From the NCBI GenBank assembly GCA_017616445.1, contig JAFZYE010000023.1, positions 1 through 61,827 of the forward strand: a stretch of 61,827 nucleotides of DNA, written 5' to 3'. The position numbers and the translations under genes were made by a program. This document shows, in pieces, positions 1-61,827 of this stretch. How positions within the stretch are numbered: the stretch's first letter is position 1; every line of letters starts with the position of its first letter. The stretch comes from Bacteroidaceae bacterium (GTDB lineage: Bacteria > Bacteroidota > Bacteroidia > Bacteroidales > Bacteroidaceae). Below the pieces are notes generated by a model. The model was not told the origin of the DNA and ran no database searches. It saw nothing but the letters and a program-made list of their open reading frames with translations.

Positions 1-76
1 GATGCTTGAAGATGCAGCGGAGTCGCCGCCAGACACCTCGGAAAGCTGAAAAGGGGGCTTGTCACATGTAATGAAG

Positions 77-110
77 CATCCCAACTCCTGTGTCACAAAG
101 AGTTGGGATG
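77..110 (-). terminator. Hairpin downstream of the DUF6266-like gene
   Basis: A perfect 11-bp stem (77-87 with 100-110, catcccaactc / gagttgggatg) with a 12-nt loop sits 14 nt past the stop codon of the minus-strand gene ending at 124. No clear T-run follows on the minus strand, so the terminator role is inferred from position and stem strength. The first 76 bases hold nothing I can identify. Confidence 0.6.
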
Positions 111-123
111 GGGTGCCCTATGT

Positions 124-867
124 TTAGCGGACAGTAATAAATTTTTTTACTTTCCCATAGCTTTCGGCTGCAGTCATGAGGGCTTCATCTGTCGTGAATT
201 GCTGATAATAGGTACAATGAGTGACGAGGGTTTGGCGTGAGGCGTGCCCATCAACGACACGAACCAGCGCAAATCCAGACATATCGTCAGCAAACATTGA
301 GCCTGACAATACGAGGCAACCGTTGCTAAACGCAATCTTCACCTCGTCTGTTTGCTTGTTTATCTCGATTACCTTTGTCCTGATGGACGGGATCTTCATT
401 TCTCCCATTTCTTCTACTTGCTGAAACACATAGAGCAGAAGCTCCCCGATTTGAGCGTCTGATTCAACAAGGGTGGTCAGCAGGGCAGGCTCACCTTGAA
501 ACTCTCCCAGTTGGTAGTCGAAGGAAGGCAGAGAACCGTCGCTTACCACCATACCTTGTAGCAGCACGGCTGTACTTTTCCCGTTCTTCCATTCTGGTAA
601 GTAAATATGTGGCAAATAGTTGTTCACGTGCAAGAACTGACGTTGAGCAGACGACTTTGTGCCTTCGAAATACACCCTTTCCGTTTGCTTCATCACGCCC
701 CACAACTGATTCAGGTTCAGGAAATGCATCAACTGCCGAAACTGTCCTTCTGTCTTCGTTTTGTTTTTCTTGTTATTTGCTGTTCGTACAATCATTTTCC
801 CGTTTGCAGGATAGAAGGTCATTTCGCCTACTTTCCCTACGACCTCTCCATTGATTAACTGTGCCAT
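124..867 (-). CDS. DUF6266-like protein of unknown function
   Basis: Full-length 247-aa reading frame with no signal peptide or membrane segment. The N-terminus (GEVVGKVGEMTFYPANGKMIV followed by RTANN) resembles the 'G-x-x-GKVG-x-x-x-F/Y-x-x-x-G-x-x-I/V-R' opening of Bacteroidales DUF6266 proteins, whose function is unknown. The rest is mixed beta-rich sequence without a catalytic motif I recognise. It stands alone, with a hairpin after its stop and a repeat-filled intergenic region before its start. I found no TAnnTTTG box directly upstream on this strand. The family assignment is by resemblance from memory, so it is tentative; the reading frame itself looks real because of its length and its isolation from other genes. 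Confidence 0.6.
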   Translation of the reverse strand: MAQLINGEVVGKVGEMTFYPANGKMIVRTANNKKNKTKTEGQFRQLMHFLNLNQLWGVMKQTERVYFEGTKSSAQRQFLHVNNYLPHIYLPEWKNGKSTAVLLQGMVVSDGSLPSFDYQLGEFQGEPALLTTLVESDAQIGELLLYVFQQVEEMGEMKIPSIRTKVIEINKQTDEVKIAFSNGCLVLSGSMFADDMSGFALVRVVDGHASRQTLVTHCTYYQQFTTDEALMTAAESYGKVKKFITVR

Positions 868-999
868 AATCTTTGTGTTATTGTATGTATTATAATATTA
901 ATATGTTTAAATTTAATTCCATTATCTATTTTCCTTTATTTTTGCCAATCTCCTACTCTAATCTTTCTCAAATTCGACTCCATTACAGCTTGTCTCCAT

Positions 1000-1265
1000 C
1001 TTATGTTCATCTTATGTTCTTCTTATGTTCTTCTTATGTTCAACTCATATTCAACTTATGTTCAGCTCATATTCACCTCCGATTTACCTCATTATTATAT
1101 AGGGAAGATATAGGGAACTTCTTGGGTACTTATAGGGTATTTCTTGGGTAATTCTTAGGTTACCTACCTTTGAGATGTCTTAGAGAGGGTATAGCGATAT
1201 CCTTGACAAGGACATAAGATGAATATGATGATTGCCTGAGATGCGGATGTGAGAAGAATATGTTT
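1000..1265. repeat. 11-nt periodic array, pyrimidine-rich then purine-rich
   Basis: Units of 11 nt run head to tail: seven of the cttatgttcat type at 1000-1076, then six of the atatagggaag / ttcttgggtac type at 1097-1162. At about 1208-1262 purine-rich units follow (ataagatgaat, ctgagatgcgg, atgtgagaaga). The right arm is roughly complementary to the left, so a long imperfect hairpin is possible. Open frames across it look like products of the repeat rather than genes. The rest of the 868-1531 gap (868-999 and 1266-1531) is A/T-rich and holds nothing I recognise. Confidence 0.8.
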
Positions 1266-1531
1266 GTCCTTTTTGTTCATAGTGATTTGGTTATTATTAA
1301 TTTCGCTACAAATATACAACTTTTTCATAATATATTTCTGAAAACATGATTTTTTTTGAAAAATTACCTGTTTTTTATGCTTTTTCCTCCTCGTTTTGCA
1401 ATTTTGAAGTGATTTTTTTGCACGCCAGTAAATTTCTCGAATTTCATAAATACGGAGATTAAAGAAAACCAAGAAAAGTAGTAAGACAAACACAGAATTT
1501 TACTGGCGAGACTGTTTTTTCCCAATAATTG

Positions 1532-1563
1532 TTTGGCAGTTTCATTAAAATGTGTTAAATTTG
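1532..1563 (+). promoter_or_regulatory. Bacteroidales promoter for the secreted-protein cluster
   Basis: TTTG at 1532-1535 and TAAATTTG at 1556-1563 are 20 nt apart, the spacing of the Bacteroidetes primary sigma factor consensus. The leader to the start at 1723 is about 150 nt and contains a 7-bp hairpin (gatgtct ... agacatc, about 1577-1609). Confidence 0.75.
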
Positions 1564-1722
1564 CAGCGTCCAGTCGGATGTCTAAAAGGATTGATGATGG
1601 GCAGACATCATAGGAAGGTGGTTATTATGTAACAGACCCTCACACTTTTCTGTTGTGTCTTGAGGTAAATTAAGTGCAATCATTCGGCCAAGGAGGGAAG
1701 CCGATAGTTAGAATCAAACAGA

Positions 1723-2343
1723 ATGATACGGTTGAAACGAAGTGCAATTCTACTTTTTGCTCTGCTGCTTGGCTTTGGTTATTCTTCAGACCTATGTGCG
1801 CAGACTGAGAATAAGGGCAATCAAAAGACAATCAACTTGCGTACCAAGGATGGGCGTGAGTTCCAATTCAAATTCTCTAAGTTTTTGGGCATCAAATGTG
1901 AACTTCACGAACTGACGGTCTCATACGGAACGGGTGATGTGGAGGAGATTACGGTGTCTGAACTGACATGGCCAAAAAATGATTATGAGTCTGCCTACTA
2001 CAAACAAGAAGTATATAAGACAGAAGTAGTGGGAACTGTGACTGTGAATGTGGACGATGGTGCTGTCATCACGTTCACCGACCAGTCTACTGGTATTAAG
2101 GATATGCCAGCAGAGGCTGTAGCAGGAAAGACACGCATCGAGATGCGGAGCGCTACCGAACTGCATGTATATGGCATGATGCCAACAGACCGCATTCATG
2201 TCTATGCCATGAATGGTAGTACGGTGAAAGCTCAGGTGAGTACCAGCGGTAATGAGGCAGATGTCAGCCTGGCTGCGCTGCCTGCTGGCATCTATGTAGT
2301 GAAAGTAAACAAAGATTGTACGATTAAAATTCAGAAACGATGA
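1723..2343 (+). CDS. Small secreted protein with C-terminal sorting-type domain
   Basis: 206 aa with an N-terminal signal peptide (hydrophobic LLFALLLGFGYSS, likely cut after LCAQ). Residues 34-60 carry a 'NLRTKDGREFQFKFS' motif, the 'hydrophobic-x-KDG' opening common in secreted Bacteroidales proteins. The last 50 residues (LHVYGMMPTDRIHVYAMNGS ... LPAGIYVVKVN ... KIQKR) match the pattern of type IX secretion or type-A sorting domains, with the 'LPAGIYVVKV' core and a basic end. It is therefore probably exported to the surface. No enzymatic motif is visible. Its stop overlaps the next start (ATGA), so it is translationally coupled to the fasciclin-like protein. Confidence 0.8.
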   Translation: MIRLKRSAILLFALLLGFGYSSDLCAQTENKGNQKTINLRTKDGREFQFKFSKFLGIKCELHELTVSYGTGDVEEITVSELTWPKNDYESAYYKQEVYKTEVVGTVTVNVDDGAVITFTDQSTGIKDMPAEAVAGKTRIEMRSATELHVYGMMPTDRIHVYAMNGSTVKAQVSTSGNEADVSLAALPAGIYVVKVNKDCTIKIQKR

Positions 2344-4256
2344 GACATAAGATACTTACTACGTTGATTGCCATAGCTGTTAGCATGGCAGCAACGGCAC
2401 AAGACTTTATCACGGTGACCGGCAGTGGGTTACCGGAAAGAAGCGGAGACGCTATCCCCATTGACCAGATTGATAGCATCACCTACGATACCTATCAAAT
2501 TCCCATGTTGCCCGAACTGATGGCAAAAAATGAACGCATCAGCCTGTTCTGCGCAGCCATGATGCTGACTGGTGCCAACAACTTAATGTATTGGTTCAAT
2601 GATGAGAGTTATAGTATTTCTTCTGATTCAACATCATGGGATAACGGACGCCCATATTATATTGGAGGTGATTATGACATTGTAGCTTATCCAAGAGATC
2701 GTCGCTACTACTACACCGTGTTTGCTGAAACCAATGATGTGTTTGCAGCCAAGGGTATCAACAATCTGGATGACCTCAAGGCTTATGCTAAGCAGATATA
2801 TGATGCTATCTATCCTGAAGATGCCAACATCACAGATCCGACCGACCGTAGAAACTCTCTCAATCGCTTCGTGTCATATCACATCTTGAACCGTCGTGTC
2901 GATTACTATGGGGCGACAGCAGTCGATGGAGCGAACAGCACGTTGGCGACGTATTTCAACCGCACCCTCATGGACATCTCAGATTGGTATGAGACCATGA
3001 TGCCTTATTCTACCATGAAGTTCTCTTTCCCAAATGGTAGCGAGGAAGGACTTTACATCAACCGCCGAGGTGTGCAAGACAGAGCTGACGAGCAGGGGGT
3101 GAAAATCCGTGGAGCCAAAGTAATCATGCCAACTGATGCAAATTATACAGACCTAAACGGTCATTATTATTATGTAGATGACATCGTGTATTACAATCAG
3201 GAGGTTTTAGGCGGTGAATTGTGGCGTGTGGATGCAACAACCCTTTCCCCTGATTTTATGAGGCCTGTTAGTGGTGGACTGGCTCGAGGACACTATACTC
3301 GAAGCAATATCGAAGGTGGGAAATATGGAGAAAGTTCAATGTCGCCTGACCCTGCGAAGAACACACGTACTTGTGTCGGCTTTAAGACGGACTTTATTGA
3401 GAATTTCGAATTTGATGGCGCATTTACACATCTTCACGTACGTCCACGTTCGCTCCAATTCTGGTCGTATGCTGGCGATGAGGTAATGATTCAAGGTTTG
3501 TATGATGTGACCATCAAACTGCCTCCGATGCCTGAAGGCGATTACGAAATCAGGCAGGGTATTTGTACCGGTTTCGAAAATTGGGGAGCTGTTCAGTACT
3601 ATCTTGACGGAGTTTCGCAAAGCGACTTTACACCCATCTGTATGAGCGGTAATAGTTTAATGTCTGGTGACCTGGGACGAGTAACATACGATCCTAAGAG
3701 GTATCGGTATTCTCAGTATAATGATCTGCTTCTGGTGTTCACGCAAACCCAACTCGTCGTTATTAAGAATATTCAGAATGAAGTGAATCCTGAAACCCAT
3801 ATCATAGAGGGTCGGAGTTATCAGATTCACATGGTTTTGGAAGATATACTTATCGATGCCTATCAGAAACGAGAATTCAATGAGGCTTCCGGTTATTATA
3901 TGTTTGGTGAAACAACGCTCACGAATCATGCGACAGGCGAGGCCATCACGATGGAACAATATAGTGAATGGCAGAATCACGCATACGAGCAAGCCATCGA
4001 CTTATTCGGAAAACAATTGAAGGCAGATGCCAAGAACTGGATGGCTGGCCCTAAAGAGTATTCTCCAGGTGGAGGCACACCATTCTCACAACTTCCCAAT
4101 ACCATCCGTCGTATCGTCGGACGCATCCATTCTGATGGACATACCGACCATTACCTGCGCATTCGCCAACTAATGGGGTCAAGCCAGTCAGCACTTCCAT
4201 TAGACTATTTAGAGTTTGTGCCTGTTTCGCTGCTTGAAAAGAATACAGAAGAATAA
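2340..4256 (+). CDS. Secreted fasciclin-domain-like protein
   Basis: 638 aa with signal peptide (MRHKILTTLIAIAVSMAATA-QD). After the 'ITVTGSGLPE...IDQIDSITY' opening, residues about 110-200 look like a FAS1/fasciclin repeat: 'YYTVFAETNDVFAAKGI' matches the 'TVFAPTNDAF' H1 motif and 'LNRFVSYHILNRRV' matches the 'LLxYHI' H2 motif. The second half is beta-rich, with 'LPPMPEGDYEIRQG' and a C-terminal 'RIRQLMGSSQSALPLDYLEFVP' segment, and may hold a second degenerate repeat. FAS1 proteins mediate adhesion or ligand binding outside the cell; a surface role is inferred. It overlaps the preceding gene by 4 nt and lies 20 nt before the next, so the three probably form one operon. No sorting domain is obvious at its end. 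Confidence 0.75.
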   Translation: MRHKILTTLIAIAVSMAATAQDFITVTGSGLPERSGDAIPIDQIDSITYDTYQIPMLPELMAKNERISLFCAAMMLTGANNLMYWFNDESYSISSDSTSWDNGRPYYIGGDYDIVAYPRDRRYYYTVFAETNDVFAAKGINNLDDLKAYAKQIYDAIYPEDANITDPTDRRNSLNRFVSYHILNRRVDYYGATAVDGANSTLATYFNRTLMDISDWYETMMPYSTMKFSFPNGSEEGLYINRRGVQDRADEQGVKIRGAKVIMPTDANYTDLNGHYYYVDDIVYYNQEVLGGELWRVDATTLSPDFMRPVSGGLARGHYTRSNIEGGKYGESSMSPDPAKNTRTCVGFKTDFIENFEFDGAFTHLHVRPRSLQFWSYAGDEVMIQGLYDVTIKLPPMPEGDYEIRQGICTGFENWGAVQYYLDGVSQSDFTPICMSGNSLMSGDLGRVTYDPKRYRYSQYNDLLLVFTQTQLVVIKNIQNEVNPETHIIEGRSYQIHMVLEDILIDAYQKREFNEASGYYMFGETTLTNHATGEAITMEQYSEWQNHAYEQAIDLFGKQLKADAKNWMAGPKEYSPGGGTPFSQLPNTIRRIVGRIHSDGHTDHYLRIRQLMGSSQSALPLDYLEFVPVSLLEKNTEE

Positions 4257-4276
4257 GATGTTTAATAATATAAAAG

Positions 4277-5782
4277 ATGAATAAGATGAAACGAACAATC
4301 ATATCGTGCCTGACATTGATGCTGGCTATCAGCTTATCTGCCCAGCAAAACATCGGACAGGCCATCACTGTACACATGAAAGATGGGACAAAAGTCGTTT
4401 ATCAAGCAGGAACCCGACTAGGCCTTAATGTGTGGGGCGACTTTGAAAAGGAAACGATTTCGAATTTCCCAAATCCGGGAGAAGAACCGACCGTCAGAAA
4501 AGAAATGACAATGGGCAGCGTGAACTTTCAATCGTTGAGTGACTACGGTGAAGAAGCATCATACATCGCTGTTGAGCGTTTAGCTCCTGGTCAGTATTCG
4601 GCAAAGATGAAGGTAAATTCTTCTTTTGGTTCCAATCATGTCTCCGGCACATGTATCAGTACCAAGGAAAACCCCACATGGGGAGAAGATGGCATTGGGA
4701 AAAAACAGACCTACGACTACTGCATCTTTGGGGCAAAGCCGGAAAAACTCTCCATCGATGAGGAGGAGCGCTGGTGTGACTATCCGCTCGAACTGGGGCA
4801 GACCTATTATGTCCGTCCATTTGCGGCAGTCTATTACAATCCAGACGCTACAAATGCAGATCCCAATAACCGTGTCTATACCACGTTTTATGGCGAAGAA
4901 CTGAACTTCCGGGTGCCCGACAGCATCAGCGACCACTACTGGTACTACAACGGCAGTATGTATTGTGGCAGATACACCTCCGGTGCAATGGTGGCAACCC
5001 AGGAAGCATGGAATGTGTTTTCTGCCAAACATGCAGGCAAAGTACTTGAAGATATTAACAATTACTACTTCCGCTACAAGAGTCTTGACGGACTTTTGAG
5101 TGATTACATCGCAACAGGAGCAGCAGTTGTCCGCAGAGCTGAAACATACGATGATGGAACAGTCTATTTCGTAGACGAAGTTCCCGATGCATTCATTGAC
5201 TTTGTGAATGCTTACTATCAGCAGGAGAACACGCCTCAAGAAATGGTGTACCAACACTTAATAAGCTATTTGGCAGAAGGTGGTGAAACATCTGGAAGAT
5301 ATACAAAGAGTGCTGTATTGGGGCAGATTGCGAATGTTGACCCCTCATGGAATATCCCAACAAACAGTTATCTGTACGTAACTCCTACAACTGCCTCAGC
5401 AAATCCGACGGTTGGTATTGAACTTCCGAAATTTGTACCAGGAAAGTATAAGATTCTGATAACAATGGCTCCAGAAACGGTAGCAGAGAACAACGAGGAG
5501 AATGCTTCAAAATTCCTGCCGTCAAAGTTCCGCATAACCCTTTACGAGGCAAACTTGAACAATAATGAATATCCCACTGGGGGTGCGAGAATGACGAATG
5601 CAGAAGGGGGAAATGATTTTATTATACCTGCAGACAAAACCAGCACCATTGAATTGGAGTATGAGTTTACATCCTATCGTGCAATTATTCAGTTGCAAGC
5701 AAACGTATTATCAAAAGATCGCTCAACTTATTCAAGATGTTTGCGTATAGCGGAAATCCGCCTTGTGCCTGTTGTAGAATAA
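4277..5782 (+). CDS. Secreted protein of unknown function
   Basis: 501 aa. It could start at 4277 (MNKMKRT) or at the internal ATG 4286 (MKRTIIS); both give a signal peptide ending near SLSAQ. The mature N-terminus 'AITVHMKDGTKVVYQ' repeats the KDG motif of the first gene of this cluster. Residues about 90-200 look like a beta-sandwich (APGQYSAKMKVNSS..., LGQTYYVRPFAAVYY, typical of Bacteroidales Ig/FN3-like folds). The C-terminal 130 residues are beta-rich ('PKFVPGKYKILITM...', 'ELEYEFTSYRAIIQLQ') and ends 'RIAEIRLVPVVE', similar in flavour to the end of the fasciclin-like neighbour. No enzyme motif was found. Third gene of the secreted cluster; a C-rich hairpin follows the stop codon. Confidence 0.75.
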   Translation: MNKMKRTIISCLTLMLAISLSAQQNIGQAITVHMKDGTKVVYQAGTRLGLNVWGDFEKETISNFPNPGEEPTVRKEMTMGSVNFQSLSDYGEEASYIAVERLAPGQYSAKMKVNSSFGSNHVSGTCISTKENPTWGEDGIGKKQTYDYCIFGAKPEKLSIDEEERWCDYPLELGQTYYVRPFAAVYYNPDATNADPNNRVYTTFYGEELNFRVPDSISDHYWYYNGSMYCGRYTSGAMVATQEAWNVFSAKHAGKVLEDINNYYFRYKSLDGLLSDYIATGAAVVRRAETYDDGTVYFVDEVPDAFIDFVNAYYQQENTPQEMVYQHLISYLAEGGETSGRYTKSAVLGQIANVDPSWNIPTNSYLYVTPTTASANPTVGIELPKFVPGKYKILITMAPETVAENNEENASKFLPSKFRITLYEANLNNNEYPTGGARMTNAEGGNDFIIPADKTSTIELEYEFTSYRAIIQLQANVLSKDRSTYSRCLRIAEIRLVPVVE

Positions 5783-5785
5783 CAA

Positions 5786-5822
5786 GCCCCTCTCCCCGCT
5801 CCCCCCGAATAGGGGGAGGGCT
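5786..5822. repeat. C-rich hairpin after a stop codon (copy 1)
   Basis: It begins 3 nt after the stop codon at 5782. A C-rich left arm pairs with a G-rich right arm around gaat (cccccc / aggggga, extended by gccc...gggc). It belongs to the family also seen at 7985, 8131, 11643, 25032, 38720 and 50756. A role in 3'-end formation or mRNA stability is inferred from position. Confidence 0.7.
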
Positions 5823-5956
5823 TTAGGCAATAGATTTTATCTCGTTCTCCAACCAAACATGATAGCATCGCAGCTCGGCTGCGGTGCTGTCGTTGTAAAA
5901 ATACACGAATGAAGAGTGAAAAATCGTCAAATCGTAAATAAATCGTCAATTGTAAA

Positions 5957-5986
5957 TTGTCAAATAGTAAATTATTTGTACCTTTG
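5957..5986 (+). promoter_or_regulatory. Promoter embedded in heptad repeats
   Basis: TTG at 5957-5959, 19 nt spacer, TACCTTTG at 5979-5986. The spacer is part of a 7-nt phased run (attgtaa, attgtca, aatagta, aattatt). It fixes the start of the downstream gene at 6039, because the longer open frame (from 5916) begins upstream of the promoter. The same cassette recurs before rimP and rplS. Confidence 0.8.
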
Positions 5987-6038
5987 CAGTTCCAAAACAA
6001 AGAATGTGTATCACAAATTTATTATTTCTTACAAAACC

Positions 6039-8129
6039 ATGAGAGTTATTTACACTATTGCAATGATGTTGATCAGCATGACGATGCTGGCACAGTCTTC
6101 TTTTGTTCCGCAGAGCTGGTCGAAGTCATCAGACGAGAACGGCACTGTTTACCGTCAGAGTGACGGTCTTACTTTGTATAAACACACCAAGAGCAGTGAG
6201 CACTTCGATGTGTATTACGGCACAGGTTATGGAAAGACTCCTCCTGACAAGTTGACCAGTTCAAATGCGTTGTATGTGAACGTGAGCGATTTGCTGCAGA
6301 AGGCAGAGTCGTTCTTTGACTTGTATGTCAATCAGCTGAAATTTGCGGACTTGAGTTCGAAGACAAAGCTGAATCAGTATAAGATGATTATCTGTCTGTT
6401 GCACGATACGGGTTGGACGGCTACAGGCTCGGGCTATGACAACCAGATTGGTGCGCTGTGGGTAACTCCAAGCACTTGTCACCCTGTGGGACAGACCATC
6501 GCACATGAAATTGGTCACTCATTCCAGTATCAGGTCTATTGTGACCTTGGCGGCTATACGGGTTTCCGTCAGTCAGTGGGTAACGGCTCTTCGTTCTGGG
6601 AGCAGACGGCTCAGTGGCAGTCGGTTCAGGCATATCCTGACCAGATGATTTCACAGAGTATCGGATTGTGGCAGCCTAACCACAACTATGCCTTCACCCA
6701 TGAGTGGCAACGCTATCAGAGCTATTGGCTCCATTACTATTGGACAGACAAATGGGGACTTGATGCCGTAGGTCGTGTATGGCGAGGTGGAACAGTATCG
6801 GGCGAGGACCCATGTCAGGTCTATATGCGTGTGTTCAAGGTGTCTGTGCAGGACTTCTACAAAGAGATTTACGACTATGCCAGCAAGATGGTGACCTACG
6901 ACCTGGATGCTATCCGCTCGTATGGCAAGGGTTCGATTGGTAAGTACACCTATAACTATGTGGATGTGGACGATGGCGCCATTCAGGTGGCTTATTCAAG
7001 TTGTCCGCAGAGCACAGGATTCAACGTCATTCCATTGCAGGTTCCGGCTGCAGGAACAGAAATCAAGACGATGTTTACTGCCTTGCCAGCAGGTACGGCT
7101 TTAGCGGCTGGCGATCCTGCCCAATATAACAATGGCGATAAGTACGTGGCTGCTAACGTGACGAAATACAACTCTTTCTCTGAAAGAACTCGTCGTGGAT
7201 TCCGACATGGATATGTGGCGCTCCTCAAGGATGGTTCGCGTGTGTACCAATCCGTGGATACGGTTTATGCAAAAGGACGTTCTTCGTCTGCTGTGAGCGA
7301 CACGACTACCTTCGTCATTCCAGAGAACACAGAGCGTCTGTGGTTTGTGGTGAGTCCCTCTCCTTCTGTCTATCTCGTGCATAAGTGGGACGAGAACATC
7401 ACAAACGACGACCAATGGCCTTATCAGGTGAAGTTCGAGAATACGGATGTCGTGGGTCATATTCCCACCGTTGACCTGAGCGACACATCGATTCAGCCAA
7501 GTGATGTCACACTGGACATCAACGTAGGCTTTAATGCTTCGAGCACAGAGTATCCAGGTACCGTGTATCAGCTGACATCCGAGCAATTAATTGCTATCGG
7601 TAAGGCGTTGAGAATTCAGCCAGCCGATATCAGCAAGAAATTGACTACATATAGCACCAGTCAGGCGAAGAATACCATCAATTTCGTGGCGCTCAACCCG
7701 AAGACCAACGCTGTGGTGAATAGCAACTCGACCGCAAACGGATACGGACATTGGTTCTCGAAGACAGGAACTGTATGTGGATGGGGTAATGATGCATACG
7801 TCTATTCAGAGATGGATGCCAATACGTTGGCCTTCACCATCGGACAATATCCGAACCACTGTAAGAACGGTGAGGTGTATCAGCTGGGACAGGGATTCCG
7901 GTATAAAAACAATGAAGGCAAAGTGGCTGTTGCTAAACTCATCTTCCATATTTATATAGGTGGGGTGCCGGCAGGAATCCAGACCCTTCCCCTTACCCCT
8001 CCCTCTATGGAGGGGAGTATATACAACCTTAATGGACAGAGAGTCTCTGTGAACTCAGTCTTCTCTGCGCCCTCTGTGCTCCCGAAGGGTGTGTATATTG
8101 TAGATGGAAAAAAAGTGTGGGTGAAGTGA
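6039..8129 (+). CDS. Secreted DUF6055/DUF4859 putative metallopeptidase
   Basis: 696 aa with signal peptide (RVIYTIAMMLISMTMLAQ). The N-terminal half matches the DUF6055 type: 'SEHFDVYYGTGYGKTPP' and the zinc-metallopeptidase motif HEIGH at residues 156-160 in 'GQTIAHEIGHSFQYQ', followed by 'GSSFWEQTAQWQSVQAYP', where E may be the third ligand region. The C-terminal third ('NGYGHWFSKTGTVCGWGND', 'FTIGQYPNHCKNGEVY') matches DUF4859. The last 40 residues form a sorting domain ('IYNLNGQRV...LPKGVYIVDGKKVWVK'). The role is inferred to be a surface-exposed peptidase or glycan-associated protein; no substrate is known. The linker before the sorting domain (residues about 648-661) is encoded by a C-rich hairpin of the intergenic family. 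The start at 6039 is chosen from the promoter position. Confidence 0.85.
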   Translation: MRVIYTIAMMLISMTMLAQSSFVPQSWSKSSDENGTVYRQSDGLTLYKHTKSSEHFDVYYGTGYGKTPPDKLTSSNALYVNVSDLLQKAESFFDLYVNQLKFADLSSKTKLNQYKMIICLLHDTGWTATGSGYDNQIGALWVTPSTCHPVGQTIAHEIGHSFQYQVYCDLGGYTGFRQSVGNGSSFWEQTAQWQSVQAYPDQMISQSIGLWQPNHNYAFTHEWQRYQSYWLHYYWTDKWGLDAVGRVWRGGTVSGEDPCQVYMRVFKVSVQDFYKEIYDYASKMVTYDLDAIRSYGKGSIGKYTYNYVDVDDGAIQVAYSSCPQSTGFNVIPLQVPAAGTEIKTMFTALPAGTALAAGDPAQYNNGDKYVAANVTKYNSFSERTRRGFRHGYVALLKDGSRVYQSVDTVYAKGRSSSAVSDTTTFVIPENTERLWFVVSPSPSVYLVHKWDENITNDDQWPYQVKFENTDVVGHIPTVDLSDTSIQPSDVTLDINVGFNASSTEYPGTVYQLTSEQLIAIGKALRIQPADISKKLTTYSTSQAKNTINFVALNPKTNAVVNSNSTANGYGHWFSKTGTVCGWGNDAYVYSEMDANTLAFTIGQYPNHCKNGEVYQLGQGFRYKNNEGKVAVAKLIFHIYIGGVPAGIQTLPLTPPSMEGSIYNLNGQRVSVNSVFSAPSVLPKGVYIVDGKKVWVK
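7985..8016. repeat. C-rich hairpin element inside coding sequence (copy 2)
   Basis: CCCCTCC (7996-8002) pairs with GGAGGGG (8009-8015) around ctctat. It lies in frame inside the DUF6055 gene and encodes the T-L-P-L-T-P-P-S-M-E-G-S linker between DUF4859 and the sorting domain. Elsewhere in the window the same family lies between genes. Confidence 0.75.
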
Positions 8130-8130
8130 G

Positions 8131-8158
8131 GACCCCCCGACCCCCTTTAGGGGGAGGA
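8131..8158. repeat. C-rich hairpin after a stop codon (copy 3)
   Basis: CCCCC ttta GGGGG (8141-8154) begins about 12 nt after the stop at 8129 and is preceded by a further accccccga run. It sits between the DUF6055 gene and the heptad array at 8184. Confidence 0.75.
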
Positions 8159-8183
8159 GAAAGTGAAAGTGTATAGTTTATAG

Positions 8184-8218
8184 TGAAAAGTGAAGAGTGA
8201 AAAGTGAAGAGTGAAAAG
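8184..8218. repeat. Heptad array (gtgaaaa/gtgaaga x5)
   Basis: Five exact 7-nt units alternate gtgaaaa and gtgaaga, followed by gttaggagttaag and an attatgcattatg run (to about 8255). No canonical promoter box is visible before the start at 8315. Confidence 0.85.
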
Positions 8219-8314
8219 TTAGGAGTTAAGAAATTATGCATTATGAATTATGCATTAGATAAATTTCCTGAAAAACTTCTTGCGAAGCGTTAACTCCTTG
8301 AAAAAGATATATTA

Positions 8315-9619
8315 ATGAAGAAATGTTTATGCATATTGATGTTGTGGGTTCCTGCTCTTTTGTGGGCGGAAGGGACAGCTATGTTGATTTCCGATAATCG
8401 AGCGATTGAGGATTCATGGGCTTGGTGTTTCTCAGAGGAGTTGGGGTTGACGGTCAAGAAAGAGACGTTGTGTTATGGGTGTAACCTGACTGCAGAGAGC
8501 GGAATGGCAAGTGACGTACAGCGAATCCTGTCGAACAAGAGCATCAGTGAGCGGAAACCAACCGTGATATTCCTGCAGTTAGGATGTAACGATGAAGCGG
8601 ATAGTCCACAACAGTTTGCTGCCTACGAGCAGTCGCTGTTCGACTTCCCATACGGCAAGGTGTGTACGATGAAGGGAGCCAATCCACGAACGAAGAATAT
8701 CGCCATCTCGAAAGACAAGCAGAAACTGACCAACAGCAACTATGCAGGCTCACTTTGTCGCATCATGATGTACTTAAGAGAAGAAGCCCCTGATGCACGA
8801 GTCTTTTTCCTCGCCCCTGTTCGCTATGGTCAGGAACTGCATGGTGCAGACTCCCTGAAGGTGAGTCAGCTGAAAGCAGTTGCCAATATGTTCTGTGTAC
8901 CTTTTGTGGAGGATATGCAGATGGTGACCCGCTATGACTTTATCTGGAAACAGACCAAACCAACAGTGGGAACAGTATTGCTGTTAGGAGATAGTTATTG
9001 TCAAGTGAAGAAATGGACAGCTGAGATGGAGCGTTTGGCAGAGGTGCAGTTCATCAATTTGGGTAAGGTGAGTGCAACACTCAAAGAACGAGGAGGCAAG
9101 CACACCAACACCCTTGGAGCACAACTCAGCAGGATTCCTGCAGGAAGCAAGCCTGATGTGGTAATCATAGAGGGAGGTATCAACGACGATGCAGATCAAC
9201 CAACGACAGTAGACGACTACCCTGCATGTATCGCCAATCAGAAACGAACCACCTTTGCGGGGGCGATGGCCTATATCGTCAACAACCTCAAGAAGCGATT
9301 CCCTGCTGCAAGGATTTATGTGATTACGCCTGGTGGGCTCTATTACGGACATACAGACCGTCCGTTTGACTTCATCATCAAGGCTGACCAGATACGCAAG
9401 GCCGCTCAGCTATTAGGACTGCCGACGATTGACTGGGACAGGGAAGGACGTCTGTCGTTTGTATTCAACAACTCGAAAGGTACAGGTAGCGGCACGAATG
9501 CAAGCCCATTCCTGTATAATGTCCCCTCACGAGAGACGAGTGATTTGCTGCATCCGAACGAAGTGGGTGCGGTGTATCTGGCAGAGAATGTTATAAAGGA
9601 ACTTAGAGGAGAAAAGTAA
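8315..9619 (+). CDS. Secreted protein with two tandem SGNH-hydrolase-like halves
   Basis: 434 aa with a short signal peptide (CLCILMLWVPALLWA). The C-terminal half is a recognisable SGNH/GDSL esterase: block I 'LLLGDSYCQ' around residues 223-230, block III 'EGGINDDAD' near 287, and the Asp/His block 'SDLLHPNEVGA' near 409. The N-terminal half repeats the fold in degraded form: 'MLISDNRAIEDSWA' in place of GDS, 'LQLGCNDEADSPQQFAAY' keeping G-x-N-D, and no DxxH. The enzyme probably removes acyl groups (for example acetyl) from glycans outside the cytoplasm, with the first half possibly binding rather than cutting. SGNH family membership is clear; the substrate is unknown. It is preceded by a heptad array and followed by the rimP promoter. 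Confidence 0.8.
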   Translation: MKKCLCILMLWVPALLWAEGTAMLISDNRAIEDSWAWCFSEELGLTVKKETLCYGCNLTAESGMASDVQRILSNKSISERKPTVIFLQLGCNDEADSPQQFAAYEQSLFDFPYGKVCTMKGANPRTKNIAISKDKQKLTNSNYAGSLCRIMMYLREEAPDARVFFLAPVRYGQELHGADSLKVSQLKAVANMFCVPFVEDMQMVTRYDFIWKQTKPTVGTVLLLGDSYCQVKKWTAEMERLAEVQFINLGKVSATLKERGGKHTNTLGAQLSRIPAGSKPDVVIIEGGINDDADQPTTVDDYPACIANQKRTTFAGAMAYIVNNLKKRFPAARIYVITPGGLYYGHTDRPFDFIIKADQIRKAAQLLGLPTIDWDREGRLSFVFNNSKGTGSGTNASPFLYNVPSRETSDLLHPNEVGAVYLAENVIKELRGEK

Positions 9620-9679
9620 AAAATGAGCGGAAAATGTGGGTAAAATAGACCAAAAACGCAAAAAATCGTAAATTGTAAA

Positions 9680-9709
9680 TTGTCAAATAGTAAATTATTT
9701 GTATCTTTG
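9680..9709 (+). promoter_or_regulatory. Promoter of the rimP-nusA-infB operon
   Basis: TTG 9680-9682, 19 nt, TATCTTTG 9702-9709. The 30 bases upstream and through the spacer are nearly identical to the promoter at 5957 (aaattgtaaattgtcaaata), again phased in sevens. Confidence 0.8.
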
Positions 9710-9724
9710 CACCGTGAAATAATG

Positions 9725-9750
9725 AAGGAGGGGCTGAAAAGTTCCTCCTT
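9725..9750 (+). promoter_or_regulatory. Leader hairpin pairing a Shine-Dalgarno-like AAGGAGG with CCTCCTT
   Basis: AAGGAGG (9725-9731) pairs perfectly with CCTCCTT (9744-9750) just before the rimP start region. The right arm is itself anti-SD-like. It lies in a leader of only about 45 nt, so it will be in the 5' UTR and may tune translation of rimP. Confidence 0.6.
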
Positions 9751-9755
9751 TAATA

Positions 9756-10232
9756 ATGTTTCGTAATATGATTGATAGTAAGAGAATTAAAGCATTGGTT
9801 GACGAATGGCTCGACGGAAAAGACTATTTTTTCGTTGATGCAACCGTAGACAAAGAGAACAGAATCGTCGTTGAGATTGATCACAAAGAAGGGGTCTGGA
9901 TTGAAGACTGTTGTGATTTGAGCCGTTTTATCGAGGCACACTTGAATCGAGACGAAGAGGACTTTGAACTGGAAGTAGGCTCTGCAGGTATCGGACAGCC
10001 GCTGAAGGTGTTGCAGCAGTACAAGAACAATATCGGAAACGAGGTGGAGGTGATGCTGACCGACGGTAAAAAGTTGCAAGGAACAATGACCGATGCAAAC
10101 GAATCGACTTTTACACTCTGTTATCAGGAGAAGCAGAAGGTAGAAGGAAAGAAACGTCCAGTCATGGTAGAAGTGACGAAAGAGTTCAAGTATGATGATG
10201 TGAAGTGGGTGAAAGCAGTCATTCGCTTTTGA
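9756..10232 (+). CDS. rimP: Ribosome maturation factor RimP
   Basis: 158 aa, near the usual 150-160. RimP binds the 30S subunit and assists late maturation in the cytoplasm. The family pattern is visible: 'VDATVDKENRIVVEIDHKEGVWIEDCCDLSRFIE' (N-terminal domain), 'DFELEVGSAGIGQPLK' (the conserved 'LEVSSPGLdRPL' segment, here in variant form), then an SH3-like C-terminal domain 'NEVEVMLTDGKKLQGTM'. Translation may start at 9756 (MFRNMIDSK) or, in line with relatives starting 'MID', at 9768. It heads the classical rimP-nusA-infB operon, which supports the call. Confidence 0.93.
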   Translation: MFRNMIDSKRIKALVDEWLDGKDYFFVDATVDKENRIVVEIDHKEGVWIEDCCDLSRFIEAHLNRDEEDFELEVGSAGIGQPLKVLQQYKNNIGNEVEVMLTDGKKLQGTMTDANESTFTLCYQEKQKVEGKKRPVMVEVTKEFKYDDVKWVKAVIRF

Positions 10233-10240
10233 AACTATAT

Positions 10241-10327
10241 AGGAGTTACAGGAGTAGCAGGAGTTCAGGAGATTTATCTAATTCATAATGCATAATTTCT
10301 TAACTCTTAACCCTTAATTCTTAACTC
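10241..10327. repeat. Spacer of phased repeats between rimP and nusA
   Basis: A 9-nt repeat (aggagttac, aggagtagc, aggagttc..., 10241-10271) is followed by an attcataatgcataatttc segment and four heptads (ttaactc, ttaaccc, ttaattc, ttaactc; 10300-10327). No promoter box is seen, so nusA is probably read from the rimP promoter. Confidence 0.75.
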
Positions 10328-10353
10328 AATGATGAATTATAAATTAAAATAAA

Positions 10354-11616
10354 ATGGCAAAGAAAAACGAAGAACAAATCAGTCTCATTGACACCTTTAA
10401 GGAGTTTAAGGAGACCAAGCACATTGACCGTACAACACTGGTCAGTGTTATTGAGGATTCATTCCACAACGTACTACAGAAGCAATATGGCTCTGATGAG
10501 AATTTTGATGTGATTGTAAACCCAGAGAACGGAGACTTTGAAATATACCGTAACAGGGTTGTGGTGGCAGATGATGAAGTGGAGGATACCAACACTCAGA
10601 TTAGCCTGAGCGAAGCGCAGAAGATTGATGAGGACTATGAAATCGGTGAGGACGTTGCAGAGAAGATTAACTTCAGCGACTTCGGACGCCGTTCAATCCT
10701 GAACCTGCGCCAGACGATGGCTTCGAAGATTCTGGAGTTGGAACATGACAACCTGTACAACAAGTACATTGATAAGGTAGGTACGATTGTCACAGCAGAA
10801 GTTTACCAGATTTGGAAACGCGAAACCCTGCTGTTGGACGATGAAGGCAATGAGTTGCTGTTGCCTAAGACAGAGCAGATTCCTACAGACTTCTTCCGTA
10901 AGGGTGAGACTGCTCGTGCAGTTGTTCTTCGTGTGGACAACCAAAACAACAACCCAAAGATTATCTTGAGCCGTACAGCCCCAGAATTCTTGCAGCGCCT
11001 GATGGAACAGGAAGTACCTGAAATCAACGATGGACTGATTACCATCCATCAGATCGCTCGTATCCCTGGTGAGAGAGCAAAGATTGCCGTAGAGAGCTAC
11101 AACGACAGAATAGATCCAGTTGGAGCATGTGTAGGTGTGAAGGGTGCACGTATTCACGGTATTGTTCGTGAGTTGCATAACGAGAATATTGACGTAATCA
11201 ACTATACCGCCAATGATAAGCTGTTGATTCAACGTGCGTTGGCTCCTGCACGCGTGAACTCCATCACTCTCAATGAGACAGAACGCAAGGCAGAAGTCTA
11301 TCTGAATCCTGACCAGGTATCTTTGGCAATCGGTAAGAACGGTATGAACATCAAGTTGGCAAGTATGCTGACGAACTATACCATCGATGTCTTCCGCGAA
11401 CTCGATGACAACGAGAAGAACATGGATGACATCTATCTTGACGAGTTCAAGGACGAAATTGAAGATTGGGTTATCGAAGCAATTAAGAAGATTGGTCTTG
11501 ACACTGCAAGAGCTGTTCTCGATGCACCACGCGACTTACTCATTGAAAAAGCCGACCTCGAAGAGGATACTGTTGATGAGGTACTCCGAATTCTCCGTGC
11601 AGAGTTCGAGGACTAA
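10354..11616 (+). CDS. nusA: Transcription termination/antitermination factor NusA
   Basis: 420 aa. NusA binds RNA polymerase and nascent RNA and modulates pausing, termination and antitermination. Domain order fits: RNAP-binding N-terminal domain (residues 1-130), S1 domain (about 135-200, 'GTIVTAEVYQIWKRETLLL'), then two KH domains with GxxG loops at 'GVKGARIHGI' (about 265) and 'IGKNGMNIKLAS' (about 330). The C-terminal tail ('DLEEDTVDEVLRILRAEFED') is a single helical region, and the acidic repeats of E. coli NusA are missing, which is usual in Bacteroidetes. It lies between rimP and infB. Confidence 0.96.
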   Translation: MAKKNEEQISLIDTFKEFKETKHIDRTTLVSVIEDSFHNVLQKQYGSDENFDVIVNPENGDFEIYRNRVVVADDEVEDTNTQISLSEAQKIDEDYEIGEDVAEKINFSDFGRRSILNLRQTMASKILELEHDNLYNKYIDKVGTIVTAEVYQIWKRETLLLDDEGNELLLPKTEQIPTDFFRKGETARAVVLRVDNQNNNPKIILSRTAPEFLQRLMEQEVPEINDGLITIHQIARIPGERAKIAVESYNDRIDPVGACVGVKGARIHGIVRELHNENIDVINYTANDKLLIQRALAPARVNSITLNETERKAEVYLNPDQVSLAIGKNGMNIKLASMLTNYTIDVFRELDDNEKNMDDIYLDEFKDEIEDWVIEAIKKIGLDTARAVLDAPRDLLIEKADLEEDTVDEVLRILRAEFED

Positions 11617-11642
11617 ACGTCCTATCCCCTGAGAAAAATAAG

Positions 11643-11669
11643 ACCCCCCACCCCCCTTTAGGGGGAGGA
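11643..11669. repeat. C-rich hairpin between nusA and infB (copy 4)
   Basis: CCCCC ttta GGGGG about 30 nt after the nusA stop, with an upstream acccccca run as in copy 3. It is followed by an attatgcattatgaattatc run leading to the infB start at 11741. Confidence 0.75.
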
Positions 11670-11740
11670 ATGAAGAATAAAAACAAAGAATTTCAGGGGA
11701 ATTATGCATTATGAATTATCAATTATGAATTAATAATAGG

Positions 11741-14644
11741 ATGCCAAGACTTAATAAAGCATTAAAAGAGCTAAACGTCGGAATCAACACAGTAGCTGAA
11801 TTCCTGCAGAAAAAGGGTAAACCCCTTGAGGACGCAAGTATCAATGCCAAGATAACGGATGAGCAGTATGATATATTGCTCAAGGAGTTTGGTAGCGATA
11901 AGCAGAAGAAACAAGAAACGAGCCTCGATATCCAGAAAAGGAAAGAGAGGGAGCAGCAGGAGAAGGCAGAGCGAAAGGCGAAAGAGTTGCAGGAACAGCT
12001 GAAGCGTGAAGCTGAACTCAAAAAACAAAAGGAGCAGCAGGAGGTATTCCGTCTTGAAAGTGAGCGGAAGACAGAAGTGAAGATACTGGGTAAACTCAAG
12101 GAAGCAGCTCCTGCAGTAGAGGAACAGCCTGAGCCAGAACCTGAAACCCTTGAAACGCCAACGCCTTCGGAGCAGAAGCCTGAACAACTGCCAGAACCAG
12201 CAGAGGACGAAGTTGTGGATGTGGAGGACAATGAAGAGGTGGTATCAGAAGAAGAAGTTGACGAGGTCCAGGAAACTCCTCAACCGCATAAGGCAAAATC
12301 TCCAAAGAACAAAACTGTGCTGGAGGAAACAGAAGATGGGGTGTACCATGTTGTTACTCCTGATACTGGACTTAACTTCAAGAAAGTTGGTTTTATCGAT
12401 TTGAGTAACATCAACTCGAAGACTCGACCTGACAAGAAATCAAAGGCAGAGCGTAAGAAAGAAAGAGAAGAGAAGGAACGTGCCCGTCAGGAAGCAAAGA
12501 ATAAGTACAAAGAGTCTGTGATGCAGGAAATCGGTGAAGGCGCAGATGGTGAAGACGGAAAGAAAAAGAAACGTAAACGTATCAATAAGGGTAAGGTCGA
12601 TATCAATGCCGTAGCAAATCAGCAGAAGACCAACCCGAAGATAGAAAAGGGTTCATCTGCTCAAGGCGGAAAGAACAACCAGCGCCCGAATACGCAGAAC
12701 CAGCCTCAGCAGGGTAAGAAGAATAAGAAGAAGAAAGATGTGAAGGCTGAACTCACCGATGAAGAGGTAGCAAAGCAGGTAAAGGAAACGCTGGCACGTT
12801 TGACGACTAAATCTGTGAAGAGCAGCGTCAAGAACCGTAAGGAAAAACGTGAGCGCCATCGTCTGGAGATGGAGGAAGAAGAGAATGCAGACAGCAAAGT
12901 TCTGCAGCTTACGGAATTTGTGACGGTTAATGAACTGGCGACTATGATGGATGTACCTGTAACGAAGGTAATCGGTACATGTATGTCTATCGGTATGATG
13001 GTAAGTATCAACCAGCGTTTGGATGCAGAAACCATCAATATCGTAGCAGAAGAGTTCGGATTCACCACAAGCTACGTAAGTGGAGAAGTCAGTAACGCCA
13101 TCGTAGAAGAGGTCGATAGTGAGGAAGACCTGGAACCACGCGCACCAATCATCACGGTGATGGGTCACGTCGATCATGGTAAGACTTCGTTGCTTGACTA
13201 TATCCGCAATACCAACGTGATTGCGGGTGAGGCAGGAGGTATCACACAGCATATCGGAGCATACAACGTGAAGATGAAAGACGGTCGTCATATCACATTC
13301 CTCGATACACCAGGTCACGAAGCCTTCACCGCTATGCGTGCCCGTGGTGCTCAGGTGACCGATATCGCTATCATCATCATTGCTGCCGATGATGCCATCA
13401 TGCCGCAGACGAAGGAGGCCATTGCACATGCCCAGGCTGCAGGTGTACCTATGGTATTCGCTATCAACAAGATTGACAAACCAGGGGCTAATCCTGAGAA
13501 GATCAAGGAACAACTTGCCAATATGAACCTCTTGGTTGAGGATTGGGGCGGCAAGTACCAGAGTCAGGAAATCAGTGCGAAGAAAGGAATCGGAGTGGAT
13601 GAACTCATGGACAAGGTGCTGCTCGAAGCCGAGCTGCTTGACCTACGTGCTAACCCAAATCGTAAGGCTACGGGTTCAGTAATTGAATCGACACTCGATA
13701 AAGGTCGTGGTTACGTAGCTACCGTACTATGTCAGAACGGAACTTTGCATCAAGGTGATATCGTATTGGCAGGAACACATTTCGGACGTGTCAGAGCGAT
13801 GTTCAACGAACGTGGACAGCGAATCGAGAAAGCGTTGCCAGCAGAGCCAGCTGTTATACTTGGACTCAACGGAGCACCAACTGCAGGTGACACCTTCCAT
13901 GTGATGGAAACAGAGCAGGAGGCACGCGACATCTGTAACAAACGTGAGCAGTTGAAACGCGAACAAGGTCTGAGGACGTTGAAACGTGTCGACCTCAACG
14001 AGTTGGGCCGTCGTATCGCACTTGGAGACTTCAAGGAACTCAATATTGTAGTAAAGGGTGACGTGGATGGTTCAATCGAGGCATTGAGCGACTCACTCAT
14101 CAAACTCTCTACAGAGAAGATTCAGGTGAATGTCATCCACAAGGCAGTAGGTCAGATCAGCGAGAGCGATGTAACCCTTGCTGCAGCATCGGATGCCATC
14201 ATTGTCGGCTTCCAAGTACGTCCTTCAAAGGCAGCACGTGCATTAGCTGATCAGGAAGGCGTAGATATCCGTCTCTACTCCGTCATCTACGATACTATCG
14301 AAGAGATTAAGAGTGCGATGGAAGGTATGCTTGCTCCTGAAACCAAAGAGGAAGTCACAGCCAACCTCGAAGTACGTCAGGTTTATCACATCACCAAGGT
14401 GGGAACAGTTGCAGGTGCATACGTCACGAGCGGAAAGGTACAGCGCAGCAATAAGATCAGAGTGATTCGCGATGGTATCGTGATCTATACTGGTCAGATT
14501 AACGCCCTAAAGCGCTTCAAGGATGATGTGAAAGAAGTAGGCGTAAACTTCGAATGCGGTATCTCTATCGTCAACTACGATAACCTTCACGAAGGTGATA
14601 TTCTGGAGACATTTGCAGAAGTGGAAGTGAAGCAGAAACTATGA
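11741..14644 (+). CDS. infB: Translation initiation factor IF-2
   Basis: 967 aa. IF-2 is the GTPase that places fMet-tRNA on the 30S subunit and drives subunit joining. The N-terminal 60 residues form the IF2-N fold ('[20 protein letters not shown]'). A very long Lys/Glu-rich low-complexity linker runs to about residue 390, with a second IF2-N-like element '[20 protein letters not shown]'. The GTPase core has G1 'GHVDHGKTS' (about 474), G3 'DTPGHEAF' (about 523) and G4 'NKID' (about 577). Domains II-IV end in the C2-like '[21 protein letters not shown]'. Third gene of the operon; sufB starts only 35 nt downstream with no promoter seen, so suf may share its transcript. Confidence 0.97.
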
Positions 14645-14679
14645 TAATGCATAATTTGTAATGCATAATTCATAAATTG

Positions 14680-16134
14680 ATGAGTGAAAATAGAAACGAG
14701 TATGTCAAGCAGGTAGCCAACGAACAGTACAAATATGGCTTCACAACTGACATACACACGGAAATCATAGAGAAAGGACTGAACGAAGATGTGGTACGCC
14801 TCATCTCGCAGAAGAAAGGAGAGCCTGATTGGCTGCTTGACTTCCGACTCAATGCCTTTCGTCATTGGACTTCAATGGTACAACCCAAGTGGGGTCATCT
14901 GATATTGCCTGAGATTGATTATCAGGCAATATCTTACTATGCTGACCCTACGAGCAAGTCCAAGAGTGATGACGGAAAACCGAAGGAGATAGATCCTGAG
15001 CTGATTAAGACATTCGATAAGCTGGGTATTCCTCTTGAAGAGCGTATGGCGTTAAGTGGTACAGCTGTCGATGCTGTGATGGACTCCGTATCCGTGAAAA
15101 CCACCCACACGAAAGCACTTGAGGAGAAAGGCATTATCTTCTGCTCCATTAGCGAAGCTGTGAAGAAATACCCTGAGTTGGTACGCCAATACTTGGGTAG
15201 CGTTGTCCCCTATCGTGATAACTACTTCGCTGCGCTCAACAGCGCGGTTTTCAGCGATGGCTCTTTTGTGTATATTCCAAAGAACACACGTTGCCCGATG
15301 GAACTCTCTACTTATTTCCGTATTAATGCTCGCAACATCGGACAGTTTGAACGTACGTTGATTGTGTGTGACGATAACTCCTACGTATCATATTTAGAGG
15401 GCTGTACTGCCCCTATGCGTGATGAGAATCAGCTTCATGCCGCCATCGTGGAGATTGTGGTGATGGAGAATGCCGAAGTGAAATACAGTACAGTTCAGAA
15501 CTGGTATCCAGGTGATGCGGAGGGGAAAGGCGGTGTATTGAATCTCGTCACCAAACGAGGACATCTTAGAGGAAACAACAGCAAGCTATCGTGGACACAG
15601 GTGGAGACCGGTTCTGCTATCACATGGAAATACCCTAGCTGTGTGCTGAGTGGTGACAATTCCCAAGCTGAGTTCTATTCGGTAGCTGTGACCAACAACT
15701 ACCAACAGGCAGATACGGGAACCAAGATGATACACATCGGTAAGAACACCAAGAGTACCATCATCAGTAAAGGCATATCAGCTGGAAGAAGTCAGAACTC
15801 ATATCGAGGGTTGGTAAAGATTGGTGCCAAGGCAGAAGGGGCTCGCAACTATAGCTCCTGTGATTCGTTGCTGTTAGGAAGTCATTGTGGAGCACATACG
15901 TTCCCCTATATCGACTGTCATAACAACTCAGCGATAGTTGAACATGAAGCTACCACTTCGAAGATATCCGAAGACCAGTTGTTCTATTGCAACCAGCGAG
16001 GTATTCCAACAGAGGAAGCTGTAGGATTGATTGTGAACGGCTATGCAAAGGATGTCATTAATAAATTACCGATGGAGTTTGCTGTGGAGGCGCAAAAACT
16101 GCTCTCTGTATCGCTTGAAGGAACAGTAGGCTAA
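14680..16134 (+). CDS. sufB: Fe-S cluster scaffold complex subunit SufB
   Basis: 484 aa, counted from ATG 14680 (MSENRNEY). The frame can be extended 3 nt to a TTG, but the ATG is preferred. SufB, with SufC and SufD, assembles Fe-S clusters in the cytoplasm and hands them to apoproteins. The family core is clear: '[15 protein letters not shown]' and '[21 protein letters not shown]' (about residues 365-410), the region holding the scaffold cysteine, plus '[20 protein letters not shown]'. It follows infB by 35 nt with an at-rich gcataat repeat between. It precedes sufC, separated by a heptad array. Confidence 0.96.
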
Positions 16135-16148
16135 AATGTCTATCTTTC

Positions 16149-16183
16149 TTAACTCTTAATTCTTAACTCTTAATTTTTAATTC
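16149..16183. repeat. Heptad array between sufB and sufC
   Basis: Five units ttaactc, ttaattc, ttaactc, ttaattt, ttaattc end 2 nt before the sufC ATG, occupying the place where a ribosome binding site would be. No SD sequence is visible. Confidence 0.85.
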
Positions 16184-16185
16184 TA

Positions 16186-16926
16186 ATGTTAGAAATCAAG
16201 AACTTACACGCCAAGGTAGACGGCAAAGAAATATTGAAAGGAGTCAATCTCACAATCCGTGATGGTGAGATACATGCATTGATGGGAACCAATGGTGCGG
16301 GAAAGAGCACTCTGAGCAATGTTATCGTGGGAAATCCTAAGTATGAGGTCACAGAGGGAACGATTACGTTCAACGGTAAGGACTTGCTTGCGATGTCTCC
16401 TGAGGAACGTTCACACGAAGGCGTGTTCATGTCTTTCCAGATGCCAGTAGAGATACCAGGAGTCAGCATGACAAACTTCATGCGAGCAGCCGTAAACGCT
16501 CGTCGTGAGGCATTGGGACAAGAACCTCTTAAGGCAACTGACTTCTTGAAGTTGATACGCGACACTCAGAAACTGGTTGACATCGATAAGAAACTCGTTT
16601 CACGTTCAGTGAACGAAGGGTTTTCTGGCGGAGAGAAGAAACGTAACGAGATATTCCAGATGGCAATGTTACAACCCACATTCTGCATCCTCGATGAAAC
16701 AGATAGTGGCCTCGATGTAGATGCGCTGAGGGTCGTAGCAGAAGGGTTCAACCGCTTGCGCACAGAACAAACAAGCGCACTTGTTATTACCCACTATCAG
16801 CGTTTGCTCGATTATATTCGTCCGGACTTCATTCATGTATTGCTTGATGGCAAGATTGTGAAGACCGCAGGTGCTGAGCTGGCAAAGGAAATTGAAGAAC
16901 GAGGATTTGACTGGATAAAAGAATGA
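16186..16926 (+). CDS. sufC: Fe-S assembly ATPase SufC
   Basis: 246 aa, typical length. ABC-type ATPase that powers the SufBCD scaffold. Visible motifs are Walker A 'GTNGAGKST' (about residues 34-42), the ABC signature 'FSGGEKKRNE' (about 146), Walker B 'FCILDETDSGLD' (about 165) and the switch His in 'VITHYQRLL'. The 'DETDSGLD' sequence is the SufC variant of the usual 'DEP'. The stop overlaps the sufD start (ATGA), indicating coupling. Confidence 0.97.
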   Translation: MLEIKNLHAKVDGKEILKGVNLTIRDGEIHALMGTNGAGKSTLSNVIVGNPKYEVTEGTITFNGKDLLAMSPEERSHEGVFMSFQMPVEIPGVSMTNFMRAAVNARREALGQEPLKATDFLKLIRDTQKLVDIDKKLVSRSVNEGFSGGEKKRNEIFQMAMLQPTFCILDETDSGLDVDALRVVAEGFNRLRTEQTSALVITHYQRLLDYIRPDFIHVLLDGKIVKTAGAELAKEIEERGFDWIKE

Positions 16927-18146
16927 GTCTTGAGCAATCATACATAAACCTATATCAGGCTCATCGTGAGAGTCTGATAGCTACATCGCCAGAGGTGATG
17001 AATACCATGCGTGATGAAGCTATCGGTGTGTTTGCACAAAAGGGATTTCCTACCCGTAAGGTTGAGGACTATCGATATGTTGATGTGCCGCAGGCATTTG
17101 ATGGCAAAGATACATACATGATGCCTCTGCCCACACTGCCTCTGAACTCAAATAAACAGAGTGTGATTTCCCTGAATGACGAATCGTTATTGAGACGTTA
17201 TTATGCAAAGACTGCTGACAGCGAAGATGCCATCACAGCACTCAATACAGCCTTCTCACATGAATGTATTTGTATACATGTCTGTAAGAATCAGACACTT
17301 GACCGCCCGATTGAACTCACTGATACGTTCACATCTGACGAAGACCAGATGGAGCACAAGCGTGTACTGATTGTATTGGAGGAAGGTGCTTCTGCAAGCA
17401 TCATGCTTCGTTATGCGGCCAACAACAAGATGCACATTCTCACCACTCAGGTGGTCGAAGTGTTCGTTGGCGATAATGCACACTTGGAGATGTATGAGTT
17501 GGAAGAAACCCATACTTCTTGTACCAGATTCAATCAAGTGTATATACAAGTTGGGCGATATGCTACTGTGAAACATAACAACATCACACTGTTCAATGGA
17601 CTCACGCGCAACACGATTAAAGCCTGTCTGAAGGGCGAATACAGTGAAGTGACCCTTAACGGATGTGTAATGGCTGACAAGAGTCAGGTGGTCGACAACA
17701 ACACCCTCATTCGTCACGAAGTGCCCAACTGCACCAGCCACGAACTCTATAAGTATGTGGTCGATGAGCAAGCAGTGGGAGCGTTTGCGGGTAAGGTGTA
17801 TGTGGCAGAAGGAGCACAGAAGACTGTCAGCGAAGAGGTGAATCAGAACATCTGTGCCAGCAACGATGCCCGGATGTACACCCAACCGATGCTCGAGATC
17901 TATGCTGATGACGTGAAGTGCTCGCATGGAAGTACAGTAGGAAAACTCGATGAAATGGCACTTTTCTACATGCGTCAGCGAGGCATACCCCTTGCAGAGG
18001 CCCGTATGCTGCTGATGCAGGCATTTGTGGGACAAGTCATCGACGAGATTCCCATCGCCCCATTACGTGATCGTCTTCATATCATGATTGAGCAACGTCT
18101 GAAAGGCGAACTCGATAAATGTGTTGGCTGTGCCCGATGCAAGTAA
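16923..18146 (+). CDS. sufD: Fe-S assembly protein SufD
   Basis: 407 aa. SufD pairs with SufB and shares its beta-helix fold. The N-terminal 'FPTRKVEDYRYVDVPQAFDG' matches the 'KxEdWkYT' motif of SufD. The C-terminal half has 'HGSTVGKLDEMALFYMRQRG', the conserved His region, and 'AFVGQVIDEIP'. The protein ends in 'LDKCVGCARCK', three cysteines spaced C-x2-C-x2-C, which are not part of the core fold and could bind metal or be redox-active. No sufS (cysteine desulfurase) or sufE follows, unlike the usual Bacteroidetes order; they must be elsewhere or absent. A lipoprotein gene begins 23 nt downstream. Confidence 0.94.
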   Translation: MSLEQSYINLYQAHRESLIATSPEVMNTMRDEAIGVFAQKGFPTRKVEDYRYVDVPQAFDGKDTYMMPLPTLPLNSNKQSVISLNDESLLRRYYAKTADSEDAITALNTAFSHECICIHVCKNQTLDRPIELTDTFTSDEDQMEHKRVLIVLEEGASASIMLRYAANNKMHILTTQVVEVFVGDNAHLEMYELEETHTSCTRFNQVYIQVGRYATVKHNNITLFNGLTRNTIKACLKGEYSEVTLNGCVMADKSQVVDNNTLIRHEVPNCTSHELYKYVVDEQAVGAFAGKVYVAEGAQKTVSEEVNQNICASNDARMYTQPMLEIYADDVKCSHGSTVGKLDEMALFYMRQRGIPLAEARMLLMQAFVGQVIDEIPIAPLRDRLHIMIEQRLKGELDKCVGCARCK

Positions 18147-18169
18147 TCATATTAATAGACAAAACGCCC

Positions 18170-18646
18170 ATGAAAAAACTATTCATATTTTTGACACTTT
18201 CATTGATTTTAGTTGCTTGTAATCAGCAGCAACGTAATTCAGTTGATAGTGTGCTACGTCCGGAACAGCATGCAGTCGAGGTGTTGGAGAAGACGGCTGA
18301 GGCTGTGAATGCATCGTGCCCTGCCAAAGCTGGAGAGAAATATACATTGGTTGGTGTTCAACTGGGTAACGGGAAGTGGACCTATTGTTATACGGTAGCA
18401 GAAGACAGTATTGTCAAGTTCGATAATCCACTTAGTAACGAGGCGTTTGCTAAAGGGATGAAAAAAGCAACTGCTGAAACCATCGTCAAGACACCTTCTA
18501 TGATGGCGATGGTAAATCAGCTGATTGATGCCAAGACCGACCTAATGTACGAATATACAGGCTCCGAGACGGGTAAAACCGCTACCATTATCTTCACCTA
18601 TCCTGAGTTGCGTATGATTCGTGATATAGCGAATCAATCAAAGTAA
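18170..18646 (+). CDS. Small putative lipoprotein
   Basis: 158 aa from ATG 18170. A longer frame from 18119 overlaps sufD and lacks a signal peptide at its start, so it was not used. 'MKKLFIFLTLSLILVAC' is a lipoprotein signal with lipobox L-V-A-C. The mature part ('LEKTAEAVNASCPAKAGEKYTLVGVQLGNGKWTYCYTV') has the look of small periplasmic proteins conserved in Bacteroidales but has no motif I can name. It is separated from sufD by 23 nt and may be co-transcribed. Its last codons overlap those of dusB, which runs the other way. Function unknown. Confidence 0.75.
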   Translation: MKKLFIFLTLSLILVACNQQQRNSVDSVLRPEQHAVEVLEKTAEAVNASCPAKAGEKYTLVGVQLGNGKWTYCYTVAEDSIVKFDNPLSNEAFAKGMKKATAETIVKTPSMMAMVNQLIDAKTDLMYEYTGSETGKTATIIFTYPELRMIRDIANQSK

Positions 18647-19624
18647 ATCCTCGATTTCATCGAGAATGGTGAATAGTTCGCTGACAGTTACCGCCCTTAA
18701 CATTCTGATGCGTGTCTGACGGAAGTTAGGTATGCCTTTAAACAAAGGGGATGCAGCCAAATGACGGCGGACATGCAGGATGCCACCTAGTTCACCTTTG
18801 GGACTGGTTTCCACACTTTTCAGTATTTCCTTTCGCAGCACGTCCAGTTTCCATTGATTGGTCAGCCCCTCTATTTCTGTTCCTGTATCCAGATAGTGGC
18901 GTATCTCTTTAAAGATCCAAGGACGTCCGAAGGTGGCCCTTCCAACCATGATGGCATCTACACCATACCTGTCGAAACATTCTTTTGCCCGCAATGGGGT
19001 TGTGATGTCGCCATTTCCAATGATGGGGATATGCATTCTTGGGTTGTTCTTTACAGCTCCTATCAACGTCCAGTCGGCTTCTCCTGTGTACATCTGACTA
19101 CGAGTCCTCCCATGAATCGTTAAGGCTTTGATGCCACAATCCTGGAGTTGCTCCGCCAAATCAACGATAATCTTGTTTTCGTGATCCCATCCCAGTCGTG
19201 TTTTTACAGTCACAGGCAGGTGTACGGCCTCTACTACCGCTTTGGTAATTTCGAGCATCAACGGAATGTTCTTCAGCATTCCTGCTCCCGCACCTTTGCC
19301 TGCCACTTTCTTCACAGGACATCCGAAGTTGATGTCCAGCACATCAGGATGGGCTTCCGCTTCGATGATTTTAGCCGCTTCGACCATCGAGGGGACATCT
19401 CTACCATAAATCTGAACGGCCACAGGACGTTCTTCCTCGCAGATGGTGATTTTCTGTAGTGAGCGGTTGACTGACCTGATCAGCGCATCAGAACTCACAA
19501 ATTCCGAATACACCATCGAGGCTCCGAACTCTTTACATAAGAGTCGGAACGCCTGATCTGTCACATCCTCCATAGGTGCTAACAGCACAGGTCTTTCGCC
19601 TAAGTTGATATTATCTATTGTCAT
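18638..19624 (-). CDS. dusB: tRNA-dihydrouridine synthase (DusB type)
   Basis: 328 aa. An FMN enzyme that reduces uridine to dihydrouridine in the tRNA D-arm. The N-terminus 'LLAPMEDVTDQAFRLLCKEFGA' and 'DINFGCPVKKVAGKGAGAGM' (catalytic Cys near residue 101) are diagnostic, as are 'VKTRLGWD' and 'GNGDI...GVDAIMVGRATFGRPWIF' for the TIM barrel. The start at 19624 overlaps the end of comF by 14 nt. Last gene of the prmC-recX-comF-dusB operon; its stop overlaps the convergent lipoprotein gene by 9 nt. Subfamily B is the likely but not proven assignment. Confidence 0.93.
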   Translation of the reverse strand: MTIDNINLGERPVLLAPMEDVTDQAFRLLCKEFGASMVYSEFVSSDALIRSVNRSLQKITICEEERPVAVQIYGRDVPSMVEAAKIIEAEAHPDVLDINFGCPVKKVAGKGAGAGMLKNIPLMLEITKAVVEAVHLPVTVKTRLGWDHENKIIVDLAEQLQDCGIKALTIHGRTRSQMYTGEADWTLIGAVKNNPRMHIPIIGNGDITTPLRAKECFDRYGVDAIMVGRATFGRPWIFKEIRHYLDTGTEIEGLTNQWKLDVLRKEILKSVETSPKGELGGILHVRRHLAASPLFKGIPNFRQTRIRMLRAVTVSELFTILDEIEDLL

Positions 19625-20321
19625 TGCTTAAAAACTTCTTTCCTGCATATCCCATACTGACGACGGAAATCCTTACCCCCTCAGCCTTTGCCAACTCCTT
19701 CCCGCATGAGATGGTGGTAGCGCCTGTTGTAATCACATCATCTACCAACAGCAGATGCTTTCCCTTGATGGTTTCCGGACGTTTCAGTTCGAAGATATCT
19801 TTCACATTCTCCTTACGTTCCGACGATAGCAGATGCGTCTGCGAGGTGTTATCCACCATTCTGAGAACGACATCTCTTTCGATGGGTAATCCTGTGACCT
19901 CCTTGATTCCTTCAGCGATGAAGTCACATTGGTTGTATCCTCTCTTCCTTTTACGGTTTCGATGGAGCGGCAAAGGGATAATCATGTCCATCCCCTCGAA
20001 GAACCCAACCTCATTCAGTTCCTCTGCCATCGCTTTGGCAACAGATGTTCCTACTTTCGGATCGTTGAAGTATTTCGTGAAGTAGATTGTCTCCCTCGAC
20101 TCCTGAGCATCATAGAAGAAGAACGATGTCGCCCTTTCGATGGGTAGGTGTGTCCAATACAGTTTTTCTATCGGGTTCTCCTTGATGAGGTGGGCATTGG
20201 TCCGAGGCAGACTGCTGAGACAGTTGAAGCAGATATACTGCTCATCTTTGCCCATCCGTTCGTTACAGATAGGACAGTAACGTGGTAACACAAAATCGAT
20301 GATGTCTGTAACGATATTCAT
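19611..20321 (-). CDS. comF: ComF-family phosphoribosyltransferase
   Basis: 236 aa. An N-terminal zinc-ribbon-like segment 'CPICNERMGKDEQYICFNCL' (C-x2-C ... C-x2-C) is followed by 'FFYDAQESRETIYFTKY', and the C-terminal PRTase fold carries the PRPP loop 'LLVDDVITTGATT' (about residue 200). ComF/GntX proteins support DNA uptake in some bacteria and are widespread with unclear function in others. It overlaps recX by 4 nt and dusB by 14 nt, so the operon is tightly coupled. Confidence 0.92.
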   Translation of the reverse strand: MNIVTDIIDFVLPRYCPICNERMGKDEQYICFNCLSSLPRTNAHLIKENPIEKLYWTHLPIERATSFFFYDAQESRETIYFTKYFNDPKVGTSVAKAMAEELNEVGFFEGMDMIIPLPLHRNRKRKRGYNQCDFIAEGIKEVTGLPIERDVVLRMVDNTSQTHLLSSERKENVKDIFELKRPETIKGKHLLLVDDVITTGATTISCGKELAKAEGVRISVVSMGYAGKKFLSNDNR

Positions 20322-20794
20322 TCCTCAATATCTGTATGTAGTACCTCGTTAATGTCTGCGTAGCTGAATCCTCTTGACAAGGCAAACCGGAATAGTTTGG
20401 CATTCACTTCGTATTCGTTCTTCCCTTTGACCGTACGGCGTTTCGAATCGATGATTCGTTTCAATTCTGTCAGGTTGGCTTCATCGCTGATTTCCTCTTT
20501 TGCCTCATCGATATACTCCTGTGCAATGTTTCTGCGTTTCAGCTCCTGTTCAATCCGAATCCATCCCCAGTGGTTATACCTGAATTTATCACGTACGAAA
20601 GCATGGGCATATCGTTGCTCGTCGATGTATCGTTCATCAAGCAACCGTTTGATAATCTTGTCAGCTACACCCTCAGGCAGTTCCCAGCGACTCATCATCT
20701 TTCGGATGTCCGCCACACAACACTCCGAGCCAGCACATTTAGCCGTCAGGCGTATCATCGCATCGTTTTCACTGATTATTTTCTTGAAAGCCAT
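20318..20794 (-). CDS. recX: Regulatory protein RecX
   Basis: 158 aa, typical for RecX, a modulator of RecA filaments. The all-helical three-repeat pattern is visible: 'LTAKCAGSECCVADIRKMMSRW', 'LLDERYIDEQRYAHAFVRDKFRYNHWG' (the RecX 'DxxRYA..FVRdk....G' signature) and 'AKLFRFALSRGFSYADINEVL'. It lies between prmC (19-nt overlap) and comF (4-nt overlap). recA is not in the window. Confidence 0.92.
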   Translation of the reverse strand: MAFKKIISENDAMIRLTAKCAGSECCVADIRKMMSRWELPEGVADKIIKRLLDERYIDEQRYAHAFVRDKFRYNHWGWIRIEQELKRRNIAQEYIDEAKEEISDEANLTELKRIIDSKRRTVKGKNEYEVNAKLFRFALSRGFSYADINEVLHTDIEE

Positions 20795-21612
20795 CCTGTC
20801 ACGATTCTATCATTGTTAAAAACATCTTGTTTCACTTGGATGTTGTCGAAACCAGCATCAGCCATTAAGGCACCCACCTCATGGGCAAATCGCCTGTTTG
20901 TCTCAAAAGCGAGCATGCCTCCCTCCTTCAATGCTGCTACCGCATAAGTTGTGATGACCTCATAGAACAGCAATGGATGATTGTTTGGCACGAACAAAGC
21001 CGTTCCAGGTTCATAGTCCAACACATGAGGTTCCATGTCTGATTGTTCTTCTACGCATACATAGGGCGGGTTCGACACGATAAGGTCATACACACCTTTC
21101 TGGGGTATTGCTTTGAGAATATCTTTTTGTTCAAATGTGACCTCCAATCCCAACCGCTTTGCATTGCTGCTGGCAATCTTCAACGCGTCTTTTGAAATAT
21201 CTATCGCTGTTACCTGAGCCTGCTGGAAGTAATGTTTCAGAGCCAAAGCAATGCAACCACTTCCCGTTCCGATATCCAAGATTGCTGTAGGGTTACAGCA
21301 CTTGACTGCCTCCACCAGTTCCTCTGTCTCCTGACGAGGTATGAGCACCCCCTTCCCCACTTCGATGCTCAATCCGCAGAAATCCGTATGGCCAATCACA
21401 TACTGGATGGGTTCTCCTTTCATCAGTCGCCCAATCGCTTTTTCAAGTTCATTGACCCGATTTTCCCCCATTTCATCGTCTTTTCCCATCAACACATCAG
21501 CTTGAGAAAGGCCACACGTCTCTTCCAGCAACATAAATCCCATTGCTTGCGCCTCGCCTTTCTCATACAGCGTCGCCAATCGTCTTCGTATGTCTTGAAA
21601 TCTTTTCCCCAT
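20776..21612 (-). CDS. prmC: Release-factor glutamine methyltransferase PrmC
   Basis: 278 aa. It methylates the GGQ glutamine of RF1/RF2 using SAM. The SAM-binding motif 'AILDIGTGSGCIALAL' lies near residue 115 and the catalytic 'IVSNPPYV' near 183; the helical N-terminal domain (residues 1-90) is present. It is transcribed from a promoter at 21694-21725 with a leader of about 75 nt and is the first gene of the four-gene operon. Confidence 0.95.
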   Translation of the reverse strand: MGKRFQDIRRRLATLYEKGEAQAMGFMLLEETCGLSQADVLMGKDDEMGENRVNELEKAIGRLMKGEPIQYVIGHTDFCGLSIEVGKGVLIPRQETEELVEAVKCCNPTAILDIGTGSGCIALALKHYFQQAQVTAIDISKDALKIASSNAKRLGLEVTFEQKDILKAIPQKGVYDLIVSNPPYVCVEEQSDMEPHVLDYEPGTALFVPNNHPLLFYEVITTYAVAALKEGGMLAFETNRRFAHEVGALMADAGFDNIQVKQDVFNNDRIVTGWLSRK

Positions 21613-21693
21613 TTCAAACTAGACCTAACCCAGAGTTACCCTTGACTTGCTTGGGACTAACCTGTAAACTGCACTTTTTCTTCTATCGCAGCG

Positions 21694-21725
21694 CAAAGTT
21701 ACGAAAAAAAGAGAAAACAAGCAAA
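21694..21725 (-). promoter_or_regulatory. Promoter of the prmC operon
   Basis: On the minus strand: TTTG (21725-21722), 20 nt, TAACTTTG (21701-21694). Spacing and boxes fit the Bacteroidetes consensus. Confidence 0.75.
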
Positions 21726-21761
21726 ACATTCTTCATGTTTTACGCATATTGTCTCTTTTTC

Positions 21762-21793
21762 TTTGGTGGTATCATTTTTTGTTCGTACCTTTG
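21762..21793 (+). promoter_or_regulatory. Promoter of the YfhO-msrA unit
   Basis: TTTG 21762-21765, 20 nt, TACCTTTG 21786-21793. A short heptad run (gagttaagagttaag) lies in the leader before the start at 21842. Confidence 0.78.
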
Positions 21794-21841
21794 CCTGATA
21801 AAATATGAGTTAAGAGTTAAGAAAACCTGTAAAAAATCAAT

Positions 21842-24535
21842 ATGAAAAGATTGAAGAATATTTTGGCAGAGGCACTTTGGATTGCCTTGTTCGCTGTGAT
21901 AGCTGTGGTGTATTTCTATCCAGCTGACTTCGATGGACGTCGACTAAACCAGCACGATAATGGTGCTGCCGATGGGTTGGGAGTTGAGATTAACCAATAT
22001 CGAGAGAGTCATGACGGGGAGACCCCTCGTTGGACAAACAGTGTATTTGGTGGTATGCCGACCTATCAGATTGCCCCTTCGTACGACTCTACGAAGAAGA
22101 TGTCGTTTATCGAGAAAGCCTATCATTTGTGGCTGCCTGATTATGTATTCTACATCTTTATTTCGATGTTAGGATTCTATATCCTGCTTCGTGCATTTGA
22201 CTTCCGCAGATGGATGGCTGCCCTGGGCGCTATTGTGTGGGCATTCTCAAGCTATTTCTTTATCATCATTGCGGCAGGTCATATCTGGAAGGTGTTGACT
22301 TTGGCTTATATCCCCCCAACGATTGCAGGTTTCGTACTTTGTTATCGTCGCCGATACCTACTGGGATGTGCTGTGACAGCGTTGTTCGCTTCATTGCAGG
22401 TGTCAAGTAATCACGTTCAGATGTCTTATTATTTCCTCATTCCAGAGATTCTGATTGTACTCGCATTCTTGATAGAGAGCCTCTTGCCCAAGAAAGAAAA
22501 AGTGGTGGAGGAACCAGTAAAGGAACCTACGTGGTGGGATAACTTCATGGGCATCTTCAAGAAGCAACATAAGAAGACTCCTGCAGAAAAGCCAATCGAC
22601 TTCAAGGTGTGGCTGAAGGGTACCGTAGCTATCATTATTGCTGCTGCGTTGGCTATTGGCTTGAATGCCTCTAACCTGTTCCATACCTACGAATATGCAA
22701 ACGACACCATGCGTGGAAAGAGCGAACTCGTGAAAGCGCAGAAGGTGGATGACCAGACGGACAGCGGATTGGAGCGCAGTTACATCACCGCTTGGAGTTA
22801 TGGTGTGGGTGAGACTTGGACCTTCCTCATTCCAGACCTGATGGGTGGTGCAAGTGTACCGCTGAGCCAGAGTTCAACAGCGATGAAGAAAGCAGATCCT
22901 ACATTTGCCAATGCAGGAATCTACAACGGAATGCCACAATACTGGGGTGAACAGCCAGGCACAAGTGGTCCTGTCTATCTGGGTGCGCTTGTATGTATGT
23001 TGTTTGTGCTTGCCCTCTTTGTCATCCCTAATAAAAGTCCGATGAAATGGGCACTTATCATCGCAACCATCCTTTCTATTCTGCTTGCATGGGGTAAGAA
23101 CTTCATGGGATTCACGGATTTCTTCATCGATAACATCCCATTGTATTCTAAGTTCAGAACCGTCAGCTCGATACTTGTCGTAGCTGAGTTCACAGTGCCT
23201 TTGCTGGCTATGCTGGGATTGAAACGGTTTGTAGAACTGAGTATGGAGAAGGAGACACGTCCACAGATGATGCGAGCATTGTTCATCAGCTCTATCATCA
23301 CGGTGGTCATCTGTGCTGCCTTTGCATTGGGTCATACTGCCATCCTGGGTGATTGTATCAGCAGTTCTGACCGCAGCAGCATCGATGAGTATGTAAAGAT
23401 GGGCTATTTCGATCAAGGCACAGGTCAGCGTATCCTTTCCAGCATGGCAGCGATGCGTGGAGCTATGTTGACGGCCGATGCTTGGCGCTCAGGCTTCATC
23501 ATCCTGTTGGGTAGTTTCTTCCTCTTCCGCATCGGACGTGGTAAGCGCTCTACCCTCTTCATTCCAAACTATGTGTGGATCATTGCTATCTGTCTGGTGG
23601 ATATGTGGATGGTGAACAAGCGCTACCTCAACGACAAGATGTTCGAGGCTCCTCGTACTGCAGCATCTGTGCAGAAGACGGATGTCGATAATTATATCCT
23701 TGGCAAATCGGGCGACAAACGCAATTATCGTGTGCTCAACTATGCTGTCAGCACATTCAACGATAACACCACCTCGTTCTTCTATAGTAGCGTAGGCGGC
23801 TATCATGCAGCGAAGCTACGCAGGTATCAGGAGATGATAGAAGAGCATATCGCTCAGGAGATGCCTAAGGTGTACGATGTCATCCATTCAGCACCGCTCG
23901 ACTCATCCGCAATACAAGGGGGTATCGGCTATCCTGTGTACGACTTCAGCAAGTCAACTGTGAATGTTGACTCGCTGCTCCCTGTCATCAACATGATGAA
24001 TACACGTTGGTTCATCCTGAGAGGTCAGGACGATGTACGCATCCCTATTGAGAACAACATGGCATTTGGTAATGCCTGGTTCGTGGATGAGATGCAGACT
24101 GTCAATAACGCCAACGAAGAAATCGCAGCATTGCATGCTGTCAATCCTCGCCACACGGCTGTGGTTGACAAGCAGTTCGCAGCTATCGTGAAGGCTCCTG
24201 CAGCGCCTGCAGACTCTACCTGTACGATTACCCAGACACGCCTCACTTGTAACGAAGTTGATTACGATGTTGACTCGAAGAATGGTGGATTGGTGGTGTT
24301 CTCAGAGATTTACTATCCAGGATGGACAGCAACGATTGACGGCAAGGAAGCTCCAATCGGACGTGCTGACTACATCTTGCGTTGCATGAATGTGCCAGCA
24401 GGCAAGCATGCCATCCACATGGAGTTCCGCCCTGAGACAGTAGAGCGGACAGAAACGATTGCCAATATCAGCTTCTACATCCTCATTGTGATGCTGGTTC
24501 TTGCATTCTTGTTTGGAAGAAGGAAATCGGAATGA
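21842..24535 (+). CDS. YfhO-family polytopic membrane protein
   Basis: 897 aa. It opens with a membrane helix (ALWIALFAVIAVVYFYP) and a 'DFDGRRLNQHDN...GETPRWTNSVFGGMPTYQI' extracytoplasmic loop typical of YfhO/GT-C-like proteins. Many helices follow, including 'YVFYIFISMLGFYILLRAF' and 'WALIIATILSILLAWG'. The C-terminal soluble domain ('GGLVVFSEIYYPGWTATIDGKE', 'GKHAIHMEFRPET') is the conserved YfhO beta-domain, closed by a last helix and a basic tail. In Firmicutes YfhO takes part in glycosylating lipoteichoic acid; the Bacteroidetes substrate is unknown, so a lipid-linked-sugar transferase role is inference. It overlaps msrA by 4 nt. Confidence 0.88.
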   Translation: MKRLKNILAEALWIALFAVIAVVYFYPADFDGRRLNQHDNGAADGLGVEINQYRESHDGETPRWTNSVFGGMPTYQIAPSYDSTKKMSFIEKAYHLWLPDYVFYIFISMLGFYILLRAFDFRRWMAALGAIVWAFSSYFFIIIAAGHIWKVLTLAYIPPTIAGFVLCYRRRYLLGCAVTALFASLQVSSNHVQMSYYFLIPEILIVLAFLIESLLPKKEKVVEEPVKEPTWWDNFMGIFKKQHKKTPAEKPIDFKVWLKGTVAIIIAAALAIGLNASNLFHTYEYANDTMRGKSELVKAQKVDDQTDSGLERSYITAWSYGVGETWTFLIPDLMGGASVPLSQSSTAMKKADPTFANAGIYNGMPQYWGEQPGTSGPVYLGALVCMLFVLALFVIPNKSPMKWALIIATILSILLAWGKNFMGFTDFFIDNIPLYSKFRTVSSILVVAEFTVPLLAMLGLKRFVELSMEKETRPQMMRALFISSIITVVICAAFALGHTAILGDCISSSDRSSIDEYVKMGYFDQGTGQRILSSMAAMRGAMLTADAWRSGFIILLGSFFLFRIGRGKRSTLFIPNYVWIIAICLVDMWMVNKRYLNDKMFEAPRTAASVQKTDVDNYILGKSGDKRNYRVLNYAVSTFNDNTTSFFYSSVGGYHAAKLRRYQEMIEEHIAQEMPKVYDVIHSAPLDSSAIQGGIGYPVYDFSKSTVNVDSLLPVINMMNTRWFILRGQDDVRIPIENNMAFGNAWFVDEMQTVNNANEEIAALHAVNPRHTAVVDKQFAAIVKAPAAPADSTCTITQTRLTCNEVDYDVDSKNGGLVVFSEIYYPGWTATIDGKEAPIGRADYILRCMNVPAGKHAIHMEFRPETVERTETIANISFYILIVMLVLAFLFGRRKSE

Positions 24536-25041
24536 ATATGAAAGAAATCTATCTCGCAGGTGGTTGTTTCTGGGGAACAGAACACTACTTCAAGCAGATT
24601 CAGGGGGTCGTAGAGACAGAGGTGGGCTATGCGAACGGCATCATCGCCAATCCTACTTACGAGCAGGTATGCACAGATACCACTCGCTTCGCAGAGACTG
24701 TCCGTATTGCTTATGATCCAGAGCAGGTGAGCCTCGAGTTCCTGCTCACGATGTACTTCAAGGCGATTGATCCCATCAGTATCAACCAGCAAGGACACGA
24801 TAAAGGCACGCAGTACCGAACAGGAATCTACTATACCGATTCAGCTGACTTGGATACGATTAATAAGGTGTATCAGGAAGAGCAGGCGAAGTATGACCAG
24901 CCCTTTGCGGTGGAGCATCAGCCGTTAGAAAACTTCTATCCAGCTGAAGACTACCATCAGGATTATCTCGACAAGAATCCAAATGGCTATTGTCATTTGC
25001 CCTTAGAGCTGTTTGAGTTTGCAAGGAAGCGGACCCCCTAA
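24532..25041 (+). CDS. msrA: Peptide methionine-(S)-sulfoxide reductase MsrA
   Basis: 169 aa. It repairs oxidised methionine. The catalytic 'GGCFWGTEHYF' (nucleophilic Cys about residue 12) and 'EVGYANG', 'EQVSLEFLLTMYFKAIDP', 'GHDKGTQYRTGIYY' are all present. Translation is coupled to the YfhO gene (ATGA overlap). The final codons (R-T-P-stop) and the stop codon itself are supplied by the left arm of a C-rich hairpin of the intergenic family, so the C-terminus has been shaped by that element. Confidence 0.96.
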   Translation: MNMKEIYLAGGCFWGTEHYFKQIQGVVETEVGYANGIIANPTYEQVCTDTTRFAETVRIAYDPEQVSLEFLLTMYFKAIDPISINQQGHDKGTQYRTGIYYTDSADLDTINKVYQEEQAKYDQPFAVEHQPLENFYPAEDYHQDYLDKNPNGYCHLPLELFEFARKRTP

Positions 25042-25057
25042 CCCCCTTTAGGGGGAA
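25032..25057. repeat. C-rich hairpin overlapping the msrA stop (copy 5)
   Basis: A left gacccccta half, then CCCCC ttta GGGGG (25042-25055). The taa inside the left half is the msrA stop codon (25039-25041). Confidence 0.8.
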
Positions 25058-25102
25058 TAGACTTTAGGCTCTATACTTTAGACCTTAGACGCGAGAAAAA
25101 AG

Positions 25103-25136
25103 AATAGGTAAGAATGGAAATCTTACCTATTTTTTA
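25103..25136. terminator. Bidirectional rho-independent terminator
   Basis: An 11-bp perfect stem aataggtaaga (25103-25113) / tcttacctatt (25121-25131) with a T-run to the right and an A-run to the left. It serves msrA and the convergent holB, whose stop codon lies in the stem. Confidence 0.9.
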
Positions 25137-26211
25137 TTAGCACAATCATCTTCAGGGCAAAATCGAAGAAGACGATTTTTGCGTTTGCATTTTGGATGAT
25201 ATCTCGATAGCAGAGCTGGAGTTCGTCCATGATGCCAATCACGTTGTTCTCGTTCACGAATGGTGCGAATCTGACCGCAAAGTCTGCTTCGGAAGAATTC
25301 ATGTAGTTCAGGTCTGGGTCACCAAAGTTATAGATGAAATTCTCACGAATCATGCGCTGACAATAATCGAGGAAGCGTTTTTGGCGTTCACGTCCCAGCG
25401 AAGCGACCTCTTCGCTCCATAGTTTCATCTCGCGTACCTTGCGTGCATAGCTCAAGCGCATCAGGCTCTTAAACATTTCGAGGAACTGCTCCTGTTCCGA
25501 GTTGTCGACAATCTGTCTGAGTGCGACAGCCATATTCCCATACGATGTACGAGCGATGTTGTGCGCCATCGTGGGATCGATGCCACGTTGTTCGATGAGC
25601 ATCCGCTCGATATCCTGGTCATTTATCTTTGGTACTTCGATGAACTGACAACGGCTACGGATAGTGGTCAGCAGCAGTTCAGGATGTTCGCTTACAAGGA
25701 TGAACACAGAAGCCGAAGGTGGTTCTTCAATTAGTTTCAGGAGTTTGTTGGCGCATTCCATGTTCATCTTTTCCGGCAGCCAGATGATTGACACCTTGTA
25801 GCCTCCTTGATTTGCTTTCAGACTGAACTTACGCAACAATGCGTTTGCTTCATCCACATAGATGGTGAGTTGCTGGTTCTCTGCTCCTATGGCGTTCATC
25901 CACTCGCTATAGCCAAAATAGGGGTTCTGGGTCACCAAATCCCTCCATTGTTTTGCAAACAGTTCGCAAGGCGCAGGTTTGCTCGATTCCTTTTTATATA
26001 TAGGATAGGAGAAGTATAAGTCAGGATGTTGCAGTTTGGAGGTCAAAGGTGAGTTGTTCAGCAGCCGAGTTGCCAAAGCCCAGGCAAGGGCGAACCCTCC
26101 ATTGCCTTCAGGACCACCCAGCAAAAGCGCATGAGGCAGGCGTCCTGTCTCCAACTCTTGAAATAGATGGTGTTTTACTTCTTCTTGTCCTATTACTTCG
26201 TTGAATGTCAT
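25123..26211 (-). CDS. holB: DNA polymerase III delta-prime-type subunit
   Basis: 362 aa. Clamp-loader AAA+ subunit that helps load the beta clamp. 'MTFNEVIGQEEVKHHLFQELETGRLPHALLLGGPEGNGG' is the family opening. The P-loop is degenerate (GGPEGNGGFA, no GKT/S), so ATP hydrolysis is unlikely, as in other delta-prime proteins. 'NKLLKLIEEPPSASVFILVSEHPELLLTTIRSRCQ' carries the conserved SRC motif (about residue 188). It overlaps metF by 4 nt (ATGA), so both are probably transcribed from the metF promoter. Confidence 0.93.
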   Translation of the reverse strand: MTFNEVIGQEEVKHHLFQELETGRLPHALLLGGPEGNGGFALAWALATRLLNNSPLTSKLQHPDLYFSYPIYKKESSKPAPCELFAKQWRDLVTQNPYFGYSEWMNAIGAENQQLTIYVDEANALLRKFSLKANQGGYKVSIIWLPEKMNMECANKLLKLIEEPPSASVFILVSEHPELLLTTIRSRCQFIEVPKINDQDIERMLIEQRGIDPTMAHNIARTSYGNMAVALRQIVDNSEQEQFLEMFKSLMRLSYARKVREMKLWSEEVASLGRERQKRFLDYCQRMIRENFIYNFGDPDLNYMNSSEADFAVRFAPFVNENNVIGIMDELQLCYRDIIQNANAKIVFFDFALKMIVLIKNR

Positions 26212-27128
26212 AACCGAGCGATGATTTCCTTGATACTTGGTACAGCAGATACGGTGTAGAAATGCAATCGAGGTACTCCTGCATTGATTAGTTCCTTACA
26301 TTGAGCCACACACCACTCAACACCCAGACGTGCCACATCCTCGTCAGTCGTCAGTTTGTTGGCCTCATCGGCAAGTTCCTTTGGAATGTCCACATGGAAG
26401 GTCTTAGGGATGATGCCTATCTGACTTTTCTTGGCAAGTGGTTTGATGCCAGGAATGATAGGGATGGTGATACCTGACTTACGAGCCATCTCTACAAACT
26501 CGAAGTATTTCTTGTTGTCGAAGAATAGCTGAGTCACAGCGTATTTCGCACCCAAATCCTGCTTTTGTTTCAGTACCCTGAGATCAAACTCCATATTGGG
26601 AGCCTCATCATGCTTCTCCGGATAGCATGCTACGCCATATTCGAAAGGTTCGCCTGGTACCTTGATGTCGCTCCCGTCGAGGAACTTACCTGCATTGAAC
26701 TGATTGACCTGCTCAATCAGCTCTGTCGCATGACTGTGTCCATTCTTCTCAGGCACAAAGCGCTTGTCGTCAGGTGCCTTATCGCCACGTAGAATCAAGA
26801 TGTCCTTGATGCCCAGGAACTGCAAGTCGAGCAACATATATTCTGTGTCTTCGCAAGAAAAGCCTGAGCACAACACATGAGGCACCACTTTCAGGTTATA
26901 GCGATGCATGATGGCACTCGCCACAGCAATCGTTCCTGGACGACGGCGCAAACGGTTCTTCACGTAAGTGCCGTCAGCCTGTTCCATATAGACATACTCG
27001 CTGCGATGGGTAGTGATGTTGATCAGTTCAGGTTTGAACTCGCTCAGGATGTCGATGGTGTTGAACAGGTTTTTCGTGCCTGTTCCCTTCAATGGAGGTA
27101 GTACTTCAAATGAATATTTGGTCTTCAT
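26208..27128 (-). CDS. metF: 5,10-methylenetetrahydrofolate reductase
   Basis: 306 aa from ATG 27128 (MKTKYSFEVLPPL). The longer frame to 27215 runs through the promoter and was rejected. A flavoenzyme that makes 5-methyl-THF for methionine synthesis. 'YSFEVLPPLKGTGTKNLF' (substrate Glu), 'ITTHRS', 'VVPHVLCSGFS', 'ILILRGDKAPDD' (folate/FAD site) and 'FFDNKKYFEF', 'PIIPGIKPL' match the TIM-barrel family. It is divergent from rplS and upstream of holB. No MetH or SAM riboswitch was recognised nearby. Confidence 0.95.
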   Translation of the reverse strand: MKTKYSFEVLPPLKGTGTKNLFNTIDILSEFKPELINITTHRSEYVYMEQADGTYVKNRLRRRPGTIAVASAIMHRYNLKVVPHVLCSGFSCEDTEYMLLDLQFLGIKDILILRGDKAPDDKRFVPEKNGHSHATELIEQVNQFNAGKFLDGSDIKVPGEPFEYGVACYPEKHDEAPNMEFDLRVLKQKQDLGAKYAVTQLFFDNKKYFEFVEMARKSGITIPIIPGIKPLAKKSQIGIIPKTFHVDIPKELADEANKLTTDEDVARLGVEWCVAQCKELINAGVPRLHFYTVSAVPSIKEIIARL

Positions 27129-27148
27129 GCTTTGTCTGTTTGGGAGTG

Positions 27149-27156
27149 CAAAGTTA
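27149..27156 (-). promoter_or_regulatory. Promoter -7 box of metF
   Basis: TAACTTTG on the minus strand, about 20 nt before the ATG. The -33 position is occupied by heptads (ttttcac type on the minus strand, roughly 27172-27192) without a clean TTTG. Confidence 0.6.
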
Positions 27157-27251
27157 CGGAAAAAATAGGAAAAGTGAAGAGTGAAAAGTGAAAAACAAAC
27201 GGAAAAAGCATTCAAATCAAGTAAAAAAGGAGAAAAATGGTAAATTGTAAA

Positions 27252-27281
27252 TTGTTAAATGGTAAATTATTCGTACCTTTG
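27252..27281 (+). promoter_or_regulatory. Promoter of rplS, heptad cassette
   Basis: TTG 27252-27254, 19 nt, TACCTTTG 27274-27281, in the same phased attgtaa/attgtta context as the promoters at 5957 and 9680. The leader to 27369 is about 80 nt. Confidence 0.8.
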
Positions 27282-27368
27282 CACCCGCTTTAGCGAAGCC
27301 GCTGTCTGTGGAAGTGTAACAAGAGAATGCTTCGTTGGAACATAAACCGTTAAAAAACAATTGAAGAA

Positions 27369-27734
27369 ATGGATTTAATTAAAGTTGCCGAGGAGGCATT
27401 TGCAACCGGCAAAGAGTTCCCTAAGTTCAAAGCAGGTGATACCATCACAGTTGCTTACAACATCGTCGAAGGTTCAAAGGAGCGTACTCAGCTCTACCGT
27501 GGTGTTGTTATCAAGATTTCAGGTGAAGGCAGCAAGAAGCGTTTCACTGTCCGCAAGATGTCAGGTACAGTAGGCGTTGAGCGTATCTTCCCTATCGAAT
27601 CACCAAACATCGAAAGTATTACCATCAACAAGGTTGGTAAGGTACGTCGTGCTAAGCTCTACTACCTCCGCGACCTTACTGGTAAGAAGGCTCGTATCAA
27701 AGAGAAACTCGTTCGTAAGAGCGAAGAAGCTTAA
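27369..27734 (+). CDS. rplS: Ribosomal protein bL19
   Basis: 121 aa. bL19 sits at the 30S-50S interface. 'FKAGDTITVAYNIVEGSKERTQLYRGVVI' and 'GVERIFPIESPNIESITINKVGKVRRAKLYYLRDLTGKKARIKE' are the family signature over the full length. It is monocistronic, with its own promoter and a strong terminator at 27756, and none of the usual neighbours (rpsP, rimM, trmD) is present, which is common in Bacteroidetes. Confidence 0.97.
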   Translation: MDLIKVAEEAFATGKEFPKFKAGDTITVAYNIVEGSKERTQLYRGVVIKISGEGSKKRFTVRKMSGTVGVERIFPIESPNIESITINKVGKVRRAKLYYLRDLTGKKARIKEKLVRKSEEA

Positions 27735-27755
27735 TAACTCGTTCGAGCAAAGAAC

Positions 27756-27788
27756 AAGGATGGACCGCAAGTCCATCCTTTTCTTTTT
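27756..27788 (+). terminator. Rho-independent terminator of rplS
   Basis: aaggatggac (27756-27765) / gtccatcctt (27771-27780), 10-bp perfect stem, 5-nt loop, then a T-rich tail. Confidence 0.92.
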
Positions 27789-27852
27789 CTCCCCTAGATG
27801 TTCTTCTCTTTCTACTTCGATGAATTTTTCCTTACTACTGGTGGAATTTTCT

Positions 27853-27935
27853 GTTCGCCGTCCACGAACCTGTGTTCGCCGTCCACGAACCAGTGTTCGT
27901 CGCCCACGAATCTGTGTTCGTCGCCCACGAACAAG
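27853..27935. repeat. Four tandem 21-nt palindromic units
   Basis: Units start at 27853, 27874, 27895 and 27916. Each holds GTTCG ... CGAAC (third copy CGAAT) around a 7-nt centre (ccgtcca or tcgccca types), joined by ctgt/cagt. They lie between two convergent terminators. Open frames on both strands are a by-product of the 21-nt period. The rest of 27789-27982 has no feature I recognise. Confidence 0.85.
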
Positions 27936-27982
27936 ATTTTTCTCTATGGAAAAGAACAATTCTCTCAAGTAGTTATAAAAAA

Positions 27983-28009
27983 TCTCCCACGGCTCAGGGC
28001 CATGGGAGA
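27983..28009 (-). terminator. Terminator of the secreted OB-fold-like gene
   Basis: tctccca (27983-27989) / tgggaga (28003-28009) with a G/C-rich inner pairing, followed on the minus strand by TTTTTTATAAC. It is 40 nt past the stop of the minus-strand gene. Confidence 0.88.
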
Positions 28010-28048
28010 CACACAATTTGAATAATTACCTCTCGATGTAAGTCTGGT

Positions 28049-29665
28049 TTACTTTACGAAAACCTTCTTACCATCGATGATGTTGAGACCCTTCTGAGGA
28101 GCAGAAAGAGTCTGACCTGCTACGTTGAAGATAGCAGTTGCCGTCTTAGCAACCTTTGCAGAGTTGATGCCAGTAGGTTCACCCGTCTTATCGAAACTGA
28201 TCAGATGGAGCTGATAGGTGCCGGTTGCACTCTTAGAATTATAAAATACAGAGCCCATTCCTTCGAGCGTATATTTGGCAGTAGTTTCAAGCGCATCAAT
28301 ATTCATATTGAACTGGTTGTATACAGCAAACTCCTTATCTTCCACCTTGAAGACGAGGTTCTTCTTGTCTGCGCTAACAAACTCAGCATTCTCGATCTTC
28401 ACGTAGTTGTTGATATTGTCAACCAACTCGTCAATCGTAATGGTGGCTGGAGTTACAGGATTTCCTTCTGACTCAACCTTGACATTCATCGTCGTGAATG
28501 CAAATTCAGGCAATTTGTTGTAGCGTTTCAGTGAGCCCCAGAAGCCACCAAGATTCGTGTCGCTAACGTTACCGCTAATCTTGTCGCCCTGCTTCAGATT
28601 CTGTGAGTTGGTTCCAAAGAACAAAAGGTTGTTCCCATCGCCATCTGTGAGGTAGATGTACTTTCCATTTACATAGGTCACTGTGCTGGTAACAGGTGGG
28701 AATCCATCAGCATCGATGTTCCTGAAGAAATAGAATACAGGCTTGCCGTCTTTGTCAGCCTCATCGTTCTTCTCAAATTTAGGATCAGCAATGTCATTAA
28801 CCATCTCTTTCAGCAAACCGTATGAGTTATAAACTGTCAGGTCATAAGTCTTGCTAGAAGCTTCATATTTATCGTTGCCTGCAAACGAAGCTTTCACAAC
28901 AACTGAACCGTAGCCTTCAAAAGAGATTTTTCCATTAGCAATGACGGGCTTCTCACCTTCACCCTTTTCTTTCCAAGATTTCAGCTCAATGCTCCAATCT
29001 ACATTTGCACCTTCAATGGCAGCATCACCAGCCATTACAGTAGCAGTAGGCAGGTCCACAACCGATCCAATTTCAGGGAACATACCATCAGGACCCTGAG
29101 CAATCTGAGTCTTATAGCCTTCCGCAAATTTGATAGTAGTAGCGGTCTTGGTATCGCCACTACCTCCTTCTACTCGCTTATAAAGACTCAATGCTCCACC
29201 CGTAGTTGTGCCATAGCATGCAAAACCGTATGTTCCATTTTTGCGGAGATTAGCATTAACCGCTGCAGTCGTATTAGCTTTGTTAACAAACTCATAAGTG
29301 GCGTCACCACTAACTGTCCACAATGCTTTATCGTCTGATGCATCATCTAACAACTGAGCTTTGTTTTTAGCACCAGTACCTGCTGCATATTTTTTAGCAT
29401 CCGCATTATACAGTGTATAATAATCACCAGTCTTTGTCACTGTCCAAATAATTGCATCATCAGGATTCGCAATCTTGTCATTCGCTATTACAACTTCCGC
29501 ATACCCAAAGCGGCTACTTGCAACTACATTGTTCATTGCGCAACCATCATAAACAATAACATAGTCTCCTTCTGTTATTGTTCCAGAATAAAGAGCAAAG
29601 TCATCTGCAAAAGCATTGCTTATGCCTAAAATTGCCAATAAGGCTAGCGTAAAAAATTTTTTCAT
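28049..29665 (-). CDS. Secreted protein with OB-fold-like and C-terminal sorting domains
   Basis: 538 aa with signal peptide (FFTLALLAILGISNAFA). Residues 22-165 look like a repeat-containing domain ('DYVIVYDGCAMNNVVA', 'DAIIWTVTKTGDYYTLYNAD', 'KKYAAGTG') of the ricin-B/'TEGDYVIVY' type common in Bacteroidales surface proteins. Residues about 180-270 look Ig-like. Residues about 285-490 resemble DUF5689/OB-fold modules ('NPVTPATITIDELVDNINNYVKIENAEFVS'). The C-terminus 'AIFNVAGQTLSAPQKGLNIIDGKKVFVK' is a sorting motif nearly the same as that of the DUF6055 protein (IVDGKKVWVK). Function unknown; carbohydrate or nucleic-acid binding outside the cell is possible. It has its own promoter and terminator. 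Confidence 0.8.
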   Translation of the reverse strand: MKKFFTLALLAILGISNAFADDFALYSGTITEGDYVIVYDGCAMNNVVASSRFGYAEVVIANDKIANPDDAIIWTVTKTGDYYTLYNADAKKYAAGTGAKNKAQLLDDASDDKALWTVSGDATYEFVNKANTTAAVNANLRKNGTYGFACYGTTTGGALSLYKRVEGGSGDTKTATTIKFAEGYKTQIAQGPDGMFPEIGSVVDLPTATVMAGDAAIEGANVDWSIELKSWKEKGEGEKPVIANGKISFEGYGSVVVKASFAGNDKYEASSKTYDLTVYNSYGLLKEMVNDIADPKFEKNDEADKDGKPVFYFFRNIDADGFPPVTSTVTYVNGKYIYLTDGDGNNLLFFGTNSQNLKQGDKISGNVSDTNLGGFWGSLKRYNKLPEFAFTTMNVKVESEGNPVTPATITIDELVDNINNYVKIENAEFVSADKKNLVFKVEDKEFAVYNQFNMNIDALETTAKYTLEGMGSVFYNSKSATGTYQLHLISFDKTGEPTGINSAKVAKTATAIFNVAGQTLSAPQKGLNIIDGKKVFVK

Positions 29666-29748
29666 ACTTAATTGTTTTTAGTTGTTAATGATATGGTTGA
29701 TTATAATAATGATCAGTTACTTTGTCCCAAAATCTCCTTTTGGTCGCA

Positions 29749-29779
29749 CAAAAATACACATTATTCTTATAATAACAAA
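29749..29779 (-). promoter_or_regulatory. Promoter of the secreted OB-fold-like gene
   Basis: Minus strand: TTTG (29779-29776), 19 nt, TATTTTTG (29756-29749). The leader to 29665 is about 80 nt. Confidence 0.75.
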
Positions 29780-29795
29780 CGATTCACAAATATTT

Positions 29796-29825
29796 TTTTT
29801 GTGTGTGCGAGCACAAGCACAAAAA
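29796..29825. promoter_or_regulatory. Palindrome upstream of two divergent promoters
   Basis: TTTTTGTG / CACAAAAA encloses TGTG-cgag-CACA with a 2-nt bulge. It lies just upstream of the minus-strand -33 box and could be an operator or hairpin. The rest of 29826-29993 shows no further feature. Confidence 0.4.
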
Positions 29826-29993
29826 GCATAGAGACTTTCCTATAAAAATACAAACTCTACAATGCAAGTGGATAATGAATCTAATGACACGAACATGAGA
29901 AGGCTGATGACGATTGCGAAGGTATCCATAAGGGCAATTGAGATACATTGTTCTTTAAAAACCATTATTTGGGTTAAAAAAGAATAAATTCTT

Positions 29994-30024
29994 TTTGCAC
30001 TTCGATTTGTTTTCACTAACTTTG
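29994..30024 (+). promoter_or_regulatory. Promoter of the PASTA-rluD-ddl run
   Basis: TTTG 29994-29997, 19 nt, TAACTTTG 30017-30024, about 40 nt before the start at 30066. Confidence 0.8.
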
Positions 30025-30065
30025 CACTCAATTAAGATTCAAAAGTTAAGAGTTATCAGATAATA

Positions 30066-30713
30066 ATGGGATTAAAGAAGTATTTCACAGGCAAGTCAGG
30101 CTTGATATTCTGGATTAACGTAGTATTGGCGCTTGGCCTTTTGTTCTGTATTCCTGTCATCGCTTTCAACACATTGGATTCGTACACAAACCATGGGGAG
30201 AAAGTGAGTGTGCCATCTGTGATTGGCAAGAGTTTCTTTGAAGCAACGCAAACACTCGACAAGAGTGGTTTCGTGGGTGTCATCACAGATTCCGTCTATA
30301 AGAAGTCGGCCAAACCAGGATCTGTCATCGAGCAGATGCCAAAATCAGGTACCTTGATCAAAAGCGGCAGAATCGTCTACCTGACGGTCAACCTCAATGG
30401 GGAACCGCTCGTTAAACTGCCTGACCTGGTAGGAAACAGTTCGTATCGTGAAGCAGAAATCGTGCTCAAGTCGCTGGGGTTCAAGCTGACAGCGCCACAA
30501 TATGTAGAAGGTGCAGATAAAGACCAGATACTGCGAATCAAACAAGGTAAACGTGAGGTGCATACTGGTGAATCTATCTCTCGTGAACGCGCATTGACAC
30601 TCTATGTGGGTGCTGGCGAAATCGAGGAAGACTCTCTTTACTTTGAAGACGGCGATGAAGACTACGACATCAATACAGATATTAGCGAAAGCAATTTTGA
30701 CGTACAGCTTTAG
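30066..30713 (+). CDS. Membrane-anchored PASTA-domain protein
   Basis: 215 aa. One N-terminal membrane helix (LIFWINVVLALGLLFCIPVIAF) is followed by two PASTA repeats: 'VSVPSVIGKSFFEATQTLDKSGF' (about 44-112) and 'VKLPDLVGNSSYREAEIVLKSLGFKL' (about 117-183), then an acidic tail. PASTA domains bind muropeptides or the D-Ala-D-Ala end of peptidoglycan. There is no kinase domain, so this is a stand-alone wall sensor or adaptor. It precedes rluD and ddl by 20 nt and 18 nt gaps, which places it with cell-wall synthesis. Full length for the Bacteroidales family. Confidence 0.9.
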   Translation: MGLKKYFTGKSGLIFWINVVLALGLLFCIPVIAFNTLDSYTNHGEKVSVPSVIGKSFFEATQTLDKSGFVGVITDSVYKKSAKPGSVIEQMPKSGTLIKSGRIVYLTVNLNGEPLVKLPDLVGNSSYREAEIVLKSLGFKLTAPQYVEGADKDQILRIKQGKREVHTGESISRERALTLYVGAGEIEEDSLYFEDGDEDYDINTDISESNFDVQL

Positions 30714-30733
30714 AAAGTTGAGAGTTTAGAGGC

Positions 30734-31798
30734 ATGAATTACGAAGACCTGGACGAGCTGGACATTGAAAGTGTGGATGCTGACGATGAAGAGTCATTGC
30801 AGTTGTATGAGCATTATCGCATCGTAGCAGATGCCAAACAAGGGCTGATGCGGGTAGATAAGTTCCTCATCGACCATCTGGCCAACATCTCACGCAACCG
30901 CATTCAGAAAGCTGCTGACGCAGGGTTCATCATGTGCAATGAGAAACCAATCAAGCGCAGCTACAAGGTAAAGCCTTTCGATGTCATACAGGTGATGCTC
31001 GACCGTCCACTGTACAGCAATACCATCCTGCCAGAGGAGATTCCTCTCGATATCGTCTATGAAGACAATCATCTGATGGTGGTGAACAAAGCTGCAGGAA
31101 TGGTGGTACATCCAGGACACGGCAACTGGCACGCTACATTACTGCATGCCCTCGCCTGGCACCTGAAGGACAAACCACAATACGATATCAACAACCCTGA
31201 GATAGGCCTGGTTCACAGAATCGACAAAGACACAAGTGGCCTGCTGGTCATCGCCAAGACCCCTGAGGCCAAAACAAGTTTAGGCCTTCAGTTCTTCAAT
31301 AAAACCACCAAGCGCGAATACAATGCGTTGGTGTGGGGAAACTTTACAGAGGACGAAGGAAGAATCGAGGGAAACATCGCTCGAAACCCCAAGGACAGGA
31401 TGCAGATGATGACTTTCCCGCCAGATTCAGGTATCGGCAAACATGCTGTGACACATTATTATGTGATGGAACGGTTTGGCTACACCACGTTGGTGAAGTG
31501 CGTGCTGGAAACAGGAAGAACGCACCAGATTCGTGCCCACATGAAACATATCGGACACACCTTGTTTAATGACGACAGGTATGGAGGCGACCAAATCCTG
31601 AAAGGGACAACATTTACCAAGTATCGTCAGTTTGTAGAGAATTGTTTCAAGATATGTCCTCGTCAAGCCCTTCATGCTAAGACTTTGGGGTTTGTACATC
31701 CTGCAACAGGGAAGGAGATGATGTTTTCGTCAGAACTACCACCCGACATGCAGGCTCTTATCGAGAAATGGAGAGGACTTGGTAAAGTTAATAGTTGA
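30734..31798 (+). CDS. rluD: RluA/RluD-family pseudouridine synthase
   Basis: 354 aa. N-terminal S4 RNA-binding domain (about residues 35-100, 'RVDKFLIDHLANISRNRIQKAADAGFIMCN') and catalytic domain with 'GLVHRIDKDTSGLLVIAKT' (catalytic Asp about 165) and 'RTHQIRAHMKHIGH'. It modifies 23S rRNA uridines; RluD specificity is inferred. An N-terminal acidic extension of about 30 residues precedes S4. The last codons V-N-S-stop are encoded by the first unit of a heptad array (31787-31807). Confidence 0.9.
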   Translation: MNYEDLDELDIESVDADDEESLQLYEHYRIVADAKQGLMRVDKFLIDHLANISRNRIQKAADAGFIMCNEKPIKRSYKVKPFDVIQVMLDRPLYSNTILPEEIPLDIVYEDNHLMVVNKAAGMVVHPGHGNWHATLLHALAWHLKDKPQYDINNPEIGLVHRIDKDTSGLLVIAKTPEAKTSLGLQFFNKTTKREYNALVWGNFTEDEGRIEGNIARNPKDRMQMMTFPPDSGIGKHAVTHYYVMERFGYTTLVKCVLETGRTHQIRAHMKHIGHTLFNDDRYGGDQILKGTTFTKYRQFVENCFKICPRQALHAKTLGFVHPATGKEMMFSSELPPDMQALIEKWRGLGKVNS

Positions 31799-31807
31799 TA
31801 GTTGATA
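31787..31807. repeat. Heptad array across the rluD stop
   Basis: gttaata, gttgata, gttgata, then gttt. The array provides the rluD stop codon (31796-31798) and ends 9 nt before the ddl ATG. Confidence 0.8.
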
Positions 31808-31816
31808 GTTTAGAAA

Positions 31817-32809
31817 ATGAAACCAATTATAGCAATCATAGCAGGAGGCGACTCATCAGAACATGATGTGTCACTCCGTAGTGCAGAAGGCATCAGTTCG
31901 TGGCTCGACCGCAATAAGTTTATCGTGTACACAATAGAAGTCAAAGGACTTGACTGGTGCGCTCATCTGCAAGACGGTACGACCACAGAGGTGAACCGTC
32001 ACGATTTCTCATTCGTAGAGAACGGCGAAAAGGTAAAACCTGATTTTGCTTACATCACCATTCATGGTACACCAGGAGAGAACGGAATCCTGCAAGGGTA
32101 TTTCGACCTGCTCCACATTCCCTATTCGACCTGCAACCTGCTCGTAGCAGCTCTTACTTTCGACAAGTTCACATTGAACCAATACCTGAAAGGATTTGGC
32201 GTGAAGATTGCCGAGTCGGTCTTGCTGCGTAAGAACCAGACGATTACAGATGAAGAAGTGGCAGAGAAAATCGGACTTCCTTGTTTCATCAAGCCCAATG
32301 GGTCAGGCAGCAGTTTCGGTGTAACACGTTGTACCACCAAAGAGGATATCCAGAAGGCTATCGATTTCGCACGCAAGGAGAGCGATGACGTGATGATTGA
32401 AGCAGAGCTCAAAGGTACGGAAATCGCCAATGGTGTCTACAAAAAGAAAAATGGCGAAGTGTATGTGCTACCAATCACAGAGGTGGTCAGTCAGAACGAG
32501 TTCTTCGACTTTGATGCCAAATACAATGGGCAAGTCACAGAAATCACCCCTGCACGGTTGTCAGACGATACGACCCAGCGAGTGAAGGCTCTCACGAAGG
32601 CCATTTACACAATCCTTGGCGGTAGCGGCATCATGCGAGTTGACTATATCATCACTCAGAAAGAGGGTCAAGATGTCATCAACTTGTTGGAGATCAATGC
32701 AACTCCAGGTATGACCCAGACTTCGTTCATTCCTCAGCAGGCCCGTGCAGACGGACTTGAGATGACAGACATCCTCACAGAAATCGTTGAAGAAAAACTA
32801 AATGGCTAA
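31817..32809 (+). CDS. ddl: D-alanine--D-alanine ligase
   Basis: 330 aa. ATP-grasp enzyme that makes the D-Ala-D-Ala dipeptide for peptidoglycan. 'IAIIAGGDSSEHDVSLRSAEGI' (N-terminal Glu/Ser motif), 'TIHGTPGENGILQGYFDLLHIPYSTCN', 'PCFIKPNGSGSSFGVT' (ATP loop) and 'LLEINATPGMTQTSFIPQQ' (metal ligands) are intact. It is placed between rluD and an acyltransferase gene. Given the adjacent PASTA gene, the run joins synthesis and sensing of the same wall structure. Confidence 0.96.
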   Translation: MKPIIAIIAGGDSSEHDVSLRSAEGISSWLDRNKFIVYTIEVKGLDWCAHLQDGTTTEVNRHDFSFVENGEKVKPDFAYITIHGTPGENGILQGYFDLLHIPYSTCNLLVAALTFDKFTLNQYLKGFGVKIAESVLLRKNQTITDEEVAEKIGLPCFIKPNGSGSSFGVTRCTTKEDIQKAIDFARKESDDVMIEAELKGTEIANGVYKKKNGEVYVLPITEVVSQNEFFDFDAKYNGQVTEITPARLSDDTTQRVKALTKAIYTILGGSGIMRVDYIITQKEGQDVINLLEINATPGMTQTSFIPQQARADGLEMTDILTEIVEEKLNG

Positions 32810-32821
32810 ATCGTAAATGAT

Positions 32822-33946
32822 ATGACAGACATCCATGAATTCGACGACATTCGTCCTTTCCTTCCAGAAGAGCTCCCTGCAGCCTATGACAGGTTGCTGA
32901 GTGATGAACGGTTCAAGGCTATCCTGCCGATTGTCTATCCAGGAATACCTTTTGAGAAGGTAGCTGCCATGATACGTTCGGGTAAGACCAATCTGGAGTT
33001 CCAGAAAATCTGCATTTACCCAGTGTTGCAAGGATTACTGGCTAAAGCGAGCAAAGGTCTCACGGCAGACTTCACGTCACTCAAAGGCGAAGGATACACA
33101 TTCATCTCCAACCATCGTGATATCGTGCTCGACTCAGCGCTGCTTGACTTCGCTCTGGTCGACGAGCATCATGATACCGTAGAGATTGCAATTGGTGACA
33201 ACCTGTTGGTTTATCCTTGGATTAAGGACTTGGTTCGCGTCAATCGTTCGTTCATCGTGCAACGTGCCCTCACCATGCGTCAGATGTTGATGGCTTCGGC
33301 CAAGATGTCAAAATACATGCACTACGTCATCGAGGAAAAGGGAGGAAATCTGTGGATAGCCCAGCGAGAGGGGCGTGCAAAAGACAGCAATGACCGTACT
33401 CAGGATAGTGTGTTGAAGATGATGGCTATCAGCGGCGATAAGGATGTCATCAAAAACCTGAAATCACTCAACATCGTACCATTAGCCATCTCGTACGAGT
33501 ACGACCCATGTGACTACCTCAAGGCAGAGGAGTTCCAGAACAAACGTGACATTGAGGGCTTCAAGAAGAGTCAGCAGGACGACTTGGAGAACATGAGCAT
33601 CGGTATCTTTGGCTACAAAGGTCATATCCATTATCATGCAGCCCCATGCATCAATGACTGGCTTGATACGCTTGATCCTGAAATGCCGAAGTCGGAACTG
33701 TTCCCATTAATCGCTGCTCATATCGACGAGGAGATTCATTCTCACTACCGCCTCTATCCATGCAACCTTGCTGCTGCAGGTATGGAAGTGTCGGATGAGG
33801 AGAAAGCGAAATTTGCTGCCTATGTTGAAACTCAGTTGGGTAAGGTGTCACTCGAGCATCCAGACATACCATTCTTGCGTGAGAGGATGATTACGATGTA
33901 TGCCAATCCTGCAAAGAACAAAATGGCGAGCGAAGCAAAAAGATAA
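32822..33946 (+). CDS. PlsB/PlsC-like acyltransferase
   Basis: 374 aa. 'YTFISNHRDIVLDSALL' (about residues 96-112) holds the NH-x4-D acyltransferase motif, and 'NLWIAQREGRAKDSNDRT' (about 180) is the block III EGR region. The protein has no strong membrane helix. It is longer than classic PlsC (about 240 aa) and has a charged C-terminal 100 residues ('LFPLIAAHIDEEIHSHYRLYPCNLAAA'), like the glycerol-acyltransferase/'1-acyl-sn-glycerol-3-phosphate acyltransferase' proteins of Bacteroidetes. A phospholipid or glycerolipid acyltransferase role is inferred. It starts 12 nt after ddl and ends 6 nt before the next gene. Confidence 0.85.
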   Translation: MTDIHEFDDIRPFLPEELPAAYDRLLSDERFKAILPIVYPGIPFEKVAAMIRSGKTNLEFQKICIYPVLQGLLAKASKGLTADFTSLKGEGYTFISNHRDIVLDSALLDFALVDEHHDTVEIAIGDNLLVYPWIKDLVRVNRSFIVQRALTMRQMLMASAKMSKYMHYVIEEKGGNLWIAQREGRAKDSNDRTQDSVLKMMAISGDKDVIKNLKSLNIVPLAISYEYDPCDYLKAEEFQNKRDIEGFKKSQQDDLENMSIGIFGYKGHIHYHAAPCINDWLDTLDPEMPKSELFPLIAAHIDEEIHSHYRLYPCNLAAAGMEVSDEEKAKFAAYVETQLGKVSLEHPDIPFLRERMITMYANPAKNKMASEAKR

Positions 33947-33952
33947 CTGTCT

Positions 33953-34612
33953 ATGAAGCATACGAGGATGGACAATAGAAGCAATAACAATGGTGTGATA
34001 GGTATGATACTTGTCACACTTGTCGGATTATGCCTCTACTTCATCTCGTGCAACTCCGATGATGACTATCGGGTGCCCAGTTACTTCATCGATCTGGTGG
34101 AGGCGAATACGAATCATGATACCTTGGTGACGGTGATAAAGATGGACAATGGGAAAACCTATGACGTGCATCAATCAATCGTAGCGGCAGCCCCTGATAC
34201 CACCTATCGCTGTCTCTGTACCTATGCTCTTGATAGCAACCAAATAACGTTGTACAGGTTGGAGCATGTCTATTCATCATATCCTCGAAAGGCAGATGGA
34301 TTCAAATCACACCCCACAGATCCAGTGAAGTTCATCAGCAGCTGGAAATCAGGTGGGTATCTCAACCTACAGATAGGTGTGATGACGACAGATGCAGAAC
34401 AACACCCGTTTGGTTTTTGTGAGGACAGCATCACAGACAGGGGGATGTACAAGACCGTTTACTTCACATTGCTGCATCAACGTCCTAATAGGGATAACGA
34501 ATCATATACGAAAACTATGTTTCTCAGCATCCCACTCTCCAAATACACTGACTGTGACTCATTTGCCATTCATGTGCAGACGTACGAGGGATTGCGTCAA
34601 GTAGTAAGATAA
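33953..34612 (+). CDS. Putative lipoprotein, possibly NigD-like
   Basis: 219 aa. An N-terminal hydrophobic segment ends in a Cys (GMILVTLVGLCLYFISC-NSDDD), a lipobox-like pattern after an unusually long polar N-region (MKHTRMDNRSNNN; ATG 33968 is an alternative start). The mature part is beta-rich ('YFIDLVEANTNHDTLVTVIKMDNGKTYDVHQS', 'TYRCLCTYALDSNQITLYRLEHVYS'), which resembles NigD-like lipoproteins of Bacteroidales, but the match is from general pattern only. It lies between acyltransferase and DUF2723 genes with no promoter, so it is probably part of the same envelope transcript. Confidence 0.65.
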   Translation: MKHTRMDNRSNNNGVIGMILVTLVGLCLYFISCNSDDDYRVPSYFIDLVEANTNHDTLVTVIKMDNGKTYDVHQSIVAAAPDTTYRCLCTYALDSNQITLYRLEHVYSSYPRKADGFKSHPTDPVKFISSWKSGGYLNLQIGVMTTDAEQHPFGFCEDSITDRGMYKTVYFTLLHQRPNRDNESYTKTMFLSIPLSKYTDCDSFAIHVQTYEGLRQVVR

Positions 34613-34640
34613 GAAACAATCAAATATAATTAACAACAAA

Positions 34641-37600
34641 ATGAAGACTTACAAAATCATTAACAACGTGACAGGTTGGATTATCTTTGCAATAGCTGCA
34701 TTTACCTATTGCTCTACGATCGAACCTACCGCCAGTTTTTGGGATTGTCCAGAATTCACCAGTACAGCATCAAAGCTGGAAATAGGACACCCACCTGGCG
34801 CACCATTTTTCATGCTCGTAGCAAATCTGTTCTCTCAGTTTGCGAGCGATCCGACTCAGATTGCCAAGATGGTCAACACGATGTCTGCGCTCCTGAGTGC
34901 AGGATGTATCTTGTTCCTATTCTGGTCGGTAACCCACCTGGCAAAGAAACTGATTTGTGAAGACGATGAGCAGTTGTCTGTTGGCAAGATGATTGCCATC
35001 ATGGCAAGCGGTATTGGTGGTGCACTTATCTATACTTGGAGTGACACCTTCTGGTTCAGTGCTGTTGAGAGTGAGGTATATGCATTCTCGTCATTCCTTA
35101 CGGCTCTTGTATTCTGGCTGATCCTAAAGTGGGAGAATAAAGCTGACGAACCAGGAAGCGACCGCTGGCTGATTCTCATCGCATACCTCGTGGGCTTGTC
35201 CATCGGTGTTCACCTCCTCAACTTGCTGTGTATCCCAGCGATGGTGCTTGTGTATTACTACAAACGTACAAAGAACCCAACAGGAAAGGGCTCACTGATT
35301 GCAGTGGGAGTTGCCGCAGTGATTATAGCTGCAGTACTGTATGGTGTGGTTCCTGGCATCATGAAGGTGGGAGGTTGGTTTGAGTTGCTGTTTGTCAACA
35401 CGATGGGCATGTCGTTCAATACAGGTCTTTACGTTTATCTCCTGCTTTTGATTGCATGTCTCGTCTGGGCTACCATCGAAACGACAAAGGCCACCAACAA
35501 GACTCGCATGAACATTGCGTTCCTTGTAAGCATTGCAATGCTGGGCATTCCGTTCTATAGCTTCGGTTGGAAGAGCGCCCTCATCGGTATCGTCGTGCTG
35601 GCTATCGTCGCTGCATTTGTGTTTATGTATAAGCATGTGACGTCAAGGGGTCTCAACACCACGATTCTTTGTCTGGCTCTGATGGTTATCGGCTATTCGT
35701 CTTATGCGCTGATTGTCATCCGTTCGACCGCCAATCCTCCGATGGATCAGAACTCTCCAGAGGATGTGTTCACCCTCGAGGAGTATCTGGGACGTGAGCA
35801 GTATGGCGACCGCCCATTGTTCTACGGACCTACGTTCAAGTCGAAGGCAGAAATCATTCAGAAGGGCGACAAGTTGATGTACAACACGTCGAAGGGTGCG
35901 CCTGTCTACCAGCGTAAGGAGAAGGCAAGTCCGGATGAGAAGGATGAATACGAGGTTATCCGCGAGAAATTCGAGTACGTCTATCCTTCCGACCAATGCA
36001 TGTTCTTCCCCCGTATCTATGAGGAGCGCGACGCATCAAAGTACATCTCCTGGCTTGCAGATATGCACTATAAGACCGTCAACTATAACATCCCAGGTCA
36101 GGGCAGTCAGCAGATTGAAATCCCCACTCAGGTGGACAACATCCGCTACTTCCTTTCCTATCAGATGAACTTCATGTACTGGCGCTACTTCATGTGGAAC
36201 TTCGCAGGTCGTCAGAACGACATTCAGGGACTGGGCGAGACTGAGCACGGCAACTGGATTACAGGTTTCAGTTTCCTCGACGACGCTCGTCTGGGTCGTC
36301 AGGACTTGTTGCCTACCGACCTGAAGGAGAACAAGGGACATAACGTCTTCTACTGCCTACCCCTTCTGCTCGGCATCATCGGCTTGCTGTGGCAGGCCTT
36401 CAAGGGCAAGAAAGGCATTCAGCAGTTCTGGGTTGTCTTCTTCCTGTTCTTCATGACCGGTATCGCCATTGTGCTCTATCTGAACCAGACACCAGGTCAG
36501 CCTCGTGAGCGCGACTATGCTTATGCAGGTTCGTTCTATGCGTATGCCATGTGGTGCGGACTGGGCATCACAGCCATCTACGCATGGTTAGAGAAAGTAC
36601 TGAATAAGCGACTCAACCAACGTCTTGGGGCAATCGTAGCATCCGTCATTGCATTCATTCCAGCCGTCGCTGTTCCTTTGCAGATGGTCAGCCAGACTTG
36701 GGACGACCACGATCGTAGCGGACGCTTCATGTGTCGCGACTTCGGACTGAACTATCTGGAGACCATCCCTCACGACGGAGTCATCTTCACCAATGGTGAT
36801 AACGATACCTTCCCACTTTGGTACAACGAAGACACAGAGGGCAACCGTACTGATGTACGTGTCTGCAACCTCTCTTACCTCCAGACCGACTGGTATATCG
36901 ACCAGATGAAACGTCCTGCTTTCGAGGGCGACAAACAGTCATCTCCGCTACCCATCTCATGGAAACGTATCCAGTACGTGTCAGGCAAGAACGAGATTGC
37001 GGAAGTCAATCCGCCAATCTACGTGAGGGGCCATGAGATCAGTATGAAGGAATTGGTTGAAACCATGTATCGTCAAGATCCAGAGACTGCAAAGGCCATC
37101 TGGGGCGAAGACCCATTCGAACTCAAGAACGCCATCAAGAAGTTCCTCCTCAAGGAAGACATCCCTGCAGAGTATGCCGATATGGTAAGGGATCTCCCAT
37201 CCTGTCTGCCATCCGACACCCTGCATGTGACCCTTAACAAGGAGGCCATTCGTAAGTCGGGCATGATGATTCCAGGTGATTCTATCCCAGATCAGATGGT
37301 CATCAGCCTCTCTGGTCAGAACCAGATCTATAAGAACTTCATCATGATGCTCGAGATGATTGCTCAGAGCAACTTCGAACGCCCACTTTACATGTCCACC
37401 ACTGTTGGTCCGCAGAACTACGGTAACCTCTGGCGTCACTTTGTGCAGGAAGGTTTGGCTTGGCGCATCACTCCGTTCTCTTTCGAAGAGAACATGCCTC
37501 AGCAGGCTGTTGTCGATACGGAAAAGATGTTCGATAACATGATGAACAAATACCATTACGGCAACCTGAAACAGCCAGGTCTCTACCTTGATGAGACGAC

Positions 37601-38081
37601 GACACGTATGTGTTGGACGCATCGCCGCTGGTTCGCACACCTCATCACCACGTTGCTCGAAGAGGGCAAGACCAACAAAGCACTCTTGGCGCTCGAGAAG
37701 TGTGATGCAGAGATTCCTGCTTACAATGTCCCCTATAAGGGCGATAACGGAGGATTGGAAATCGCCAACGGCTTCATTGCTTGCGGCAAGATAGACAAGG
37801 GTGTGGAAATCCTCGATGCGATGGAGAAGATATCACGCGAGTACATCACCTTCTATTCTTCGCTTGGCAACGCACGCTTCATTGCTGCTTGGCGTGACTG
37901 CCGCAGCGAGATTTATGCGCTTGTTGAGATTCAGCACTCGTTCGAGAAACTTGGTCAGTCTAAAGAGGCTGGAACCAAGGCTGCTGAGTATGCAAAGCAT
38001 GGCGAGGAGCTCCTCATGTTTGTCAACAACACATACGGCCTGCTCGCCTCAAGAGCTGAAGGGCTCGGCATCCAACCATGA
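34641..38081 (+). CDS. DUF2723-family GT-C-like membrane glycosyltransferase
   Basis: 1146 aa. 'WIIFAIAAFTYCSTIEPTAS' followed by 'FWDCPEFTSTASKLEIGHPPGAPFFML' is the DUF2723 signature, with an acidic residue in the first loop as in GT-C enzymes. About ten membrane helices fill residues 1-340, and three more lie near 570-680. The soluble C-terminal part (about 690-1146) contains 'HDGVIFTNGDNDTFPLWY' and ends in a TPR-like helical stretch. These proteins resemble protein O-mannosyltransferases, and a role in transferring sugar to exported proteins or glycans is inferred. The 4-nt overlap with the deacetylase gene supports a glycan role. Confidence 0.9.
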   Translation: MKTYKIINNVTGWIIFAIAAFTYCSTIEPTASFWDCPEFTSTASKLEIGHPPGAPFFMLVANLFSQFASDPTQIAKMVNTMSALLSAGCILFLFWSVTHLAKKLICEDDEQLSVGKMIAIMASGIGGALIYTWSDTFWFSAVESEVYAFSSFLTALVFWLILKWENKADEPGSDRWLILIAYLVGLSIGVHLLNLLCIPAMVLVYYYKRTKNPTGKGSLIAVGVAAVIIAAVLYGVVPGIMKVGGWFELLFVNTMGMSFNTGLYVYLLLLIACLVWATIETTKATNKTRMNIAFLVSIAMLGIPFYSFGWKSALIGIVVLAIVAAFVFMYKHVTSRGLNTTILCLALMVIGYSSYALIVIRSTANPPMDQNSPEDVFTLEEYLGREQYGDRPLFYGPTFKSKAEIIQKGDKLMYNTSKGAPVYQRKEKASPDEKDEYEVIREKFEYVYPSDQCMFFPRIYEERDASKYISWLADMHYKTVNYNIPGQGSQQIEIPTQVDNIRYFLSYQMNFMYWRYFMWNFAGRQNDIQGLGETEHGNWITGFSFLDDARLGRQDLLPTDLKENKGHNVFYCLPLLLGIIGLLWQAFKGKKGIQQFWVVFFLFFMTGIAIVLYLNQTPGQPRERDYAYAGSFYAYAMWCGLGITAIYAWLEKVLNKRLNQRLGAIVASVIAFIPAVAVPLQMVSQTWDDHDRSGRFMCRDFGLNYLETIPHDGVIFTNGDNDTFPLWYNEDTEGNRTDVRVCNLSYLQTDWYIDQMKRPAFEGDKQSSPLPISWKRIQYVSGKNEIAEVNPPIYVRGHEISMKELVETMYRQDPETAKAIWGEDPFELKNAIKKFLLKEDIPAEYADMVRDLPSCLPSDTLHVTLNKEAIRKSGMMIPGDSIPDQMVISLSGQNQIYKNFIMMLEMIAQSNFERPLYMSTTVGPQNYGNLWRHFVQEGLAWRITPFSFEENMPQQAVVDTEKMFDNMMNKYHYGNLKQPGLYLDETTTRMCWTHRRWFAHLITTLLEEGKTNKALLALEKCDAEIPAYNVPYKGDNGGLEIANGFIACGKIDKGVEILDAMEKISREYITFYSSLGNARFIAAWRDCRSEIYALVEIQHSFEKLGQSKEAGTKAAEYAKHGEELLMFVNNTYGLLASRAEGLGIQP

Positions 38082-38719
38082 TCATCGAGCAACCAAGTAC
38101 GTGGCTGCGATGGCTTTATCCCAGTGCCATCTGGCGCATGCCCCATTCGGAACGGGCCGTCTATCTCACATTTGACGACGGTCCGATTCCCGAGGCAACG
38201 CCATTTATCCTCGACACACTCGACCACTATGGCGTGAAGGCCACGTTCTTCATGGTGGGCGACAATGTCCGTAAGTATCCTGAACTGATGCACGACATTG
38301 AGCGACGGGGGCACAGGCTGGGCAATCACACCCACAACCACATAGGCGGGTTCGGATACCGAAGCAAGACTTTCCTACGTAACGCTTATGAGGCCGACAA
38401 ACTTATCCACTCCCATTTGTTCCGTCCGCCTCGCGGATGGATGCGGTGGACACAGTACATGCGGTTGCGTCGTAAGTTCACCATCATCATGTGGGATGTC
38501 GTTACCCGCGACTACAGCCGTTTGCTTACCGCTGACGATGTGGTCAACAACGTGAAGCGCTACACACGTAATGGTAGCATCATCACGTTCCACGACTCGC
38601 TGAAGAGTATCGACAAGCTCCGCACAGCCCTCCCGCAGTCCATCGAATGGCTGCTGGCGCAGGGTTATGAGTTCCGCCTGTTTGATGCCGACCAACCACG
38701 AAGCCGACATTTGAAGTAA
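38078..38719 (+). CDS. Polysaccharide deacetylase (NodB/CE4)
   Basis: 213 aa. 'AVYLTFDDGPIPEATPFILD' (TFDDGP metal and catalytic motif, about residue 30), 'KATFFMVGDNVRKYPEL', 'HRLGNHTHNHIGG' (H-x3-H metal ligands) and 'FRPPRGWMRWTQ' give the CE4 fold, and 'GSIITFHDS' the last motif. No classical signal peptide is seen, so the enzyme may act in the cytoplasm or on lipid-linked glycan at the membrane. Translation is coupled to the DUF2723 gene (ATGA), suggesting they modify the same glycan. A degraded C-rich hairpin follows. Confidence 0.92.
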   Translation: MIIEQPSTWLRWLYPSAIWRMPHSERAVYLTFDDGPIPEATPFILDTLDHYGVKATFFMVGDNVRKYPELMHDIERRGHRLGNHTHNHIGGFGYRSKTFLRNAYEADKLIHSHLFRPPRGWMRWTQYMRLRRKFTIIMWDVVTRDYSRLLTADDVVNNVKRYTRNGSIITFHDSLKSIDKLRTALPQSIEWLLAQGYEFRLFDADQPRSRHLK

Positions 38720-38746
38720 GGCCCCCTTAATTCCCCCATAGGGAGA
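38720..38746. repeat. C-rich hairpin, degraded (copy 6)
   Basis: gccccc...ttccccc ata gggag directly after the deacetylase stop codon; the right arm has decayed. Confidence 0.55.
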
Positions 38747-38761
38747 GAATCATGAACAGGT

Positions 38762-39769
38762 ATGAGCAAGATTATTCACCTCATGTCAGAAAGTATCAAA
38801 GCCGAAGCCATGCGCCTCGGCTTTAATGCTTGTGGTATTGCACGAGTGTCGCGAGTTGATGATGCAACTGCTGCTGCTTTCGACCGTTGGATAGGTGAAG
38901 GTCGTCATGCAGGGATGGACTACATGGCTCGTCATGGTGATGCTCGCTACCATCCCGACCACGTGCTGCCTGGCTGCCGTACCATCGTGTCGCTGGCCAT
39001 GAACTATTATCCTGCTCACCGCATGGCTGACGACCAATATCAGTTTGCTTACTATGCCTATGGTCGTGACTATCACGATGTGATGAAAGCCCGCATACGC
39101 GAACTGGCAAAGAATATCTTTGATTCTTCTGAGTATTCCGATTTTTCCGATTATTCCGAATACTCAGAGTCCTCCCCCTCGAAGGAGTTAAAGAAAAATT
39201 ACTATCGTGTAGCCGTTGATTCTGCCCCCCTACTCGAACGCTATTGGGCACTTCAGGCAGGGCTCGGCTGGATTGGTCGCAACCACAACCTGATTATTCC
39301 CCATAAAGGGAGTTTCTTTGTGCTTGGCGAACTTCTTCTAACGGCAGAAGTAGATTGTTATGATTCACCTATAGAATCTCGGTGTGGGACCTGCCGTCGT
39401 TGTATCGATGCCTGTCCAACCTGCGCATTGACCGATAGCGGAGTTGATGCACAACGCTGCCTTTCTTATCTCACTATCGAGCATCGAGGTCCATTCAGTC
39501 CCGAACAGGCAACACTCATCCGCCAGCAGCCTACACCTTATTATATATATGGATGCGACCGTTGTCAGCGAGCATGTCCACACAACAGTTTCGCTCAGCC
39601 CAACGAAACTGCAGAGTTTCAGCCTTCACAGGCGTTGTTAGCAATGACCCCTAAAGATTGGTGTCAACTGACCCGTGAAAAATACACAGAATTGTTCCGT
39701 GGTTCGCCCGTGAAACGAGCAAAATATGAGGGATTGATGCGAAATATTGAAACAATTACTAAGGAATAA
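38762..39769 (+). CDS. queG: Epoxyqueuosine reductase QueG
   Basis: 335 aa. Cobalamin- and Fe-S-dependent enzyme for the last step of queuosine synthesis in tRNA. 'IKAEAMRLGFNACGIA' and 'VDSAPLLERYWALQAGLGWIGRN' match the N-terminal part. Two 4Fe-4S motifs are visible: 'CGTCRRCIDACP' (about residue 209) and 'CDRCQRACPHN' (about 265). Residues 124-138 (E-Y-S-D-F-S-D-Y-S-E-Y-S-E-S-S) are a low-complexity insert encoded by five in-frame 9-nt repeats, in a loop before the VDSAP segment. This makes the protein slightly longer than usual. Upstream genes have envelope roles, so the linkage may be fortuitous. Confidence 0.93.
   Translation: MSKIIHLMSESIKAEAMRLGFNACGIARVSRVDDATAAAFDRWIGEGRHAGMDYMARHGDARYHPDHVLPGCRTIVSLAMNYYPAHRMADDQYQFAYYAYGRDYHDVMKARIRELAKNIFDSSEYSDFSDYSEYSESSPSKELKKNYYRVAVDSAPLLERYWALQAGLGWIGRNHNLIIPHKGSFFVLGELLLTAEVDCYDSPIESRCGTCRRCIDACPTCALTDSGVDAQRCLSYLTIEHRGPFSPEQATLIRQQPTPYYIYGCDRCQRACPHNSFAQPNETAEFQPSQALLAMTPKDWCQLTREKYTELFRGSPVKRAKYEGLMRNIETITKE
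39131..39175. repeat. In-frame 9-nt tandem repeat in queG
   Basis: gagtattcc, gatttttcc, gattattcc, gaatactca, gagtcctcc: five units, each encoding acidic-aromatic-Ser (last E-S-S). Confidence 0.88.
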
Positions 39770-39793
39770 GAAAGCCACGAGCAGCAGAATCTT

Positions 39794-40204
39794 GTGACAA
39801 TTGTGACAAAGGACAGTCCATTTTTGCACGATTGAGCAATGCAATCCTTACCACAGGTATCTGTAGGAACGATTCGCCAGAAAAATTACCTCAAAAACCA
39901 CCCTTAAAACTATCAATAATCAATATCAATATGATTAATAATAGATTGATAATAGTATATTTGATAAGATTTATAGTATTTTTTTAAGTAGTAAGTTAGT
40001 AGTAAATCTAATGATTAATTAATAAATAATTATTCATAAATTATTCAATATTTACAAAACATCTACTGCTCAGAATCCAAAATCGTGTAAAATCAACTGT
40101 CACAAATGTCACACTTGTCACAGTCGGAGGCGTTTTTGTTACCCCTAGGGGCTGCAAAATTTTCCCTTAGGGGCTGCAAGTGTTACCTCATGAGGCTGCA
40201 AAAA
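39794..40204. repeat. Gene-free stretch with 9-, 11- and 22-nt repeats
   Basis: The interval between queG and chrA (39770-40335) contains ttgtgacaa x2 (39794-39811) and the inverted form tgtcacaaa/tgtcacact/tgtcacagt (40098-40124). It also has an AT-rich 11-nt phased run (attaataatag 39934-39944, attgataatag 39945-39955, and neighbours to 39977). Three 22-nt units with palindromes cccctagggg, cccttagggg and cctcatgagg, each followed by ctgcaa, lie at 40139-40204. No gene is credible here. No clear terminator for either convergent gene is seen. Confidence 0.75.
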
Positions 40205-40335
40205 TGGGAAAAAGGTACGTTTAAAAACAGCGATAGCGTGCAGGAAAATTGACCCCACACGCCCCGTTTTTGCCATTTTATTCGGTCAAAACAATGTTTT
40301 TTAGGAAAAATTGGAGCCTTCAACCTACACCTTTA

Positions 40336-40908
40336 TTAATAGATAAGGAGTCCCGCAAGACCTGCGAGGATAATCATCATGATAGGGTGGATGCGATAAA
40401 GGCGAGTGCCGATGAAGGCGAAGATGAAGATGAGCAAGCTCGCGATGAATTGAAATGTGCTTTCCGATGGATTGCCGAAGTTATCAGCTGACATGAGCAG
40501 GATGGCAGCAGCAGCAATCAATCCGACGATGGCTGGGCGCAGCAGAGAGAAGATGCTTGTGACGGCAGAGGTCTTGCTGTACTTCAACAGTATCTTGCTG
40601 ATGGTCAGCATGAGGAGGAACGGTACCCAAAGTACGCTGAGCGATGCCAGAACAGCACCAAGAATGCCCATCCATTCAGGATATCCTTCGTTAATCACGG
40701 CCGTATAGCCTGTGTAAGTGGCGCAGTTGATACCGATAGGACCAGGTGTGCTCTGGCTGATGGCCACGATGTCGGTGAACTCAGCGGATGTGAGCCACTG
40801 GTTCTTCTCCACCACCTCGTTGTGGATGAGCGACAGCATCGCATAGCCTCCTCCAAAGTTGAAAGCGCCTATCTTTGTGAATACTATGAACAACTGCCAG
40901 AAAATCAT
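40336..40908 (-). CDS. chrA: Chromate-transporter-family protein, half-size (second of pair)
   Basis: 190 aa, single ChrA domain: 'LFIVFTKIGAFNFGGGYAMLSLIHNEVVEKNQWLTSAEFTDIVAISQSTPGPIGIN', then about five further membrane helices. Short-chain ChrA proteins work as pairs of separate halves with opposite membrane orientation. The partner is directly upstream (20-nt gap). Chromate export is known for some members; in Bacteroidetes the natural substrate is uncertain. Confidence 0.9.
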   Translation of the reverse strand: MIFWQLFIVFTKIGAFNFGGGYAMLSLIHNEVVEKNQWLTSAEFTDIVAISQSTPGPIGINCATYTGYTAVINEGYPEWMGILGAVLASLSVLWVPFLLMLTISKILLKYSKTSAVTSIFSLLRPAIVGLIAAAAILLMSADNFGNPSESTFQFIASLLIFIFAFIGTRLYRIHPIMMIILAGLAGLLIY

Positions 40909-40928
40909 GTCATTTATGCTTTAGCCAA

Positions 40929-41483
40929 TTACAATTTACTATCATCCTGCGGTTTTATCCTCCCCCATAGAAATCCAAGGACTCCTGCCACAAGGATAAT
41001 CCAGATGGGTGAGACACCGAAGGCGGTGATGAGGATACAGGCCACGATGGGAATCCACGCGTTGTAGAGCGTAATCTTTGCCGTTCGAGCCATTGAAAAG
41101 CAGGGTGCGGCAATGAGTGCGACTACTGCAGGTCGTACTCCCATGAATATCTTTTCGATATAGACATTTTCTTTGAACGCACGGAAGAACATGGCGATGA
41201 GAAGGATGGCCACAATGGATGGTAGAGCTACGCCAAGCGAACCGATGATGCCTCCAACCACTCCACGTGCCTTGTTGCCAATATGGCTGGCCATGTTGAT
41301 GGCGAACAGACCGGGTGTGCTTTGTGCTACGATAAGGATGTCCATGAACTCTTCGTGAGTAAGCCATTGCTTACGGTCCACAATCTCCTTCTCCATGATG
41401 GGAACCATAGCGTAGCCGCCTCCGAGGGTGAACGCCCCGATTTTGGCGAACGTGATGAACATACTCATCAGATTCGTATTCAT
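40929..41483 (-). CDS. chrA: Chromate-transporter-family protein, half-size (first of pair)
   Basis: 184 aa from ATG 41483 (MNTNLMSMFITFAKIGAF). A longer frame to 41522 overlaps the acyltransferase gene and adds a non-hydrophobic start. The 4-nt overlap (ATGA) with the upstream stop supports this choice. 'FTLGGGYAMVPIMEKEIVDRKQWLTHEEFMDILIVAQSTPGLFAINMASHIG' is the ChrA motif. Forms the pair with the next gene. Confidence 0.9.
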   Translation of the reverse strand: MNTNLMSMFITFAKIGAFTLGGGYAMVPIMEKEIVDRKQWLTHEEFMDILIVAQSTPGLFAINMASHIGNKARGVVGGIIGSLGVALPSIVAILLIAMFFRAFKENVYIEKIFMGVRPAVVALIAAPCFSMARTAKITLYNAWIPIVACILITAFGVSPIWIILVAGVLGFLWGRIKPQDDSKL

Positions 41484-42388
41484 GCGTTTCTCTCCTCCCA
41501 TTCTTCCTTGGTACGCGTCCATCGCTTATGTGTCCAAAGCCACAGCTCAGGATGCTTGCGAATGTCGGCCTCTAAGAGTTCCATATATTTATCCGTAATC
41601 TCGTAGTCAGGCATCGAACCTGGGTCGAGCGTGATTGGTACGATGCGGCATTGGTAGTAGCCACGTCGGATGCGACTGACGCTACCGTAATAAACCAACG
41701 TATTGAGTTTCTTTGCTATCTGCTCCGTGCCGATGAACACGGCTGAGTCGTGGTGGAGGAACTGACAGAAATGATGGATGGCATCCCAACGAGGCTGCTG
41801 ATCTGCAATCATACCGCAGATGACAGGACGCCCCAATGCGTTGAGTTGCATGAGCCGGCGTACCGTTTGGCGCATCTTGATACACTCGCCACCATACTGT
41901 TCACGTAAGTCAATGAATAGCTGGTCGAACACATCGTCGCTCAGCGGATGGTACACCTGCGAACAGTGTACACCAGGCGTCCAGTACTGAAGCGAGGCAA
42001 TCCATTCCCAGTTGGCGTAATGTCCCAACATCAGGAACAATATCTTCTGTTCATCAGAGAAGTTGACACATGCCTTGTCAGCATCGACAAACACCATGCG
42101 GCGCATCATCTCCTCCTTCGACATCGAGAACTGCTTGATCATCTCAACGAACGTGTCGCAGAACTGATGATAGAATGCGTGTTCGATAGCCTTAATCTCC
42201 TTGATGTCCTTTTCTGGGAAACACTCAGTGAGTTGTTGGCGAACCAACTTGCGACGGTAGAAAGCAAAGACAAAAGGATAGGCCATATCGGACAGCACAT
42301 AGAGCAACCTCATCGGTAAAAGTGAGATGAGGTAGAACACTGTTCGTATGAAATGGTACAATACCTTTTGTTTCTTATTGAGCTCCAT
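41480..42388 (-). CDS. Lipid A biosynthesis acyltransferase (LpxL/HtrB family)
   Basis: 302 aa. An N-terminal membrane helix (YHFIRTVFYLISLLPMRLLYVL) and 'LFLMLGHYANWEWIASL' with the H-x4-(D/E) catalytic pair (HYANWE, about residue 117), then 'PVICGMIADQQPRW' and 'WLWTHKRWTRTKEEW' at the end, as in LpxL/LpxM-type proteins. It adds a secondary acyl chain to lipid A at the inner membrane. It overlaps the GT9 gene by 14 nt and chrA by 4 nt; with the heptosyltransferase neighbour, it forms an LPS-assembly pair. Confidence 0.92.
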   Translation of the reverse strand: MELNKKQKVLYHFIRTVFYLISLLPMRLLYVLSDMAYPFVFAFYRRKLVRQQLTECFPEKDIKEIKAIEHAFYHQFCDTFVEMIKQFSMSKEEMMRRMVFVDADKACVNFSDEQKILFLMLGHYANWEWIASLQYWTPGVHCSQVYHPLSDDVFDQLFIDLREQYGGECIKMRQTVRRLMQLNALGRPVICGMIADQQPRWDAIHHFCQFLHHDSAVFIGTEQIAKKLNTLVYYGSVSRIRRGYYQCRIVPITLDPGSMPDYEITDKYMELLEADIRKHPELWLWTHKRWTRTKEEWEERNA

Positions 42389-43373
42389 ATTTCTTAGCTA
42401 GATCCACAATCATTTGAGGTGTTATCTGCCGCAGACAAGGGTAGTCGCCTTTGCTGCATGGCTTGCTTCCATAGATTGAACAAGGTCGGCACGGCATTGG
42501 AATCTGAATGATGGATTCTTCGGGCTGGTTCCAAGCAACAAATCCTGCTTTCGGATGTGTTGCTCCCCAAACAGAGATGGTACGAGTTCCCATGATTGCC
42601 GCCATGTGCATATTGCTCGAATCCATCGCAATCATCAACTGCAGATGGCTCATTAACAACAACTCCTGTTTGAGCCCAGCGCACTTACCTACGACCGAGA
42701 TGACATTCTTGCGTGCCCAAGATTCCAACACGGTAGCTTCTTCGTGTCCTGCTCCGAACAGGTATATCTGATTGCCGCTATCTGCAAGCTTATCAACCAC
42801 CTCGCGCATCATTTCCAAAGGATATACCTTCCCTTGGTGGGCTGCAAAAGGTGCAATGCCGATTGCTGGCTGTTGAACGTCAAAGGGGATGGGGGTATCA
42901 GCAACAACAGGAGGAGCGTAGTTGATTTCCAACTTCAGTCCCAACTCCTGAAATACGGCAGCATATTTCTCTGTTATCGGCATCAACGGCTCATGCTCCA
43001 ATCCATGACCAATCAAAGCTTTACGATCTGCCCTCCCTTTACGAATGACAGCCACTTTTGTCCCTTTCATACGAAACCTTGTCCGCAGATACTTGGTTCG
43101 TAGCACATCGTGAAGATCAGCAACAGCATCGAACCGCTCGTTCTTCAACTGTCCGTAGAGCTTCCCCAATCCGGCTATACCGTGATAGTCATGCAGGTTT
43201 GCTCCAACGACAGTCACGTTGGCTGGCATCCAGGAAAACAGCTCCACCATCCGTTTCTGCGTGAGAAGAGTGATTGACAGGTCAGGATTGCAATTAGCCA
43301 ACGATGTGATGATTGGAACAGTCATCGCCACGTCGCCCAATGCGGAAAACCTTATGATTAGCAATCTCTTCAT
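42375..43373 (-). CDS. Glycosyltransferase family 9 (heptosyltransferase-like)
   Basis: 332 aa from M at 43373 (MKRLLIIRFSALGDVAMTVP); a longer start at 43385 adds four residues. The opening is the GT9 nucleotide-sugar pattern. 'IGIAPFAAHQGKVYPLEMMREVVDKL', 'LFGAGHEEATVLESWA' and 'LLMSHLQLMIAMDSSNMHMAAIMGTRTISVWGATHPKAG' (the conserved D-S-x-x-x-H-M-A-A) follow. It probably adds a sugar to the LPS core. It lies 30 nt after the DUF4254 gene, which often accompanies it. Confidence 0.92.
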   Translation of the reverse strand: MKRLLIIRFSALGDVAMTVPIITSLANCNPDLSITLLTQKRMVELFSWMPANVTVVGANLHDYHGIAGLGKLYGQLKNERFDAVADLHDVLRTKYLRTRFRMKGTKVAVIRKGRADRKALIGHGLEHEPLMPITEKYAAVFQELGLKLEINYAPPVVADTPIPFDVQQPAIGIAPFAAHQGKVYPLEMMREVVDKLADSGNQIYLFGAGHEEATVLESWARKNVISVVGKCAGLKQELLLMSHLQLMIAMDSSNMHMAAIMGTRTISVWGATHPKAGFVAWNQPEESIIQIPMPCRPCSIYGSKPCSKGDYPCLRQITPQMIVDLAKKYGAQ

Positions 43374-43403
43374 CTCAAGCAGCAAATAAATGGGGAAGTA
43401 TCT

Positions 43404-44009
43404 TTATTTCTTTCCGTAAAGGATTGGATTCGTGCTCGGATCGTTGTACATCTTCATTTGCTTATACACCTTCATGTATTTTCTGCCAGCTGCGATGTCG
43501 TCAAGCAGTTGGTCGATAGCAAGTGAAAGGTCTTTCTGCTGTTCGAGCAATACATTCAGTTTCTGCTGGCAAAGCGCCTTATGATCTTCTGTCGCATCAT
43601 CGCGGTTCACCTGTTCACGCATGTGGTAAATCTTTAGTGCGAGGATGCTGAGACGGTCAATCGCCCAGGCAGGACTTTCTGTGTTGATGGTAGCTTCTGG
43701 TAACACCTTCACGCCTCCATACATGGAAAGGAAATACGAGTCGATCCGCTCCACCAAGTCTGTACGGTCTTGGTTGCTCTTGTCGATGCGGCGTTTCAGA
43801 GCCAACGCATCCGATGGCTTGATGTGTGGGTCACGAATGATGTCCTCCAGATGCCATTGAACTGTATCAATCCAGTTCTTCACATACAGGTCATATTCTA
43901 TGGTCCCTCTCTCGTAGGGATTATGAATGTCTTGGTCGACATCGTTCACCAAGTGATAATCCTTTATTACTTGTTCAAATATCGGGGTACAAATCTGTGT
44001 AAATGTCAT
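43404..44009 (-). CDS. DUF4254-family protein
   Basis: 201 aa, all-helical and soluble. 'YELYVKNWIDTVQWHLEDIIRDP'-type sequence (here EYDLYVKNWIDTVQWHLED) and 'LALKRRIDKSNQDRTDLVERIDSYFL' are the DUF4254 pattern. The function is unknown; its place before heptosyltransferase-like genes suggests a link to LPS-core or surface-glycan synthesis. First gene of the minus-strand LPS run (DUF4254, GT9, acyltransferase, chrA, chrA); no CAAAnnTA box was seen between it and the tRNA, so it may be read from upstream. Confidence 0.85.
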   Translation of the reverse strand: MTFTQICTPIFEQVIKDYHLVNDVDQDIHNPYERGTIEYDLYVKNWIDTVQWHLEDIIRDPHIKPSDALALKRRIDKSNQDRTDLVERIDSYFLSMYGGVKVLPEATINTESPAWAIDRLSILALKIYHMREQVNRDDATEDHKALCQQKLNVLLEQQKDLSLAIDQLLDDIAAGRKYMKVYKQMKMYNDPSTNPILYGKK

Positions 44010-44069
44010 AAATCAATACTTTTTCCGTATTTTTTCTTAATTCTTACCTCTTAACTCTTAATTTCTTCG

Positions 44070-44077
44070 TATCTTTG
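44070..44077 (+). promoter_or_regulatory. Promoter -7 box of the tRNA-Arg gene
   Basis: TATCTTTG 44070-44077, 14 nt before the tRNA. The region upstream (about 44036-44066) is a heptad run of ttaattc/ttacctc/ttaactc type rather than a clear TTTG. Confidence 0.65.
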
Positions 44078-44090
44078 CAGTCTCAAAACC

Positions 44091-44165
44091 GCCTTCATAG
44101 TTCAATGGATAGAACAAATCTCTCCTAAAGATTAGATCCGAGTTCGATTCTCGGTGGAGGTACCA
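44091..44165 (+). tRNA. tRNA-Arg (anticodon CCU)
   Basis: 75 nt including the encoded CCA. Acceptor gccttca pairs with tggaggt (G1-U72 and one G-U inside). D-arm gttc/gaac. The anticodon stem aatct/agatt holds the loop ctcctaa (anticodon CCT in DNA, reads AGG). The T-arm ccgag/ctcgg has loop ttcgatt. The 3' CCA ends exactly one base before the stop codon of a minus-strand gene (44166). Confidence 0.93.
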
Positions 44166-45401
44166 TCAAATAAGACGGACGATAGCCTTGTTTGTTATTC
44201 TCCATCCATCACCCTCGCGCTCTGCTGTTCCCAGTTTTTCTGCAAGAATCTCTACTGGTGCAGCCACCGTATTCAGGATCTTACATGCTGGTTTCACCAT
44301 TTCATTCATGGAAATCAACGCAGTTGCGATAGCTTCTGGTGTATTCAGTATCTGGAAAGTGGCGTTCTGGTCATCACTGGTTTTCAACATGTACAAGGAC
44401 TTACCTACTTCGATATCAGATGTACCGTTCAAGAACACACCATCCACTGGTACCGGATAGAACATCACAGCTGAGAACTTAGGACGTGGAGCAACAACAG
44501 GTTCTTCTACTGCTGGTGCGGGTTCTATTGTTTCTGAGAACAATGAAGGAGACTGAGGCTCAGCAGGTGCCTCTGCTTTCTCTGCAACATGCTGTGGTGC
44601 AGCTGGTTCTATTGGCTGTGCAACAGCGACTACTGGTTTTTCGTCTTGCTGCTTGTCGCGTTTCTGGCTTTTGATGTTCTCCATCTCAATCTCAACTGCC
44701 TTGATACGTTCTATCAAACGGACACGTTCTGCCCGATACTGTTCCATCGTCACCATCTCCTCATTCTTCTGAGTGTTCTTTTTAGAACGGATGAACAAGA
44801 AGATACATCCCGTCAGGATGACATAAAGACCTAAGGCAATCAATACCGCTTCAAGGAAAGATACACCATCTGTTGTTGTCGCTGGCTCTTCTGACTGTGC
44901 GTCATCGGCAGTTACATCTTCGGGATTCGCTTCTGCGTCTTGTTCTTCTACTGGCTGAATGTCAGGAGCAGGTGCCTCAGTAGGTTCTTCTACAACGTCT
45001 TCCTCTTCAGTTGCTTCTTCCCCTTCACTTTCATTCGTAACAGGAGCCATTGATTTCACCTTGTCGAGATCTGCCTTGAACTCTTTCTTGGCACCAGCAG
45101 GTACATACGATTCCAGGTCGCTACTGCCAGTAGCACTCAGGATGTTCTTCACGCGTCCTTGGTCTGCAGGATTCGAAATCTTCTTGATGGCGTCGCTAAT
45201 CAGTTTGTTTTTCTGGAAATCGCTCAACGACTTGAAATCACACACGTTGAGACGAGCAATCTGCTGTCCCTCTGGTTTGTTGTAGAATGTCTGCTGCAGG
45301 GTCCACTTCAATGCACAAATCTTTTTCTGTTCCAACGACTGCGCATTCACGAAGGTCAGCGCAAGCGTCCAACAACAAATGATAAATACGATTCTTTTCA
45401 T
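44166..45401 (-). CDS. Membrane protein with acidic periplasmic linker and cytoplasmic C-domain
   Basis: 411 aa, no family recognised. Signal peptide (IVFIICCWTLALTFVNA), then a helical periplasmic part (residues 20-115). An acidic Glu/Pro/Ala linker follows (about 118-180). One membrane helix (SFLEAVLIALGLYVILTGCIFLFI) is next. The cytoplasmic side has a basic coiled coil (YRAERVRLIERIKAVEIEMENIKSQ), a second Pro/Ala/Glu linker and a C-terminal beta-rich domain of about 90 residues (VMFYPVPVDGVFLNGTSDIEVGKSLYML...VKPACKILNTV). This bridges periplasm and cytoplasm and looks like a sensor or scaffold. The stop codon touches the 3' end of the antisense tRNA. Transcribed from a promoter box at 45469-45476. 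Confidence 0.75.
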   Translation of the reverse strand: MKRIVFIICCWTLALTFVNAQSLEQKKICALKWTLQQTFYNKPEGQQIARLNVCDFKSLSDFQKNKLISDAIKKISNPADQGRVKNILSATGSSDLESYVPAGAKKEFKADLDKVKSMAPVTNESEGEEATEEEDVVEEPTEAPAPDIQPVEEQDAEANPEDVTADDAQSEEPATTTDGVSFLEAVLIALGLYVILTGCIFLFIRSKKNTQKNEEMVTMEQYRAERVRLIERIKAVEIEMENIKSQKRDKQQDEKPVVAVAQPIEPAAPQHVAEKAEAPAEPQSPSLFSETIEPAPAVEEPVVAPRPKFSAVMFYPVPVDGVFLNGTSDIEVGKSLYMLKTSDDQNATFQILNTPEAIATALISMNEMVKPACKILNTVAAPVEILAEKLGTAEREGDGWRITNKAIVRLI

Positions 45402-45468
45402 AACAATATCTTTTTTATTATTAACTCTTGATGATTCATCAAACGATGATGATGTTCCTATTTGAATG

Positions 45469-45476
45469 CAAAGATA
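45469..45476 (-). promoter_or_regulatory. Minus-strand promoter box
   Basis: TATCTTTG on the minus strand, about 68 nt before the start at 45401. The heptad array to its right leaves no clean TTTG at -33. Confidence 0.6.
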
Positions 45477-45561
45477 ATAAAAAGTTAGGAGTTAGGAGTT
45501 AAGAGTTAGGAGTTTTTTCACTTTTCACATTCTACATTCTACATTTTACATTAATTTTCTT
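45477..45561. repeat. 85-bp heptad array between divergent promoters
   Basis: Units agttagg (several, one agttaag) run to about 45515, then a ttttcac pair, then attctac, attctac, attttac, attaatt to the plus-strand box. Two different heptad motifs meet in the middle. Confidence 0.82.
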
Positions 45562-45569
45562 TACCTTTG
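45562..45569 (+). promoter_or_regulatory. Promoter of the PH-like gene and dacB
   Basis: TACCTTTG 45562-45569, 21 nt before the ATG at 45591, so the leader is only about 16 nt. Confidence 0.7.
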
Positions 45570-45590
45570 CGAAATAATTGAACAAAACAG

Positions 45591-45989
45591 ATGTTTCCAA
45601 CCCGTACATATCGCGCCCGGTTGCAGATAACAAACTGGATATTAATTATCCTTTTATCTGCTTTGACTGTTTACCTAATTTGGGAAGGCAATGGGCTGTT
45701 GATAGCCGCATCGCTCCTGTTCCTGTTAATCGTCATCGAACGTTCTATCCATACTGAGTATAAACTCTCTCAAGACGAGTTAACCATCTCCAATGGTAAG
45801 TTGTCAAGGACAGTTGTGATTCCTGTTAGCGACATCAAACGGATTGAACGCATCCGAAGGGTGAGAATCGGACACAAGGCACTTATCACCTACCTGGTGA
45901 TTGTCTATGGCGACGAGAAAACCGTGAGTGTGATTCCGCAACACGAGGAGGATTTCATCAATCAACTAATGAAGATCAAACAATCATGA
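45591..45989 (+). CDS. Small membrane protein with PH-like domain
   Basis: 132 aa. Two N-terminal membrane helices (ITNWILIILLSALTVYLIW and LLIAASLLFLLIVI) are followed by 'YKLSQDELTISNGKLSRTVVIPVSDIKRIERI', the YdbT/bacterial PH-domain pattern of one hairpin of beta strands and 'FINQLMKIK' as the last helix. These domains are often associated with membrane or wall proteins. It overlaps dacB by 4 nt, so a role in the same envelope step is likely but unproven. Confidence 0.8.
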   Translation: MFPTRTYRARLQITNWILIILLSALTVYLIWEGNGLLIAASLLFLLIVIERSIHTEYKLSQDELTISNGKLSRTVVIPVSDIKRIERIRRVRIGHKALITYLVIVYGDEKTVSVIPQHEEDFINQLMKIKQS

Positions 45990-47284
45990 ACAGCATTTTC
46001 AAACAGGCAACGATAAAGATGCTGTCAGGTATCATCTACTTGGCATGCGTAACAAATATACAAGTGGTCAGCGCTCAGGAAGTGACTGACTCTACGCTGA
46101 TTGACTCTGTACGCGTCCCGGAATGGGGTGAGCGAGTCATCGAGAAACTACACCTCTTGGCCGAGGAGGCCGACAGGAGCTACTACAACACGGGCATCAG
46201 CGTCTACGACCTGACGGGCGACTCGCTCGTTTTTGCTTATAACCAACAAAAGATGATGCGTCCCGCTTCGACACAAAAACTGCTGACAGCCATCTCGGCT
46301 CTTGATGTGCTGGGGGGTGATCATCAATATCGCACAGCAGTCTATGCTGACGGCTCAATCACTTCGAATGCGAATGGCACGTCTATGCTGAACGGCAGTA
46401 TCTACATCATTGGCGACTTCGACCCGAACTTGTCTGCTGACCATCTGAAACAGATTGCTGGTGCGATAAAGAACCTGGGCATTCAACAAATCAGCGGTCG
46501 GTTGTACGCCGACCTGTCGATGAAAGATACCCTCTGCCTGGGTAACGGTTGGTGTTGGGATGACAAAAACCCATATCTGACACCGCTTAGTCTTGGAGGC
46601 GATGCCTATCATTGCACAAGAGCCAAAATCAACAGATACAAACCTTCACTCAGTTTCCTACAGGGATTGGCCGCTCAACTCCGCACACTTGGCATCAGCT
46701 CCAACGGATGTGGAATCGCCACCTATAAGCCCACAAACAATAGCACATTGGTTTGTACGATTACCCACTCCGTACGCGACATCATGATTCAAATGCTGAA
46801 GGATAGCGATAACCTGTATGCCGAATCGATGTTCTTCCAGTTGGCTGCCGACAAGAAGAAAGGAATCGGATGGAAAGACTGTGCAGAGGTGGTGGAGAGC
46901 GTCATTTCAAAAACAGGTGCTCCCACTTCGTATGCGAAAGTAGCTGACGGAAGTGGGTTGTCGCTCTACAACTACGTGACAGCCAGTCTGCATGTCGCCA
47001 TGTTGCGCTATGCCTACCACTACGAACACATCTTCAATCCGCTCTTTGCTTGTCTGCCGATTGCAGGAGTTGACGGCACGTTGGAAAACAGAATGACTTC
47101 AGGAGCTGCCTACAAGAAAGTACACGCGAAGACAGGAACGGTAACCGGTGTGAGTGCGTTGGCGGGGTATGTCATCGCTTCGAACGGACACCTGCTGGCC
47201 TTCTCCATCATCAATAATGGAAATCGAACGGCAGCTGAAGGTCGTGCTTTTCAGGATCGGGTGTGTGAGGTGCTGGCAGAATAA
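45986..47284 (+). CDS. dacB: D-alanyl-D-alanine carboxypeptidase/endopeptidase (PBP4 type)
   Basis: 432 aa with signal peptide ([17 protein letters not shown]). Penicillin-binding protein 4 family: '[17 protein letters not shown]' gives the S-x-x-K motif (about 95-98), 'DSDNLYAES' the S-x-N motif (about 271), and '[16 protein letters not shown]' the KTG motif (about 384). It trims and opens peptidoglycan in the periplasm. It overlaps the PH-like gene by 4 nt. Its 3' end overlaps tdk, on the other strand, by 34 nt. Confidence 0.94.
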
Positions 47285-47835
47285 CAAACCCGACAAAGCG
47301 GCTCGTATTCGTTCACTTCGCCCAGCAAAACACGTTTCTCGTCCTGTACTTTACGATGCGAAATATATGCCTGAGCACCGCATCTGACACAGATGGCATG
47401 TACCTTCAACACATCATCTGCGACGGCACAGAGGGCAGGCATCGGACCAAACGGCACACCTTTGAAATCCATATCCAAACCTGCCACAATCACTCTGACC
47501 CCTTTCTCTGCGAGTTTGTTACAGACCTCTACGAGGTGATCGTCGAAGAACTGAGCCTCATCAATACCTATCACATCGCATTCGTTACCCAGCAGCAAGA
47601 TACTTGAGGAGTTGTCCACAGGTGTTGAATGAATGGCAACCCCCTCATGAGTAACCACATCATCATCAGAATAACGTGTGTCGATAGAAGGCTTGAAGAT
47701 TTCTACTCTCTGTTGCGCAAACTGAGCACGTTTCATCCTGCGAATCAGTTCTTCTGTCTTTCCTGAAAACATCGAACCGCAAATGACCTCGATACGTCCT
47801 CTACGTATCAGTTCTCCATTCTTATAATCTATCAT
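47251..47835 (-). CDS. tdk: Thymidine kinase (type II)
   Basis: 194 aa. Salvages thymidine to dTMP. '[20 protein letters not shown]' is the P-loop near residue 16, '[37 protein letters not shown]' the DEAQF/lasso region, and '[21 protein letters not shown]...CRVCYS' the zinc cysteines. Convergent with dacB (34-nt overlap) and without a clear neighbour in its pathway. Confidence 0.95.
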
Positions 47836-47875
47836 GGTTTATGATTCTTTAGCGTTGAGCTACTATTCCCCCTCT

Positions 47876-50683
47876 TTACTTCTCTTCCGTCACCAGACAT
47901 TCTCCATACTTCGTTACACCCTCTGCCGAAACATCGACAGTCGTACAAACAGAGTTGTTGTAGAACTCAATAGATGCCTGACCGTATTTGTCGGTTGTCA
48001 CCTTAGGGTTCCAATAAAGTGTCCGGCGGTAGTCCTTTATCTCAGGCAGCTTGGCCTTGCTGTAGTCGGGGTTGTAATACTCTGCTGGACGCGTGAAACC
48101 CTGAAGGTTGTATTCACGTCCCTTGTATTCAGGTCTATCCTTTTTCTCATAGGTAACGAGGTTGATAAATGCATCGATGCCGATGGTAGGCTGACCCTCC
48201 TGACGGTCAAGGTGAAAATGTTCAAACGGAGTCGGACGGCGAGGTGAATCGCTAACTACCTGTATCTCCTTGAGGGAGTTCAGGAATGAGAAGTATGATG
48301 CAATATCCATATAGTTCGTGGCACTCCAGTCTATGGCGGGAATGTGACTCTCATACGTATTCTCCTGGGTTTCATATTGATGACGCACGAACCCGTCTAT
48401 CAGAATCTGGCGCTCAAGAATGGGGAATTCACCTCCGTCAAGCAAGTAGAAGGAATCATAGTAGCCCTGATCCCACTTGTCGTTGATGAAATCAATGAAG
48501 TTGGTCTTGTAAACGAACTTGTCACGCTGACGTTTGGCATGTGGACGACGTTTCGACTTGATGCTGACCTGCGGTATCCATTCTGAAGCGTAGATGTCCT
48601 CCTGGAATTCCTCCCAAGTGAGTTTGCGGTCTTTGTAATTCTCTGGACTATGGGTCTCATACCAACTGTAGGCCTTCAGCCCTTGGGGGAAGAAGTACTG
48701 CTTGCGCAGGAATATCTTGTCATCGTGCTCAACCTTATCGTAGTTCTTCTTTTCCAACTTCTTCACAAACTTGGCACGAAGGCTCAAGCGTGCTGTTCCG
48801 TAGAACGGTTCGTAGGGAATCTGGAAATATCCTGCAGTATCAGCCTGTACGTTACCCTCAAACAGGTAGGTGTCCCCTTCTTTCAAGTCGTTTGAGGTGT
48901 TGAACAGGCGACAAGTGATTTGCAGCAGTCCCTGATCTTTCGTGAAGAGGTTACGGCGTAGCGGCATCGCATTTCCGTAGATGACCATCTTCTGTTCGGG
49001 GAGGTACTGGAGGTTGAACTGCTTAGGAGAAACGACATAACGCCAGTCGTAACGTCGCCAGCCTTGTATCATCATCAGCAGGTCGAGTGCCTTCTGGTGC
49101 TTCTCGTCATTTGCCTCGAAGTAATAGTCGGGCGTTTCTACGAAACCCTTGATTTCCGACTCCAACAGGAGGTTGGTGAGGATGTTGCCAGAAGCAAACG
49201 AAGGGTCGAGCTGGTCGGCATCACGGACGGCTACCGAGAAGGTCTGCTCCTGCAAAGGACTGCCTTTCGAGTCTGTCGCAATGAGGTTGAGTTTGATTTT
49301 TTCGAGCGGACGATACGGACGGTTGGGAATTCCTGCAACGATGACCGTTCCTTTGGCTTCTTCTGTTCGGTTGACGAAAAAGAGTCGGTCTGCATACACG
49401 TTGCCATCCTCATCCGTCAGCACAGCCTGGTTCACACCCTCAAGCAGGTCTTCCTGATACATGGCATCCTCCCATTCCGTTTGGTTGCCATCGATTTTGA
49501 AGGTGTTGAGTCGCTTGCCTCTGCAAAGCACCAAAAGCGCCAAAGATCTGTGGTCCTTAAAAGTATTCACGACATTAAAATAGACACCCTCTTCGTCCTG
49601 CTCGACCACGAGGCGCGCACCTTCTTTCTCTGCTTCAGGCAGTTTAAACGTGAACTTATGCTCGCCAAACTCGAAGCGAGCCTTGTAGTTCTTCCCATGT
49701 TGGGGAGTGAAGGTAAACATTCCCCTACCTGCATGGAAGGGTCGCAAGGTATCGATGGCTTCTCCGTCTTCGAGCAGCACACCCGTCACGTTCAGTCGTT
49801 CGAGTTCCTGATTCAAGGCCTCCCACGCCACTCGGCAAGGGTAGCCTTCGACGAGATTACCACTCTCTGGATAGAACTTCACATCAAATTCTTCCGTCAA
49901 CCAGTTCACCTGGTAGTCACCCATCGTAATCTTGGTGGGCATAATCTTCCTCATATAGTGTTCTGCGCTGTCTGGCCGGCTATACACAGGGATGACACGC
50001 GAGAAGAGGTTGTTGTATTGACGGTAGTTCTTCTCCATGCCGTCGCGATCGATGGAGAAGTTGCTCTCGTACTCGTTGTCCTTGGTGACGATTGACTTCA
50101 GCTTCTTCTGTTCCTTATCGTTGTGCTCCAGCTCCTTTCCTTCTTCATCGAGGAACACATCGACGCTACCACGAAAGATATGAGGTCTCTTCGACTCCTG
50201 TTCCATTTGCTGTTGGAGGGCGAGCAATTTCTCGTTGGTAGAAGGAAATGCTCCTCTTTCGTCATCCATCACCCATGATTTGGTGTACCACGAGGCAACT
50301 GGCTCATAGCCGAAGTTGAGCATCCACTTCGTATAGGCACGTATCTCATAGTATCCTGCAAAGGTGGTATCGCTGATAGCGAACTGTCCGTTAGCCTGAC
50401 CGTTCTCATCCACCACGAGCTGCTGACGTTCCATGGGGTAGCCCTGTTCGTTCAACAGTTCCACATAGAGTATCTTGCTCAGCGGCTGAGGCGTGTTGTC
50501 ATCTGCCAAGACCACATAAGCCTTGTACCAGATGGTGTCGCCAAGAAAGTAGCAGTTGTTGTCGAAATGCAGGTACACCTTCTCCTGTACAGGCAACACG
50601 TTGTTTTGCTGCTTGTTTTGTGCAAGTACGCTGGTTGTCAAAGAAATCAGGCACAGTAGTCCGATAAAGAATCTTGTTTTCAT
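47876..50683 (-). CDS. Large secreted protein with MG2-like and plug-like domains
   Basis: 935 aa from M at 50683 (signal FFIGLLCLISLTTSVLAQ). The frame's longer start at 50740 adds only a basic stretch. Residues about 30-130 look like an MG2/macroglobulin domain ('EKVYLHFDNNCYFLGDTIWYKAYVV', 'YVELLNEQG', 'FAGYYEIRAYT'). The middle carries a further Ig-like domain, and near residue 770-860 there is a TonB-plug-like stretch ('FYLLDGGEF', 'ILIDGFVRH', 'SLKEIQVVS'). The C-terminus 'DKYGQASIEFYNNSVCTTVDVSAEG' resembles the Ig-like end of these proteins. A surface or periplasmic role is inferred, possibly in outer-membrane receptor or envelope stress; no substrate is known. Confidence 0.75.
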   Translation of the reverse strand: MKTRFFIGLLCLISLTTSVLAQNKQQNNVLPVQEKVYLHFDNNCYFLGDTIWYKAYVVLADDNTPQPLSKILYVELLNEQGYPMERQQLVVDENGQANGQFAISDTTFAGYYEIRAYTKWMLNFGYEPVASWYTKSWVMDDERGAFPSTNEKLLALQQQMEQESKRPHIFRGSVDVFLDEEGKELEHNDKEQKKLKSIVTKDNEYESNFSIDRDGMEKNYRQYNNLFSRVIPVYSRPDSAEHYMRKIMPTKITMGDYQVNWLTEEFDVKFYPESGNLVEGYPCRVAWEALNQELERLNVTGVLLEDGEAIDTLRPFHAGRGMFTFTPQHGKNYKARFEFGEHKFTFKLPEAEKEGARLVVEQDEEGVYFNVVNTFKDHRSLALLVLCRGKRLNTFKIDGNQTEWEDAMYQEDLLEGVNQAVLTDEDGNVYADRLFFVNRTEEAKGTVIVAGIPNRPYRPLEKIKLNLIATDSKGSPLQEQTFSVAVRDADQLDPSFASGNILTNLLLESEIKGFVETPDYYFEANDEKHQKALDLLMMIQGWRRYDWRYVVSPKQFNLQYLPEQKMVIYGNAMPLRRNLFTKDQGLLQITCRLFNTSNDLKEGDTYLFEGNVQADTAGYFQIPYEPFYGTARLSLRAKFVKKLEKKNYDKVEHDDKIFLRKQYFFPQGLKAYSWYETHSPENYKDRKLTWEEFQEDIYASEWIPQVSIKSKRRPHAKRQRDKFVYKTNFIDFINDKWDQGYYDSFYLLDGGEFPILERQILIDGFVRHQYETQENTYESHIPAIDWSATNYMDIASYFSFLNSLKEIQVVSDSPRRPTPFEHFHLDRQEGQPTIGIDAFINLVTYEKKDRPEYKGREYNLQGFTRPAEYYNPDYSKAKLPEIKDYRRTLYWNPKVTTDKYGQASIEFYNNSVCTTVDVSAEGVTKYGECLVTEEK

Positions 50684-50755
50684 AAGGTTTGTTGTTTTAC
50701 TTCGCTCTCCCCTCACATTTTTTAATTTTATTTTTTTCATTTTTTAAATTTTCTG

Positions 50756-50774
50756 TAAGGGGTTGAGGGGGGCT
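50756..50774. repeat. C-rich element, partial (copy 7)
   Basis: Minus strand cccccctcaacccctta after the stop at 50775; only one arm of the hairpin is left. Confidence 0.45.
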
Positions 50775-52142
50775 TTATTCCCAATATAGCTGCTGGTTAT
50801 TGATATCCCATTTATGGTCTTTCGGGAAGTCGTCGCCTTCCCATGCTTTCTTACTTGTCCACTTCTCTGCTGGAGCAGTCCAGAACGGATCGGTCTCTGG
50901 CAATCCCAGCGGAAGGAATGCCAGACTCGTCAGATACAGCGAGCCGTTGTTAGTGTACCAGTCGGCTACATTCGGATGGGGCCCTACGAAGCCGATGGTC
51001 AGGAATCCTCCTGCATTATAGTTCTTACTCAATGCCTTTGCGTTTTGGGCAGGATTCTCCACCTGACCATAGAACATTCGGTTGGCAACAGCTGTGATGG
51101 CTGTACGTACCTGTCCCTCGTGCAGTTCCTGAGGCAGTTGTTTGCGCCAAGCGAGTTGCGCTAATGGTTGCAGTACCGCCATGCGGTATGGGATGCTGCG
51201 TCCTACGATGGGGAAGGTTCCCTCAGGCGAAACCAGACGTTCAAGGATGACAGCCCATTTCTGCATTCGTTTCCGTACCTCTTGCAATCGGTTCTTGGCT
51301 CCACGGGTCTTTTCGTTGGTCTTACTGAAGATGAGGTAAGTGTCATTCGGTCGTTTGGCCGCAATCATCTCCAGACACTCTGTGTACATCGGCTGGATGA
51401 CATACGAGTTGTAATAGTCGAATGCAAACGAAGGTCCGTCGCTATAGACACCATCGCCTATGTACCATTCCTCCACTTTGGCCAACCCCATCTTGATGCG
51501 GTAGGCATCATAGGATGCACCCACATACATCAAGAAACTCTCCTCCATCGCCACAAACAATAACCAGTTGGTATATGGGGGATCGTAGCGTCGCAGATTC
51601 TGTATTTCTTTGATATAGAGGTCTTTAGTGGCCTTCGGTAGTGGTACCCACAACGAGTCAAAACCGCGATAAAGACCTTGTACCACGTATGCTCCATCGA
51701 CGAGGGTCTGACCTCCGTTCTCCCATCCCAGACGGTCAGGCGAATTCGGGTCGACGGCATTGATGATGGCCTTTCGTGTCCATTCCCTCAGTTGCTTACG
51801 TTTCGCACTTTCAGGGGTGTTGTCATCAGGCAGATTCAGCCAAGGAGCAAGTCCAGCCAACAGACGCCCGAACGCTTCCATGTATGCCACTTTCTTGTCG
51901 CGATTGTCCCATGTAGGCGACAGCTCCAGGTTCTTGCTGCCTCCAACGGTATCCATCACTTGCTGAAGTCTGCCCTCAGCCATATTCTTCATGACGGGTT
52001 CAGCCATTTGATACATGATGTCCACCCACACTTCGCGGTCAGTCTTCTCCCTCGGCTTCTTCGCATCTCCCCTTAAGGGAAGCGCGAACGTGGAGAAGCA
52101 TGTCAGGCATGCAATTGCAAGTATTACGAGTCGATGCACCAT
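50775..52142 (-). CDS. Secreted DUF2264-family protein
   Basis: 455 aa with signal peptide (RLVILAIACLTCFSTFALP). 'DREVWVDIMYQMAEPVMKNMAEGRL' and 'EAFGRLLAGLAPWLNLPDD' match DUF2264, an (alpha/alpha) toroid of the type found in sugar-processing proteins. 'YIGDGVYSDGPSFAFDYYNSYVIQPMYTE' and 'GGFLTIGFVGPHPNVADWYTNNGSLYLTSLAFLPLGLP' are conserved cleft segments. Probably periplasmic; the substrate is unknown. No polysaccharide-utilisation genes (SusC/D) are next to it, so its glycan cannot be guessed from context. Confidence 0.88.
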   Translation of the reverse strand: MVHRLVILAIACLTCFSTFALPLRGDAKKPREKTDREVWVDIMYQMAEPVMKNMAEGRLQQVMDTVGGSKNLELSPTWDNRDKKVAYMEAFGRLLAGLAPWLNLPDDNTPESAKRKQLREWTRKAIINAVDPNSPDRLGWENGGQTLVDGAYVVQGLYRGFDSLWVPLPKATKDLYIKEIQNLRRYDPPYTNWLLFVAMEESFLMYVGASYDAYRIKMGLAKVEEWYIGDGVYSDGPSFAFDYYNSYVIQPMYTECLEMIAAKRPNDTYLIFSKTNEKTRGAKNRLQEVRKRMQKWAVILERLVSPEGTFPIVGRSIPYRMAVLQPLAQLAWRKQLPQELHEGQVRTAITAVANRMFYGQVENPAQNAKALSKNYNAGGFLTIGFVGPHPNVADWYTNNGSLYLTSLAFLPLGLPETDPFWTAPAEKWTSKKAWEGDDFPKDHKWDINNQQLYWE

Positions 52143-52206
52143 ATTATTTACATTTTACCATTTACTAAAGCCTAGCGTCTAAGGTCTAAATCCTAACTTA
52201 TAACTC

Positions 52207-52761
52207 CTAACTTAATTTCCCCATTCTCAATTCTGTTCCGTCTTGTGCAGCTTTCAGCACCAGGCTGTCTTCTGTCAGAAGCACGATGTCGAACTTTTTA
52301 TCGTTCCCAGAGTGTTCATCCGTAATGTTGAGCTGTCCATGAAGAATACACCACCGGTCGTAATTGGCATCGAAACCAGTAATCGTAGCACTACCGTCGT
52401 CCTCGAGCTTAAAGGAATAGTTGCCAGCTTCATCGCTCTCCTGCCATTGATTGCATAGGGCGGTGAGGTTCACGATGTACAGAGCGTTCAACTCTTCATC
52501 GTCCTTCGTATATTCTACACTGATGAGGTCGCCACAAGCGAGTCCTCCCACGGCATTGTTCTCATAGACAAAATAAAGGGTATCACCGAACAAGCCAATG
52601 AATTCCAGCGAATGCATCGATGTTCCGTCGCCTACGGTGCCTACATCTATCTCTGTTATTCCCGTCTCAGCCGGACCGTCCTTCTCAGCATCACCTTTCT
52701 TTGTCTCTACGCATGATGCCAATACTAACAACAATGCGCCCAAAAATAATAGTTTCTTCAT
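52207..52761 (-). CDS. Small putative lipoprotein
   Basis: 184 aa from M at 52761 (MKKLLFLGALLLVLASC). The frame to 52869 adds a polar N-terminus overlapping the thioesterase gene and was rejected. The lipobox is L-A-S-C. The mature part is acidic, with 'MHSLEFIGLFGDTLYFVYENNAVGGLACGDLISVEYT' and 'WCILHGQLNITDEHSGNDKKFDIVLLTEDSLVLK', beta-rich, and no motif is recognised. A heptad-like run (actttaa, actctca, actttca) lies upstream. Function unknown. Confidence 0.75.
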   Translation of the reverse strand: MKKLLFLGALLLVLASCVETKKGDAEKDGPAETGITEIDVGTVGDGTSMHSLEFIGLFGDTLYFVYENNAVGGLACGDLISVEYTKDDEELNALYIVNLTALCNQWQESDEAGNYSFKLEDDGSATITGFDANYDRWCILHGQLNITDEHSGNDKKFDIVLLTEDSLVLKAAQDGTELRMGKLS

Positions 52762-52796
52762 ATTATCTTTAAACTTTAAACTCTCAACTTTCAACT

Positions 52797-53204
52797 TTAT
52801 TGAATTCTGTTTACCACTCTGATCGTTGACAGCAGATTGCCCGCTTCGTCTTTCACGTCTACGTTCCACACATGGATTGTATGACCTGCGCTGATGACCG
52901 TACCGTAACCAATCACAACCCCTTCCGTGGGTGACATCATCACGTGGTTGCCACTCACCTCAATGCCACACACTTTAGCATCCATACCAGCCACATGCAG
53001 CGAACCAGCACCTGCAACAGTCTCAGCCAGAGCCAGATAAGCTCCCCCATGCACGATTCCCATGTGCTGGCGTGTTGATTTCGATATTGGCATCCTCACC
53101 ACCACAAAGTCGTCATCAGTCGGAACGAACACCATCCCCAGTGCTTCCATCAACGTGTCTTTCTTAAACGAGTTCATCACCTCGCATTCTTTTTCTGTCA
53201 GCAT
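52797..53204 (-). CDS. PaaI-type hot-dog thioesterase
   Basis: 135 aa from M at 53204 (MLTEKECEV). The frame to 53246 begins inside the promoter and was rejected. 'HMGIVHGGAYLALAETVAGAGSLHVAG' holds the hot-dog thioesterase motif HGG-x6-E-x4-G, and 'GIEVSGNHVMMSPTEGVVIGYGTV' the second strand region. It may hydrolyse a CoA thioester such as in menaquinone synthesis (menI-like) or phenylacetyl-CoA; the gene context does not decide. Transcribed from the promoter at 53236. Confidence 0.88.
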   Translation of the reverse strand: MLTEKECEVMNSFKKDTLMEALGMVFVPTDDDFVVVRMPISKSTRQHMGIVHGGAYLALAETVAGAGSLHVAGMDAKVCGIEVSGNHVMMSPTEGVVIGYGTVISAGHTIHVWNVDVKDEAGNLLSTIRVVNRIQ

Positions 53205-53235
53205 CGTTATTATCTTGAATTTGATTAAATCATTG

Positions 53236-53243
53236 CAAAGATA
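53236..53243 (-). promoter_or_regulatory. Promoter box of the thioesterase gene
   Basis: TATCTTTG on the minus strand, 32 nt before the ATG. Heptads of the aactcct type run up to it from about 53280. Confidence 0.68.
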
Positions 53244-53246
53244 CAA

Positions 53247-54443
53247 AAAAGTTAGAAGCTAAGAGTTAGGAGTTAGGAGTTTTTTTGATTTTTATCTAAT
53301 TCATAATGCATTATTTCTTAATTCTTAATTTTTAACTCTTAACTTAATAAGCTTTTCACTTTTCTCTTTTTTTCATTATAACGCAAACAATTTGTTTTGT
53401 CAAGTAATTTTTGATAATTTTTCAATCACCAGCGATGATCGTTGAAGGTGAGAGCATTTTTCGAAACTTATCAATTTAATAATTAGTTAGAAGTTAGAAA
53501 TTAGGAGTTAGGAGTTTTTTGATATTTCACTTTTCACTCTTTACTTTTCACTAATATTTGTTTCCCCTAAGGGCTGCAAAATTTTCCCTTAAGGGCTGCA
53601 TTTTTTATCCTTAGTCTCTTCTCAAAAAAACCTAAGGCAGAATATGACGGAATTGTTAATTTGTGAGACCATTTAAGTTAATTCGCATTGATGTGGTCAC
53701 GATGGTCATTTGTCAAAATCGTCATGACCGTTCCCTTTTTGCACCCTCGCGAGTCTGCACGTGTTCCCTCGCGAGCCTGCACGTGTAGCCTCGTGAGGCT
53801 GCAAGTTTTCCCTCGTGTCGCACCACCTATTGCATCCCTTTTAAGAGATACGGCCTTTCTCTATGAGCGAAACGGGTTCTCGCTATGAGTGAAACGGCTT
53901 GTTGCTGGGAGAGAAACGGCCTTTCTCTATTTGATGGTGGTCATGATGGTCATTAGTCAAAATGTCATTTGCGTTTCGCGTCTCAGTGTTACAGTTCAAA
54001 AGCAAGTCAACTCCTAACTTCGAACTACTAACTCCTAACTATTTTCTACAGTACATCTCTAATACATCTCTAATACATCTCTAGTTTATCTCTAGTTTAT
54101 CTCTAGTTCTTCTCTAGTTTCTGTAATTAGAATTATACTAGAGGAAGAATAGAGAAGAATATGAGGGATGCCTGAGAAGAACATAAGGAAAGGCTAAGAA
54201 ATGCAAGGGAAGACATTTCATAGAATTATTGCAACGTTTGTGCCTTTTCTGCGATATGGCCTTTCTCTATGAGCGATACGGTTTTTCTCTACTGGCGATA
54301 AGCCTTGTGCTGTTAGAGATTCATCTCAACTCATAACTCCTAACTCCAGACTCCTAACTGTGTTTCAACTATCAACTTTATCAACAGACTATCAACTTTA
54401 AATCATAAACTTTAAACTTTCTGTCCATTTTTCTTGATAAACA
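53247..54443. repeat. Gene-free repeat cluster before the restriction operon
   Basis: This stretch has no credible gene. It holds heptads (53247-53285, 53490-53515, and a ttttcac run near 53527). Two groups of 22-nt CTGCA dyads follow (53561-53604, two units; 53743-53808, three units plus a fragment). A second 22-nt family of the ctctatgagcgaaacgg type lies at 53832-53919 and 54238-54325. Two copies of a ggtcaygatggtcat stretch (about 53696 and 53936) and an 11-nt array (54053-54215) complete it. A hairpin TCACC...GGTGA lies near 53426-53454. Confidence 0.82.
54053..54215. repeat. 11-nt array, pyrimidine-rich left arm and purine-rich right arm
   Basis: Six units acatctctaat / ttatctctagt (54053-54118), a short centre, then seven purine-rich units at 54139-54215 (tagaggaagaa, tagagaagaat, atgagggatgc, ctgagaagaac, ataaggaaagg, ctaagaaatgc, aagggaagaca). 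The gaagaacataag in the right arm is the exact reverse complement of the cttatgttcttc in the array at 1000. Confidence 0.85.
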
Positions 54444-54475
54444 TTTGGTGGATTCAAATATATATCGTATTTTTG
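54444..54475 (+). promoter_or_regulatory. Promoter of the putative small RNA
   Basis: TTTG 54444-54447, 20 nt, TATTTTTG 54468-54475; predicted start of transcription near 54483. Confidence 0.72.
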
Positions 54476-54482
54476 CAATTGC

Positions 54483-54575
54483 ATCTGCCCTATGCGGCTA
54501 TGATGTCATCTGAGGATGACGGAGCTGATGGGTGGAGCACTACATATTGAAAGGCGTTACTGACGCTTTGTTTTT
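54483..54575 (+). ncRNA. Putative small RNA with terminator-like hairpin
   Basis: Directly after a good promoter is a compact segment with a 6-bp hairpin GTCATC-tgag-GATGAC. It ends in a hairpin formed by the two GCGT/ACGC arms at 54550-54569, followed by gttttt. Size about 90 nt. Open frames on both strands here are short and without clear codon structure. No known RNA family was recognised. Confidence 0.5.
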
Positions 54576-54640
54576 GGCCATTTCGAAACTTAGGAACTTT
54601 TGAATTGCAGGCGAAGGCAAATGCAGAGGTAACTCCACGG

Positions 54641-54720
54641 GGTGTAATATATACTCTCCGTAGTGTGCTGCGAGGATCGAGTGTCCTCAATGCACACTTT
54701 ACGGGTGTATTATATTCTCC
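54641..54720. other. Structured non-coding segment with 17-19 nt direct repeat around a hairpin
   Basis: ggtgtaatatatactctcc (54641-54659) is repeated as ggtgtattatattctcc (54704-54720). Between them AGTGTGC/GCACACT with an inner GAGGA/TCCTC forms a hairpin (54662-54698). A 62-aa open frame from 54605 crosses it; it could be a tiny gene, but the palindromes make a structured RNA or DNA element more likely. The following 54721-54900 has a short tagttg/caacta pairing (54825-54866) and no gene. Confidence 0.5.
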
Positions 54721-54939
54721 AACGTGGGTGTTTCTCTGTCTGTTTCTTGCAATGGGTTTCCTAAGACCTCGAATGGCGAACAGGCAGCAGTAAGCACCCG
54801 CGCTTTTTTATTTGTAGTTGGCGATAGTTATTGAACCTGTTCGCTCAGGGTGTTGGCGGACAACTATAAATAGATTAAGAAAAGAGTAAAGAAATTAATA
54901 GCGTCTTTGGCATCCTTGATTAGGCTGAAGAAGCAGAAT

Positions 54940-55095
54940 TAGGACCTCTGAGAACACATCAGTCAGACAAGGCAATGGATGTTTACGCTCATACGGGCGT
55001 GGACTGTACGATTGTTGTCTGATGTAGGCCGTCCTAAGCCTTGCTTCTCCCAATCCCTCCACGCCCCCTTTTCGAAACGAAGAGAGGGCTTTTTC
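54940..55095 (+). promoter_or_regulatory. Structured leader ending in a terminator-like hairpin at the methyltransferase ATG
   Basis: TAGGAC (54940-54945) pairs with GTCCTA (55031-55036). Inside, CAGACAA (54964-54970) pairs with TTGTCTG (55015-55021) and ACGC (54985-54988) with GCGT (54997-55000). A second possible pairing CAAGGC (54968-54973) / GCCTTG (55038-55043) competes with the first. Then CTTTTCG-aaa-CGAAGAG (55068-55084), flanked by CCCTC/GAGGG, is followed by cTTTTTc and the ATG. This is the layout of an attenuator or of an RNA with a terminator. Confidence 0.55.
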
Positions 55096-56439
55096 ATGTC
55101 AAAGAAGAAAACAATCAATGTTGGAACACTGTTCAGCGGTATAGGCGCATTTGAACATGCTTTAAATCAGTTAAACATAAACCATAAGATTATGTTTGCT
55201 TGTGACAATGGAGAGAGAGAACTCCCCTTGACATTTGGTGATTTGTCACAAATAATACAAGACATGAGCGAAAAACAAATTTTTGATTATTGCTCAAACT
55301 ATATAAATAAGATAGGGGTTAAGAAGGAGTTTCGTAAAATAGAAATAGACAATTTATTTCAATTAATCCAAATACGTGAAAAATTTTTTCCCCTTGAGCC
55401 TGTAATTATAAAATACTATAAGGAAAAAAGAAAAAGCGCAGTAAAACATCTCTTGCCTATAACGCAAGAGCAAATTAATACGATTACAGACGGAATGTCC
55501 ACAAAGCAAAGAGAAGAATTTGTAAATCGTCGTTATGCCCAATTAAAAGAAAGGAACTACGTTAAGGACGCATATATTGCAAATTATAAGATAAATGATT
55601 CTCAATGGCACGAAGATATTCGTTTTTTTGATGCAAATGAGTTTAATAATAAGATTGATATTCTTGTAGGTGGAAGTCCTTGCCAAAGTTTCTCGAACTA
55701 TGGGAAGAAACTTGGGCTCGAAGATGTTAGAGGGACTCTGTTTTATGACTATGCCCGAATTATTAAAGAGTCTCGTCCAAAGATATTTATATATGAGAAC
55801 GTTGAAAATGTTACTAAAAACGATGGGGGTAAAACATGGGAAGTAATGTTCGATGTTTGGCAGTCTCTTGGGTATCATATTGAATGGGCAATCCTAGACG
55901 CAAAAGATTATAATCACCCACAGTTAAGGAGCCGATTATTTTTAATTGGTTTTAGAGAAGATATTTTTACTAAGCCTTACACATTCCCTCCTAAGATGGA
56001 ATTGACCCATCGTAGTACAGAATATCTCGAAGCTGGCCCTATAGATGATATATACTATTTGGGAAAGAAAGGCTTCGAGTGGATTACAACCCCATCCAAA
56101 AACTTACGCAGATCAAGAGTGAACCAAGATGTTATAGGATGCGAGACCGCCAATCAACAAGACAATTGGATAGGTGATTTTCGAGTAGAACACCCTCTAC
56201 CGCATCACTATACAGACACCCGTATTTATGTTGGACAATTTGATTTTGGTGATGGAAACGGAAGAGTAGATGCCGTAGGAAGAAAAATGACTCCTAGAGA
56301 GTGTATGAATTTAATGGGGTTTGATGATACATTCAAAATAGTAGTCAATGATAGTATTGCATATCGTCATGCAGGAAATTCAATTGTTGTTCCTGTATTA
56401 AAAGAGTTAATAAAAAGTATAATTCCTTATATTTCTTGA
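55096..56439 (+). CDS. C5-cytosine DNA methyltransferase of a GTP-dependent RM operon
   Basis: 447 aa from ATG 55096 (MSKKKTINVG); a frame from 54979 reads through the leader hairpins and was rejected. Motif I 'VGTLFSGIGAFE' (about 8-20), motif II acidic 'FACDNGE', motif IV 'GGSPCQSFSNYGKK' with the catalytic Cys (about 198), motif VI 'IYENVENV' (about 233), motif VIII 'QLRSRLFLIGF' (about 276), a variable target domain (290-400) and motifs IX-X 'TPRECMNLMGF...RHAGNSIVVPVL'. It methylates cytosine to protect the host. A helical insert of about 135 residues lies between motifs II and IV. G+C is near 25-28%, much lower than most of the window. It ends 2 nt before the McrB-like gene. Confidence 0.93.
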   Translation: MSKKKTINVGTLFSGIGAFEHALNQLNINHKIMFACDNGERELPLTFGDLSQIIQDMSEKQIFDYCSNYINKIGVKKEFRKIEIDNLFQLIQIREKFFPLEPVIIKYYKEKRKSAVKHLLPITQEQINTITDGMSTKQREEFVNRRYAQLKERNYVKDAYIANYKINDSQWHEDIRFFDANEFNNKIDILVGGSPCQSFSNYGKKLGLEDVRGTLFYDYARIIKESRPKIFIYENVENVTKNDGGKTWEVMFDVWQSLGYHIEWAILDAKDYNHPQLRSRLFLIGFREDIFTKPYTFPPKMELTHRSTEYLEAGPIDDIYYLGKKGFEWITTPSKNLRRSRVNQDVIGCETANQQDNWIGDFRVEHPLPHHYTDTRIYVGQFDFGDGNGRVDAVGRKMTPRECMNLMGFDDTFKIVVNDSIAYRHAGNSIVVPVLKELIKSIIPYIS

Positions 56440-56441
56440 AT

Positions 56442-58232
56442 ATGGACTTTAGCGATTTAGATACCAGTTTAAAAGTGACATTGCAAAATGTTACATTGTA
56501 TTCAAATTGGTTATACAATAACCGCGATGCAATACGACTTGCTGAGAATAAAAGCAGCTTTATTACTTCACGAATAGGGTTTGTTGAAAGTAATAGAGGG
56601 GCCATTATATCATTTTTGAAAAAGACAGGTCTAGTGACTGCTACATTGGAGGTTTCTCCGTTAGCAATGCTTATTGCAAAAGAGGAATTGCTATATAGGG
56701 AGTTGTGTTTAATACATCTTTCAAAAGAAAGCCTTTTTTTAAAAGGGGAACCGAAAGTCAACCTAATCACTTTGCTGAGCAAATATGTTCAAGAGAAAAC
56801 AGAAAACGAATATAACCTTAACGAAATAAGAAACATAGATTTGTCATTTCAAGAAGTAGAAGGGAATAAAAACAGCAATAGTAGAACTGATTATATTGTG
56901 ACACTACTGGAGGGGACGGAACTCTTTAGACATAAGGGTAAAGTAGAAGACGGAGTTGTTGCTTTAACCTCTAAGGCAAGACCAATTTTAGATTATTTTG
57001 CAGAAAGGCCCATTGCGAATTGTGAAGACGATTTAAATTCTGTAAATAGATTTAATTATTTTAGCTCGTTAGAAAAAGGTGTTTTTGGCATTTTGTCCAA
57101 CGATATGCCTATATCTTGGATAGAGTTATTCCCTCATTTAACCCTTGACAATATAAAAAAAATAAAGAACAATTTCAATACTTCTCCAATGAATAAAAAA
57201 TTTCAATGCATTTTTTATGGTGCTCCTGGTACAGGAAAGTCTCATGAAATTAATGAATTAACAAGAGGTAAGAGCGTTATTCGCACAACGTTCCATCCAG
57301 ATAGTGATTACTCAACATTCGTGGGCTGTTATAAGCCAAAGATGAAACGGAGCACCATTACTAAGGATGGGGTGACAACGACAGAGGAGAAGATTGTATA
57401 TAGCTTCGAGCCACAGGCATTCACAAATGCTTACGTGCAGGCTTGGAAGAAAACAGATGACGTGTACTTGATTATTGAGGAAATCAATAGAGGTAACTGC
57501 GCTCAGATATTTGGTGATTTGTTCCAGTTGCTTGATCGCAAGAATGGTGAGTCAGAATACCCTGTGGAAACAGACTCTGCCCTTGCTGACTATTTGCAAA
57601 CAGCATTAGCTAATAGTGAGCGTAATGACATTCCGGCAGAAGTAAAGAATGGTACTAAACTTAAGCTTCCCTCAAACCTTTTCATCTGGGCCACAATGAA
57701 CACAAGTGACCAGAGCCTATTCCCAATTGATTCTGCCTTTAAGCGTCGTTGGGAGTGGAGGTACATGAAAATAAAGAACGAGAGAAAGGAATGGAAGATT
57801 GACGTAAAGATAAAGGATGCCAACGGAGAGGAAAAACTTGTAGATTGGTGGGACTTCATCCGTAAAGTCAACGACATCATCGCCTCTATGACATCGAGTG
57901 CTGACAAGCAGTTGGGTTACTTCTTCTGCAAGGCAGACAAGAAGACTCCAGAAAAGGCAGGTGAGCCAAATAGTGAAAACAATCTTATCTCCGTAGATAC
58001 ATTAGTAAGCAAAGTGCTGTTCTATCTTTGGAACGATGTTTTCAAAGACTATGGTTTTGAGGATGCCTCGTTGTTCCAATATACCAAGATGGAAGACGGT
58101 AAGGAAACGAAGAAGGATTTGACTTTCCCAGACTTCTACAAAGAAGACTGCAATGATGTGAATCCAACAATGGTGACTGATTTCGTTCAGAAGGTAATGA
58201 ACTGGAAGAAAAAGGAAGAAGCGCAGAACTGA
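56442..58232 (+). CDS. McrB-like AAA+ GTPase subunit (LlaJI R1 type)
   Basis: 596 aa, from ATG 56442, two nt after the methyltransferase stop. An in-frame TTG at 56436 overlaps that stop and is a possible alternative. The N-terminal 240 residues have no recognised motif and are AT-rich; they should bind DNA and read the target. The C-terminal part is a McrB-type GTPase: Walker A 'FYGAPGTGKSHEI' (about 260), Walker B 'VYLIIEEINRGNCAQIFGDLFQLLDR' (about 342), and the McrB signature 'WATMNTSDQSLFPIDSAFKRRW' (about 415). With the next gene it forms the GTP-driven motor of a restriction enzyme. Composition changes close to the Walker A codons. Confidence 0.92.
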   Translation: MDFSDLDTSLKVTLQNVTLYSNWLYNNRDAIRLAENKSSFITSRIGFVESNRGAIISFLKKTGLVTATLEVSPLAMLIAKEELLYRELCLIHLSKESLFLKGEPKVNLITLLSKYVQEKTENEYNLNEIRNIDLSFQEVEGNKNSNSRTDYIVTLLEGTELFRHKGKVEDGVVALTSKARPILDYFAERPIANCEDDLNSVNRFNYFSSLEKGVFGILSNDMPISWIELFPHLTLDNIKKIKNNFNTSPMNKKFQCIFYGAPGTGKSHEINELTRGKSVIRTTFHPDSDYSTFVGCYKPKMKRSTITKDGVTTTEEKIVYSFEPQAFTNAYVQAWKKTDDVYLIIEEINRGNCAQIFGDLFQLLDRKNGESEYPVETDSALADYLQTALANSERNDIPAEVKNGTKLKLPSNLFIWATMNTSDQSLFPIDSAFKRRWEWRYMKIKNERKEWKIDVKIKDANGEEKLVDWWDFIRKVNDIIASMTSSADKQLGYFFCKADKKTPEKAGEPNSENNLISVDTLVSKVLFYLWNDVFKDYGFEDASLFQYTKMEDGKETKKDLTFPDFYKEDCNDVNPTMVTDFVQKVMNWKKKEEAQN

Positions 58233-60577
58233 TGTATATCCTGTTTGAAGAACACCAATACGAAAGCCACCTTGTGGAGAAAGTTCTGAAGGATATCTAT
58301 GTCCTGCAGGATGTTGACAAGCGGGTGAGTGTGCAGTATGTGGGCTATTTCTATAATCCGCATCTGCATGACTGTGTGTTCATTCTGCCCAAGGTGTTGC
58401 TGACGGAACAGGAAACATTGGTGGGTGTAAAACAGGAATCTGGAGAATCTGTAACACCAGAAATGGTGCTGGAACCGAAAGGTCAGGAAAAACTGAGCAA
58501 GGAATATAGAAAGTTCATCTATGAGTTCTCTGTTTGGATATATAGGGCATTGAATGTGTTCTACAAAGCCAATCCCAAGAGCAAAGCCATCCTCTATAAG
58601 CATCTGCCACAAGCAGGAAAAGGACGCAGGCATCAGGCGAAAACGTATCTGGACATTGTGCTGTCGCTCATCAACTTCAACCAGGAGAACCGCAACTTCG
58701 TGCTATTCACCATCAAGAACCTGCACAGAGGAAACAACAAAATCAACTGGACGCGTACCATTTCACATTCGCAGGCTTTTGTGCAGGATAAGGATGTGGT
58801 GTATCTGAACCCTGTAAACAAGAAACGCATAGTGAACTATGAGGAGGAACTATTCGTTATCTTCTACAGCATACTGAACTTTCTGAACGGAGCATACGGC
58901 TTCCATACTCCCATCAATATCCAGTATGAACTGATTACGGGTAAGCAGTTCAAACAATATATGCAAGGGATGGGCAAGACGAGGCTGATGCAGATAAAGT
59001 ACAAGTATTTCTCGGACAAGGCCCTTCAACTGTGGGATTTGTGCTACGCATTCTTCGAGAATTCTTATCGGATTGCCATCAACACGAATGCGCAGGAGTA
59101 TCTTTTGGCCAAGAGTTTCAATATCGTATTTGAGGCGATGATTGACGAACTGATAGGTACGCCTCATCAAGATATACCTAAGGGGCTGGCTGATCAGGAC
59201 GATGGCAAACGGGTTGACCACATGTACACAGATTTGGCTTTGACATCAGCAGAAGCCCAAACGAGCAGGGAGGTATATTATATCGGTGACAGCAAATATT
59301 ATAAGAGCGGGCATCCGCTGACATCGGAGTCTATCTATAAGCAGTACACTTACGCACGAAACGTCATACAATGGAATATCAATTTGTTCCTGTCGGACGA
59401 TACTGCATATGATGAACTGGACAAGCAAAAGCGAGAAGTAGATAGAGGTCGCTTTGGAAACATCCACTTACAGGATGCATCTACGACTGAAGGCTACGAT
59501 GTGATACCAAATTTCTTTATCAGCGCCTTTGTCAATGATGATCTTAAGTATAACGTTCAGGAGAACATACGACCACACAAAGACAAAAACGAAGAGCATT
59601 GCACCAAGGTGTCGTATCAATTTCCTGACCGCCTGTTTGACAGAGATACGTTGTTCCTATCTCAGTATGATGTGAACTTCCTATATGTACTCTTCCTGTA
59701 TGCACGTAACAAAGCCAACGAGAAGTCACAATGGAAAGAACATGTAAGGAAAAAGTTCCGCGACGAAATACGAGCTGTCATTCAGAAAGAGTTCATAATA
59801 TATGCGATGCGAGCCCGTTTGGGTGTGGACGGAGCATTATATCTGCAGCAGCACTTCTATGAACTGAACGGCAGAGTGTTCCAACCGTATGGTGAGGAAC
59901 GAATGACGTATTTCGCCTATGCACGTCCAGCGAAGAATTTAGAGAAAACACAGGCACAATACGATGAGTTGTCACGATACTTTGTTATTAAGGAATGCAG
60001 TATGGGAAAAGACCCGCAGGACGTGCTAAAACCCGCTATTGAACAGGAGCTACAGCAACCTGTCGCACATTCGCATTGGTTGACGCTGCACTATTTGGAA
60101 CGATATGCTGATAAAGGCATCCTTGTGGGTTACTACAAGGATGAAGAGCATCTGAAATGGATTTTGGGGCATAACGATAAAGGCTCATTGGTTTACAATG
60201 TACGTTTGCAAGTAAAAGGTGAGGAACCAAGAGCGGGTGCACATACGGCAGGCTTCTATAGCAAGAAAAATGTTCAGTTCGTTATCCTATATACCGATGG
60301 CGTAGAACAAACGGGCGAGTTTCGTGTATTTCATGTAAAGGATACGGCCAGCAAAGTGACCGAAGAACGAATGCGTGGCACATGGTACCCATTCGATGTA
60401 AAGGGCCCTCATTTCTTTTTCCGATTTGACGAGGAGGTGACGCTGGGGAAACTACAGATTCGTGAAATGCTGGCGCATCTGCGAGTAAAACACCTTGAAG
60501 AGTTTGGCTCTTATGAAGAAGGCGAGCCGCTATTTTCTACGGCGGAGGAAGTATTAAAGTATAGAGAGGGATTCTGA
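58232..60577 (+). CDS. McrC-like nuclease subunit (LlaJI R2 type)
   Basis: 781 aa. It overlaps the McrB-like stop by 1 nt (TGATG). The middle holds a PD-(D/E)xK nuclease: 'KRVDHMYTDLAL' followed by 'VYYIGDSKYYKSGHPLTSESIYKQYTYARN' (D-x-K about 352-355), with the conserved 'Q-x-x-x-Y' after it. N-terminal 300 residues are helical and probably contact the GTPase ring; the C-terminal 250 residues ('HWLTLHYLERYADKGILVGYYKD', 'HFFFRFDEEVTLGKLQIREML') are beta-rich. McrC stimulates McrB GTPase and cuts DNA. It is longer than E. coli McrC (about 350 aa), in keeping with LlaJI-type R2. Codon use is like the host. Confidence 0.9.
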   Translation: MYILFEEHQYESHLVEKVLKDIYVLQDVDKRVSVQYVGYFYNPHLHDCVFILPKVLLTEQETLVGVKQESGESVTPEMVLEPKGQEKLSKEYRKFIYEFSVWIYRALNVFYKANPKSKAILYKHLPQAGKGRRHQAKTYLDIVLSLINFNQENRNFVLFTIKNLHRGNNKINWTRTISHSQAFVQDKDVVYLNPVNKKRIVNYEEELFVIFYSILNFLNGAYGFHTPINIQYELITGKQFKQYMQGMGKTRLMQIKYKYFSDKALQLWDLCYAFFENSYRIAINTNAQEYLLAKSFNIVFEAMIDELIGTPHQDIPKGLADQDDGKRVDHMYTDLALTSAEAQTSREVYYIGDSKYYKSGHPLTSESIYKQYTYARNVIQWNINLFLSDDTAYDELDKQKREVDRGRFGNIHLQDASTTEGYDVIPNFFISAFVNDDLKYNVQENIRPHKDKNEEHCTKVSYQFPDRLFDRDTLFLSQYDVNFLYVLFLYARNKANEKSQWKEHVRKKFRDEIRAVIQKEFIIYAMRARLGVDGALYLQQHFYELNGRVFQPYGEERMTYFAYARPAKNLEKTQAQYDELSRYFVIKECSMGKDPQDVLKPAIEQELQQPVAHSHWLTLHYLERYADKGILVGYYKDEEHLKWILGHNDKGSLVYNVRLQVKGEEPRAGAHTAGFYSKKNVQFVILYTDGVEQTGEFRVFHVKDTASKVTEERMRGTWYPFDVKGPHFFFRFDEEVTLGKLQIREMLAHLRVKHLEEFGSYEEGEPLFSTAEEVLKYREGF

Positions 60578-60606
60578 CCTTAAGCTTTCAAATATCTTTC
60601 TTCGTC

Positions 60607-60683
60607 CTACCCTTACTCTACCCATACTCATGAGTAAGCTTAGGAGCAGCTTAGGAGCAGGCTAGAGTATGGGTAGAATATGC
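60607..60683. repeat. 11-nt array with palindromic arms next to the RAYT gene
   Basis: Seven 11-nt units: ctacccttact, ctacccatact, catgagtaagc, ttaggagcagc, ttaggagcagg, ctagagtatgg, gtagaatatgc. The outer arms form tctacccatactc / gagtatgggtaga (13 bp). Flanking cttaag/cttaagcc sequences add symmetry. Confidence 0.87.
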
Positions 60684-60753
60684 TTAAGCCTTGTTTCCTG
60701 TTGAAAAATGAAGAAAAACTGAACAACATATTCGGTTATTCGTAGAAATGTTG

Positions 60754-60761
60754 TATCTTTG
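60754..60761 (+). promoter_or_regulatory. Promoter -7 box of the RAYT gene
   Basis: TATCTTTG, about 34 nt before the ATG at 60795. The -33 region (ttcgg at 60731) is weak. Confidence 0.55.
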
Positions 60762-60794
60762 CACTATTCAAGTATAAAAGTAGTATTGCAAAGG

Positions 60795-61694
60795 ATGGCT
60801 GAGCAAGAGAAATGGCAATGGCAGGAGCCAGGAACAGCATGGAAGGGCGCAGGTCTGTATCACATTACGCTGACAATAACAGACCGCCAGCCTTTATTGG
60901 GCACATTGGTGATTCCACATCATAATCCAACTATGGCCAAAGTCCATCGTACTGCTTTAGGGAATGCCCTTGTGGATTGTCTGCTGGGGATTCCACATTA
61001 CCATCCTGAGGTGCAAGTGCTCCATTTCTGCCTGATGCCCGACCACCTGCATGCGGTGCTTTATGTGAGGCATAGGATGGAGAAAGGAATTGGGACGCTT
61101 GTGCGGGGATTCTGGCAGGGGGCAAAGAAACTGGGGCGTGCTCATTCGGTGGCTTCTTGTGTTGACCCGAATGATATTCGGGAGAACTTCCATGAAGAGA
61201 AAAATAAGGAAAAACACCAAGAGGAAACAAACCTGAGAGAAAGCCAAGAAGAGAAAACGCAGGGGAGTCTGCAAGAAGAGACTGCTCGATTAGAGGAACT
61301 CTCAGATGGGCTATGCAAAGAGATGGGGAATGAGGCTTACTACCGTCTGGAACCAGTCTTCGCTGAGATGCCTTTCGTTCGTCCGATGGGGCGACGCTCA
61401 CAATTGCCCAACACAATCCGCTATATTGATATGAATCCGCAACGTCTGGCCACGAAACGCCTCATGCCTGGTTTGTTCCGTGTACAGAAGGATATAGAAA
61501 TTGGCGGACGGAAATATGACGGGGTGGGAAATACGACGTTGCTAATGGCAGAGCACTTTATGCCTGTCCATGTGCGCCACGAGTTGCTGGACGAGGCCGC
61601 CCACGGTGATAGCCAGCCTCTTCGCAACTATATGAACGGCTGTGTTCTGGAAGCCCGTCGGGGGACGATGATGGTTTCGCCTTTCATTTCCTGA
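60795..61694 (+). CDS. Y1 (HUH) transposase-like RAYT protein, probably C-terminally clipped
   Basis: 299 aa from ATG 60795; the frame's earlier TTG (60759) lies inside the promoter. 'HFCLMPDHLHAVLYV' (about residues 77-91) is the IS200/REP-associated HUH motif (H-L-H), 'GAGLYHITLTITDR' the first strand, and 'NTIRYIDMNPQRLATKRL' holds the catalytic-Tyr type 'Y-I-x-x-N-P'. A charged insert rich in Glu/Lys/Gln (about 130-175) lies in the middle. The C-terminus reads 'GTMMVSPFIS-stop', which looks like the middle of a longer family domain ('VSPxIS...'), so the protein may have been cut short by the element starting at the end of the window. RAYTs move short palindromic repeats; a suitable repeat lies 112 nt upstream. 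Confidence 0.8.
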   Translation: MAEQEKWQWQEPGTAWKGAGLYHITLTITDRQPLLGTLVIPHHNPTMAKVHRTALGNALVDCLLGIPHYHPEVQVLHFCLMPDHLHAVLYVRHRMEKGIGTLVRGFWQGAKKLGRAHSVASCVDPNDIRENFHEEKNKEKHQEETNLRESQEEKTQGSLQEETARLEELSDGLCKEMGNEAYYRLEPVFAEMPFVRPMGRRSQLPNTIRYIDMNPQRLATKRLMPGLFRVQKDIEIGGRKYDGVGNTTLLMAEHFMPVHVRHELLDEAAHGDSQPLRNYMNGCVLEARRGTMMVSPFIS

Positions 61695-61804
61695 CTTCGT
61701 CGATTTTTCAAATTCAAAAAATCAGAGCCTGATAATCAATCAGTTATGATTAGATTTTGGGGTGATTTGGGTGGCGCAAGCATTTTTTTGTGTATCTTTG
61801 CAGC
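61695..61804. other. Possible left end of an insertion sequence
   Basis: A/T-rich leader after the RAYT stop, with no gene. TATCTTTG lies at 61793-61800 and a TTTG at 61766-61769 (23 nt apart, longer than usual). The box is only 4 nt from the next ATG. Confidence 0.35.
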
Positions 61805-61827
61805 ATGTTTGTACGCAAAAAGAAAAA
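61805..61827 (+). CDS. Start of a transposase gene, cut by the window end
   Basis: Only M-F-V-R-K-K-K is visible. This opening is typical of IS1634/IS4-type transposases of Bacteroidales ('MFVRKKKN-x-S-G'), so a mobile element probably begins here. The very short or absent leader fits a leaderless transposase mRNA. The call rests on seven residues. Confidence 0.35.

Follow-up and report, generated by a model that had tools for sequence, protein, structure and literature searches.

Probable exchange of the methylase and the McrB N-terminal half as one block in a LlaJI-like operon behind a structured leader

Results

A restriction-modification operon in a Prevotella-type bacterium

The window, i.e., the whole stretch of 61,827 nucleotides that we analyzed, belongs to a draft genome (70% complete, 81 contigs) of a Prevotella-type bacterium. 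It contains an operon in the order C5 methylase, McrB-like motor, and McrC-like subunit with the following features:

55096 to 55110, + strand: start codon and four further codons (MSKKK), common to the leader arm; the left junction lies approximately at its end
55096 to 56439, + strand: C5 cytosine DNA methyltransferase gene, which opens the cassette (Pfam DNA_methylase, E 4e-67)
56442 to 57218, + strand: McrB-like N-terminal half, presumed to recognize the target and forming the second cassette part
57210 to 57281, + strand: right-junction interval, comprising Walker A and the variable linker that follows, where homology starts and G+C content breaks
57219 to 57242, + strand: Walker A (GAPGTGKS) in the McrB-like gene
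57282 to 58232, + strand: McrB-like AAA+ motor half, retained block (AAA_5; PDB matches to McrB chains)
58232 to 60577, + strand: McrC-like subunit of 781 amino acids, retained block (90% amino acid identity to genome G047)
60071 to 60574, + strand: C-terminal domain of the McrC-like subunit, possibly of YTH/EVE-like fold (a lead only)

Two bases separate the stop codon of the methylase from the ATG of the McrB-like gene. Among 301 genomes, the closest relative of the methylase (68% amino acid identity) is found in G082, which also holds the sole match outside the own genome to McrB residues 1-250 (25% identity, E 1e-15). This N-terminal half matches no Pfam domain with an E value of 0.05 or lower and its structure model (mean pLDDT 36) is unusable for the fold, but by analogy with McrB and LlaJI it would be the recognition domain. 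The motor half is 89% identical over 316 amino acids to that of a related locus (L151). For the McrC-like subunit we found no Pfam family at cut-off, no PADLOC hit, no PDB sequence match, and no Foldseek match at E 0.001, while D329 and D353-S-K355 are invariant in an alignment of 13 sequences and resemble a PD-(D/E)XK motif.

The available text on LlaJI of Lactococcus lactis describes 5mC methylase genes followed by the McrB-like R1, which has a unique N-terminal half and binds the target site, and the PD-(D/E)XK protein R2 (PMC1459862); its recognition domain is listed as B3 type (PMC12707154). The window operon is like LlaJI in combining a C5 methylase, a McrB-like motor with an unrelated N-terminal half, and a McrC-like subunit. 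It differs in having one methylase (two C5 frames are found in related loci, e.g., L092, L136, and L152), a 781-residue McrC-like subunit with the possible additional domain, a structured leader, and block exchange of methylase and N-terminal half. The AAA+ motor and PD-(D/E)XK-like partner are also reminiscent of type IV McrBC, a family whose recognition domains are described as variable (SRA, YTH, EVE, B3; PMC12707154), but those systems have no cognate methylase. Since the window operon carries one, it is expected by analogy with LlaJI to restrict unmodified DNA.

The operon is preceded by a structured leader RNA

Upstream of the methylase lies a leader composed of two structured modules in tandem, both of which show covariation and contain a terminator-like hairpin:

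54439 to 54488, + strand: promoter-like stretch before the leader; parts of it are matched elsewhere in the genome at six places (80-87%)
54484 to 54809, + strand: leader module A, structured RNA (start inferred; 36-sequence alignment)
54589 to 54597, + strand: 5' strand of the module A long-range helix, pairing with 54756-54765
54723 to 54809, + strand: large terminator-like hairpin ending module A
54756 to 54765, + strand: 3' strand of the module A long-range helix, pairing with 54589-54597
54911 to 55050, + strand: leader module B core, structured RNA (23-sequence alignment)
55063 to 55094, + strand: terminator-like hairpin and U-run directly 5' of the methylase ATG (helices 6 and 7 of the module B structure)

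The stretch at 54439-54488 may resemble the Bacteroidales promoter consensus. In the 3' part of module A, 13 of 33 pairs have changed on both sides and covariation reaches 0.226 compared to 0.150 after shuffling (0/500), with the structure having been predicted from the same alignment. Its long-range helix forms a mean of 7.4 Watson-Crick pairs when each sequence is given its own strands (at least 6 in 34 of 36 sequences), compared to a mean of 5.2 and a maximum of 5.75 when strands were re-dealt 200 times. Module B and its terminator fold into a 45-pair structure in which 98.7% of cells are paired and 15 pairs have changed on both sides, with covariation of 0.209 versus 0.098 (0/500), again for a structure predicted from the same alignment. 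In its structured 5' position, terminators, and covariation the leader is like the leader and riboswitch families of Rfam, but no Rfam 15 family matched at gathering score or on the leader's strand; at E values up to 10, the only hit was mir-374 on the opposite strand (E 4), which is not credible. We found no report of leader RNAs of restriction operons in Bacteroidales in a literature search in which subscription papers remained mostly uncovered.

The composition step is real but shared by all homologues examined

The original prediction for this locus had taken the AT-richness of the methylase and the McrB N-terminal half as the trace of a joint swap, with leader, motor, and McrC being kept. 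The stretch and the break themselves are real: the G+C counts of 60-base lines made by hand were exact on recount in 7 of 7 cases, and across methylase, McrB, and McrC genes the G+C content at third codon positions (GC3) has a change-point at 57318 (2-log-unit interval 57258-57348), with 29.1% to its left versus 52.2% to its right. The log-likelihood gain of 48.6 compares to a highest value of 8.6 in 200 shuffles, and for the McrB-like gene alone it is 15.7 versus 7.5 in 500 shuffles. Total G+C breaks at 57265, from 34.1% to 43.9%. The low-GC stretch spans 55.1-57.3 kb with a milder patch around 55.9-56.4 kb (38-42% in 300-base windows), and the remaining non-overlapping frames of at least 200 amino acids in the window have a GC3 of 40.9-69.0%.

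As evidence for a recent swap, composition had to be abandoned. In each of the 28 homologous McrB genes that we examined, third positions are AT-richer in the N-terminal half than in the motor, the outcome that the prediction itself had named as counting against it. Because the step is present in all these homologues, composition alone proves or dates no particular event, and the case for exchange therefore rests on breaks of homology.

The ubiquity of the step would also suit an operon that was inherited as a unit, with a methylase and N-terminal half that evolve fast under diversifying selection and have an intrinsic AT-rich bias. For relatives of R1.LlaJI, alignments are described as mostly confined to the C-terminal half (PMC1459862). 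We nevertheless consider inheritance without exchange to be improbable in light of the comparisons that follow.

Two blocks of the operon have separate histories

The original prediction had proposed to look for a different methylase combined with the leader, motor half, and McrC of the window, and G047, a genome of the same genus, has this arrangement. It matches the leader, as far as 55110, at 76.6% and 83.9% nucleotide identity and positions 57282-60451 at 83.3%, with no match at blastn E 1e-5 in between. Its methylase is 27.6% identical to that of the window at the amino acid level, and the McrB N-terminal halves have no detectable similarity.

The same picture emerges among the related loci (L143 and L092, L145 and L040, L148 and L042, and L151 and L038 share contigs, so that each was counted once; L113 was excluded for lack of a usable frame). 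Only 6 of 119 pairs with McrC at least 70% identical have any similarity of N-terminal halves. Among loci with McrC identities of 78% or more but differing N-terminal halves, the C5 methylases share 25-43% identity or were not found (L130, L138, and L147), contrary to what inheritance as a unit would predict. Reverse swaps are seen as well: nine pairs have methylase identities of 80% or more and motors that are 49-84% identical, seven of them at no more than 65% (e.g., L141 and L090 with 89% for methylases and 49% for motors). G082 combines the nearest relative of the methylase (68%) with the only one found for the N-terminal half, behind the same leader but with a motor of another sequence type. 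In one species pair (L090 and L100), the leader is kept at one chromosomal site while the cargo differs.

For the 18 of 28 loci with a C5 methylase and a McrC of more than 600 amino acids, which are related and whose kinship is only partly corrected, Mantel tests link motor to McrC (rho 0.725, p 0.0005) and N-terminal half to methylase (0.405, p 0.0005) but neither methylase to McrC (-0.106, p 0.80) nor N-terminal half to motor (0.020, p 0.37). Methylase and N-terminal half thus co-vary, as do motor and McrC, with the two blocks independent of each other; this bears out the separate histories predicted for the McrB halves. Such independence, the incongruent histories of methylase and McrC, and the loss of homology within tens of bases all argue against an operon inherited as a unit.

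That recognition half and methylase are swapped together holds as a rule: methylases are at least 55% identical in 9 of 10 pairs with similar N-terminal halves versus 6 of 143 others (Fisher p 5e-10). However, 6 of the 15 pairs with methylases at this level lack similarity of N-terminal halves, and exchange is not always joint.

Mapping of the junctions

The left border is sharp and lies just after the leader hairpin, as predicted, but a few codons inside the methylase gene rather than at its ATG. Three loci that have the leader but another methylase (L132, L143, and L151) lose nucleotide homology to the window at 55110-55115, about five codons into the gene. Of the frames abutting module B, 13 of 16 begin with [MV][SAP]KK.

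On the right side, the proposed break near Walker A (around 57219) is correct within a resolution of 57210-57281. The long match to G047, G021, and L132 begins at 57280-57282, the linker at 57243-57281 is not shared with any of the three, and the GC3 interval 57258-57348 coincides with the homology start at 57282; the McrB reading frame is continuous across the junction. A single recombination hot spot is ruled out because long matches begin at different places among the 14 loci mapped (picked from those fetched): around 57395 or at 57656-57684 against further relatives and from 57210 on for L147. Motors may be mosaic, too, or the later starts may mark variable loops.

We had also considered the Walker A codons as a donor tag given a blastn match of 28/29 bases to G082, but a like-for-like count ruled this out. 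Over the 33 bases of 57210-57242, the 28 other motors have 24-31 identities, with L042 (31) ahead of G082 (L118) and L046 (29 each), while the other 25 have 24-28 and G047 has 24. These codons are similar across motors and therefore silent on which side of the junction they belong to, which is why we give the right junction as 57210-57281.

Close leader copies precede defense genes

Defense genes lie downstream of close leader copies in 39 of 42 loci. This count derives from 47 tallied first genes, leaving out those reached via McrB, McrC, or the window itself (the window, L043, L129, L132, and L137); 40 leader places had been fetched from the top of the match list. Covariance models found 36 further places in 121 genomes, and the first genes there (30 of 36 scanned) included 7 for defense, 9 for envelope or surface functions, and 1 NusG-like gene, with no assignment for the others. 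A purely restriction-associated leader is too narrow a description, since divergent copies also precede envelope and surface genes. None of five distant Bacteroidales places found by motif precedes a C5 methylase. Module A matched only its own genome in a search of 198 Bacteroidota genomes with stricter filters, the leader had no match in two plasmid/phage collections, and no McrC relatives were confirmed in viral contigs.

Discussion

We consider it very probable that the window contains a LlaJI-like restriction-modification operon in which the methylase and the N-terminal half of McrB, to approximately Walker A, are exchanged as one block, with homologous recombination as the most likely agent and the cassette as the presumed newcomer. 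One crossover would fall into the common leader and the first codons of the methylase, the other into conserved sequence of the motor, either at Walker A or immediately 3' of it. Such a joint swap would alter the target of both cleavage and protection at once and leave motor and McrC in place. The replacement of a specificity part with retention of the remainder is like the exchange of target recognition domains by recombination that is described for type I hsdS genes and Helicobacter pylori methylases (PMC3077401, PMC3983042, PMC7394358). Unlike in these cases, the unit that moves comprises an entire methylase gene plus half of a second protein and lies between a leader RNA and a motor gene.

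A site-specific switch, invertible or of shufflon type, could in principle have made the swap instead, given that switches are described for type I specificity genes (PMC7394358, PMC6265443) and that the first gene of L100 encodes a serine recombinase. A single weak inverted pair (19 nt, 84%), one arm at 54421 and the other within McrC at 60259, is probably due to chance. We regard a switch as unlikely, more so than inheritance without exchange, because 54300-61827 has no direct repeats of at least 18 nt, McrB, McrC, and methylase each have one match only in the 70% complete genome, and the junctions differ between loci. Least credible is an assembly or binning chimera, for which the incomplete, 81-contig draft would leave room, since the McrB frame is unbroken and this architecture, combined with other cassettes, is also present in the complete chromosome of Prevotella communis E15-14 (L143, on the stretch of contig that L092 covers) as well as in the records for Prevotella sp. 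tf2-5 and S. copri iAQ1173.

More tentatively, and with somewhat less than even confidence, we suggest that the leader represents an undescribed class of structured RNA in Bacteroidaceae (tandem modules, covarying long-range helix, terminator) that precedes defense operons and, in divergent form, envelope or polysaccharide genes. It might serve both as transcription attenuator for phage-facing genes and as common left arm for the exchange of defense cargo. If true, any incoming cassette would be subject to the same leader from the first codon onward.

When a restriction system acquires a new target, its methylase must change simultaneously, or else the system attacks its own chromosome. The loci studied here appear to be a genetic solution to this problem in which the adjoining methylase and recognition half usually move as one cassette between conserved arms, and swaps of the same kind recur among the relatives. 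The specificity evolution of LlaJI-type systems would thus be readable from genomes, and these loci would offer natural chimeras for finding targets. With an unclassified, covarying leader RNA as left arm common to unrelated defense operons, they also raise the question of whether a single RNA governs part of the defense repertoire of gut and rumen Bacteroidaceae and assists in its exchange.

Low-G+C block in the operon

The operon has the same gene layout as LlaJI (methylase, McrB-like, McrC-like), in which 5mC methylases lie ahead of a site-binding McrB-like subunit and a PD-(D/E)XK subunit (PMC1459862).

Features of the operon and its leader (forward-strand positions)
54484-54809, leader module A
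about 54911-55094, leader module B
55096-56439, C5 DNA methylase (Pfam DNA_methylase)
56442-58232, McrB-like gene (AAA_5 in Pfam; McrB chains in PDB)
57219-57242, Walker A motif GAPGTGKS of the McrB-like gene
58232-60577, McrC-like subunit (all 13 sequences compared have D329 and D353-S-K355)

The N-terminal half of the McrB-like protein (N-half) matches no Pfam family, and Pfam, PADLOC and PDB sequence searches returned nothing above thresholds for the McrC-like subunit. Immediately 3' of McrC lies a 311-aa open frame (60759-61694) without a Pfam match, which we take to be reminiscent of REP-associated transposases. The stretch (54979-55095) by which the long open frame extends 5' of the methylase ATG falls inside the structured leader; automatic annotation may place the methylase start too early.

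G+C is low to the left of the Walker A region and higher to its right, and all seven hand counts of 60-base lines in the original prediction proved exact. Across methylase, McrB and McrC, the change-point in G+C at third codon positions (GC3) lies at 57318 (interval 57258-57348), with 29% to the left, 52% to the right and a log-likelihood gain of 48.6 vs at most 8.6 in 200 shuffles, while total G+C breaks at position 57265. Non-overlapping frames of at least 200 aa in the rest of the window have GC3 values of 40.9-69.0%. The low-G+C block at 55.1-57.3 kb, with edges at the methylase start and beside Walker A, is real.

The step does not by itself mark an event at this particular locus: GC3 of the N-half is below that of the AAA+ half (motor) in 28/28 McrB genes (means 30.6 vs 48.2), an outcome that the original prediction had named as one of its refutations, and composition therefore does not single out the window locus. 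The exchanged blocks may share an AT-rich source pool or may be maintained AT-rich. Unlike composition, the history read from sequence comparison does single out this locus.

Junctions of the probably exchanged block

Among 301 family genomes, the best foreign McrB match is in G047, a genome of the same genus, with 86% identity over residues 252-598 only. At the nucleotide level, G047 matches the window leader at 54530-54862 (76.6%) and 54868-55110 (83.9%) and returns at 57282-60451 (83.3%), with nothing in the gap between leader and 57282; its methylase is 27.6% identical to that of the window, and its N-half shows no similarity. A strain with the same leader, GTPase half and McrC but another methylase, as the original prediction had envisaged, was thus found.

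The long match to the window begins at 57280-57282 also in locus L132 and genome G021, as early as 57210 in L147, near 57390-57405 in L131, L135, L136 and L144, and near 57656-57684 in L129, L130, L137, L138, L141 and L143. Some late-starting loci have short matches further left too, Walker A included, and the starts after about 57390 may represent junctions or variable loops. Over 33 bases at Walker A, the window agrees with L042 at 31/33 and with L118 and L046 at 29/33, vs 24-28/33 for the other 25 motors (G047: 24/33). Because the Walker A codons do not decide the side, we place the right junction at 57210-57281. A position 3' of Walker A is favoured by the GC3 interval and by the unshared linker (57243-57281): the window's differs from those of G047, L132, L147 and G021, which are alike among themselves, and G047 and L132 have an identical linker peptide despite unrelated N-halves. 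On the left side, homology to L132, L143 and L151 extends to 55110-55115; frames abutting module B start with [MV][SAP]KK in 13/16 cases (our own count).

Two units of inheritance

Scanning genome contigs with an McrC alignment yielded 26 loci, mostly from ruminant-gut Prevotella and relatives. McrC identity reaches at least 70% in 119 pairs of loci, and 6 of these have N-half similarity of any kind. In Mantel tests on the 18 loci having both parts, similarity of the motor correlated with that of McrC (rho 0.725, p 0.0005) and N-half with methylase (rho 0.405, p 0.0005); methylase and McrC were uncorrelated (rho -0.106, p 0.80), as were N-half and motor (rho 0.020, p 0.37), which agrees with the separate histories proposed for the two McrB halves. 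Correlation within and none between these blocks defines two inheritance units, methylase plus McrB N-half and motor plus McrC. Methylases were at least 55% identical in 9/10 N-similar pairs vs 6/143 remaining pairs. The linkage is imperfect, as these latter 6 pairs have dissimilar N-halves; L135 shares its methylase with L144 and L151 (84%) in the absence of N-half similarity. Swaps occur in both directions: where methylase identity is at least 80% (nine pairs), motors are at most 65% identical in 7/9.

The closest relative of the window methylase (68% aa) is in G082, a genome of another genus, at a locus (L118) with the same leader. The locus also carries the sole N-half relative detected (25% aa, E 1e-15) and a motor of a different sequence type, and such a methylase and N-half pair therefore co-occurs elsewhere under the same leader with another motor. 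On the opposite strand between methylase and McrB-like gene of L118 (about 4440-5400) lies a 318-aa frame that by eye resembles a transposase.

A structured leader shared by defence operons

Leader matches, many of them short, were found in 115/399 family genomes, with modules A and B occurring jointly or singly. Both modules have a terminator-like hairpin at their 3' end, and that of module B lies immediately 5' of the ATG. The leader has no Rfam match at thresholds, and E values up to 10 give only mir-374 on the other strand. With structures predicted from the same alignments as the covariation counts, module B plus terminator has 98.7% of cells paired, changes on both sides in 15/45 pairs and a covariation of 0.209 (0.098 shuffled), and the 3' part of module A has 13/33 pairs changed on both sides and 0.226 (0.150 shuffled); 0/500 shuffles were as high in either case. 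The two strands of a long-range helix vary together in each module, with mean own-strand Watson-Crick matches of 7.4 nt in module A (36 sequences) and 7.1 nt in module B (23 sequences), vs 5.2 and 4.3 when strands were exchanged among sequences. In L096 (around 1540-1740), the frame opened at the leader ATG seems to run for only a few codons before a stop, with the start of the long methylase frame about 190 bases further on, possibly a frameshift.

The first gene after the leader is a C5 methylase in 35/47 loci and, by our own count, a defence gene in 43/47, the defence genes other than C5 methylases being N6 methylases (L115, L127, L129), a TdeIII endonuclease (L104), McrB-like proteins (L124, L125), a helicase-PLD protein (L126) and AIPR (L128). 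Among loci reached via the leader itself, a defence gene comes first in 39/42; L100 instead has a recombinase, L061 a hexapeptide transferase and L109 an unassigned protein. A broader set extends this picture: leader covariance models R2 and R1 hit 28 and 12 of 121 family genomes (E 1e-8), and module A is present in as many as four copies. At 36 further leader places, the next genes are defence genes in 7, envelope or surface genes in 9 (MBOAT, Acyl_transf_3, GtrA, CotH, LRR, OMP, BACON) and NusG-like in 1, the remainder being unassigned or outside the scan; 5 distant places elsewhere in Bacteroidales have other genes downstream. For the tandem leader (window 54484-55094; L038, L060, L089-L132), close copies precede defence operons and divergent copies sit upstream of envelope genes (MBOAT, acyltransferase, GtrA) or of a NusG-like gene.

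Loci L090 (G315:C68) and L100 (G127:C55) occupy the same chromosomal site, with 91% identity across 3.3 kb upstream plus leader and homology resuming downstream at 90%. Their cargo 3' of the leader, methylase-McrBC in L090 and a serine recombinase with others in L100 (3013-4300), shares one 113-base match; the replacement here takes in the whole cargo, with its left edge at the end of the leader. The L100 leader differs from that of L090 in its 3' hairpin and has mostly lost the long-range match (5 vs 8 pairs). A frame 3' of the L100 cargo has a start very similar to that of the window's 311-aa frame.

Specificity exchange in restriction systems is already well known, and varied N-domains among McrB relatives have precedents too. 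What appears to be new, within limited literature searches, is the transfer of a methylase and half of an McrB-like protein as one block, and a structured leader common to unrelated defence operons.
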